Positions 1 through 35,461 of a stretch of DNA of 35,461 nt are shown here, one piece after another; the first letter of the stretch is position 1; every line of letters starts with the position of its first letter. Source of the DNA: Candidatus Gastranaerophilales bacterium (GTDB lineage: Bacteria; Cyanobacteriota; Vampirovibrionia; Gastranaerophilales; Gastranaerophilaceae); contig CALUSA010000013.1 of the NCBI GenBank assembly GCA_944323275.1, forward strand, positions 1 to 35,461. Reading direction: 5' to 3'. The notes beneath the pieces were generated by a model. The model did not search any database. It was not told the DNA's origin and saw only the letters and a program-made list of their open reading frames with translations. The position numbers and the translations under genes are program-made.

Positions 1-1
1 A

Positions 2-976
2 AATCCGGATTTAGTATGGAAATCAGAAAATCAAGAGCAGCTTGCCGCCGATATAGCACCGGATATCGAAGCTGAAGAAGCTCTTGGGGAAGACTTGCAG
101 GCACAAGCAGAAATCATACGACAAAATCAAAACACTGCTGATGGTGCTAAGAAAACTATGTTTACAGTATTAACCAGATCTTATTCGCCTGATAATCAGC
201 TTACAGGAATAGGACCTCACAATCAAACAAATCATATAAATAAAGGTGTTAATCCCTCATTTGACAAAGTAGAAGATACACTTGATTATAAATTTTTTGA
301 AACTGTTGGCAATGAAGAAAACAATATAAATAAAGATACAGCCGCCTACATTTTTGACTCAGATGCTCTTGATTTAATTGAAAATAAAGCAAAAAATAAA
401 GATGCAATTTATGATGAAATACTTAATATGTTAAAAGAACGGGGGAGTGAACTCGGTCTGGAATCCGTTAATGAACAGCAAATAGGTAAACGTGAACTGA
501 TAGAAAAACTCTCTGCTGAAATTCAAGCAGCAGAGCAAAAAACACTTGATGATACCGAGGCAAATCAGGAAGCTGTTACTTTCCTCAAGGATAATAAAGA
601 AATTCTTGACAAATCAAATCAAACCTTAGCACGTGTCGTTGACCTTGTGGAAAACGAACCCGACTGGGTAAAGAAGACTGGTACAGATGAACGGGGAGAC
701 GAATATTGTACATTAAAAGATGGGACACAAATATCAATAGCACGTGATAATGACGGAAATATTAAAACAGTTTGGATAGCGAATCCTAATGATAATAACC
801 AAAATTATGATGTGATATATACAGCATCTGAGATTAAAATTGACAAAAATACAGGTAAACCAAAGACCGGTGATAAAGATGTACCTTATGATCTGAAAAT
901 AGTCAAAACAACAGCCCACGATTTTGAAAAAATCAAAGCACTGGCAGAAAGAATCTTTGGCGCAAAGCCAGAATAA
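2..976 (+). CDS. Unrecognised protein, 5' end outside the window
   Basis: The reading frame is open from the first bases of the window to a TAA at 974-976, so this is the C-terminal part of a longer gene. A TTG at 95 is only an internal codon: the frame continues upstream without a stop and there is no good ribosome binding site. The visible 324 residues are hydrophilic, rich in Asp, Glu, Asn and Lys, with a predicted helical, Glu/Gln/Lys-rich middle part. I see no membrane segment, signal peptide or catalytic motif and do not recognise the family. A strong terminator follows 30 bases after the stop, so it is the last gene of its transcript. No function is assigned. Confidence 0.75.
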   Translation, partial: NPDLVWKSENQEQLAADIAPDIEAEEALGEDLQAQAEIIRQNQNTADGAKKTMFTVLTRSYSPDNQLTGIGPHNQTNHINKGVNPSFDKVEDTLDYKFFETVGNEENNINKDTAAYIFDSDALDLIENKAKNKDAIYDEILNMLKERGSELGLESVNEQQIGKRELIEKLSAEIQAAEQKTLDDTEANQEAVTFLKDNKEILDKSNQTLARVVDLVENEPDWVKKTGTDERGDEYCTLKDGTQISIARDNDGNIKTVWIANPNDNNQNYDVIYTASEIKIDKNTGKPKTGDKDVPYDLKIVKTTAHDFEKIKALAERIFGAKPE

Positions 977-1005
977 AACAAAATTCATAATACAACAAAT
1001 CCCAT

Positions 1006-1035
1006 AGCACCGGCAAATACCGGTGCTTTTTATTT
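1006..1035 (+). terminator. Intrinsic terminator of the first gene
   Basis: An 8-bp perfect stem (AGCACCGG at 1006-1013 with CCGGTGCT at 1020-1027) has a 6-base loop and runs into TTTTT at 1027-1031. It lies just after the stop at 976 and is a standard Rho-independent terminator on the plus strand. Confidence 0.88.
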
Positions 1036-1057
1036 GGGTGTCAGGTTGTTAAATACC

Positions 1058-1091
1058 AAACGACGTCAAAATTACTGTTTTGACGTCGTTT
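1058..1091 (-). terminator. 14-bp hairpin, likely terminator of the efflux operon
   Basis: A perfect 14-bp inverted repeat (1058-1071 with 1078-1091, loop TTACTG) contains GACGTC in each arm and sits 32 bases past the stop of the TolC-like gene. On the minus strand the stem ends in TTT followed by GGTATTT, an imperfect U tract. It most likely ends the minus-strand efflux operon. It lies back to back with the plus-strand terminator at 1006-1035, insulating the convergent units. Confidence 0.7.
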
Positions 1092-1123
1092 ATAAATTTT
1101 TATCTTCCGTCCCGTTATTGCGG

Positions 1124-2815
1124 TTACAAAGTAACATCACTGGCGGTAAGAGGTGCACCCATTACACGTTCAAGGTTAGCGGCAGAGATATGATACTGCA
1201 TCAAGGTATTATAATACTGCAGTTTTGCGTTCATATAAGTAATTTGAGAGTCTTTAAGCTCCAACGCATCGCCCAGACCAACCTTGTATCTGCCTGCTGC
1301 GAGTTCATAACGTTCCTGCGCAACATCCATTGATGCTCTCGAAACAGGTATGGACTGCTGTGCATTTTTAAGCTGGATATATGCCTGTTTTACGTCAAGA
1401 TAAACCTTTTGACGCTGAACCTCATAGTCTGCCTGATCCTTTTTATAGGTCAAATGAGCCTCATCAAGCTGTTTCTTTAACAGATAAAGATTAAGGTTTG
1501 AATAAGCAAATTGAGCACCTATCTGATAGCTGTAGTCGGTATTTGTTGTTCTACCGCCGTTTATGTATGAGCCAAAACCGTTTAAGTTAGGCAAGAAAGC
1601 AACTTTTGAAGCCTTAACAAGAAGTTTTGAACCTTCCATTTTCTTTTTTGCCGCAGCAAGGTTAGGGCTTTGTTTATAAGCAATTTCTAACGCTTCATCA
1701 AAAGTAATATCATATCTTTTTTTATCAAGTCTGTCTTTTATATCAAATTTAGCAAATTCCGGCACGCCCATTACGTTAGTAAGCTGTGCAAAACCCGTAT
1801 CAACTGCATTTTTAGCCTGAATAAGCGTCAATTTAGCATTATCAAGGTTATATGCGGCTGTGGATACATCTATTTTTGCCTTACTGCCTATATTATAATA
1901 GGCTTGCGCCTGTTCAAGGTGAATTTGGTACTGCAGCACGGTATCTTCATACACTTCGACCTGCTGCTGCAGATAAAGAAGGTTATAATAATAGTTTTTT
2001 ACATTATAAACAACATCGTTGATGCTGGATTGCAGAGTTTCTCTTGAGGCTTCATAAGTCTTTTTGGCTACATCAGCCTGTGTACTCGTTTTACCAAAGT
2101 CAAAAAGCAGCAAATTAACCCCGACAGTCGGCATATTCCAGGAATTGTATGTCTGTGTCGGCGGCGTAAAGTTCGCAACCAGCATATCGTTTCTTGAATA
2201 AGCAAGACCTGCATTGATTGTCGGGAAGTAATTTGACCACGCCTGCGCAATCTGATTTTTATAAATATCTTTACTCAATAACTGCGACAAAATGGTAGGG
2301 TTGTTTTGCAGTGCTATTTTTACGCAATCATCAACAGAAATTATTTTTGTTGCTGATACTGAACCTTCTATATCCGGTCTTTCCGAGCTAAAAGCATCAC
2401 CCTGCTGTTCATTAGTCTGCAGCTGTTGTTCTGCCGGTTCGGCAGAAGTGTCTTCTTCAACATTCTTTGCTTTAGAAGCTTTAGGTTTAGAAAAATGTTT
2501 ATGTTTGACTTTTGTTTCTTTTTTCTCTTTTTTTGCGGCTTTTTTTTCTTTTTTATCTTTATTATCATCAACGATTAACCGCACGGAATACTGTGATTTA
2601 TCGGTTTTTGCAGTAACCTTTTGTTCATCGTATTTCTCTTTTTTCTGCTTTTTAGGCTTAGCCTCTTTTTGTTCGGTAACATCCTCCTGCTGAACTTTAG
2701 GCGGTTCATTTGTTTTCTTTTTAAATATGTTCCACTCAAAAGCCTGAGCAGGTGCAAGAAAACCGAACATTGACAGTATTAAAGTTATTGCTAATATTTT
2801 TTGTAATCTTCTCAT
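1124..2815 (-). CDS. TolC-like outer membrane efflux channel protein
   Basis: This is the outer membrane channel of a tripartite efflux pump, passing substrates from the RND pump and adaptor encoded just upstream. The 563 residues begin with a signal peptide (charged MRRLQK, hydrophobic core, cleavage likely after AQA near residue 25). Residues about 150-560 carry two outer-membrane-efflux (OEP) repeats: long amphipathic helices, with DDCVKIALQNNPTI opening the first and DEALEIAYKQSPNLAAAKKK the second. Residues about 30-150 form an unusual Lys/Glu-rich low-complexity linker absent from typical TolC. It is the last gene of the operon, 27 bases after the pump gene, and ends before a strong hairpin. 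The family call is firm; the substrate is unknown. Confidence 0.9.
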   Translation of the reverse strand: MRRLQKILAITLILSMFGFLAPAQAFEWNIFKKKTNEPPKVQQEDVTEQKEAKPKKQKKEKYDEQKVTAKTDKSQYSVRLIVDDNKDKKEKKAAKKEKKETKVKHKHFSKPKASKAKNVEEDTSAEPAEQQLQTNEQQGDAFSSERPDIEGSVSATKIISVDDCVKIALQNNPTILSQLLSKDIYKNQIAQAWSNYFPTINAGLAYSRNDMLVANFTPPTQTYNSWNMPTVGVNLLLFDFGKTSTQADVAKKTYEASRETLQSSINDVVYNVKNYYYNLLYLQQQVEVYEDTVLQYQIHLEQAQAYYNIGSKAKIDVSTAAYNLDNAKLTLIQAKNAVDTGFAQLTNVMGVPEFAKFDIKDRLDKKRYDITFDEALEIAYKQSPNLAAAKKKMEGSKLLVKASKVAFLPNLNGFGSYINGGRTTNTDYSYQIGAQFAYSNLNLYLLKKQLDEAHLTYKKDQADYEVQRQKVYLDVKQAYIQLKNAQQSIPVSRASMDVAQERYELAAGRYKVGLGDALELKDSQITYMNAKLQYYNTLMQYHISAANLERVMGAPLTASDVTL

Positions 2816-2842
2816 TTCTTCCCCAATAATTTAATTATGGAT

Positions 2843-5800
2843 TTAATTTTGCACCTTGTCTACTTTTTTACCGAGTACCCTGTAAACAAGGTGCTGGATA
2901 ATTACATAAAAAGCAGGAGTCATAATAGTACCTAACGTACCTGCCGCCATCATACCGCCGAATACCGTAGAACCTACGGAAATTCTGGAAGCGGCACCTG
3001 CGCCGTGAGCAAGAATCAACGGCAGCATACCTACAACAAAGGCAACAACCGTCATCATGATTGCTCTGAATCTTATATGTGATGCTTCAACAGCGGCTTC
3101 TTCCACAGACATTCCGCCGTTTTCATGCAATTCTTTTGCAAACTCTACAATCAAAATAGCCTGTTTTGCAGCAAGACCGATAAGCATAATCATACCTACC
3201 TGAGAATAAAGGTCAAATGCCTGTCCCATTATTAACTGGAATATCAATGCGCCGGCTGCCGCCAGTGGACAGATAAGCAATACCGCAAACGGAATTGACC
3301 AGCTTTCATACAATGCGACAAGGAACAAATATACAAATGTCAGCGCAAGAGCGATAATTGTAGTTGTTTGACCGCTTGATTCCAGCTCTTGTTTAGAAGT
3401 ACCCGACCACTCAAAGCCCATATCCTTAGGCAGCACCTGAGTAGCTACTTCTTCCATCGCCTTCATTGCCGCACCGGAGCTGACTCCTGCTGCAGGCTGA
3501 CCGGATATTTGAACGTTTTCATACTGGTTATATCTGGTGATTGATGCAGCACCGACAGACTGTTTCAAAGAAACAACCGTTGTTATCGGTACCATTCTGC
3601 CTGAGCTGTTTTTAACATATATGCCGCTAAGGTCATTTGCATTTCTTCTGTATCTTTGTTCTGCCTGCATTTGCACCCTGAATACACGACCTAATTTATT
3701 AAAGTCGTTTACATAATAAGTACCCAGAGTTGATGACAGGGTAGAATAAAGTTCCTGCAAATCAATACCTTGTGCCAGTGCCTTGGCATAATCAATTTCT
3801 ACAATATATTGCAGCATATTTGCCTGATACTGGGTATAAACGTTTGTTAAATTTTTATTGCTGTTCGCAGCGGCAATAAGTTTGTTTGCCCACTGTTCCA
3901 TTTGCTGCGGCGTATATTCACCTTTAGACAACATCTGGAACTCAAAACCGCCTACCATACTCATACCGGTGATTGCCGGCGGTGAAAATACACCGATTTG
4001 TGCAGTTTTAATAGAAGAAAACGCCTGTCTGATTCTTCCCTGTATTGCGGCAAGTGAAAGGTCAGTTTCTTTCCCCTGCATTTTTCTTATTGCTTTTTGG
4101 AAGATATTGAATTCACGTTTGCCCCATTCATCCAGACGGATAACCATAAACGCCTGGTTTGAAGGTCCCATACCTACAAACACAAGCACACCTTCTATGC
4201 CCTCAATCTTTTTCAGCTTTTCTTCCATCTCGTGTGTTACATCAGTGGTTCTTGCAAGCGAAGCACCTGACGGAAGGTTAATTTGTGTCATCAATACAGC
4301 CTGATCTTCATCAGGAATAAAGCCCGTTGGTATAATCTTAAAAAGAGCAAGCATTAATGCAATAATCACAATATATGTAATTAAGGTGAGTTTCTGGCTG
4401 TACACAAATTTCTTTACGCAATGCAAATATATATCAGTCAATTTTTGGAAATAAACGTTAAACTCCATAAATATCCATTTAATTGCAGCAGATATTTTAT
4501 TGGAAGGTTTTCTGTTTGGATCCTCTGCACGCAATATAATTGCACACAAAGCAGGAGATAATGTTAACGCACAAACTGCAGACAACGCAATTGATACGGC
4601 AATACATACGGCAAACTGCTTATACATCAACCCCGACAGCCCCGGCATAAATGATACCGGTACAAATACCGCCATCAATACAAGTGCCATGGAAACCAGT
4701 GCTCCGCCGATTTCTTTCATGGTTATTTGGGTTGCTTCGACAGGAGTTTTACCTTCTTCCAAGTGCCTTTTTACGTTTTCAATTACAACAATCGCATCAT
4801 CGACTACAGTTGCTACCGCCAGTACCATAGCAAACAACGTCAACAGGTTGATTGACATACCGAACACGGGCAGTGCAGCAAACGTACCTATCAAAGACAC
4901 AGGAATGGCTATCAACGGCACAAGTGTTGCTCTCGGGTCGCCGAGGAACACGAATATAATCGCAACAACGATAATAGAGGTTTCTATAATCGTTTTTACA
5001 ACCTCCTTCATTGATTCACGGATAAATTGTGTATCATCATGAACCATTGCAAGTTCCATACCGTCAGGCAAAGTCTTTGATATTTCTGCCATTTTTGCTT
5101 TAACCTGATTAACAATTTCAATACCGTTTGCACCCGGAATCTGGATAATTTGCATCAAGGCTGCAGGTTTTCCGTCTACACGACCGTTTCTGTCATAAGT
5201 TTCAGACCCGAGTTCTACTCTTGCGATATCTTTCATCTTAATACTTGAACCGTCAAGGTTAGAACGAATAATTATGTTTTCAAATTCATAAGGTTCGAGC
5301 AAACGACCTTTGGTTCTCAAAGTAATCTGGAATTTTTGTTTATCAGGTCCGGGTTCCTGACCGAGAGCACCGGCGGAAACCTGAATATTCTGGGTATTTA
5401 TTGCTTTTTGGACTTCCGATACCGAAACATTAAGGTTTGCCATTTTTTCTGTATCCAGCCATATTCTCATAGAATAATTGCCTGCGCCGTAAACCCCGAC
5501 CTCACCGACACCGTACAAACGTGCAATTTCGTCTTTAATATAAATAGACGCATAGTTTGTTACATCAAGCTGTGAGTATCTTCCGTCCGTTGAGGCAAGG
5601 TTCAAAATAGCAACACCTGCACCGGATACACGCTGTTTTGCCGTTACACCGAGCCTTTTTACATCCTCGGGGAGTTTAGGCTCTATCTGCTGGATTCTGT
5701 TTTGAACGTTTACAAGGTCTATGTTTCTGTCAGAACCGACCTTAAAATATATTTGAAGCTGGTAAGAAGCATCGGTACTTGTCGATACCATATAAATCAT

Positions 5801-6079
5801 GTCTTCTACACCGTTAACCTGAGATTCGATAAGAGATGCAACAGAAGACTCAACAACATCGGCACTTGCCCCTGGGTATGAGGCTGTTACCTGAATCTGC
5901 GGCGGAGTAATATCCGGATATTTTTCCAGCTGCAAACCCATCATCGATATAATACCGACAAGGGTAATAAACAGAGAAATTACAATCGCAAACCTCGGTT
6001 TGCGTATAAAAAAGTATAATTCCTCATTTTTACTTTTATCGTTCTTATCTTTTTCAGGTTGATTATTATTCAAATTCAT
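2843..6079 (-). CDS. RND efflux transporter, HAE1/AcrB family
   Basis: This is an inner-membrane proton-driven drug or amphiphile exporter of the hydrophobe/amphiphile (HAE1) RND family. Its 1078 residues match the usual ~1050 plus a hydrophilic N-terminal extension of about 20. TM1 (about 29-48) is followed by the typical QLEKYPDITPPQIQV segment. The proton-relay Asp pair is in TM4 (VVDDAIVVIENV, D427/D428) and the relay Lys is in GLAAKQAILIVEFAKEL (about K972). Both large periplasmic loops are present. It starts 6 bases after the adaptor stop, suggesting translational coupling, and is followed by the TolC-like gene. The conserved Asp and Lys indicate an active pump. Substrate range cannot be read from sequence. 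Confidence 0.95.
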   Translation of the reverse strand: MNLNNNQPEKDKNDKSKNEELYFFIRKPRFAIVISLFITLVGIISMMGLQLEKYPDITPPQIQVTASYPGASADVVESSVASLIESQVNGVEDMIYMVSTSTDASYQLQIYFKVGSDRNIDLVNVQNRIQQIEPKLPEDVKRLGVTAKQRVSGAGVAILNLASTDGRYSQLDVTNYASIYIKDEIARLYGVGEVGVYGAGNYSMRIWLDTEKMANLNVSVSEVQKAINTQNIQVSAGALGQEPGPDKQKFQITLRTKGRLLEPYEFENIIIRSNLDGSSIKMKDIARVELGSETYDRNGRVDGKPAALMQIIQIPGANGIEIVNQVKAKMAEISKTLPDGMELAMVHDDTQFIRESMKEVVKTIIETSIIVVAIIFVFLGDPRATLVPLIAIPVSLIGTFAALPVFGMSINLLTLFAMVLAVATVVDDAIVVIENVKRHLEEGKTPVEATQITMKEIGGALVSMALVLMAVFVPVSFMPGLSGLMYKQFAVCIAVSIALSAVCALTLSPALCAIILRAEDPNRKPSNKISAAIKWIFMEFNVYFQKLTDIYLHCVKKFVYSQKLTLITYIVIIALMLALFKIIPTGFIPDEDQAVLMTQINLPSGASLARTTDVTHEMEEKLKKIEGIEGVLVFVGMGPSNQAFMVIRLDEWGKREFNIFQKAIRKMQGKETDLSLAAIQGRIRQAFSSIKTAQIGVFSPPAITGMSMVGGFEFQMLSKGEYTPQQMEQWANKLIAAANSNKNLTNVYTQYQANMLQYIVEIDYAKALAQGIDLQELYSTLSSTLGTYYVNDFNKLGRVFRVQMQAEQRYRRNANDLSGIYVKNSSGRMVPITTVVSLKQSVGAASITRYNQYENVQISGQPAAGVSSGAAMKAMEEVATQVLPKDMGFEWSGTSKQELESSGQTTTIIALALTFVYLFLVALYESWSIPFAVLLICPLAAAGALIFQLIMGQAFDLYSQVGMIMLIGLAAKQAILIVEFAKELHENGGMSVEEAAVEASHIRFRAIMMTVVAFVVGMLPLILAHGAGAASRISVGSTVFGGMMAAGTLGTIMTPAFYVIIQHLVYRVLGKKVDKVQN

Positions 6080-6085
6080 AATTTA

Positions 6086-7264
6086 TTAGTTTTCTTTCTC
6101 GCTGTTTTCGCCTTGTACAACAGATGACTCCGGCTCTTTATATGTAACCGGCGAACCTGCCCTAATCATCTGGAAGCCTGATTCAATAACCATTTCACCG
6201 GGCTGCAGACCTTCCGTAACAATCCAGCAATCGCCTTCCTGCTTATCTATCTTTATAAATTTCTGCTGTGCCTGTTTATTTTCATCAACAACCCAGACAT
6301 AAGTACCTTCTGTGCTGTCAGACACTGCTATTTGCGGAACAAGCACTACTTTAACAGGTTCTTTTGCCGTTGCGGTAACGTTAACAAAATCTCCCGGTAC
6401 AAGCAGGTTATCCTTATTCTGGAAAGTTGCCCTCAAGGAAATGGTTCCTGCAGTCTGGTCAACTTCGTTATTCATAAACTCCATTTTGCCCTGTTCTTTA
6501 TACAGTGTACCGTCAGAAAGTCTTATTTGAACATCCATTCCGGCTCTTTTTTTGTCTTTATTTTCAAGTCTGTATCTTCTGTATGCGATATAGTCCTCGC
6601 TCTTTATTGTGAAATATACATAAATCGGGCTTGTACTTACTATTCTTGCAAGTGTGCCTGATTGAGAATTAACAAGGTTTCCTTCCGTAATAAGAATTTT
6701 ACCGACTCTGCCGTCTACGGGAGAGGTTATTTTTGTATAACTCAAATTGAGTTTTGCAGCGGCAAGGTTAGCTTTATTAACGTCAAGTGTTGCTCTGTTC
6801 TGGTCACGGGTTGCAAGGGCATTGTCATAATAAGATTTACTTACAAAATCATTTTTCACAAGCTCTTTTGCTCTGACAAGTTCTTTTTCGGCATTAATCA
6901 AAGCTGCCTCTGACTGTCTGACAGCTGCCTCTGCCTGCTGCACCGCAATTTGATATTCGTTAGGCTGAATAAGAAAGAGGGTTTGACCCTTTTTTACAAA
7001 AGCACCTTCTTTAAAATATCTTTTCTGCAGCCAGCCGTTAATTCTTGCAACAACATCTACCGAATATTTTGCCTCAACCCTGCCGACTGATTCGGTTTTG
7101 GGATAATAATCCCCTTCAGTTGCATAAGCAACTTCTACCTGAACCGGTTTTTTTGGCATTTTTGCGGAAATTTTTTCGGAAATAAATCCGGCAACTTTAT
7201 TAAAAACAATAGGAATAACAATTATAGCAACGATAATTATCCCTATTAATTTTTTCCTATCCAT
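6086..7264 (-). CDS. RND periplasmic adaptor (membrane fusion protein)
   Basis: This is the AcrA/HlyD-type adaptor that couples the RND pump to the TolC-like channel. The 392 residues start with a single hydrophobic segment (about 6-25) without a lipobox Cys, so it is probably anchored by an uncleaved N-terminal helix. Next come the first lipoyl half (GWLQKRYFKEGAFVKKGQTLF), a coiled-coil hairpin (about 105-170, Ala/Glu/Lys-rich), the second lipoyl half (TKITSPVDGRVGKILITEG), then beta-barrel and membrane-proximal domains. It is the first gene of the operon. The start ATG has a GATGAGG-type ribosome binding site 8 bases upstream, and the promoter/operator lies at 7293-7329. Confidence 0.94.
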   Translation of the reverse strand: MDRKKLIGIIIVAIIVIPIVFNKVAGFISEKISAKMPKKPVQVEVAYATEGDYYPKTESVGRVEAKYSVDVVARINGWLQKRYFKEGAFVKKGQTLFLIQPNEYQIAVQQAEAAVRQSEAALINAEKELVRAKELVKNDFVSKSYYDNALATRDQNRATLDVNKANLAAAKLNLSYTKITSPVDGRVGKILITEGNLVNSQSGTLARIVSTSPIYVYFTIKSEDYIAYRRYRLENKDKKRAGMDVQIRLSDGTLYKEQGKMEFMNNEVDQTAGTISLRATFQNKDNLLVPGDFVNVTATAKEPVKVVLVPQIAVSDSTEGTYVWVVDENKQAQQKFIKIDKQEGDCWIVTEGLQPGEMVIESGFQMIRAGSPVTYKEPESSVVQGENSEKEN

Positions 7265-7292
7265 TGTATAAACCTCATCCCTTTATAATTTT

Positions 7293-7329
7293 ACATTGTT
7301 ATCATAGCAACAATGTTTTTTAATGGCAA
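7293..7329 (-). promoter_or_regulatory. Efflux operon promoter with operator-like inverted repeat
   Basis: On the minus strand, TTGCCA (7329-7324) and TATGAT (7306-7301) are separated by exactly 17 bp, a good housekeeping promoter with a start near 7294. A perfect 8-bp inverted repeat, ACATTGTT (7293-7300) and AACAATGT (7309-7316), has an 8-base spacer that contains most of the -10 box. This arrangement is typical of an operator for a dimeric repressor of the TetR or MarR type. No regulator gene lies next to it, so the binding protein would be encoded elsewhere. Confidence 0.6.
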
Positions 7330-7389
7330 GAAAAAATATAAGAATAGTCCGAATGGAGTAAGTTGTATAAAAAGACACATCCGTAAACT

Positions 7390-7420
7390 TTAAGCCGGCA
7401 GAATTACACTACCGGCTTAA
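7390..7420 (-). terminator. Hairpin after the prepilin-like gene
   Basis: A 9-bp perfect stem (TTAAGCCGG at 7390-7398 with CCGGCTTAA at 7412-7420) has a 13-base loop and lies 33 bases past the stop at 7453. On the minus strand it is followed by AAGTTTACGG, only a short T run, so termination may be weak or factor-assisted. Confidence 0.5.
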
Positions 7421-7452
7421 TATACCAAAATAAACTTTATCACAATTTATAA

Positions 7453-8013
7453 TTAATTAGAACCGGTCGGATCATTCCATAGGTCGTCAGTATATTTCCA
7501 GTTATTTTGCATTAATTCATAAGCTGTTTCCTGAGGAATAACTCGTTCAGTTATATCCACCTCACCCACATCAGGAAGTTCTCCTTTTTCATTTTCTTTA
7601 GGATCAACCTTACCAAAGGAAAGTTTATATTCAAATATATCCCTTCCTGCTTCGTTAGGTTCTTTCTTAGGTCCGTTCACATCTGCTATAAACTCACAGT
7701 TTTCATCAGTACAGCTTATTTGTATTTCCATACCGTCAGGGGTCAAGCCGTTCTCCTGAAGTTTCAACTGTTCTTGAATATATGAACCAGCCTTGCCGGT
7801 TTCCCATTTATGAGGCGGTCCGTAGAGCAAAACAGCTTCATCATAGGCTTCGTTCAAGGTAAAATAGGCTTTTTGCGCACCTCTTTCAAACTGGCTTCTA
7901 AAAATAAATTTTCTTAACGCCGGAACTGTTAACATGGACACAATACCGATTACAATTAAAACCAGTGCAAGTTCTGCAAATGTGAAAGCTTTTGATTTTT
8001 TAAATATAAACAT
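7453..8013 (-). CDS. Type IV prepilin-like protein
   Basis: This 186-residue protein carries an N-terminal class III prepilin signal: a short basic leader, the cleavage region KAFTFAELALVLIVIGIV, and a hydrophobic helix to about residue 30. Phe10 would be residue +1 of the mature protein and Glu14 the conserved Glu5. The -1 residue is Ala rather than the usual Gly, which some prepilin peptidases accept. The soluble domain (about 50-186) is acidic with one Cys pair region (SCTDENCEF). It follows the thioredoxin-fold lipoprotein by 12 bases, in the glgC operon. It is probably a minor pilin or pseudopilin of a type IV pilus or type II secretion machine. The exact role is unknown. Confidence 0.75.
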   Translation of the reverse strand: MFIFKKSKAFTFAELALVLIVIGIVSMLTVPALRKFIFRSQFERGAQKAYFTLNEAYDEAVLLYGPPHKWETGKAGSYIQEQLKLQENGLTPDGMEIQISCTDENCEFIADVNGPKKEPNEAGRDIFEYKLSFGKVDPKENEKGELPDVGEVDITERVIPQETAYELMQNNWKYTDDLWNDPTGSN

Positions 8014-8025
8014 ATAAAGACCTTT

Positions 8026-8502
8026 CTATTTCTGACAGGACACACCCAGCTGTGCCAGTTTTCTTAAATTCAAATACTTATGTACCTCGGTATTAAAGAT
8101 ATCAACTGTTTCCAAAAAACCGCCGTCTATATGTGAACGGTATTCATATTTCGGATCTATTATGTAAACAGTCGGAAATGCCCCAATCTTATACTCTCTG
8201 GATATTTTTTCATTATCAGGGTCTTCAACATTAATAAGTACTACATTAAATTCGTCTTTATTAATATTTCTTACTTTATCCAATCTCGGCATGAACTTTT
8301 TGCAATAAGTACACCAATCAACATAAAACACCGCAATAATCGGCTTATCTTCTTTAGATGCCTGTTCCATCGTAACCCCCAGATCATAATCAGACGGTTT
8401 CATATCAGCTTTAGGCAAAATAGCCATACAGCTTGTAACAGAAATGCCTATAAGCAAAAATATTGCCAGTACAATCAATGAAATTCTTAACTTCTTGTTC
8501 AA
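8026..8502 (-). CDS. Thioredoxin-fold lipoprotein
   Basis: The 158 residues have an N-terminal hydrophobic segment ending in a lipobox-like VTSC (Cys25), so the protein is probably a lipoprotein facing the periplasm. The thioredoxin fold follows: the active site is WCTYC (Cys64/Cys67), the cis-Pro loop is GAFPTVYIID. It likely reduces or isomerises disulfides, or senses redox state, in the envelope. The start is TTG (8502-8500). It is supported by AAAGGAG 8 bases upstream, inside the end of glgC, and the two genes overlap as TTGA. The downstream prepilin-like protein has a Cys pair and could be a substrate, but this is inference only. Confidence 0.82.
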   Translation of the reverse strand: MNKKLRISLIVLAIFLLIGISVTSCMAILPKADMKPSDYDLGVTMEQASKEDKPIIAVFYVDWCTYCKKFMPRLDKVRNINKDEFNVVLINVEDPDNEKISREYKIGAFPTVYIIDPKYEYRSHIDGGFLETVDIFNTEVHKYLNLRKLAQLGVSCQK

Positions 8503-9734
8503 ATTTGTGCTCCTTTTGGTACTACGGTTACTCCGCCGTCTGAAATATAAAAGCCTCGTGCTTCATCCTGAGCACGGTCAAATCCTATATTTGTATAAGG
8601 CGGAATATCCACATTCTTATCTATTATAGCTTTTTTAATATGAGAATGTCTGCCTATGTTTACATTCTCCATTATAATTGAATCTTCCACACTTGAAAAA
8701 CTGTTAATTCTTACCTTAGGCGAAAGGACGCATCGAGAAAGTGTGCCGCCCGAAATAATACACCCTTCAGATACGAGTGAATTTGTTGCCATACCTCGTC
8801 TTTCAAGTTCTTCCCAGATAAATTTTGCCGGCGGAAAATTGTAGTTATATGTTCTTACCGGCCATTCTTTTGTATAAAGATTAAATTCAGGGTCATAAGC
8901 CAACAAGTCCATATTAGCCTGCCAGTAAGCATCCATTGTTCCCACATCACGCCAGTATCCACGCTCGGATTCTTCCATTCCCGGGAAAGTATTTTGGGCA
9001 AAATCATAAACAAAGATTCTGTCACCCTGCTCAAGCATTTTGGGTATAACATTTTTGCCGAAGTCATGGTTGGAATTTTCTATAACCGCATCAGCCTGCA
9101 ATTCATCAATAAGCTTTTCTCTATTAAAGAAATAATTGCCCATAGAAGCAAGACATTTTGTTTCATCCCCCGGTATATGTTTGGGAGTAGTTTTCGGTTT
9201 TTCAATGAAGTTTGTCAAACGCCAGTTGTCATCAACCTCCATAATGCCGTACTCACCTGCCTGTTCTATAGGTATAGGTATAGCGGAAATTGTCAAATCT
9301 GCGTTGTTCTTTTTATGAAAATTAAGCATCTGCTCAACATTCATTTTATAAATATGATCCCCGCCGAACACTGCAACAAACTGACTGTCTTCTGCCAGAA
9401 TATGATGTATATTTTGGAACACTGCATCAGCGGTACCCTTATACCAGTGGCTGTCAATACGCATTTGTGCAGGAACTAAATCAACATATTGATTAATTAT
9501 CGGTGACAAAGGCCATGTTTTTAAAATATGTTTATTTAAAGAATCGGATTTGTACTGTGTTAAAATTTTGAGTTTATAAAATCCGGAGTTAATAAAATTG
9601 TTTATTACAAAATCAATTATGCGGTATCTGCCGCCGAAAGGTACTGCCGGTTTTGCACGGTCACGTGTAAGCGGATAAAGTCTTTTGCCTTCTCCCCCTG
9701 CCAGTATCATTACCAATGTGTCATCAACAGGCAT
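8499..9734 (-). CDS. glgC: Glucose-1-phosphate adenylyltransferase
   Basis: GlgC makes ADP-glucose from ATP and glucose-1-phosphate, the committed step of bacterial glycogen synthesis, in the cytoplasm. The N-terminal nucleotidyltransferase domain shows GGEGKRLYPLTRDRAKPAVP (13-32), WYKGTADA (97-104) and GGDHIYKM (124-131). The C-terminal left-handed beta helix (about 295-411) has hexapeptide-like repeats such as NVNIGRHSHIKKAII. Length (411) is normal. I chose ATG at 9734 over the upstream in-frame GTG at 9746, because GTGGAG lies 6 bases before the ATG and is partly formed by that GTG. It heads an operon with the thioredoxin-fold and prepilin-like genes. Confidence 0.93.
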   Translation of the reverse strand: MPVDDTLVMILAGGEGKRLYPLTRDRAKPAVPFGGRYRIIDFVINNFINSGFYKLKILTQYKSDSLNKHILKTWPLSPIINQYVDLVPAQMRIDSHWYKGTADAVFQNIHHILAEDSQFVAVFGGDHIYKMNVEQMLNFHKKNNADLTISAIPIPIEQAGEYGIMEVDDNWRLTNFIEKPKTTPKHIPGDETKCLASMGNYFFNREKLIDELQADAVIENSNHDFGKNVIPKMLEQGDRIFVYDFAQNTFPGMEESERGYWRDVGTMDAYWQANMDLLAYDPEFNLYTKEWPVRTYNYNFPPAKFIWEELERRGMATNSLVSEGCIISGGTLSRCVLSPKVRINSFSSVEDSIIMENVNIGRHSHIKKAIIDKNVDIPPYTNIGFDRAQDEARGFYISDGGVTVVPKGAQI

Positions 9735-9768
9735 GAAAAACTCCACTTGTTTCTTAATTCATATAAAA

Positions 9769-9777
9769 ATCATAACA
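9769..9777 (-). promoter_or_regulatory. Extended -10 promoter for glgC
   Basis: On the minus strand TGTTATGAT (9777-9769) is an extended -10 (TG-n-TATGAT) 35 bases before the glgC ATG. The -35 region (TACAAA at 9797-9792) is poor, as is common with extended -10 promoters. Confidence 0.45.
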
Positions 9778-9804
9778 CATTATTGATAAAATTTGTAAAA
9801 AAAT

Positions 9805-11559
9805 TTATTGGTTTTTAAGATTTTCTATTAAATTTACCCTGTATTCTCCGTATTTGTTGAATAATGCCATAAGTTCAGGAGAGTATGTTTTTCCGTTGCG
9901 CAAGCCTAAATACATACAATCCATACAATAATTTGGAGAAATCAAAGACTCATCAACGTCATCTTTTTCAAATTCTTTTTCAATAATATCTTTTAAAGAT
10001 TGAATTTCTTTAGCTTTAACACTTTCTTCGTATTTATCGGGGCAATACGTTTTAAACAGTTCCATAATTTCGTCAGAATACTGTTTATGTTCTACGACAA
10101 TTCCCGCATATAACAAATGACCAAATTGCTGTACATCCTCCGAGGCATCTTTAGATATTTGTTCTTTAACTATTTCTCTTTTTTCATAAAAACCTTTATT
10201 TTCGTTAAAGAGAGAATAAAATTCTTCTCCGTATTTTTTAAAAAGTTCCATAACATCCGAAGGGTATGTTTTCCCTTTAACAAGACCGTAATACACAGAA
10301 GCGCAAAAAGCACCAGGCTTTTCAAAATCAATATCCGCATATTTTTTAGACATTACAGATGCAGACTGCCAAAATTCAGATTCTTTATCAAGCAAATCAT
10401 AAGTGGAAGAATCCGTATCTACTTCACTTTTTTCAACACCATAAACTTTTTGAAGCATTTTTTCCCAGTCATCTTTTTTAAAAATGGCTCCGTTTTTCGG
10501 GTCAACCCAGGTATCAACAACATATTCTTCTTCTCTGTCTTTAGCTTTAACAAGTACGGCAACATGAGTTTTAAGCCCGTCATACGGTTCCGGAGAAAAA
10601 ATTACGGTACTAAAATCATACTTATCCTTATATTTGTCAAAAATCATTTTAGATACAAGTTCTGCACACTCACCGCAATTTGCTGTTTTATACTGTTTAA
10701 CAAGAGCAGAAATATTGTCAATTTCAACCTTTCTTGAGTTATCCAGATAATTTTCTCTTATGTACGAGATATTATTCTCCGACTCCTCACTGCTGTCAAA
10801 ATACGGAGAAAGAAGCAAATACTCCATCGAAGATGATTTCAAAACCCCGTATTCTTTCATAAAATCTTTAACAATATTTTTCATATCGTTAAATAATTCG
10901 GAATTGTTTTGATTATCCGACAAATTATATCTGGCAACCTCCTCCTTTACTCTTTTTGTTTGAGTCCACCATACATAATCATAAACAGGATTTTCAGATA
11001 TCTTTTCATTACTTGTATCTATAGATACGGGCAGCTTAATTTCACTGCCTACAAGAAATCCGCTTTTTGAGCCGTCCAATTTGTCCTTGTTAAGAGATTT
11101 AAGCTGTTCGTTCATTTTGAGAACATCTTCATATTTAAAATCAGATTTTGTTTGTTTCAAAATCATTTGTGAAATGCTGTCCAAAGACTGATTGTTTTGT
11201 ACAATCCATTTATCTGATAATTTGTCTTTGTTAGCTTTTTTAGGCAATACGGATTGCAAAAACTCATTAAATTCTTTTTTAAGGCTTATATCATCAGAGT
11301 CTGTCATATTTTCCAAATATTTTTCAAGATTCTCCGGCACAAACGAATCATCTGCCCCGAGAATATTTGCCATATCATACATAAAAACGCTGGCTTCTTT
11401 ACCCTTATTGATTACTCCATCCCCTGATATATCATAAATTTCTTTAAAAACTTTAAGAAAAATATTATCAGGCTTTGCATTTGAAAGATTTATATCGTTT
11501 TGGGGATTAATTTCGTATGTTTGATTGTTTATTTTTATCTGTATTTTTTTATCAGTCAT
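9805..11559 (-). CDS. Multidomain protein with LysM-like and Cys/His/Asp catalytic-like regions
   Basis: This 584-residue protein is not recognised as a whole. In order: an EF-hand or dockerin-like loop DISGDGVINK (43-52); a LysM-like stretch (about 118-177, WIVQNNQSLDSISQMIL to VGSEIKLP); then about 285-360, resembling papain or transglutaminase folds, with TANCGECAEL (Cys295, Cys298), KTHVAVLV (His332) and YVVDTWVDP (Asp349) in the order Cys-His-Asp. Finally three repeats end the protein (about 417-445, 479-506, 546-571) with the pattern Y.G...GK.YS.E.M.LF.KYG. There is no signal peptide. It looks like an enzyme acting on protein or peptidoglycan side chains, possibly exported by a non-Sec route. 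The start ATG has AGGTG upstream. It is a single-gene unit. Confidence 0.6.
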   Translation of the reverse strand: MTDKKIQIKINNQTYEINPQNDINLSNAKPDNIFLKVFKEIYDISGDGVINKGKEASVFMYDMANILGADDSFVPENLEKYLENMTDSDDISLKKEFNEFLQSVLPKKANKDKLSDKWIVQNNQSLDSISQMILKQTKSDFKYEDVLKMNEQLKSLNKDKLDGSKSGFLVGSEIKLPVSIDTSNEKISENPVYDYVWWTQTKRVKEEVARYNLSDNQNNSELFNDMKNIVKDFMKEYGVLKSSSMEYLLLSPYFDSSEESENNISYIRENYLDNSRKVEIDNISALVKQYKTANCGECAELVSKMIFDKYKDKYDFSTVIFSPEPYDGLKTHVAVLVKAKDREEEYVVDTWVDPKNGAIFKKDDWEKMLQKVYGVEKSEVDTDSSTYDLLDKESEFWQSASVMSKKYADIDFEKPGAFCASVYYGLVKGKTYPSDVMELFKKYGEEFYSLFNENKGFYEKREIVKEQISKDASEDVQQFGHLLYAGIVVEHKQYSDEIMELFKTYCPDKYEESVKAKEIQSLKDIIEKEFEKDDVDESLISPNYCMDCMYLGLRNGKTYSPELMALFNKYGEYRVNLIENLKNQ

Positions 11560-11734
11560 TTCACACCTGTTACTTTATATTTTTGTTATCGGCTGATTAA
11601 GCCGGAACTTTAATCACCGCAAAGATAAAGTAATAAATCTTAACATGTAATAAACCTGTAAACTAAAGTACGCACAAACTAAAAATCTTTGCCAGGCTTA
11701 TTGACAGCCAATGCCGTAAATGCAGCGATAAAAT

Positions 11735-11766
11735 AAAAAAGACCTGATTAACCTCAGGTCTTTTTT
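11735..11766 (-). terminator. Intrinsic terminator after the McrB-like gene
   Basis: GACCTGA (11741-11747) and TCAGGTC (11754-11760) form a stem with a 6-base loop, extended by AAAAAA and TTTTTT to 13 bp. On the minus strand it ends in TTTTTT, 22 bases past the stop at 11789. The symmetry would let it work in both directions. Confidence 0.88.
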
Positions 11767-11788
11767 ATATTAATTATTTTGATGATAT

Positions 11789-13174
11789 TTAGCCTAAAGC
11801 AGCCTCAAGTGCCTGTCTGAAATCAAAATCGTCCGTATTTTCCGCAAATACAAAACGCTGAACAGGTTCAATATTATAGTTATCAGGCAGTTTTACATCG
11901 CTCATTGTTTTTATAAATGAGGCGTTATTGTTCTGGGCTGAGCCTAAAAGAATTTGAAGTTTTGTAAAATCGTCTTTAAAATATAATCTCAATCTTGGAT
12001 AAACATGCCTGAACCAGAGATTTTTTAATGTATTAACATCTGCGTTCGCATATTTTTCCTCAATAAAGAAACCGTGACCTATCTGGAAACGTTCCCCCAG
12101 AAGGAAAGCGATTCTTTCATTTAAAAGTTTAAACTTGGCTTTAAAGTTGCAGCCAAAATCAGCTACAAGTGCCGGGTTGGGTTTGTAAGAAACAAAAGAG
12201 AATTTTCTCATCAAAATATTCCAGTTTTTGTAATCAGTTGAATAATTCGGTGTAGTGATTGTGCCGATTATATACAAGTTATCAGGCACCATAAATTTTT
12301 CCTGAGAATAAGGAAGACGAACAATTCTTCTTGATCTTTGATCCTCATCCAACAGAGAAATAAGTTCACCAAACACTTTTGAAATATTGCAGTTATCGAT
12401 TTCTTCAATAATTATAACAAAAGGTTTTACTTTTTCTTTTTTCAATTCATAAGAACCACGATAGAATTCTTCTATCAGCTGGACTTTAGCCGCTTCGTAT
12501 ATATCAACTAATTTTTCAAATATTTTACTGTAATAGGCTGTTTCGCCTCTGTAAGGATCTAAAATTTCTTTTATTTCATGACCTTGAATATCTCTTTCAA
12601 TATTTTTTTCCATTAATTGAGCAAGGGTATCATACAAAACAGTAACCTGTACAGACTGGGAACTTGGTTTGACAACAATTGCCTTTGGAGTATATCTTAA
12701 AATTTCAAAAGAAGTAGATTCCAGCGCAAATATAGAACCTACAGGATAAAGCTCTTTAAAATATTCTATTATTTTTGAAAAAGAAAATATTTGCAGTTTT
12801 TTCTTCAACGGCAAATCAATACACTCAAAAAGAGCCTTCTGAGCCATTTTCTTAAAACAGCCCGCACGGTCAACAAAATTCATTTCATATCCGGAAACTT
12901 CATCACGACCGTTTTTTATATCAAGTTTACTGCCTTCGATAAAATCAATGTAAGAGTATGCTTCATGAAAACTTATTACTTCAATTTCACCGGCTTTTTT
13001 TCTGTTATCAAATTCTTCTACCAATTTTTCATATTCAGCACCTGAATATACGTGATTTTTATCAGGATTAATCAACGGAGATTCAAAAATCCTCAAAGTT
13101 TCTATAATTAAATTATGAGTTTTTGAACAGCCTGACGGTCCGTAAAAAATCTGATTCTTAGGTATGTTTAACAT
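11789..13174 (-). CDS. Orphan McrB-like AAA+ NTPase
   Basis: The 461 residues resemble the AAA+ NTPase module of McrB, the motor of modification-dependent restriction. Walker A is GPSGCSKT (12-19), unusual beside the common GPPGTGKT but with Lys18 and Thr19 kept. A McrB-family signature ISFHEAYSYIDFIEG lies at 67-81. Walker B is VIIIEEID (253-260), and NLYIIGTI (299-306) precedes the sensor region. McrB usually reads MNTADRS there, but this protein has TTPNYSTD, so the signature is diverged. There is no N-terminal DNA-binding domain and no McrC gene next to it. AAAGGAG precedes the ATG. It may be a defence remnant, a solo motor, or a partner of an unlinked nuclease. Confidence 0.72.
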   Translation of the reverse strand: MLNIPKNQIFYGPSGCSKTHNLIIETLRIFESPLINPDKNHVYSGAEYEKLVEEFDNRKKAGEIEVISFHEAYSYIDFIEGSKLDIKNGRDEVSGYEMNFVDRAGCFKKMAQKALFECIDLPLKKKLQIFSFSKIIEYFKELYPVGSIFALESTSFEILRYTPKAIVVKPSSQSVQVTVLYDTLAQLMEKNIERDIQGHEIKEILDPYRGETAYYSKIFEKLVDIYEAAKVQLIEEFYRGSYELKKEKVKPFVIIIEEIDNCNISKVFGELISLLDEDQRSRRIVRLPYSQEKFMVPDNLYIIGTITTPNYSTDYKNWNILMRKFSFVSYKPNPALVADFGCNFKAKFKLLNERIAFLLGERFQIGHGFFIEEKYANADVNTLKNLWFRHVYPRLRLYFKDDFTKLQILLGSAQNNNASFIKTMSDVKLPDNYNIEPVQRFVFAENTDDFDFRQALEAALG

Positions 13175-13343
13175 TGTAAAACTCCTTTGTAGCTCTATAT
13201 TTATTAATAATCAGGATTCTTAATACAATCCAGCAGAAATTATAGCATTTTATTATTAACATTAAATCCTGTAATTACTGTATATATAACCGGCTAAAGC
13301 ACTTTTAAACTTATGACTGTACTAAATTTCTTTGCCGTACGGG

Positions 13344-14477
13344 TCATCCCATATTAACAAGCGGCAGATACTTGCCGCCGTCGGTTTGTTTTACATAACC
13401 TTTAAGTTCAAGATTCATCAAAATAACTGTAAGTGCTCCAAAATCAATACCGGTCTGTGCTACGAGAGAATCTATCGTCATTTCGTTTGCAGCAAGAAGT
13501 TCAAACACCGCTTTTTCCTCCTCGGTCATATCAAGAGAATCTATTGCGCTTTGTGTTTTTTCTTTTTCGTTTTGTTGTACAGAAAAAGTTTCTATCTGCC
13601 AGCCCAGCGCATCTAAAATATCCTGTGCCCTTGTTACCACAGCAGCACCGTTTTTTATTAATTTATAAATTCCTTCTGTATTCGGATTAGTCAAAAGCCC
13701 CGGTATGCACATAAGTTCTCTGTTTTGTTCAAGGCAAAGATTTGCGCTTATTAAAGCACCGCTTTTCATTGCTGCCTCTGCAACAAGAGTACCTTTAGAA
13801 AGCCCGGTAACTATTCTGTTTCTGTGAGGGAAACGCCAGGGCAGAGGTTCAAAAGTAGGCCAGTATTCGCTGAATATAACCCCGCCTTCGTTTTCGATTT
13901 TGTCGTACAAATGACGATTTTGTTTCGGATAAATAAAATCAAAACCGCTTGCGATAACTCCGATTGTAGCAAGATTATTTTTTACAGCAGCCTGATGCGC
14001 ACATGTATCTATACCTGCAGCAAGTCCTGACACTATACAAATATCTGTGTTTCTAAATTCATCTATAATACGTGTCAAAACAGTTTTTGCAGCCTCGCTG
14101 GCTTTTCTTGAACCCACTACGGAAAGAGTTCTTTTAAAATTACAGCGTGACAGGTCGCCTTTGTAAAATAATGTCATAGGAGGGTTGTGTATTTGCTTTA
14201 GCAAATACGGATAATCCGCATCAGTATATGTAATATACTTTATCTTCTTATTCTGTATGTATTCTAAACATCTGTCAGGCTCAGTTTGTTTTCTAGCCTC
14301 AAGAAAATCGTTTATTTGTCCTTTTGTAAGAGTTTCTACTTTATATAATTCATCAACTCCGGCGCACCACGCTGATTTTATCGAACCAAAATGTTCAAAC
14401 AAAGTTTTTATAAAAACGCTGCCGACTTTTTCAACAGAAGCAAACGCAAGCCAGTATTTAGAATCTTCTCGGGTCAT
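13344..14477 (-). CDS. dprA: DNA processing protein DprA (Smf family)
   Basis: DprA binds incoming single-stranded DNA during natural transformation and loads RecA. The 377 residues show an N-terminal SAM-like region (about 1-65), then the Rossmann-like DprA core: GSRKAS (122-127), SGLAAGID (150-157) and FPHRNRIVTGLS (216-227). A C-terminal winged-helix (DML1-like) domain occupies about 318-375. Length and motifs are normal. Its ATG overlaps the stop of the upstream glycosyltransferase gene by one base (TAATG), so they are translationally coupled. Together with pilT and a prepilin-like gene in this window it points to possible competence, though no comEC or comEA is in view. Confidence 0.93.
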   Translation of the reverse strand: MTREDSKYWLAFASVEKVGSVFIKTLFEHFGSIKSAWCAGVDELYKVETLTKGQINDFLEARKQTEPDRCLEYIQNKKIKYITYTDADYPYLLKQIHNPPMTLFYKGDLSRCNFKRTLSVVGSRKASEAAKTVLTRIIDEFRNTDICIVSGLAAGIDTCAHQAAVKNNLATIGVIASGFDFIYPKQNRHLYDKIENEGGVIFSEYWPTFEPLPWRFPHRNRIVTGLSKGTLVAEAAMKSGALISANLCLEQNRELMCIPGLLTNPNTEGIYKLIKNGAAVVTRAQDILDALGWQIETFSVQQNEKEKTQSAIDSLDMTEEEKAVFELLAANEMTIDSLVAQTGIDFGALTVILMNLELKGYVKQTDGGKYLPLVNMG

Positions 14478-16084
14478 TATAAGTTTTCTCTAAAAGAATT
14501 TAAATCAATAATTTTATTAACTTCCTGCGGAACAAAATAAGGACAAGAATTCCACAGAATTGTGTCCAGCGGAACATCGGATTCTTTTTGCACCACCAGT
14601 CTGTTGCAATAACCTTTGACCATATTTGTAGAGCCGTCCATTTTAAGATTAAAATATCCGCAGGATTGGCATATCTTTATCCTGAAACCGTGTTCGCTCA
14701 ATTTGTCGGAAACCTCCTGTATTGCATCAAGCATCCTGATTTGCGAAGAAGAAGAATATTTTTTCTTTTTAAATCTAAAGACGGCTTTAACAAGACCGCT
14801 TTCCGATATTAAATCCATTTTACATTTTAAATTATTATTACCGTCGGTTACCAGCACATCAACGGTAGAAGATTCTCTGTCTTCTTCCTGTTTTTTATGT
14901 GTCAATTTGTCAATAAACGCATTGATGAACGGTATATGCATAAATATTTTCAAAAGTGAATATACAGGGTAAACAATCAAATATGCAACATTTTGTCTTC
15001 CGATTTTTGATGTAAACAAGGATATCAAAAATGCAGCTGCCGCAATAAAAGCAAAGGCAAAAAACAAATTAAAATTAATCATGCCGGCAAGCAGTGAAGA
15101 CAGACTAAGGGTTTTAGATTCTATATTAATAGAATATGAAGATGTAAAGCTCAGCAGCCCGAAATAAATCAACAATAAAAGCCAGAAATTCGGTGCTAAT
15201 ATATTCAGCAAAAATTCTCCGAGCTTTGGTGTTGATTTAATAATCAACGGCAAACAGTTCCAGACAAGAGAAATTTTGAAAGAAACAGGCTGTTTTCTGC
15301 ATTTATAATTATCTATAGATGTATAAGTTTTAATAAGCGGGCAGAATTTAGGAATAAATCCGTTACGCACAAGCAGGGTAGTATATTTAAGCTCGCTGTT
15401 TATATCTTTGAAATCCACACACTGGATTTTTTCCAGCACATCTTTTTTAATAACAAAAATCTCAGAATCAACAACACTTGCCAACCCCATTAAAGACCTT
15501 GAACAGTTAAAAATTCTGTCAATGTAAGAACGATATGTTGTTCTTATTCCGTTAACAAGACATTTACGGCGGACAATGTAATCAGTTGAACCGATTAATA
15601 TATCTTCGCCATGCAGATTGGCATTTACGGAAGATATGAAATTTTCATCTATATATCTGTCTGCACTGAGGAACAAAAAAGCATCGACATTTTGATAAGA
15701 CAATAGCCCCTCAAGAAGCCAGGAAACAGACTCATCCTTTCCAACCGGCGCAATCTCTCCGACACGCCAGATTTTTGCCCCACCTATAAATTCCAGTATA
15801 TTAGAGGAATTATCCGTACAGTTATCAAGAATAATATGCGTTTGATAATTTTCTTTGGGATAATTTTGTTTATTCAAAGCTTCAAGTAACGGAACAATTG
15901 TAGCTTCATTGTTACGTGCATATATTATCACCATAATATTGTGCGGCTGCGCAGCTGCATGATATTTTTGCTTTATCAAAAATCTTTTTGACTTTGTACT
16001 GTAAAAAACACATACTGCGTAATAAACAGAATATACAGCCACGTATAGAAACAGTGCAGCAAGTAAAAATATTAATATAGTCAT
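14477..16084 (-). CDS. Membrane glycosyltransferase family 2 with Cys-rich C-terminal domain
   Basis: This membrane-anchored GT2 enzyme has 535 residues from the chosen start. It begins with a TM helix (about 3-27), then a GT-A domain with IMVIIYARNNEATIVPLLEAL, LDNCTDNSS (about 86-94) and SADRYID (140-146), which stands where GT2 enzymes carry the metal-binding DxD-type motif. About three hydrophobic segments follow (290-385). The C-terminal domain (about 405-535) has Cys472, Cys475, Cys493 and Cys514 (CQSC, GYC, SCPYF), suggesting a metal site. ATG at 16084 is preferred to 16096 because GAGG sits 6 bases before it. It is coupled to dprA. The acceptor could be an envelope glycan or lipid; this is not determinable here. 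Confidence 0.8.
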   Translation of the reverse strand: MTILIFLLAALFLYVAVYSVYYAVCVFYSTKSKRFLIKQKYHAAAQPHNIMVIIYARNNEATIVPLLEALNKQNYPKENYQTHIILDNCTDNSSNILEFIGGAKIWRVGEIAPVGKDESVSWLLEGLLSYQNVDAFLFLSADRYIDENFISSVNANLHGEDILIGSTDYIVRRKCLVNGIRTTYRSYIDRIFNCSRSLMGLASVVDSEIFVIKKDVLEKIQCVDFKDINSELKYTTLLVRNGFIPKFCPLIKTYTSIDNYKCRKQPVSFKISLVWNCLPLIIKSTPKLGEFLLNILAPNFWLLLLIYFGLLSFTSSYSINIESKTLSLSSLLAGMINFNLFFAFAFIAAAAFLISLFTSKIGRQNVAYLIVYPVYSLLKIFMHIPFINAFIDKLTHKKQEEDRESSTVDVLVTDGNNNLKCKMDLISESGLVKAVFRFKKKKYSSSSQIRMLDAIQEVSDKLSEHGFRIKICQSCGYFNLKMDGSTNMVKGYCNRLVVQKESDVPLDTILWNSCPYFVPQEVNKIIDLNSFRENL

Positions 16085-16100
16085 ATTATTCCTCATTTTA

Positions 16101-16142
16101 AGAGCTTTATGGGGTGATTGTCGACAAAATGGAGAAAGCTCT
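16101..16142 (-). promoter_or_regulatory. Inverted repeat in the leader of the glycosyltransferase-dprA operon
   Basis: AGAGCTTT (16101-16108) and AAAGCTCT (16135-16142) form a perfect 8-bp inverted repeat. Between them lies the 10-bp palindrome TTGTCGACAA (16118-16127). A possible -10 box, TACAAT on the minus strand (16148-16143), would start transcription at about the outer arm, so the RNA leader could fold just ahead of the GAGG ribosome binding site. It could be a protein site or an RNA hairpin; the role is inferred. Confidence 0.3.
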
Positions 16143-16234
16143 ATTGTATGAGCATAATTTTATAAAAAAAACACTAAAAAATCCAGTACCGGTTAAAAAA
16201 CTCGTACATTAAGAGGAAACGGCTGTTTTTTAAA

Positions 16235-17974
16235 TTAAAATATTGCCTCTGCTTTTTCTACCTGCTCTTTTAGTTCTTTGCGTTTAATTTTTCGTGTTGT
16301 TGTTTTAGGCAAAGGTTCCTTTCGGACAATAATATTAACCGGTCTTTTATAAGGAGCAAGCCTTTCCGACAAAAATTTAACCTCACGTCTTATTGCAGAT
16401 TGCAATTCAATATCGGTATATTCACTCTTAAGACTGTCATTCGGAACAATAACGGCAACTATATCCTCTGTACCTTCTTTTATACCTGTTTTTTTAGATG
16501 AACCGAACACACATACCTCTGCAAATTTGTCGCTTTTTTCCAGCACAGACTCAACTTCTTCGGGAAAGACCTTTTTCCCGCCGGAAAGTACAATCATATT
16601 TTTAATTCTTCCTGTTATATGAATATGTCCGTCACTGTCAATATCCGCAATATCACCTGTATGCAGCCAGCCGTCGCTTGTAAAAGCAGCTTCTGTCAAA
16701 TCAGGTCTGTTATAATATCCTTTCATAACAGAATCGCCCTTTAACAAAAGTTCACCGGTATCAGGGTCAATTTTTGCACTTACGCTGTTAAGAGGTCTGC
16801 CTACTGAAGCTATATCAGCACATTTATCATAATTAACACTTACGACAGGGCTTGTTTCCGTCAAACCGTAACCTTGAAAAACTCTTATACCGATTCTCTC
16901 AAAAAATTCACCTACAGACACATCCAAAGGTGCGCCGCCCGAGATACACCCGTAAAATTTTCCGCCAAACTTTTTATGAATTTTATAAAACATCAATTTT
17001 CTTATTGTATAAGAAGGGATAAATTTTGTTGCGGCATACATAAGCTTAAACAGAACTTGCACATATTGAGGCGAAGCTTTTATCTCGGATTCTATACCCG
17101 TTTTTAAAAGTTTCAAAAACGCAGGTACCACTATCATAAAATTTATATTTTTTTCCTGCATAATCGAAAGTATGTCTTTGGGTTTTAAGCTTTTTGTGTA
17201 ATATATTGAAAGTCCCCAGCTTAAAATCATTGAAAAACCTACCGTCAGCTCAAAAAGATGATTCATCGGCAATATGGACAACAAAGAGTGAATTTCTTTA
17301 TTGCCAAAGAACTTTTTATACAAATCAGACAAATCTTTTAATTGAGTGAGCATATTGTCAAAAGAGATTTCCACACCTTTAGGCGAACCTGTTGTTCCTG
17401 ATGTATAAATAATTAGTGCCGTTGATTTAGAGCTTCTGTGACGCCATTTTAAATCACAAATTTCAGGAAGCATTTTTATTGAAACGACATCTTTATCCTC
17501 AACTTCATCAAAACAGATAATATATTTTAGCGAATCAATCCCGCACAAAAGCTCTTTTGCGGTTTGTAAAAATTGTCCGGAAACAATAATAACAGTCGGT
17601 TTACAATCCTCCAAAATCGATTTTAATTCGTATTGCGTAAGTTTTATATCCAGAGGTACGGTAACCATTCCCGCAAGTATTGAAGCGAATACTCCCGCAC
17701 CAAATTCAGGTCGGGACTCCGAAAGTATAGCAAGACGCTCACCTTTTACAACTCCAAGATTTTTTATCAAGTAACAGGCAATTTTCCGTGACAGTTCGCC
17801 TATTCCTCTATAAGTAAACTCATTCCACCCCTGAGAATTCTTTATTCCAAGTGCTATACGGTTTTCGTAGTCTTGAGTTTTATTTTGCAAAAACAACAAA
17901 ATATTTTTATAAATTTTATCTGACCTGTCTTGATTCACTGATTTTACATCATTGCCCAAATTATTTATTGCCAT
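16235..17974 (-). CDS. AMP-forming long-chain acyl-CoA/acyl-ACP synthetase
   Basis: This 579-residue enzyme of the ANL superfamily activates a fatty acid to acyl-AMP and transfers it to CoA or ACP. Motifs in order: YTSGTTGSPKG (190-200), the ATP P-loop; GYGLTETSP (368-376); WLHTGDIADID (436-446); ITGRIKNMIVLSGGKKVFPEEVE (split at 453-475); and the C-terminal LPKTTTRKIKRKEL, whose Lys562 should be the adenylation lysine. No membrane segment is clear. GGGGA lies 6-7 bases before the ATG. It is a single-gene unit with its own promoter. It could supply activated acyl groups to lipid synthesis or to the ketosynthase locus 8 kb away, but nothing in the sequence links them directly. Confidence 0.88.
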   Translation of the reverse strand: MAINNLGNDVKSVNQDRSDKIYKNILLFLQNKTQDYENRIALGIKNSQGWNEFTYRGIGELSRKIACYLIKNLGVVKGERLAILSESRPEFGAGVFASILAGMVTVPLDIKLTQYELKSILEDCKPTVIIVSGQFLQTAKELLCGIDSLKYIICFDEVEDKDVVSIKMLPEICDLKWRHRSSKSTALIIYTSGTTGSPKGVEISFDNMLTQLKDLSDLYKKFFGNKEIHSLLSILPMNHLFELTVGFSMILSWGLSIYYTKSLKPKDILSIMQEKNINFMIVVPAFLKLLKTGIESEIKASPQYVQVLFKLMYAATKFIPSYTIRKLMFYKIHKKFGGKFYGCISGGAPLDVSVGEFFERIGIRVFQGYGLTETSPVVSVNYDKCADIASVGRPLNSVSAKIDPDTGELLLKGDSVMKGYYNRPDLTEAAFTSDGWLHTGDIADIDSDGHIHITGRIKNMIVLSGGKKVFPEEVESVLEKSDKFAEVCVFGSSKKTGIKEGTEDIVAVIVPNDSLKSEYTDIELQSAIRREVKFLSERLAPYKRPVNIIVRKEPLPKTTTRKIKRKELKEQVEKAEAIF

Positions 17975-18015
17975 TTAATTTCCCCGATACAAATATAACA
18001 GATGCATTACAATTT

Positions 18016-18045
18016 ATTATAATTTAATATGCCGCAGATTTCCAA
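18016..18045 (-). promoter_or_regulatory. Promoter of the acyl-CoA synthetase gene
   Basis: On the minus strand TTGGAA (18045-18040) and a perfect TATAAT (18021-18016) are 18 bp apart, about 40 bases before the start codon of the synthetase gene. Confidence 0.5.
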
Positions 18046-18091
18046 TAGTTTACATATAATTAACCACATGGTCGAGCACAAAAAAAATATT

Positions 18092-18107
18092 TATAATACA
18101 ATATAAT
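18092..18107 (+). promoter_or_regulatory. -10 boxes of the small TPR protein gene
   Basis: Two perfect TATAAT hexamers (18092-18097 and 18102-18107) stand just before the GGGGAG ribosome binding site (18110-18115). The upstream one leaves room for a short leader and is the likelier -10. No good -35 is seen. This 146-bp divergent region serves both the synthetase and the TPR gene. Confidence 0.4.
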
Positions 18108-18120
18108 CAGGGGAGTAATT

Positions 18121-18684
18121 ATGAAAAAGACTTTAATATTGTTGATAATCGGTATGTTTGTATTTTCCTTGGCAGCAAAGGACTCTCAGGCTGCAAGAAA
18201 ATCAAAAAAATCAGCAGCCGTTGTCACTCAAGATGACATAAACGCAATGACAACAACTATCGACAATCTTACACGCAAAGTTTATTCAAACTCTTTATTC
18301 TCTCCTGAAGATAACGCTAAAATGATTGAAGTCAAAATCAAGCTCGACAACCAGATGCTTGTTTCGCCTGATTTATCGCTTGCACCGCTATATTACAAAG
18401 CCGGAAATTTATACCTTGCACGTGAATACAAAAAAGAAGCAATTGAATGCTACCAGACAATTTTAGAAAATTTTCCGGATACAGCTCTTGCGCCAAAAGC
18501 AACGCAGGCTCTTAAAAAACTTGGTGTAGAAATTGTGACCCAATCGGAACAGGAAACTGAAGAAGGCTCAACCACAGGTCAGGCTGCTGATATTGCTACA
18601 ACAGTTGAAACTCAAATAAATGATACAACACAGCAGACTTCTGTTTCGGAAACAGAACAGCCAACAATTGCAGACCCAATTTAA
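18121..18684 (+). CDS. Small exported TPR-like protein
   Basis: The 187 residues start with a Sec signal peptide (MKKTLILLIIGMFVFSLAAKDSQAA, shown here only as positions 1-25; cleavage likely after residue 24). A basic Lys/Ser patch follows. Residues about 85-140 contain a tetratricopeptide-type unit (APLYYKAGNLYLAREYKKEA, then IECYQTILENFPDT). The C-terminal 45 residues are Thr/Gln/Glu-rich and disordered. It is probably a periplasmic adaptor protein, similar in build to CpoB/YbgF-type TPR proteins, but too short and diverged to name. GGGGAG lies 5 bases before the ATG. It is convergent with the next gene, with only 31 bases between stops and no clear terminator. Confidence 0.72.
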   Translation: MKKTLILLIIGMFVFSLAAKDSQAARKSKKSAAVVTQDDINAMTTTIDNLTRKVYSNSLFSPEDNAKMIEVKIKLDNQMLVSPDLSLAPLYYKAGNLYLAREYKKEAIECYQTILENFPDTALAPKATQALKKLGVEIVTQSEQETEEGSTTGQAADIATTVETQINDTTQQTSVSETEQPTIADPI

Positions 18685-18715
18685 CATTTTATAAAAATTT
18701 TGCCACCCTGAAGCC

Positions 18716-19525
18716 TTAATGATTGGCTATTTTTACAATCTTTTTGACCTCATCATCTAAAAAATTAACCTCGTTAAAATCAGCTGCGTATCTTGTTGCT
18801 TCGTTAAACTTTTGTATTGCATATATTATATTAAGTTCAGAAAGGGCTTTGGAATTGTATTTGTATTTTTGATTCAATTCTTTTTCCGTTAAATTTTCTT
18901 TTTGCTTGAGTTCTTCTCTAAAATTTTTATCAAAACAAAGTCTGTATCTGAATACTTCTGCCTGTGCTTTTTGCAGGTATGCATCGTACAGGTATTTAGA
19001 ATCCGGCGGAAGCAATGAAATATACAAATCTAAAAATGCATTTTTTTGATCCAAATCTTCTTCCGAGGCGGCTTCTTTAAATTTTAACGCACGTTCTTCA
19101 TCCACATAGTTCGACATAAACTGCGAAACATCCGACAAATTCACCTGAGATTTAAATTCAGGATGAGCTTGAATTATTTTATAAATATTGTAATAAGCTT
19201 CAGGGCTGATTTCCTGCAAAAGCAGTCTGGTATAAAGCTCAAGGCTATTTTTAAAATCACCGAGATTTTCATAACATACAGCACGCTCTTTAAGATATTC
19301 ATTTGTTTTATCAAAGCTGGCAAGAAAATCAAAATCTTCTAATGCGCTTTGATATTTTCCATCGCTAAGCAGCAGAACGGCTCTTGCCTGATAGGCTTTT
19401 ATCATGCCTGCATCCAAAGAAACAGCCTCATTATAAAAATATAATGCCTCATCTTTTTTGTTTTGCGCATCAAATTCCTGAGCTTTTGCAAAAAAATCTT
19501 CGGCACTCCAATCCTTTGTTGTCAT
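18716..19525 (-). CDS. Cytoplasmic TPR protein of the pilT operon
   Basis: The 269 residues have no signal peptide. The first half has at least three tetratricopeptide units: AEDFFAKAQEFDAQNKKDEA (about 8-27), IKAYQARAVLLLSDGKYQSA (about 42-61) and LKERAVCYENLGDFKNSLEL (about 77-96). The second half is helical and charged, without a known motif. Its ATG overlaps the stop of the 129-residue gene as ATGA, so both are co-translated downstream of pilT. A scaffold role in pilus retraction or assembly is plausible from context only. Confidence 0.72.
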   Translation of the reverse strand: MTTKDWSAEDFFAKAQEFDAQNKKDEALYFYNEAVSLDAGMIKAYQARAVLLLSDGKYQSALEDFDFLASFDKTNEYLKERAVCYENLGDFKNSLELYTRLLLQEISPEAYYNIYKIIQAHPEFKSQVNLSDVSQFMSNYVDEERALKFKEAASEEDLDQKNAFLDLYISLLPPDSKYLYDAYLQKAQAEVFRYRLCFDKNFREELKQKENLTEKELNQKYKYNSKALSELNIIYAIQKFNEATRYAADFNEVNFLDDEVKKIVKIANH

Positions 19526-19911
19526 TTAGAAAGCTCCAATACTTTTTCAAATTCTTTATCAATTGTATTTTTTAAACTGCGATACATAATATACACACTT
19601 GCGTTATTTTCTGCAGTACTAACCGTATCTTCAACAGAAGCAGGCAATACAGATTTTAAAATCGAACCAATTTTTTGACTCTGCGGCTGTTGACCGGAAT
19701 CAATAATATTTTTCAAACAAAATTCCGCAAATTTTTTTGTCAACCCTATCTGCAATCCGTATGTAATCTTGGTACTTTTTTCTTTTATATTTTGATAAAA
19801 ACTTTTAGCATATTTTTTTAACGCATTTTCATAATCAACAGGTGCAGACTGCAGTATTGAGAGATTATCCCTCAATACTGCAGATATTATTTCTTCCGTA
19901 ATTTCAGCCAT
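19522..19911 (-). CDS. Conserved-looking small helical protein downstream of pilT
   Basis: The 129-residue soluble protein is mostly predicted helical, with no motif or membrane segment that I recognise. It starts 33 bases after the pilT stop, with AGGG 7 bases before the ATG, and overlaps the TPR gene by 4 bases. The operon context (pilT, this gene, TPR gene) suggests a motor-associated or regulatory protein. A perfect 13-bp inverted repeat lies within its first codons (19849-19883). Confidence 0.6.
   Translation of the reverse strand: MAEITEEIISAVLRDNLSILQSAPVDYENALKKYAKSFYQNIKEKSTKITYGLQIGLTKKFAEFCLKNIIDSGQQPQSQKIGSILKSVLPASVEDTVSTAENNASVYIMYRSLKNTIDKEFEKVLELSK
19849..19883 (-). repeat. 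Perfect 13-bp intragenic inverted repeat
   Basis: CTGCAGTATTGAG (19849-19861) and CTCAATACTGCAG (19871-19883) are perfect reverse complements with a 9-base loop, about 28 bases inside the 129-residue gene. In mRNA this would make a stable hairpin just after the start codon. It may control translation or processing between pilT and the downstream genes, or be chance. Confidence 0.6.
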
Positions 19912-19944
19912 ATTTTACCCTTTTTATTTTTATTTAAACGGGAA

Positions 19945-21021
19945 TTATACGTAAACGCCTCTGAGCATTTTGCTTAATTCATTTTGCTCGCTTGACGCAT
20001 TCATCGCTTCATCGGCTGAAATCAAGCCGTTTTTCACCAGTTCCGCAAGGGATTGATTCAGCGATATCATACCTTCCGAAGAATTACTTGAAATTAATCT
20101 GTAAATTTCTTCGGTTTCGGATTTTATAATATAATCCCTTATTGTCGGCGTAACAATCATAATTTCACAAGCAGGATATCTTCTGTTCTTTTCCTGAGAA
20201 TAAACAAGTTTCTGCGCAACAACAGCACGCAAAGTTTCTGCAACCCTTTTTCTTGCTAGGGATCTGTTGCTTTCATCAAACAGGTTAACTATTCTGTTTA
20301 CAGTTTGTATTGCATCGTTAGTATGCAGTGTAGCGAGGACAAGGTGCCCTGTTTCTGCAGCTTTAAGCGCAGCGTCCATTGTTTCCAAATCTCTGATTTC
20401 ACCTATAAGAATTACATCAGGATCCTGTCTTAATGCATATTTTACACCGTTAGCAAAAGACGAAACATCAGGTCCCAACTGCCTTTGAGAAACCATACTC
20501 TTTTTACAGTCGAAAATGTATTCTATAGGATCTTCAATAGTAATAATATTTTTATATTCATTAGAATTTATCTCATTAATGACAGAAGCCAAAGTTGTAC
20601 TTTTTCCGCTTCCGGTAGGACCGGTTACAATAACAAGACCACTGTGGAATTTTGCAAAAGAATTAATAACCTCAGGCAAATCAAGTTCGCTAACCGTCGG
20701 GATGTTGTAAGGAATATTTCTTATTACAATTGCAGGGTTGCCGAGTCTGCGGCTGTAATTGACTCTGAATCTTGATACACCCGGTATTTCATAAATAAAG
20801 TCAATATCTTTTTCTGTATTGAATTGCTGTACAATATTTTGCGGAGCAATTTCCAACAATATGTTAGAAATATTTGTTCTGGTTATTTCCGGCAATACAA
20901 CCTTTTTCATAAATCCGTTAACCCTTACAAAAGGCGGTTGACCGACAATCATGTGCTCATCAGATGCACCGAGAGCAATTGCTTTTTTCAAAAAGTCATT
21001 TATGGATATTTCTTCTGCCAT
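19945..21021 (-). CDS. pilT: Type IV pilus retraction ATPase PilT
   Basis: PilT is the hexameric cytoplasmic ATPase that depolymerises type IV pili, driving twitching and DNA uptake. The 358 residues show the N-terminal PAS-like domain (GASDEHMIVGQPPFVRVNG), Walker A GPTGSGKS (134-141), an Asp box TIEDPIEY (161-168), Walker B ILIGEIRD (204-211) and a His box HLVLATLHTNDA (226-237). Length is normal, and the C-terminal region lacks the zinc-binding Cys motifs of assembly ATPases, which favours PilT over PilB. GAGGA precedes the ATG. It leads an operon with two small genes. A likely promoter (TATGAT, 21098-21093) lies 72 bases upstream. Confidence 0.94.
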   Translation of the reverse strand: MAEEISINDFLKKAIALGASDEHMIVGQPPFVRVNGFMKKVVLPEITRTNISNILLEIAPQNIVQQFNTEKDIDFIYEIPGVSRFRVNYSRRLGNPAIVIRNIPYNIPTVSELDLPEVINSFAKFHSGLVIVTGPTGSGKSTTLASVINEINSNEYKNIITIEDPIEYIFDCKKSMVSQRQLGPDVSSFANGVKYALRQDPDVILIGEIRDLETMDAALKAAETGHLVLATLHTNDAIQTVNRIVNLFDESNRSLARKRVAETLRAVVAQKLVYSQEKNRRYPACEIMIVTPTIRDYIIKSETEEIYRLISSNSSEGMISLNQSLAELVKNGLISADEAMNASSEQNELSKMLRGVYV

Positions 21022-21475
21022 ATTTAATTATCCTCTGTCTTTGATATGTGTACAAACGTGCAATAAAAACAGGAATTATTACACTCCGCTATATCATATT
21101 AAATTTTTAATCAGGTGTAATCATCTAATATATTTAATTTTTAAACTCGCTAAAATTTTTCAAACCGATTAACAAACAAAAGACATGCCAAAAATCTTTT
21201 GCCTGTATTTTTCATCAAGTTTTAACAATACATATAAGTCATCCGCTCTTTGAAAAGATAAAGCAATCAATATGTAACCGTTTTCAAATTATATAAATAA
21301 AATACAAATGCCATTGTAAAACATTTTGACGGTCTTATTCCTTCAAAACATAAAGCAGCTGCAAATTTTCATCAATAAAAAATTTGAAATTGCAAACAAC
21401 TTACACACCGATACAAAATGCTTTATATCTTTTTTAAAAAACAAATGTCACTGCAGGATTTTAAAAATAAATTTA
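21022..21475. other. 454-bp intergenic region before pilT
   Basis: This AT-rich stretch has no convincing gene; the reading frames in it are short and lack ribosome binding sites. On the minus strand ATTACA (21121-21116) and TATGAT (21098-21093), 17 bp apart, could be the pilT promoter. The half-sites ATTACAC (21078-21084) and GTGTAAT (21115-21121) flank it as a widely spaced inverted repeat. No clear terminator for the upstream minus-strand gene (stop at 21476) is visible. Confidence 0.45.
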
Positions 21476-22186
21476 TTAATGCTTGTCAGTCATAACAAAC
21501 AAGCTGATAAGATCATTAAGAGCAACAGCCTGTTTTTTATAATCCTGAACCTGTTTTTCCAAATTTTTAATAAGATTTCTGTATTCCGCAATTGTGGACA
21601 TGCAGGCTTTGGCACTTGCGGTAATACTATCCTGACCTTGTTGAGCTTCTTTTAATACACTGTTCATTGAGATGCCGAGGGCTTCCATTGTCTGACGTAT
21701 AATTTGTGCGCCGGTTTGCTTTGACACCCCTTGAGGAAGCTGCATGATAAGTCTTTTTAATACAGCAACATTTGCAGGCATAGAATAGTTATTCTGCGGC
21801 TGTGTCATATTAATTTTTTGTGTTGTCGGGAATGCTTCTTTTTCTTCAAACATAGGTGTTTCCGTTTCTGCAAAATTTATATTAGATGTTGTCGGGAAAG
21901 TGTCTTCAAAACTATCGTTTGATGATGAATCCAAAGACAAATCCATATCAGGCAGAGCATTAATCTCTGAATTATCATTTAATGAAAAATCAGAAAATTC
22001 ATCCTCCAGTTTAATACTGTCATTTACAGTATTGTCATATATTTCAGGCTGAATAGCTGCTTCATCTTCAAGAGCAACAACATTTTCTTTCTTTTCAGGT
22101 ACCGGCTGAATTTCAATTTCTGCCTGTTTTTTAAGAGCTTGAACTATTTTTTTACCTACACCAGAAGGAAGTTTATTTTCTGCCAT
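21476..22186 (-). CDS. Acidic, coiled-coil protein of unknown function
   Basis: The 236 residues fall into three parts. A basic amphipathic N-terminus (LPSGVGKKIVQALKKQ, 6-21) comes first. Then an acidic, disordered middle (about 30-135) carries two copies of FPTT..IN (97-104 and 119-126). The C-terminal helical region (about 138-230) ends in a coiled coil (YRNLIKNLEKQVQDYKKQAV). There is no signal peptide or membrane segment. The build resembles bacterial scaffold or polar-organising proteins, but I do not recognise the family. AAAGG precedes the ATG. It is transcribed alone, divergent from the small membrane peptide region. Confidence 0.62.
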   Translation of the reverse strand: MAENKLPSGVGKKIVQALKKQAEIEIQPVPEKKENVVALEDEAAIQPEIYDNTVNDSIKLEDEFSDFSLNDNSEINALPDMDLSLDSSSNDSFEDTFPTTSNINFAETETPMFEEKEAFPTTQKINMTQPQNNYSMPANVAVLKRLIMQLPQGVSKQTGAQIIRQTMEALGISMNSVLKEAQQGQDSITASAKACMSTIAEYRNLIKNLEKQVQDYKKQAVALNDLISLFVMTDKH

Positions 22187-22586
22187 TTCAATAACCTTTA
22201 TTCTTAATTGATTATCTAAATTATATATAAAATATAAAATTAATACAAAAATATTTACAATATATTAAGCAAAATACTTATGTAGAAATTACGGAATAAT
22301 TACTCCTGTAAGGCTATATGAATTTTTATATTTGTGCGTCAAAATTTTTTAAAACTACAGCCGCAAAGGGGGAGATAAATGTCTTTTTTAAAAAATAACC
22401 GCAGGGTATTAATCAGCATTGCATACATTTCCTTCATTTATATGTTTATTATTTTTTGTATTACTGTATTATTATAATATAGCGTTTATTACATTTTGTT
22501 TACAAAATAGCAAAAAATTAAATTTTTCAATTTAATATTAATAGGTCTTTTGTGTATAAAAAATAAAAATAGAGAAGGGGTTAAAA
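22187..22586. other. 400-bp divergent intergenic region
   Basis: This very AT-rich region separates the minus-strand coiled-coil gene from the plus-strand gene at 22587. It contains the candidate small gene at 22379-22477. A 7-bp inverted repeat ATTTTGT/ACAAAAT with a 2-base loop lies at 22493-22508. TATAAA (22555-22560), near a weak TTAATA (22532-22537), may be the promoter of the downstream gene. Nothing else is supported. Confidence 0.4.
22379..22477 (+). CDS. Candidate 32-residue single-helix membrane peptide
   Basis: ATG at 22379 is preceded, 4 bases upstream, by a very strong ribosome binding site (AAAGGGGGAG, 22365-22374). That would be unusual by chance in such AT-rich DNA. The 32 codons give a basic N-terminus (MSFLKNNRRV) followed by about 22 hydrophobic residues (ISIAYISFIYMFIIFCITVLL), then TAA. 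This is the build of small membrane proteins, including type I toxin peptides and small regulators. It ends 109 bases before the next gene. No antisense RNA could be recognised. Confidence 0.5.
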   Translation: MSFLKNNRRVLISIAYISFIYMFIIFCITVLL

Positions 22587-23282
22587 ATGGCAGTAGAAGG
22601 TATCAGTACATTCAGACAGTTTTCAGTGGGAACAAATTTTCATCAGTCTGTTGCTGCGAGGCAGACAAATAATGCAACCGCAAACTCTTCGCAGAAAAAG
22701 CACGTACCATTACCTTCCAAATCGGAGAAAAACTATACTTCTCCCATAGTAACAGGTGCAATAGCACTGGCAGCCTTAGGCTCAGGGATTTATGCCCATA
22801 AAACAGGCAAACTCCAAAATATAATTAAAGCAAAAACACCTAAGCTAAACCAAAAAATAAACGACATAATCAAAAACAGCCTGCAAAAAGCTAACGAAGT
22901 AATTAGCGAAAATACCAAAAACGGTATAGTTGAACTTCCTGTAATAGATAACGCTGCCGGTGTTTGGTCAACAAGCAACAGACCTGAAAAATTCCATGAA
23001 GCAGCAACCTGGCTTGAAGAAGCATATAAGTCAGCATATTCTAAAGCCAAACTCGAAGACGGCAAAAACATGTTTAACTACATACACGAATATATGAACG
23101 GCGGACACACAGCTCTCGCACAAATGTACGTACAAATGCCGGAACAAGAAGCTGCTATAAGAATAAATAAATTCATCACTGATATTGGAGAATTAGACAA
23201 ACATACCGGCATGACTGCAGAGGAATTTGTTAATGCGTTGAACAACAAATTTATGCCACAGGCAAGAGAAGCAATAAAATAA
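22587..23282 (+). CDS. Unknown protein with one membrane helix
   Basis: The 231 residues contain a hydrophilic Ser/Asn/Gln-rich N-terminus (1-50), one Gly/Ala-rich hydrophobic segment (about 53-70, SPIVTGAIALAALGSGIYA), a Lys-rich amphipathic helix (about 72-105) and a helical C-terminal domain (about 130-231). There is no signal peptide, and I do not recognise the family. GAAGGGG lies 6 bases before the ATG. The stop codon is embedded in a run of AAAAT repeats, and a bidirectional terminator follows. Confidence 0.65.
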   Translation: MAVEGISTFRQFSVGTNFHQSVAARQTNNATANSSQKKHVPLPSKSEKNYTSPIVTGAIALAALGSGIYAHKTGKLQNIIKAKTPKLNQKINDIIKNSLQKANEVISENTKNGIVELPVIDNAAGVWSTSNRPEKFHEAATWLEEAYKSAYSKAKLEDGKNMFNYIHEYMNGGHTALAQMYVQMPEQEAAIRINKFITDIGELDKHTGMTAEEFVNALNNKFMPQAREAIK

Positions 23283-23303
23283 AATAAAATAAAATAAAAT
23301 AAA
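23274..23303. repeat. (AAAAT)5 microsatellite over a stop codon
   Basis: Five perfect AAAAT units (23276-23300) with partial flanks overlap the last two codons and the TAA of the preceding gene. Length change here would alter only the 3' untranslated spacer, since the first TAA is at its edge. Confidence 0.85.
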
Positions 23304-23314
23304 CATAAATACCT

Positions 23315-23344
23315 AAAACGGCTTTATTAATTTAAAGCCGTTTT
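23315..23344. terminator. Bidirectional terminator between convergent genes
   Basis: AAAACGGCTTTA (23315-23326) and TAAAGCCGTTTT (23333-23344) make a 12-bp perfect stem with a 6-base loop. It ends in TTTT on both strands. The last six ribF codons (Asn-Asn-Lys-Thr-Ala-Leu region) and its stop are part of this hairpin. Confidence 0.85.
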
Positions 23345-24259
23345 ATTATTTTCAAAATATTCTTTTGCAATTCCTTCATCTTTTACAAGCTGTGACTTCA
23401 AATCAGGCAGAGAGTCAAATTTTTGCTCATTTCTTATTTTTTTAAGGAAATAAACTTTTATATCCTTGTCATAAATGTTATCGTTAAAATCAAGCAGGTA
23501 TGCTTCTAAAAGAAGATTGTGATTTCCTTTTATAGTAGGACGTCTGCCTAGATTCGCAACAGAAGGATACTTTTTACCGTCAATGTCTACAACTGCTATA
23601 TACACACCTCTTGCAGCTTTTATAATATTATCGGGATACTGAATATTTGCAGTCGGAAAAGATATTGTCCTGCCGATTCTGTTACCTGTGACAACCCTGC
23701 CTTTGATATAAAAATCTGTCCCGAGTAATTTTTTTATATTCTCAACAGCACCCTCTGATACAAGCTGACGTATTTTAGAACTGCTAATTAAAGTATTGTT
23801 ATATGTAATAGGCGGAACTTCAAAATACTTGTAACCGTAGGTATCTTGATACGCACGGAGCATTGCGGCATCGCCTTTTTTCCCTGCGCCGAAAAAATGA
23901 TTAAAACCTGTTGTTATAAACTTTGGCTTAAAAAATTTAACAAGCACATCCTTTAAATAATCCGCTGCAATCAAATCTGCAACATCTTCATCAAAATCGA
24001 GCATATAAACATAATCTATACCCTGCTGAGCAATAAGTTCAATTCTGTCTTGGGGCGGAATAATATACTGCGGAGTTCTGTTTTGCAAATAACACAAAGG
24101 ATGTTCTTTAAATGTAATTACAGCTGATTTTAGATTATTTTGTCGTGCAAGATTCACTGCGTTTTTGAGCACTACTTTATGCCCTTGATGAACCCCGTCA
24201 AAAAATCCGAGGCAAAGGGATAAATCAGGATTATAATCTAATTTTTCAAAAACTTGCAT
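23327..24259 (-). CDS. ribF: Bifunctional riboflavin kinase/FAD synthetase
   Basis: RibF phosphorylates riboflavin to FMN and adenylates it to FAD in the cytoplasm. The N-terminal FAD synthetase domain has GFFDGVHQGH (18-27), the nucleotidyltransferase motif, and ISSSKIR (158-164). The C-terminal riboflavin kinase domain (about 183-305) has GRVVTGNRIGRTISFPTANI, with the FPTAN core at 201-205. Length (310) is normal. It lies 73 bases after the unknown membrane protein gene and may share its transcript. No FMN riboswitch is seen before it. Confidence 0.95.
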   Translation of the reverse strand: MQVFEKLDYNPDLSLCLGFFDGVHQGHKVVLKNAVNLARQNNLKSAVITFKEHPLCYLQNRTPQYIIPPQDRIELIAQQGIDYVYMLDFDEDVADLIAADYLKDVLVKFFKPKFITTGFNHFFGAGKKGDAAMLRAYQDTYGYKYFEVPPITYNNTLISSSKIRQLVSEGAVENIKKLLGTDFYIKGRVVTGNRIGRTISFPTANIQYPDNIIKAARGVYIAVVDIDGKKYPSVANLGRRPTIKGNHNLLLEAYLLDFNDNIYDKDIKVYFLKKIRNEQKFDSLPDLKSQLVKDEGIAKEYFENNKTALN

Positions 24260-24332
24260 ATTTTTATATTATTTAATAACCGTATTATTTTCAACTGTTT
24301 TATTCGGAAAAAATAATAAAAATACCGGCAGT

Positions 24333-25601
24333 TTAGACCTTATCTTTATTTCCGGCAAGTCCCGGCTCTAAATCAGAACCTGTTACAAGTTTTCTAAATG
24401 CAAACTGTGCTTTTGGCAGGGCAAATGCCAGAAGAACACTGCTCAAGCCTATATTTGTAAGAATATTAAATGATTTTGCAACCTTTGCTTTTTTTGCAAA
24501 AGATTTTATATTTCCGCTTTTTACAGCATTTTTTGCAAATTTTTCCATCTCTTTTTTCAATTGCACAAGTTTTTCTGTATTAACCCAGGCTCTCGGGTCA
24601 CGTATATTATTTTCGAGATATTTTACGTCATAAAACTGCTTTGCATATTGAGAGAATAAACTCTTTGGATTTTTATCAAGAAATTCAATAATTTCTTTTT
24701 CTGTATTATTCTCAGGCAAAGAAAGCGTATTATTTTTAATTGCCTCTATAAATTTTTTGTCATCAAGAATAATAGGGTCAAGGGCAACATTTAGCCCCAT
24801 AAGCTTGTAAGTCATTTTATCAAGAAATTTTGCCAGATAAGGCGGGGCAACAAAATTCAAAAATAGCATACCGAGCATTTTAAACCCTACATCTAATGCC
24901 TCATTTTTATTACGTGCGGTCGCAACCCTGCCCAGTGCATAACCACCGTCTGTAACCGCCATTTTATCAACCGTAGAAAAATTAGCAATTTGCGAAATCA
25001 TATTGCCTTTAAATGAAATTTTCCCGTCTTTTATATAGTCCATAGGATTATCAAAAATTTTGACCTTCGCTGATTTCTGCTGTTTTTTAGCTTTTAATTT
25101 TTCTATTTTTTGCGCTGAAGAAGCAAAAATCAATTTAGGCAGAATTACTCCCATAAAAAGCATAGGGATTGTGGTAGACAGACCGAATTTTGCGGCAAGA
25201 AGTTTTTCATACAACGCTTTATTATTTTTTACTTTTTTAAGTTCATCTATAACAGTTTGGCTTACTTTTCCTTCAAAATTCTTTATGTTCAAATCAATAC
25301 CCTGATATTTTGTTTCTTTAAAAAGTTTTAAATTAACCTCAGGATTAAAACCTTTTTTGCGTATAAATTTGTTCACTATTTTATCCACAAGAGGAATGCC
25401 GCCCAGCCACACGGCAGATACCGCATATTCATCAAGAAAACGCTCACGTGCGGCAAGTTTAGCGATATCCGGTGATTCGTCTTTATTTTGATTATAAGTA
25501 AGAACAATTTTTGTCGGAACTTCAATTCCGCAATCTCTTACGATAAGCGGATATTGTTTATTAGTGTTTCCGATAGCAGATATAAGTGTTATTAATGACA
25601 T
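24333..25601 (-). CDS. Unknown membrane-associated protein
   Basis: The 422 residues are Lys-rich with three hydrophobic segments (about 140-160, 245-263 and 391-411), so the protein is probably membrane-attached. The rest is helical and charged. I do not recognise the family. GGAGAAG lies close before the ATG. Upstream sits a terminator hairpin only 22 bases away, preceded by a short His-rich reading frame with its own promoter, suggesting transcription attenuation. ribF follows on the same strand. Confidence 0.62.
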   Translation of the reverse strand: MSLITLISAIGNTNKQYPLIVRDCGIEVPTKIVLTYNQNKDESPDIAKLAARERFLDEYAVSAVWLGGIPLVDKIVNKFIRKKGFNPEVNLKLFKETKYQGIDLNIKNFEGKVSQTVIDELKKVKNNKALYEKLLAAKFGLSTTIPMLFMGVILPKLIFASSAQKIEKLKAKKQQKSAKVKIFDNPMDYIKDGKISFKGNMISQIANFSTVDKMAVTDGGYALGRVATARNKNEALDVGFKMLGMLFLNFVAPPYLAKFLDKMTYKLMGLNVALDPIILDDKKFIEAIKNNTLSLPENNTEKEIIEFLDKNPKSLFSQYAKQFYDVKYLENNIRDPRAWVNTEKLVQLKKEMEKFAKNAVKSGNIKSFAKKAKVAKSFNILTNIGLSSVLLAFALPKAQFAFRKLVTGSDLEPGLAGNKDKV

Positions 25602-25623
25602 TTTTCTTCTCCGATTTTTTCAC

Positions 25624-25658
25624 AAAAAAACAGCCTGTTCGTTTTCCCGAAAAGGCTG
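25624..25658 (-). terminator. Terminator or attenuator before the membrane protein gene
   Basis: On the minus strand, arms 25658-25648 and 25641-25631 pair over 10 bp with one mismatch and a 6-base loop, followed by seven T residues (25630-25624). It stands 218 bases past the fabF-like stop and only 22 bases before the ATG of the next gene. That spacing fits an attenuator at least as well as the fabF-like operon terminator. Confidence 0.8.
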
Positions 25659-25829
25659 ATTTCTTATAAAAGAATCGGTTATCACTCGAACAACAAATAA
25701 CCCTATAGCCTAATCGGGACTATATGATGGTTATGATGCTGTGTGGTGAATAACATTGTGTTCATTATTTAATCCAAAAATCTAAAAAGTGTGTAATGAA
25801 AAGATATCATACTATAAAAATTTTTTCAA
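25659..25829 (-). promoter_or_regulatory. Candidate attenuator leader with promoter and competing hairpins
   Basis: On the minus strand TTGAAA (25829-25824) and TATCTT (25806-25801), 17 bp apart, could start RNA near 25794. A 20-codon reading frame follows (25765-25703). ATAACC occurs inside its His codons (25734-25729) and again at 25682-25677, and both can pair with GGTTAT at 25702-25697, which directly follows the leader stop. TGTTCG in the loop of the second pairing (25692-25687) is complementary to CGAACA in the descending arm of the terminator (25641-25636). These are mutually exclusive folds as in amino-acid attenuators. The assignment is inferred from sequence only. Confidence 0.4.
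25703..25765 (-). CDS. Possible His-rich leader peptide
   Basis: ATG at 25765 opens 20 codons ending in TAG at 25705-25703. Codons 10-14 are His-His-Asn-His-His, the clustering of one amino acid expected of an attenuator leader. The ribosome binding site is weak (TGGA, 7 bases upstream). The downstream gene is not a histidine enzyme, which argues for caution; the His codons also come from a short TGATG repeat. Confidence 0.35.
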   Translation of the reverse strand: MNTMLFTTQHHNHHIVPIRL

Positions 25830-25875
25830 TATATCAGAACTTTTCAGCGTAACATTATTTAAAAGTTACGATATA

Positions 25876-27105
25876 TCAAATTTTTCTAAATATCAAAGAG
25901 GTGTTAATTCCCCCGAAGGCAAAGTTATTTGACATAACCGTATCTGTTAATATTTTCTGACCGCCTTGCTTATGCATTATGTAACCAAGCGGAGCGCATT
26001 CACTGTCGACATTATCAAGATTTAAAGTCGGACAAAACCAGCCGTTGTTCATCATTTCGATAGACAGAATTGCCTCTATGGCACCGCAGGCACCGAGAGT
26101 GTGACCTGTATAACTTTTGATAGAACTGATTGGAACGTTCCTTTTAAATACCTCGTATGTAGCAATACTTTCGGCAATATCACCGCTGTGAGTCGCAGTA
26201 CCGTGGGCATTTATATATCCGATTTCATCAGGACTTATACAAGCATCTTTTAATGCTCTTTTTAATGCGCCGCCCATTGTTTCATGGTTAGGATTGGTTA
26301 TGTGTGTTCCGTCAGTTGTTGTACCAAAACCTATAACCTCGGCATATATTTTTGCGCTGCGTTTTTTTGCGTGTTCGTATTCTTCAAGTATCAAAGTACC
26401 GGCTCCCTCGCCTATAACAAGACCGTCACGGTCTTTATCAAAGGGTCTGGGGGTAATTTCGGGATGGTCATTTTTCTGGCTTGTTGCATACAGCGTATCA
26501 AAAACAGCAATTTGTGTAGGGTGCAATTCTTCCGCCCCGCCGGCTATCATAACTGTTTCATATCCGTTTTTAATTGTTTCATAAGCATAGCCTATCCCCA
26601 TGGAACCTGATGTACAGGCTGTTGAAGACGGAATAAGCCTTCCCCGGGTTTTAAAATACAATGAAATATTAACGCTCGTTGTCTGCGGCATCATTTTTAT
26701 ATAAGAACCGGAATTAATGCCTCTGACTCTTTTTTCAGCTTCCATTGTATAAAAATCTATTATGGAATCTAAAGAACCGGAAGAAGAACCGTAGCTTACC
26801 CCTGTATTTTCAGACGAAATAATTTCCTGTCCGAGAAGCCCCGCATCTTCAAGTGCCTGTTCACTGACAACAGTACTCATCAATGCAACACGCCCCATAG
26901 TTCTTATTACCTTGCGTGTAAAATGTTCAGGTACTGCAAAATCGTGTACTTTCGAGCATAACTTCGCATTAAGGTGCTGATAAACTTCATAAGACGGTTC
27001 ATATTCGATACAATTTTTTAAAACTTTAAGCCTCTCATAAGCATTTTTTACGCTGCAGCCGAGAGGACTGGCAAGTGCCATTCCGGTAACAACAACCCTT
27101 TTCAA
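25876..27105 (-). CDS. Beta-ketoacyl-ACP synthase (FabF/ApeR-like)
   Basis: This condensing enzyme extends acyl-ACP chains with malonyl-ACP. The 409 residues have the complete Cys-His-His triad: Cys164 in STACTSGS, His301 in INAHGTATHSGD and His335 in KSYTGHTLGACGA. The start is TTG at 27105, overlapping the ketoreductase stop as TTGA and backed by a perfect GGAGG 9 bases upstream. It is the third gene of the minus-strand ketosynthase operon. The position (KS after KR) is that of ApeR in aryl polyene clusters. A housekeeping FabF role is less likely given a fused KS-DH and a CLF-like gene next door, but cannot be excluded. Confidence 0.85.
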   Translation of the reverse strand: MKRVVVTGMALASPLGCSVKNAYERLKVLKNCIEYEPSYEVYQHLNAKLCSKVHDFAVPEHFTRKVIRTMGRVALMSTVVSEQALEDAGLLGQEIISSENTGVSYGSSSGSLDSIIDFYTMEAEKRVRGINSGSYIKMMPQTTSVNISLYFKTRGRLIPSSTACTSGSMGIGYAYETIKNGYETVMIAGGAEELHPTQIAVFDTLYATSQKNDHPEITPRPFDKDRDGLVIGEGAGTLILEEYEHAKKRSAKIYAEVIGFGTTTDGTHITNPNHETMGGALKRALKDACISPDEIGYINAHGTATHSGDIAESIATYEVFKRNVPISSIKSYTGHTLGACGAIEAILSIEMMNNGWFCPTLNLDNVDSECAPLGYIMHKQGGQKILTDTVMSNNFAFGGINTSLIFRKI

Positions 27106-27830
27106 CTGTAAAGACCTCCGTTTACCGAAATCACCTGTCCTGTAATATACGAAGCATCTTCACTCATAAGGTAATTTACAAGACTTGCAACTTCTCTGCA
27201 GGTGCCCATACGCCTCATCGGAATATGTTTTTTTACTTCATCAACAGGCAAATCTTTTGTCATATCTGATTCTATCACCCCGGGGGCAACACAGTTAACT
27301 GTTATTCCTCTTTTGGCAAGCTCAAGGCTCAAAGCTTTGGTAGCACCGATTATACCCGCTTTTGATGCACTGTAATTTACCTGCCCTCGATTTCCTCTTA
27401 AACCTGAAATTGATGACAAAGTTACGATTCTGCCTTTAATTCTTCCTTCTATCATCGGCATTACAACAGGTTTCAGCACATTATAAAAACTGCCGAGGTT
27501 TGTATCAATAACATTATCCCATTCACTTTCCGTCATTATAGGGAACACGTTATCCATGGCAATGCCGGCATTTAGCACAACACCGTAATAAATGCCGTTG
27601 TCTTCTATATCTTTACTTAAAGCTTCAAAACACTTTGCACGGTCTTTTACGTCAAATTGCAGAATTCTTGCCTTTTGACCGATAGTTTCAATTTGTTTTT
27701 GTATTTCTTGAGCTTTTTCAATATTGTTTCTGCAGTGCAAAACAATATCATAACCACAGTTTGCAAGATACAGAGCTATTTCTTTGCCTATACCTCTTGA
27801 AGAACCTGTTACAAGTATTTCTTTAGCCAT
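27102..27830 (-). CDS. 3-oxoacyl-ACP reductase (FabG/ApeQ-like)
   Basis: This short-chain dehydrogenase reduces beta-ketoacyl-ACP with NADPH. The 242 residues show the cofactor motif VTGSSRGIGKE (7-17), LNAGIAMDN (86-94) and the catalytic set Asn111, Ser140, Tyr153 and Lys157 (YSASK). GGGG lies before the ATG. It lies 35 bases after the fused ketosynthase-dehydratase gene and overlaps the next ketosynthase by 4 bases. The pathway is as for its neighbours: iterative polyene-type chain building, with ketoreduction followed by dehydration. Confidence 0.9.
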   Translation of the reverse strand: MAKEILVTGSSRGIGKEIALYLANCGYDIVLHCRNNIEKAQEIQKQIETIGQKARILQFDVKDRAKCFEALSKDIEDNGIYYGVVLNAGIAMDNVFPIMTESEWDNVIDTNLGSFYNVLKPVVMPMIEGRIKGRIVTLSSISGLRGNRGQVNYSASKAGIIGATKALSLELAKRGITVNCVAPGVIESDMTKDLPVDEVKKHIPMRRMGTCREVASLVNYLMSEDASYITGQVISVNGGLYS

Positions 27831-27865
27831 TTAATTCCCCTATAATTGCCGAGCAATAATCTTTA

Positions 27866-29479
27866 TTATAAATCAATTTCTGAAGTATTTATATCCTCGG
27901 GCTGGTATGCGTTAACCACAGCTTTAGCACATTCTACCCCATTATTATAGATAAAACACTCAAACGAAACAAGTTCATTGTCGCCAAAAACTTCACGAAC
28001 AACGACCTCATAGGTCTTTCCGTTTTCAAATTTTTCAAGACTGCAATTATATGAGCGGCTGCCGAGCAAAAAGCCTATTTTGGCTTCTCCGTCATTGCGT
28101 TTGAAATACGAATAACACCCGATAGTCTGTGCCATAAACTCAATACCGGCAAGCGGAGAAACACCGTCAATCACAGCATCGTAGAAAACTTTATCTTTAT
28201 TAATTTCAACAAGTGTTTTTACATAGTTTTCTTCAAGATTTACGTCTAACAGCTTATCAATAAGTATCATCGGCGCATCATGCGGCAAAATTTTTGACAG
28301 GTCTGTTTCTAGTGTAGAATTGAGATGTTCTGCTGTCTGCTTTTTCCCGAATATTATAACCGCATTAGACCCGCCGAACCCAAAGGCATTACACATAACA
28401 TATTTATTGTTTCGAGCCTTTTCGTTATGTTTTGCAGGTCTTATCACCGGAAGTGTGTCATCATAAACCCCGTCAAAATTATGAGGAATAAGCAATTTTT
28501 CTTTATTTATTTCATCATCAAGAAAAGCAAGGCAAAGTGCGCTTTCCACTCCGGATGATGCGCCGAGGCAATGACCGGTCAAAGATTTTGTAGAGCTGAC
28601 CGGCACTTTATCTTTAAATACCTTATACACGGCATTAGCTTCCATAATATCGTTTGATACAGTACCTGTGCCATGAAGGTTTATGTAATCAATATCCTCA
28701 GGTTTTAACACTGCCTGCTCAAGTGCCTGTGTAATAGCTGCCGCAGCTTGAGTACCATCGGGGTCAGGTGTTGCCCCGTGGTATGCGTCAGAGGTTTCTC
28801 CGATACCAAGTATTCTTATGCCTTTGTTCACATCTTTTTCCAGTATAAAAAGAGCCGCACCTTCTCCTATATTAATACCGTCCCTGTTCTTGGAAAACGG
28901 CTTGCAGTTTGATTGCGACATTACTTCAAGTGAGCTGAAGCCGAAAACAGGTACTTTAGATACTGAATCGGCAGCACCGCACAAAACAGCATCGCAAATT
29001 CCGTTTTCAAGAAGTTTTACGCCCGTTGAAAAAGCTTTTATCCCCGAGGTACAGGCTGTAGAAACACCGCTGCAATAGCTTTTAAGCCCGAGATGCTCCT
29101 TTAAAAATATTGCAGGCGAACCGATTTGTGAATGAAAAACCTCGTGGCTTATTTCATATTCATTTGCACCTGCATTTGTTGTTCCGATGACCACACCGAT
29201 TCTGTCTTTGCCGTATTTTTTAATAACAGTATCAATCTCATTTTGTATTGCGTTGCAGCAATGCAAAAGCAGGGCATTTGTTCTTGTATCAAATTTCGCT
29301 TCTTCAATTTTGGGAAGCTCTGCGTCAACTTTGCCCAGATAAAGTTTTTTACCTTTTATAATATTTTCATCAGGCGTAAAAAAATTTTTGCCCGCCAAAA
29401 GCGAGTTTTCAAAAATTTCTTTTACGTTTGTGCCAAGGTCACAAATTGCACTGTATGATGTGATAGAAATATTTGCCAT
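27866..29479 (-). CDS. Fused beta-ketoacyl synthase-dehydratase (ApeO-ApeP-like)
   Basis: The 537 residues join two enzymes. Residues 1-380 are a condensing enzyme with Cys143 (STACTSGI), His269 (NLHGTGTVSND) and His303 (SLTGHCLGASSG). Residues about 395-527 are a hot-dog-fold dehydratase with LPHDAPMILID (His400) and GIEFMAQTIG (Glu447). The linker is about 15 residues, with no frameshift or stop. In aryl polyene clusters these are normally separate, adjacent genes (ApeO and ApeP). The start MANIS at 29479 is preferred to an in-frame TTG at 29551, which would overlap the divergent gene. No ribosome binding site precedes it and a -10 box lies 7 bases away, suggesting leaderless mRNA. Confidence 0.85.
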   Translation of the reverse strand: MANISITSYSAICDLGTNVKEIFENSLLAGKNFFTPDENIIKGKKLYLGKVDAELPKIEEAKFDTRTNALLLHCCNAIQNEIDTVIKKYGKDRIGVVIGTTNAGANEYEISHEVFHSQIGSPAIFLKEHLGLKSYCSGVSTACTSGIKAFSTGVKLLENGICDAVLCGAADSVSKVPVFGFSSLEVMSQSNCKPFSKNRDGINIGEGAALFILEKDVNKGIRILGIGETSDAYHGATPDPDGTQAAAAITQALEQAVLKPEDIDYINLHGTGTVSNDIMEANAVYKVFKDKVPVSSTKSLTGHCLGASSGVESALCLAFLDDEINKEKLLIPHNFDGVYDDTLPVIRPAKHNEKARNNKYVMCNAFGFGGSNAVIIFGKKQTAEHLNSTLETDLSKILPHDAPMILIDKLLDVNLEENYVKTLVEINKDKVFYDAVIDGVSPLAGIEFMAQTIGCYSYFKRNDGEAKIGFLLGSRSYNCSLEKFENGKTYEVVVREVFGDNELVSFECFIYNNGVECAKAVVNAYQPEDINTSEIDL

Positions 29480-29497
29480 ATTTGATATAATACTACC
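29480..29497. promoter_or_regulatory. 18-bp divergent promoter region
   Basis: The two start codons are separated by only 18 bp. TATAAT on the plus strand (29486-29491) ends 6 bases before the plus-strand ATG. TATTAT on the minus strand (29492-29487) ends 7 bases before the minus-strand ATG. Both genes lack a ribosome binding site. The simplest reading is two overlapping -10 boxes giving leaderless mRNAs in both directions. The -35 regions would lie inside the opposite gene and are poor. Confidence 0.45.
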
Positions 29498-30136
29498 ATG
29501 AATGAAAAAAGTATATTTTATATATCTAACATAAATTTTATCGACGGGCAAAACGCAGAAAGTCTTATTGATTTATCCTTTATGCCGCCTATGGCAAGAA
29601 GAAAGCTCAGCCTTGTGGATAAAGCTGCGCTCAGTGTTATGCACAAAGCATACAACGGCAATGAAGCAGAAATTGTTTTCGCTTCTCAATACGGAGAACT
29701 AGACAGGCTGGATAAAATAATCAGCCAGTACCAAGAGGACAATGAAGTTTCGCCCTTCACTTTCAGCACCTCAGTACACAACTGCGTAGCAGGACAGTTT
29801 TCTTTACTCAACAAAATTAAAAAGAGTTATAATGCACTTGCTGCAGGTGAAAACACCTTTAGTGCAGGGCTTTTGGAAAGCATTATGTGTGCACAATCAG
29901 GCGATAATGTTTTATACTGTTTTGCGGATTCCTACAAAAAATTAGAAGCATGCGGCTGTTTGATTTCTGCTACACCGACAAAAGACTCCCTAAAAATCGA
30001 ATTAGGCACAAACACTTGCGCTGTTGCCATTGACGGCGGAAACGAATTTGAAAACTTTAAAAGTTTTTGCGAAAACCAAACAGACAGCTTTTTAAGCAAT
30101 GATAAAGTATTTTGCATTGTCAGGAGCAACGGATAA
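29498..30136 (+). CDS. Truncated ketosynthase-like, chain-length-factor-like protein
   Basis: The 212 residues match the short ketosynthase-like family (Pfam Ketoacyl-synt_2 type) found in aryl polyene and related clusters. It corresponds to an N-terminal ketosynthase part only (SFMPPMARRKLSLVDKAAL, FASQYGELDRLDKII, SPFTFSTSVHNCVAG). The ketosynthase active-site Cys and both His motifs are missing, so it cannot condense by itself. In Ape systems the ApeC protein of this kind pairs with the ApeO ketosynthase. Here the partner would be the fused KS-DH encoded divergently 18 bp away. The acyltransferase gene follows with one base between. The role is inferred from family and context. Confidence 0.78.
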   Translation: MNEKSIFYISNINFIDGQNAESLIDLSFMPPMARRKLSLVDKAALSVMHKAYNGNEAEIVFASQYGELDRLDKIISQYQEDNEVSPFTFSTSVHNCVAGQFSLLNKIKKSYNALAAGENTFSAGLLESIMCAQSGDNVLYCFADSYKKLEACGCLISATPTKDSLKIELGTNTCAVAIDGGNEFENFKSFCENQTDSFLSNDKVFCIVRSNG

Positions 30137-30137
30137 A

Positions 30138-30881
30138 ATGAAAAAATTTTTCCGTGCATTTGTTGTAATTTTTTCTTTTGCATTTTTCGGTGCAGGGTCG
30201 CTTGTACTCGGACTTATTATAATACCGTTAATGAGTTTGTTCATAAAAAAAGAAAACAGACGCAAAGTTTTTTGCCGTGTTGTGCACAATCTATGGGCTT
30301 TTTTCAGCGATTTTATGCAAAAAACCGGCACAATAAAATTTAATGTAACAGACGAACAGAAAAAGTTTTTAACACAACTAAAAGGCAGCGTGATTGTGGC
30401 AAACCACCCCAGCTACATTGATATAGTACTTTTAATCGGCTTGATACCGGACACTTTATGTGTTGTAAAAAGCGAAATAAAGAAAAACCCGATTATGAGC
30501 AACATCGTAAAATCCACCTACCTTATAAACGATGAAAATAACGACACTCTTAAAGAAGAAGCAAAACAGGCATTGTCAGACGGCTACAATGTAATAATTT
30601 TTCCTACCGGTACACGCAGTGTTGAAGGAGAAGCCCTAAAACTCCACAGCGGGGCTGCTTCCGTTGCAATGTATGCAAATGTACCTATTGTACCAATTCA
30701 TATAACCTGTGATTACAAATTTCTGGCAAAGCACCAAAAAATATACGATGCAGGCGAAAAGCCCGTTAACTATTACCTGAAAATCAATGACACAATAAAC
30801 ATTGATGATTTTAAAACTCCGGATATCAATGATACAAAGCTTCGCCGCCGCATAAATTCCGTAATAAAAGATAGAATTTAA
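30138..30881 (+). CDS. 1-acylglycerol-3-phosphate-type acyltransferase
   Basis: The 247 residues are a PlsC-family acyltransferase. An N-terminal hydrophobic segment (about 7-35) is followed by ANHPSYID with the HX4D pair His90/Asp95 and by FPTGTRS (155-161). These are the catalytic and phosphate-binding motifs. ATG at 30138 is chosen over upstream codons: AGGAG lies 11 bases before it, and it follows the stop of the CLF-like gene by one base. Acyltransferases of this family are regular members of aryl polyene clusters, where they may attach the polyene acyl chain to a lipid. An ordinary phospholipid role is the alternative. Confidence 0.85.
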   Translation: MKKFFRAFVVIFSFAFFGAGSLVLGLIIIPLMSLFIKKENRRKVFCRVVHNLWAFFSDFMQKTGTIKFNVTDEQKKFLTQLKGSVIVANHPSYIDIVLLIGLIPDTLCVVKSEIKKNPIMSNIVKSTYLINDENNDTLKEEAKQALSDGYNVIIFPTGTRSVEGEALKLHSGAASVAMYANVPIVPIHITCDYKFLAKHQKIYDAGEKPVNYYLKINDTINIDDFKTPDINDTKLRRRINSVIKDRI

Positions 30882-30891
30882 AAACTCAATG

Positions 30892-30900
30892 TGTTATACT
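30892..30900 (+). promoter_or_regulatory. Extended -10 promoter of the cas operon
   Basis: TGTTATACT (30892-30900) is an extended -10 box 22 bases before the cas9 ATG. It gives a start near 30907 and a short leader with AGGGGG (30912-30917). No -35 is visible. It closely resembles the TGTTATAAT in the CRISPR repeat at the end of the window. Read-through from the acyltransferase gene is also possible. Confidence 0.45.
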
Positions 30901-30921
30901 TACCTCATCACAGGGGGTTGT

Positions 30922-33900
30922 ATGGAAAATAAAAAAGTATTTGCATTCGATTTAGGTAAAACAAGCATCGGCTATTGTGCACGCTGCGGACATGATATAC
31001 AAGAGGCGGAATCAGTAATTATTGATATTGATCACGCTGACGCTGCTTCATTAAGGGACAGAAGACGAATCTTCAGAACCCTTAATGCTCATAAAGCACG
31101 TGAAAAATATTTTGATAAAATATGGCGGGATTGCAATCTTGAGATTTTAAGCAAAGATGACAAAAAATTCACAAAAGAATTTGCCGCTAAAGGGGATTCT
31201 ACGATTTATAATTCCTGTCTTTTAAGAATCGCACTCCTTCAAGATAAAAAACTCGAAACCTGGCAGATATATAAAGCACTGCATAACGCAATGCAGCGCA
31301 GAGGGTATGACCCGAATCTAGCCTGGAAATCAGCCCAGACAGATGATGACAAAGAAAACCTCGAACTTGCTAAAAAATATACACAGGAAAACGGCGAAGA
31401 ACTAATTCAAAACGAAAACTACAAATACCCCTGCTACTATGATGCATTACGACTCGGCATGTGGTCTGAGGACACCCCGGACGAATTAAAACCGTTCAAC
31501 CCCCAGCAAAATTTCAACAAAGTACGTGCGACAAACTATGTAGCACCGAGAAACCTTGTCGAAAAAGAATTAACCGCTCTTTGGACAAATGCGCAAAAAC
31601 AATTGCCGGAATTAAACAAATATACTCCGGAAGAATTTTTGTACGGTGAATACAGAGAAGCCTACGGCTCTTATGTAAACCCTGATTACCGAAAATATCT
31701 CGGCAGTGAGCATGATTGGCAGGGTGTGTTAGGGCAGAAAATTCCGAGATTCGACAACAGAATTATCAGCAAATGCAAACTTCTGCCTAAAAGAAATGTT
31801 TGCAAAGCAAATACTCTCGAAAACGTTACTCTGGTGCTCTTGTTAAAATTAAAAAATTTGAGAATCACAAACGGCAGCGGTGATAAAGTCAGACTCAGCC
31901 CGTATGATATAAATACAATTTATCAAAACTGGCTTGTTAAAACAGAAGGCAGAGATAATAAACTCGATACAACAATTACTAAAAAAGAAATTGAAGACGT
32001 AATCGGACAGAAAATTATAGACAAAATTGAACCGATGAAAGCTGATATCAGCGGGCGTTCGTCTTTTTGCCGCAGGGCATGCCTGATTATGACAGACATA
32101 ATCCTCTCGGGCGAATTGTATCCTCAAAATATGAAGGTTTCAAAATACATAGACCCGCAAGACACAAAAGACGGAATAACGAAAGAAGAAATCCGTACAA
32201 TGCTATCTAAAATAGGGGACTGGAATAATCTCTATATACCTGACAACAGGAACGAAAATGCGGCTGTCGGAGAAAACACAAGAGAAAAAACAGATCTAAT
32301 GATAGGCGGTATAACCAATCCTGTTGTAAGAAACCGTCTGCAAATTTTCAGAGATTTGCTGTTCTATCTGGCAGGCAAATACGGAAAACCAGACGAAGTT
32401 ATCTTTGAATTTGTAAGAGAAGGTGCGGATAACTCACTGTTTGGCAGAATCAAAGCCCAGAGTGCCGAATCTTATATGAAAAATCAGGAAAAAGAAAACA
32501 ACCAGATAAAACAGGAACTTATTGACGCAAACGCTTTGAGTCCGACTAATTTTGAAAAAGCAAAACTTTTAAAAATTCAAGGCGGGAAATGTATCTACAG
32601 CGGGCAGCCTATTGCAATTTCCGACTTTGATAAATGCGAGATTGACCACATTTATCCACGAACAATGGGCGGCAATGATGCATTATATAACAAAGTGCTC
32701 TGTTTCAGGGCAGAGAACCAGAAAAAACAGGGACGAACTCCTTATGAATGGCTTTCCAAAGACAAGGAAACCTGGGCAAATTATGTTAACAGGCTTAACG
32801 ACATAAAAAAACAGCTCGGTAAGAAAAAATACGAACTGTTAACAAGCAAACCGCAAGATTGTGAAAAACTTATTGAAAGTTATAACGGGCTTGCAGAAAC
32901 AAGCCATATTGCCAAAATTGCACAGCAAATTACAGCATTTACTTTCGGCTGGGGCTTGCAGGTGGAAGGCGAAAGCAGACATATCTATGTAAATAACGGT
33001 GCTTCCACTTTTGCAATCCGAAAAAGATACGGGCTTAATGCAATACTCGGCGATGCTGAAAAGAAAAACCGCCAGAACGATAAACACCACGCTCTCGATG
33101 CTATTTGTATAAGCTATGCAAGAGAATTTAAATACGACAAAACTCTGAACAAAGACGTTATAGAAGGCTTTAACCCTGATGTTATAAAAAAGGTTATAGA
33201 CGGCATAATACCTTATCCTTATGCAAATAAAAAAGCCTTAAAAAGCAACACAAGACCGCTTGAAACAATATACGGAAAACGAATAATCAACGGCAAAGCC
33301 TGTATAACAAACAGGGTTACACTGGAAACGCTTGAACCCAAAGACAAAAAGGTAAGAAATATAGTCGATGAAGTTATAAAAACAGACCTCTTAAACAAGC
33401 TCGAACAAAAACCTTCAACGGATGAGTGGTATAACTACCTTAAAGACTATATCCACCCCAAAAAGAAAACAAAAGTAAAAAAAGTTATGATTGTTGTTTC
33501 CGAAGGTACGCTTGAGCAAGACTCAAACGGACGTGACAGAATCGGTGAATACTGCGACTACGGAACAAAAGGAACTAAGGGACAGTTTAAATGCTCCAAA
33601 GGACATAAAGGGCAAATACTATACTACAACGACAAAGGTGCTGTAAAAGTCATGCCCGTGTATTCCAACAAAAAGACACAGGAAGTAAGAGATAAACTCC
33701 TTGATATGGGCTGCAAACTGTACGCAGGCGGTCAAATGTTCTACTCAGGCTGCCTTGTTGATATCCCTAACGACTTTAAAGCCGGCGCAGCTACACATCC
33801 GGCAGGTGTGTACAAATTGAGAACGATAAAATCAAAAGGTGAAGTAAAGCTCGAAAATAACAACGGTATCGAAATTGATTCGAGTGTAAAAAACCTTACT

Positions 33901-33930
33901 GACGCCAATTTTAAAAAATATAGTTCTTAA
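30922..33930 (+). CDS. cas9: Type II-C CRISPR nuclease Cas9
   Basis: This RNA-guided double-strand DNA nuclease has 1002 residues, compact as in subtype II-C. RuvC-I FAFDLGKTSIG gives Asp10, and an Arg-rich bridge helix follows (about 44-62, LRDRRRIFRTLNAHKAR). RuvC-II is VIFEFVRE (Glu496). HNH is CEIDHIYPR with Asp575 and His576, then Asn590 and Asn599 at the expected spacing. RuvC-III is KHHALDAIC (His723, Asp726). All catalytic residues are present. The C-terminal ~170 residues (about 830-1002) should read the PAM. ATG at 30922 with AGGGGG upstream is preferred to an upstream in-frame codon at 30889. It is followed by cas1 and cas2. Sequence style matches neighbouring genes. Confidence 0.96.
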   Translation: MENKKVFAFDLGKTSIGYCARCGHDIQEAESVIIDIDHADAASLRDRRRIFRTLNAHKAREKYFDKIWRDCNLEILSKDDKKFTKEFAAKGDSTIYNSCLLRIALLQDKKLETWQIYKALHNAMQRRGYDPNLAWKSAQTDDDKENLELAKKYTQENGEELIQNENYKYPCYYDALRLGMWSEDTPDELKPFNPQQNFNKVRATNYVAPRNLVEKELTALWTNAQKQLPELNKYTPEEFLYGEYREAYGSYVNPDYRKYLGSEHDWQGVLGQKIPRFDNRIISKCKLLPKRNVCKANTLENVTLVLLLKLKNLRITNGSGDKVRLSPYDINTIYQNWLVKTEGRDNKLDTTITKKEIEDVIGQKIIDKIEPMKADISGRSSFCRRACLIMTDIILSGELYPQNMKVSKYIDPQDTKDGITKEEIRTMLSKIGDWNNLYIPDNRNENAAVGENTREKTDLMIGGITNPVVRNRLQIFRDLLFYLAGKYGKPDEVIFEFVREGADNSLFGRIKAQSAESYMKNQEKENNQIKQELIDANALSPTNFEKAKLLKIQGGKCIYSGQPIAISDFDKCEIDHIYPRTMGGNDALYNKVLCFRAENQKKQGRTPYEWLSKDKETWANYVNRLNDIKKQLGKKKYELLTSKPQDCEKLIESYNGLAETSHIAKIAQQITAFTFGWGLQVEGESRHIYVNNGASTFAIRKRYGLNAILGDAEKKNRQNDKHHALDAICISYAREFKYDKTLNKDVIEGFNPDVIKKVIDGIIPYPYANKKALKSNTRPLETIYGKRIINGKACITNRVTLETLEPKDKKVRNIVDEVIKTDLLNKLEQKPSTDEWYNYLKDYIHPKKKTKVKKVMIVVSEGTLEQDSNGRDRIGEYCDYGTKGTKGQFKCSKGHKGQILYYNDKGAVKVMPVYSNKKTQEVRDKLLDMGCKLYAGGQMFYSGCLVDIPNDFKAGAATHPAGVYKLRTIKSKGEVKLENNNGIEIDSSVKNLTDANFKKYSS

Positions 33931-33967
33931 ACATTGACTTTTAAAAAATAATTATTAAAAACAGAAT

Positions 33968-34915
33968 ATGAGCTATCACGTTGTGCACATCACAACACCC
34001 GATTGTTACCTCTCTGTTGAGAGGGGGTTGTTGTTTTGTAAAAATAAAGAAGGCGAAATAAAATCAATTGCCTTAGCGGATATACGTGCCGTTATTGTTG
34101 CAGCGCAGGGCATTGCATTTTCCAACAACTGTTTGTCACGGCTTTTAGAAAATAACGTGGTTATACTGCACTGCAACACTTCATACCGTCCGGTTGGCTG
34201 GAGTGTACCTTTAGAAAGGATTGTACGCCCTAAAGTTTTTTATTGCCAGATAGAACAAAACATAGATTTTGAAACTAAGTTGTGGAAAAAGATACTGCTC
34301 GCTAAAGTAACAAATCAGGCAAAAAATCTTGACCTTATCGGCTGCAGCGAACATAACCTGTATAACCTGATAAACCGTCCGCTTATGAATGAAGCAAACA
34401 TAGCAAAACAGTACTGGCAGAATTATTTTGTCGAAATCGGCAACCCTATGAAAAGAGAACATCTGGCAGCGGAAACTTTTGAAAACGGCTGTCTTAATTA
34501 CGGCTATGCCGTAATAAATTCTCTGGTTTACCGCTCTGTTATAGTTCACGGTCTTATTGCGAGCCTCGGTATTCACCACAAAGGCAAATACAAAAGCACG
34601 CCGCTTGTTTATGACTTAATGGAGCCGTACAGGGCTTTTATTGATTATTATTTTTATCAATTTGTACAGGAGTGCGAATTTGATTACGAACAGGAAAATT
34701 ACAAAGCCTGGTTTAAATACCTGTCAGAATGTATAAAAAATTACAGAATAAAAATAGATAACATAAGCTACAAGCTCATTGATACAATAGATATTTACGT
34801 TGAAAAAATAGTTGATGCTTATACAAAATTTGATTGTTCAAAGATATTTTTGCCTGACATAAACGAACAATATCTGCACATAGACAAACACAGGAACCGG
34901 GAATATGAGGAGTAA
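33968..34915 (+). CDS. cas1: CRISPR integrase Cas1
   Basis: Cas1 is the integrase subunit that, with Cas2, inserts new spacers at the leader end of the array. The 315 residues have the N-terminal beta domain and the catalytic helical domain. Glu142 lies in NEANIAKQYW, His203/His204 in LGIHHKGKYKS and Asp216/Glu219 in LVYDLMEPYR, as expected of type II Cas1. It starts 37 bases after cas9 with a weak ribosome binding site, and overlaps cas2 by 11 bases. No cas4 or csn2 follows, which defines II-C. Confidence 0.95.
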   Translation: MSYHVVHITTPDCYLSVERGLLFCKNKEGEIKSIALADIRAVIVAAQGIAFSNNCLSRLLENNVVILHCNTSYRPVGWSVPLERIVRPKVFYCQIEQNIDFETKLWKKILLAKVTNQAKNLDLIGCSEHNLYNLINRPLMNEANIAKQYWQNYFVEIGNPMKREHLAAETFENGCLNYGYAVINSLVYRSVIVHGLIASLGIHHKGKYKSTPLVYDLMEPYRAFIDYYFYQFVQECEFDYEQENYKAWFKYLSECIKNYRIKIDNISYKLIDTIDIYVEKIVDAYTKFDCSKIFLPDINEQYLHIDKHRNREYEE

Positions 34916-35252
34916 ATATCGTATGGGCTGGCTTGTTGTATGTTTTGATTTGCCTGTTGTGGAAAAAGAAAACCAGAGGCAGGCAAATGCGTTCAGAAAA
35001 TCTTTGTTGAATCAGGGATATTTTATGCTGCAAAACTCAATATATGTAAGGTCTTGCGTAACTTATGACAAAACAGAACAGCACATAAGAAATTTAAAAC
35101 TCATAGCACCCTCAACAGGTTCAATAGTGGCTTTTTATATAACGGACAAACAGTGGGGGCTTGCTGTGTGTATAGACAAGTATGATTATAAACAATCAAA
35201 ATACAAGAAAAAAGCAGGCGAAAATGTAGAAAAACAGATGACATTCTGGTAA
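34905..35252 (+). CDS. cas2: CRISPR adaptation protein Cas2
   Basis: Cas2 is the dimeric core of the Cas1-Cas2 spacer integration complex. The 115 residues have the ferredoxin-like fold with VVCFDLPVVEKENQRQA (Asp15) near the start and GYFMLQNSIYVRSC in the second strand. The start at 34905 gives MRSKYRMGW, matching the usual type II Cas2 N-terminus (short basic lead, then Met and the strand). An internal ATG at 34923 is the alternative. The end of cas1 overlaps it. The stop at 35252 is followed by the tracrRNA region on the other strand. Confidence 0.94.
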   Translation: MRSKYRMGWLVVCFDLPVVEKENQRQANAFRKSLLNQGYFMLQNSIYVRSCVTYDKTEQHIRNLKLIAPSTGSIVAFYITDKQWGLAVCIDKYDYKQSKYKKKAGENVEKQMTFW

Positions 35253-35259
35253 TTTTAAG

Positions 35260-35382
35260 GTAGAATATCATTGTAGCGTATTTTGTTGAGGTTTAGAGAA
35301 TGAGTCTATTCGTACAATTAAGCAGAGGAGCAAACTATTCTCTTGTCAATTATGATTGGTCTCTTAACTTAAAATATATTAC
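35260..35382 (-). ncRNA. tracrRNA candidate
   Basis: Read on the minus strand from about 35382, the RNA begins with an anti-repeat (35382-35347). Its first part pairs with the crRNA form of the repeat at 35422-35457 over 22 consecutive positions (two G-U). An internal bulge (CC against U) follows, then a lower stem of about 9 positions with one mismatch, the typical bulged repeat:anti-repeat duplex of Cas9. Next comes a 12-bp stem with one bulged C (35343-35332 with 35307-35295). A promoter sits just upstream. The 3' end is uncertain: I see no U-run terminator before cas2, and the end given is approximate. Confidence 0.72.
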
Positions 35383-35388
35383 GTTTGT

Positions 35389-35417
35389 ATTATATATCAT
35401 TTATTCAATTTTGTATA
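35389..35417 (-). promoter_or_regulatory. Promoter of the tracrRNA
   Basis: On the minus strand TATACA (35417-35412) and a perfect TATAAT (35394-35389) are separated by 17 bp. Transcription would start about 35382, exactly where the anti-repeat begins, which supports both calls. Confidence 0.55.
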
Positions 35418-35421
35418 TCCT

Positions 35422-35457
35422 ATTATAACATATTTTAAATTAAGAGAAAATCAAAAC
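35422..35457 (-). CRISPR. Terminal CRISPR repeat (36 nt) at the window edge
   Basis: The 36 bases 35422-35457 read, on the minus strand, from GTTTTGATTTTC to ATGTTATAAT. Length, the GTTTT start and the T/A-rich end match type II-C repeats such as those of Campylobacter (starting GTTTTAG, ending AAAAT). Its pairing with the tracrRNA candidate supports the identity. The end TGTTATAAT (35430-35422) is a perfect extended -10 box, as in Neisseria repeats. Only four bases follow in the window, so spacers and further repeats are not seen. By orientation this is the repeat at the cas-proximal, 3' end of the crRNA transcript. Confidence 0.7.
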
Positions 35458-35461
35458 AAAT

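Follow-up and report, generated by a model that had tools for sequence, protein, structure and literature searches.

The stretch of DNA analysed here (the window, 35,461 nucleotides) corresponds to contig C13 of a 2.27-Mb draft genome and carries a cas9-cas1-cas2 operon close to its right end. This layout raises the question of which RNAs guide the encoded Cas9, and from which strand they are read. A preliminary description, made from the window, had proposed that the bases following cas2 hold a tracrRNA gene and a CRISPR repeat on the minus strand. The analyses below indicate, with a probability of about 0.93, that a type II CRISPR-Cas9 system of II-C layout has its guide-RNA end in this region. 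The cas9-cas1-cas2 genes would occupy the plus strand; convergent with them, the minus strand would hold the array, with its 31 repeats and 30 spacers, and behind it the tracrRNA gene (Table 1).

Table 1. Features of the CRISPR-Cas locus at the right end of the window
Feature	Coordinates	Strand	Remarks
cas9, ~1002 aa	30922-33930	+	Full-length NF049971 match; ORF opens at 30889, likely start ATG at 30922
cas1	33968-34915	+	TIGR03639 (cas1_NMENI), 162.7 bits, cut-off 120
cas2	34905-35252	+	TIGR01573, 58.5 bits, cut-off 24.5
tracrRNA	35290-35382	-	Anti-repeat plus covarying hairpin; start deduced from promoter
tracrRNA 3' hairpin (AGAGAATAGTTTG...GACTCATTCTCT)	35295-35343	-	Covarying helix
Anti-repeat of tracrRNA	35349-35382	-	23 + 8 pairs with repeat, -27.9 kcal/mol; covariation in 24 loci
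-10 box TATAAT, putative tracrRNA promoter	35389-35394	-	17 nt from TATACA in 23/25 loci
Leader motif AGGATATACAA	35411-35421	-	Abuts first repeat, overlaps -35 box; invariant in 25/25 loci
-35 box TATACA, putative tracrRNA promoter	35412-35417	-	Invariant in 25 loci
Extended -10 element TGTTATAAT	35422-35430	-	Repeat 3' end; repeats of 24/25 loci
First (newest) repeat, GTTTTGATTTTCTCTTAATTTAAAATATGTTATAAT in crRNA sense	35422-35457	-	First of 31 repeats, continuing into contig C26
Spacer 1, first 4 bases (window sense)	35458-35461	-	Continues in contig C26 (C26:74-103)

The cas genes and the subtype of the system

The Cas9 sequence matches the NCBIfam model NF049971, named 'Cas9d', with 1018 bits over residues 17-1006 (cut-off 375), and also TIGR01865. 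The RuvC residues D10, E496, H723 and D726 and the HNH residues D575 and H576 are invariant in 22 homologues, and most of the named relatives belong to Candidatus Gastranaerophilales MAGs, several of which were recovered from the guts and rumens of animals, so that the host is very probably a member of this order. We found neither experimental work on the NF049971 family nor papers on Gastranaerophilales Cas9 in the open-access papers searched. The gene content is limited to cas9, cas1 and cas2, without csn2, and the neighbours are acyltransferase and ketoacyl-synthase genes. Beside cas9, positions 25876-30881 hold an apparent fatty-acid or aryl-polyene type synthesis cluster with ketoacyl synthases, an ApeP-like dehydratase, a reductase and an acyltransferase.

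Intact RuvC/HNH residues, an anti-repeat pairing with the array repeats and a 3' PAM place the system in type II. Although the name of the NF049971 model points to II-D, II-D loci have cas1, cas2 and cas4 in common (PMC12669027) and Cas9d enzymes contain zinc ribbons (PMC9755519). The genes flanking cas9, cas1 and cas2 do not include a cas4, and no conserved CxxC pairs were found in the invariant columns of the 22 homologues. Since neither cas4 nor zinc ribbons were seen, we did not file the locus as II-D; the NCBI label 'Cas9d' thus covers loci that lack both of these II-D hallmarks. The best Cas9 sequence matches are II-C proteins (about 98-109 bits, versus at most 49 for II-D), and the similarity to solved Cas9s lies mainly in the RuvC/HNH part. 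The structure was left out of the subtype assignment because the predicted model is moderate (pLDDT 75.5, pTM 0.37) and II-A, II-C and II-D Cas9s score alike against it. Two traits of II-C systems, a promoter sequence at the repeat 3' end and an oldest repeat with changes within its first 15 nt, were both found, the former by sequence in 24/25 loci and the latter in the 7 usable loci. Judged by gene content, repeat promoters and polarity, the system apparently works like II-C.

The array continues on a second contig

The 36-nt repeat that had been placed at 35422-35457 is present at exactly these coordinates, and further copies, expected every ~66 bases past 35461, were found on contig C26 (locus L009) of the same genome. 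The final 77 bases of C13 recur without change as C26:1-77, and the two contigs were joined on the basis of this assembly overlap. C26 contains 30 further copies of the 36-mer, 29 of them identical, with a period of 65-66 bp. The whole array therefore comprises 31 repeats, of which 30 are identical and repeat 31 carries 5 changes, separated by 30 spacers of 29 or 30 nt. The preliminary description was right in calling 35422-35457 a CRISPR repeat at the window edge, but this terminal repeat is the newest one, at the acquisition end, and not the old end of the array. The assembly break falls exactly at this acquisition end, 4 bases into spacer 1 (overlap of window 35385-35461 with C26:1-77), and differences in the newest spacers between strains could be its cause. 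In contig C56, 22 nt match the repeat, but this site resembles an ordinary promoter and was discarded.

Beyond repeat 31, C26 continues with a 267-bp stretch and then a remnant repeat. This stretch, between the old array end and the remnant (~2048-2317), contains an unannotated small-RNA-like gene, for which a sigma-70-like promoter (TTGATA-16-TATACT) and a strong terminator hairpin can be recognised. Two loci of the same genus (L041, L042) share the gene with 96-97% conservation, and none of the other loci has it. Comparison of the far array flank with Rfam gave nothing above chance, and the small-RNA-like gene had no Rfam match.

A predicted tracrRNA gene between cas2 and the first repeat

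The repeat and the anti-repeat pair over 23 consecutive positions, counting G-U; after a 1x2 internal loop, 8 of the next 9 positions pair and one is a U-U mismatch, so that the pairing proposed earlier (22 pairs, a bulge and about 9 more) was essentially correct. The duplex reaches -27.9 kcal/mol, versus a mean of -10.2 for the best site (sd 2.3, minimum -19.9) when the 172 intergenic bases were dinucleotide-shuffled 1000 times. The hairpin that follows had been described as a 12-bp stem-loop; it does exist, but its stem has 13 pairs with one bulged base, plus inner pairs. We found no intrinsic terminator for the tracrRNA and no terminator-like site in the window, and the 3' end at 35290 is provisional. 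An Rfam scan of the locus gave nothing above chance.

In order to evaluate this structure, we searched a sample of 288 genomes of the same family and obtained 26 near full-length Cas9 relatives, own one included. Twenty-five loci, again with the own one, share cas9-cas1-cas2, then 168-233 bp between cas2 and repeat 1, then an array. We aligned 24 of these 25 loci over 49 pairs of the repeat/anti-repeat duplex and the hairpin: 95.5% of the cells are standard pairs, and 14 of the 49 pairs have changed on both sides. The main helix of the hairpin accounts for 15 pairs, with 8 changed on both sides and 91.9% of cells paired. When the partners were slid by 1-3 columns, only 35-40% remained paired, and none of 500 shuffles attained the observed covariation score. 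As the 24 loci are related, the covariation cells are not independent; despite this kinship, both controls agree in favour of the pairing. Permuting the repeats among loci never gave a total pairing energy as good (0/20,000), indicating that each anti-repeat prefers its own repeat.

The same layout with its own anti-repeat was also observed in wider relatives, namely Termititenax aidoneus (-43.1 kcal/mol), a cyanobacterial MAG (-29.2 kcal/mol) and a Verrucomicrobiota MAG (-22.4 kcal/mol). In the Cas9 loci L189, L191 and L192, no good anti-repeat was found between cas2 and the array; the general Cas9 model fits the two proteins that were scored (L189, L192) far better than NF049971 does. Some Gastranaerophilales (L189, L191) have a Cas9 of another family; their repeats read GTTATAGTTTCCTTTCGAAAGTATTTATTGTATAAT, and an anti-repeat is missing at this position. 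Two further genomes contain broken cas9 genes (G092:C5 and G106:C214) with in-frame stops and split matches, which are decaying copies of the same system. Spacers shared between loci, sought in order to time acquisition, were not found.

Promoters and leader

A TATACA-17-TATAAT promoter had been placed upstream of the anti-repeat, and these boxes are indeed found at 35417-35389 on the minus strand. In the window alone, 4 promoter-like sites were counted for 1.7 expected, which is not significant. This evidence being too weak, it was replaced by conservation across loci: the boxes and their spacing are kept in 23/25 loci, and the bases between them vary. The 11 bases of the AGGATATACAA leader do not vary in any of the 25 loci, whereas the adjoining 15 nt are variable. 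Such invariance exceeds what a -35 box needs, suggesting that the motif is probably an integration anchor as well. The TGTTATAAT promoter element is retained in most of the mutated old repeats.

Direction of transcription, PAM and targets

The 24-locus alignment contains 95 G-U but only 12 A-C wobble cells, indicating that the minus strand corresponds to the RNA, and the promoter boxes of both the leader and the repeat ends have this same orientation. Spacers were then compared with genomes of the same family, which gave 26 spacers with protospacers outside arrays; as many as 4 mismatches were accepted, and flanks from several genera were pooled. Read in crRNA sense, 23/26 protospacers are followed on their 3' side by NRNR and 16/26 by NRAR, versus 6/26 and 1/26 for the 5' flank. 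With a quarter chance per flank, 23/26 has a binomial probability of ~1e-11. The PAM therefore lies on the 3' side of the protospacer, as in type II CRISPR-Cas. G-U asymmetry, PAM side and promoter boxes agree with the crRNA orientation claimed earlier (minus strand, convergent with cas2). More generally, comparison with 24 other loci, together with the 3' PAM, supports the tracrRNA, its pairing, the crRNA strand and the convergence first put forward from a single sequence.

Own spacers 1 and 29 both have their targets on one contig of a sister genome of the same genus (G043:C7:1-40000, loci L195/L196). This contig encodes tail sheath, baseplate, portal and terminase proteins and thus carries a contractile-tailed prophage, and the newest spacer matches it with one mismatch and an acceptable PAM. 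The prophage also contains protospacers for spacer 7 of L044, spacer 11 of L045 and spacer 12 of L050, and is, by these matches, apparently a commonly targeted Gastranaerophilales phage lineage. At another locus (L106, G098:C17, ~45240-45336), the protospacers of L042 spacer 6 and L044 spacer 10 both fall in a 27-bp tandem repeat, though on opposite strands, and one spacer consequently has several adjacent targets. The spacers had no match in a public phage collection, and the stretch between cas2 and the leader had no relative there.

The predicted acquisition end lies on the tracrRNA side

Mutated repeats occur exclusively at the cas2-distal end of the arrays. In the 7 usable loci, the changes fall mainly in crRNA nt 1-15, the half that pairs with the tracrRNA, and the promoter half is retained. 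The same decay pattern has been described for the 'extra repeat' of type II-C arrays, whose mutation was proposed to silence a guide without a match (PMC12080349). In II-C systems, acquisition takes place at the 3' end and promoters are located in the repeats (PMC12638026; PMC8092290). The position of the mutated repeats and the nt 1-15 pattern place the predicted acquisition end on the tracrRNA side.

Proposed functioning and alternative explanations

As each repeat ends in an extended -10 promoter, crRNA synthesis most likely starts inside the array and would run towards cas2. The tracrRNA would be transcribed from its own promoter, within the 40 bases separating the first repeat from the anti-repeat, and would pair with the repeat part of the crRNA. 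The duplex, together with the 3' hairpin, would load Cas9, and the loaded enzyme would cut DNA flanked on its 3' side by NRNR, mostly NRAR. New spacers would be inserted where the AGGATATACAA leader meets the first repeat, and the leader would thereby double as the tracrRNA promoter region.

We considered whether the array could instead be read on the plus strand, from the cas2-side leader and in the direction of the cas genes. Its acquisition end does adjoin cas2, where most CRISPR types start transcription, and RNAs read from the plus strand would show some pairing too, the anti-repeat being an inverted copy of the repeat. However, this reading turns the 95 wobble cells into A-C mismatches and puts the PAM 5' of the protospacer, unlike Cas9, and for these two reasons we rejected it. 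It would moreover bring the hairpin before the anti-repeat and leave the tracrRNA promoter and the repeat -10 boxes facing the opposite way. Transcription of the array towards the leader is established for II-C systems (PMC8092290; PMC12638026). Plus-strand transcription is thus highly improbable, and we give just as little credit to the idea that the anti-repeat is a dead or regulatory (scaRNA-like) repeat copy and that the true tracrRNA is encoded elsewhere. The tracrRNA is located upstream of cas9 in the characterised II-C loci of C. cellulolyticum and EHCas9, and the existence of repeat-like sRNAs in addition to tracrRNA has been proposed (PMC6199352). Yet C. jejuni also has its tracrRNA just downstream of the array (PMC4607530), and neither a second Cas9 nor any other anti-repeat-like site was found in the genome, where a better partner for this Cas9 would have spoken against the assignment. 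Covariation and the conserved hairpin and promoter argue against a dead or regulatory copy. A regulatory role, with a long-form tracrRNA repressing the cas9 promoter, was also rejected because matches between leader and promoter are no longer than with shuffled leaders (8.3 vs 8.3).

Decay of the system into an inactive state is scarcely easier to accept. Some family members do have a broken cas9 (G092, G106), but none of the cas genes of the window is interrupted, Cas9 retains its catalytic residues and the array has 30 identical repeats; the prophage match of the newest spacer, with its acceptable PAM, also argues for activity. The minus-strand array with its adjoining tracrRNA thus remains the preferred reading.

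A natural single guide for the newest spacer?

No terminator separates the array from the tracrRNA gene, and a read-through transcript would consequently carry its parts in single-guide order: newest spacer, repeat 1, 40-nt leader loop, anti-repeat and tracrRNA hairpin. Folding in cis was predicted in 24/24 loci tested, with 14-23 upper-stem pairs, and the loop measures 40 nt in 23/24. Promoter spacing explains this fixed length equally well, and we regard a cis-made single-guide RNA for the newest spacer as an unlikely possibility. If it were true, the newest spacer, the one most needed in infection, would receive a pre-assembled guide. The location of the tracrRNA at the acquisition end makes such a natural single guide a testable question. 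The locus also provides all the parts for testing a compact (~1000 aa) Cas9 of uncultured gut Melainabacteria and their relatives, namely the crRNA direction, the tracrRNA, the repeat pairing and a short predicted PAM (NRAR).

Comparison with known systems

The locus resembles the II-D Cas9d systems MG34 and MG102 in the name of its NCBIfam model and in its short 3' PAM (PMC9755519, PMC12669027). As in the II-C system of C. cellulolyticum, the array would be transcribed against the cas genes, and an extended -10 at the repeat end is shared with both C. cellulolyticum and N. meningitidis; the C. cellulolyticum tracrRNA, however, lies upstream of the cas genes, and not between cas2 and the array as here (PMC7038990). 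Transcription from inside the array towards the variable (leader) end is also a feature of the Flavobacterium columnare II-C system, which differs by its PAM, NNNNNTAAA, and by a toxin-antitoxin pair in the locus (PMC8092290). The closest parallels are with C. jejuni II-C (PMC4607530), which likewise has cas9, cas1 and cas2 in one operon, 36-nt repeats whose 3' end holds a sigma-70 -10 element, and a tracrRNA that directly follows the array and has a -10 of its own; changes in the repeat are mirrored in the tracrRNA, the PAM is on the 3' side and the Cas9 is compact. In contrast to C. jejuni, the Cas9 studied here belongs to NF049971, its predicted PAM is NRAR and not that of C. jejuni, repeat and tracrRNA sequences are different and arrays reach ~45 repeats. 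A tracrRNA downstream of the array, promoters in the repeats and matched repeat/tracrRNA changes are therefore already known from C. jejuni.
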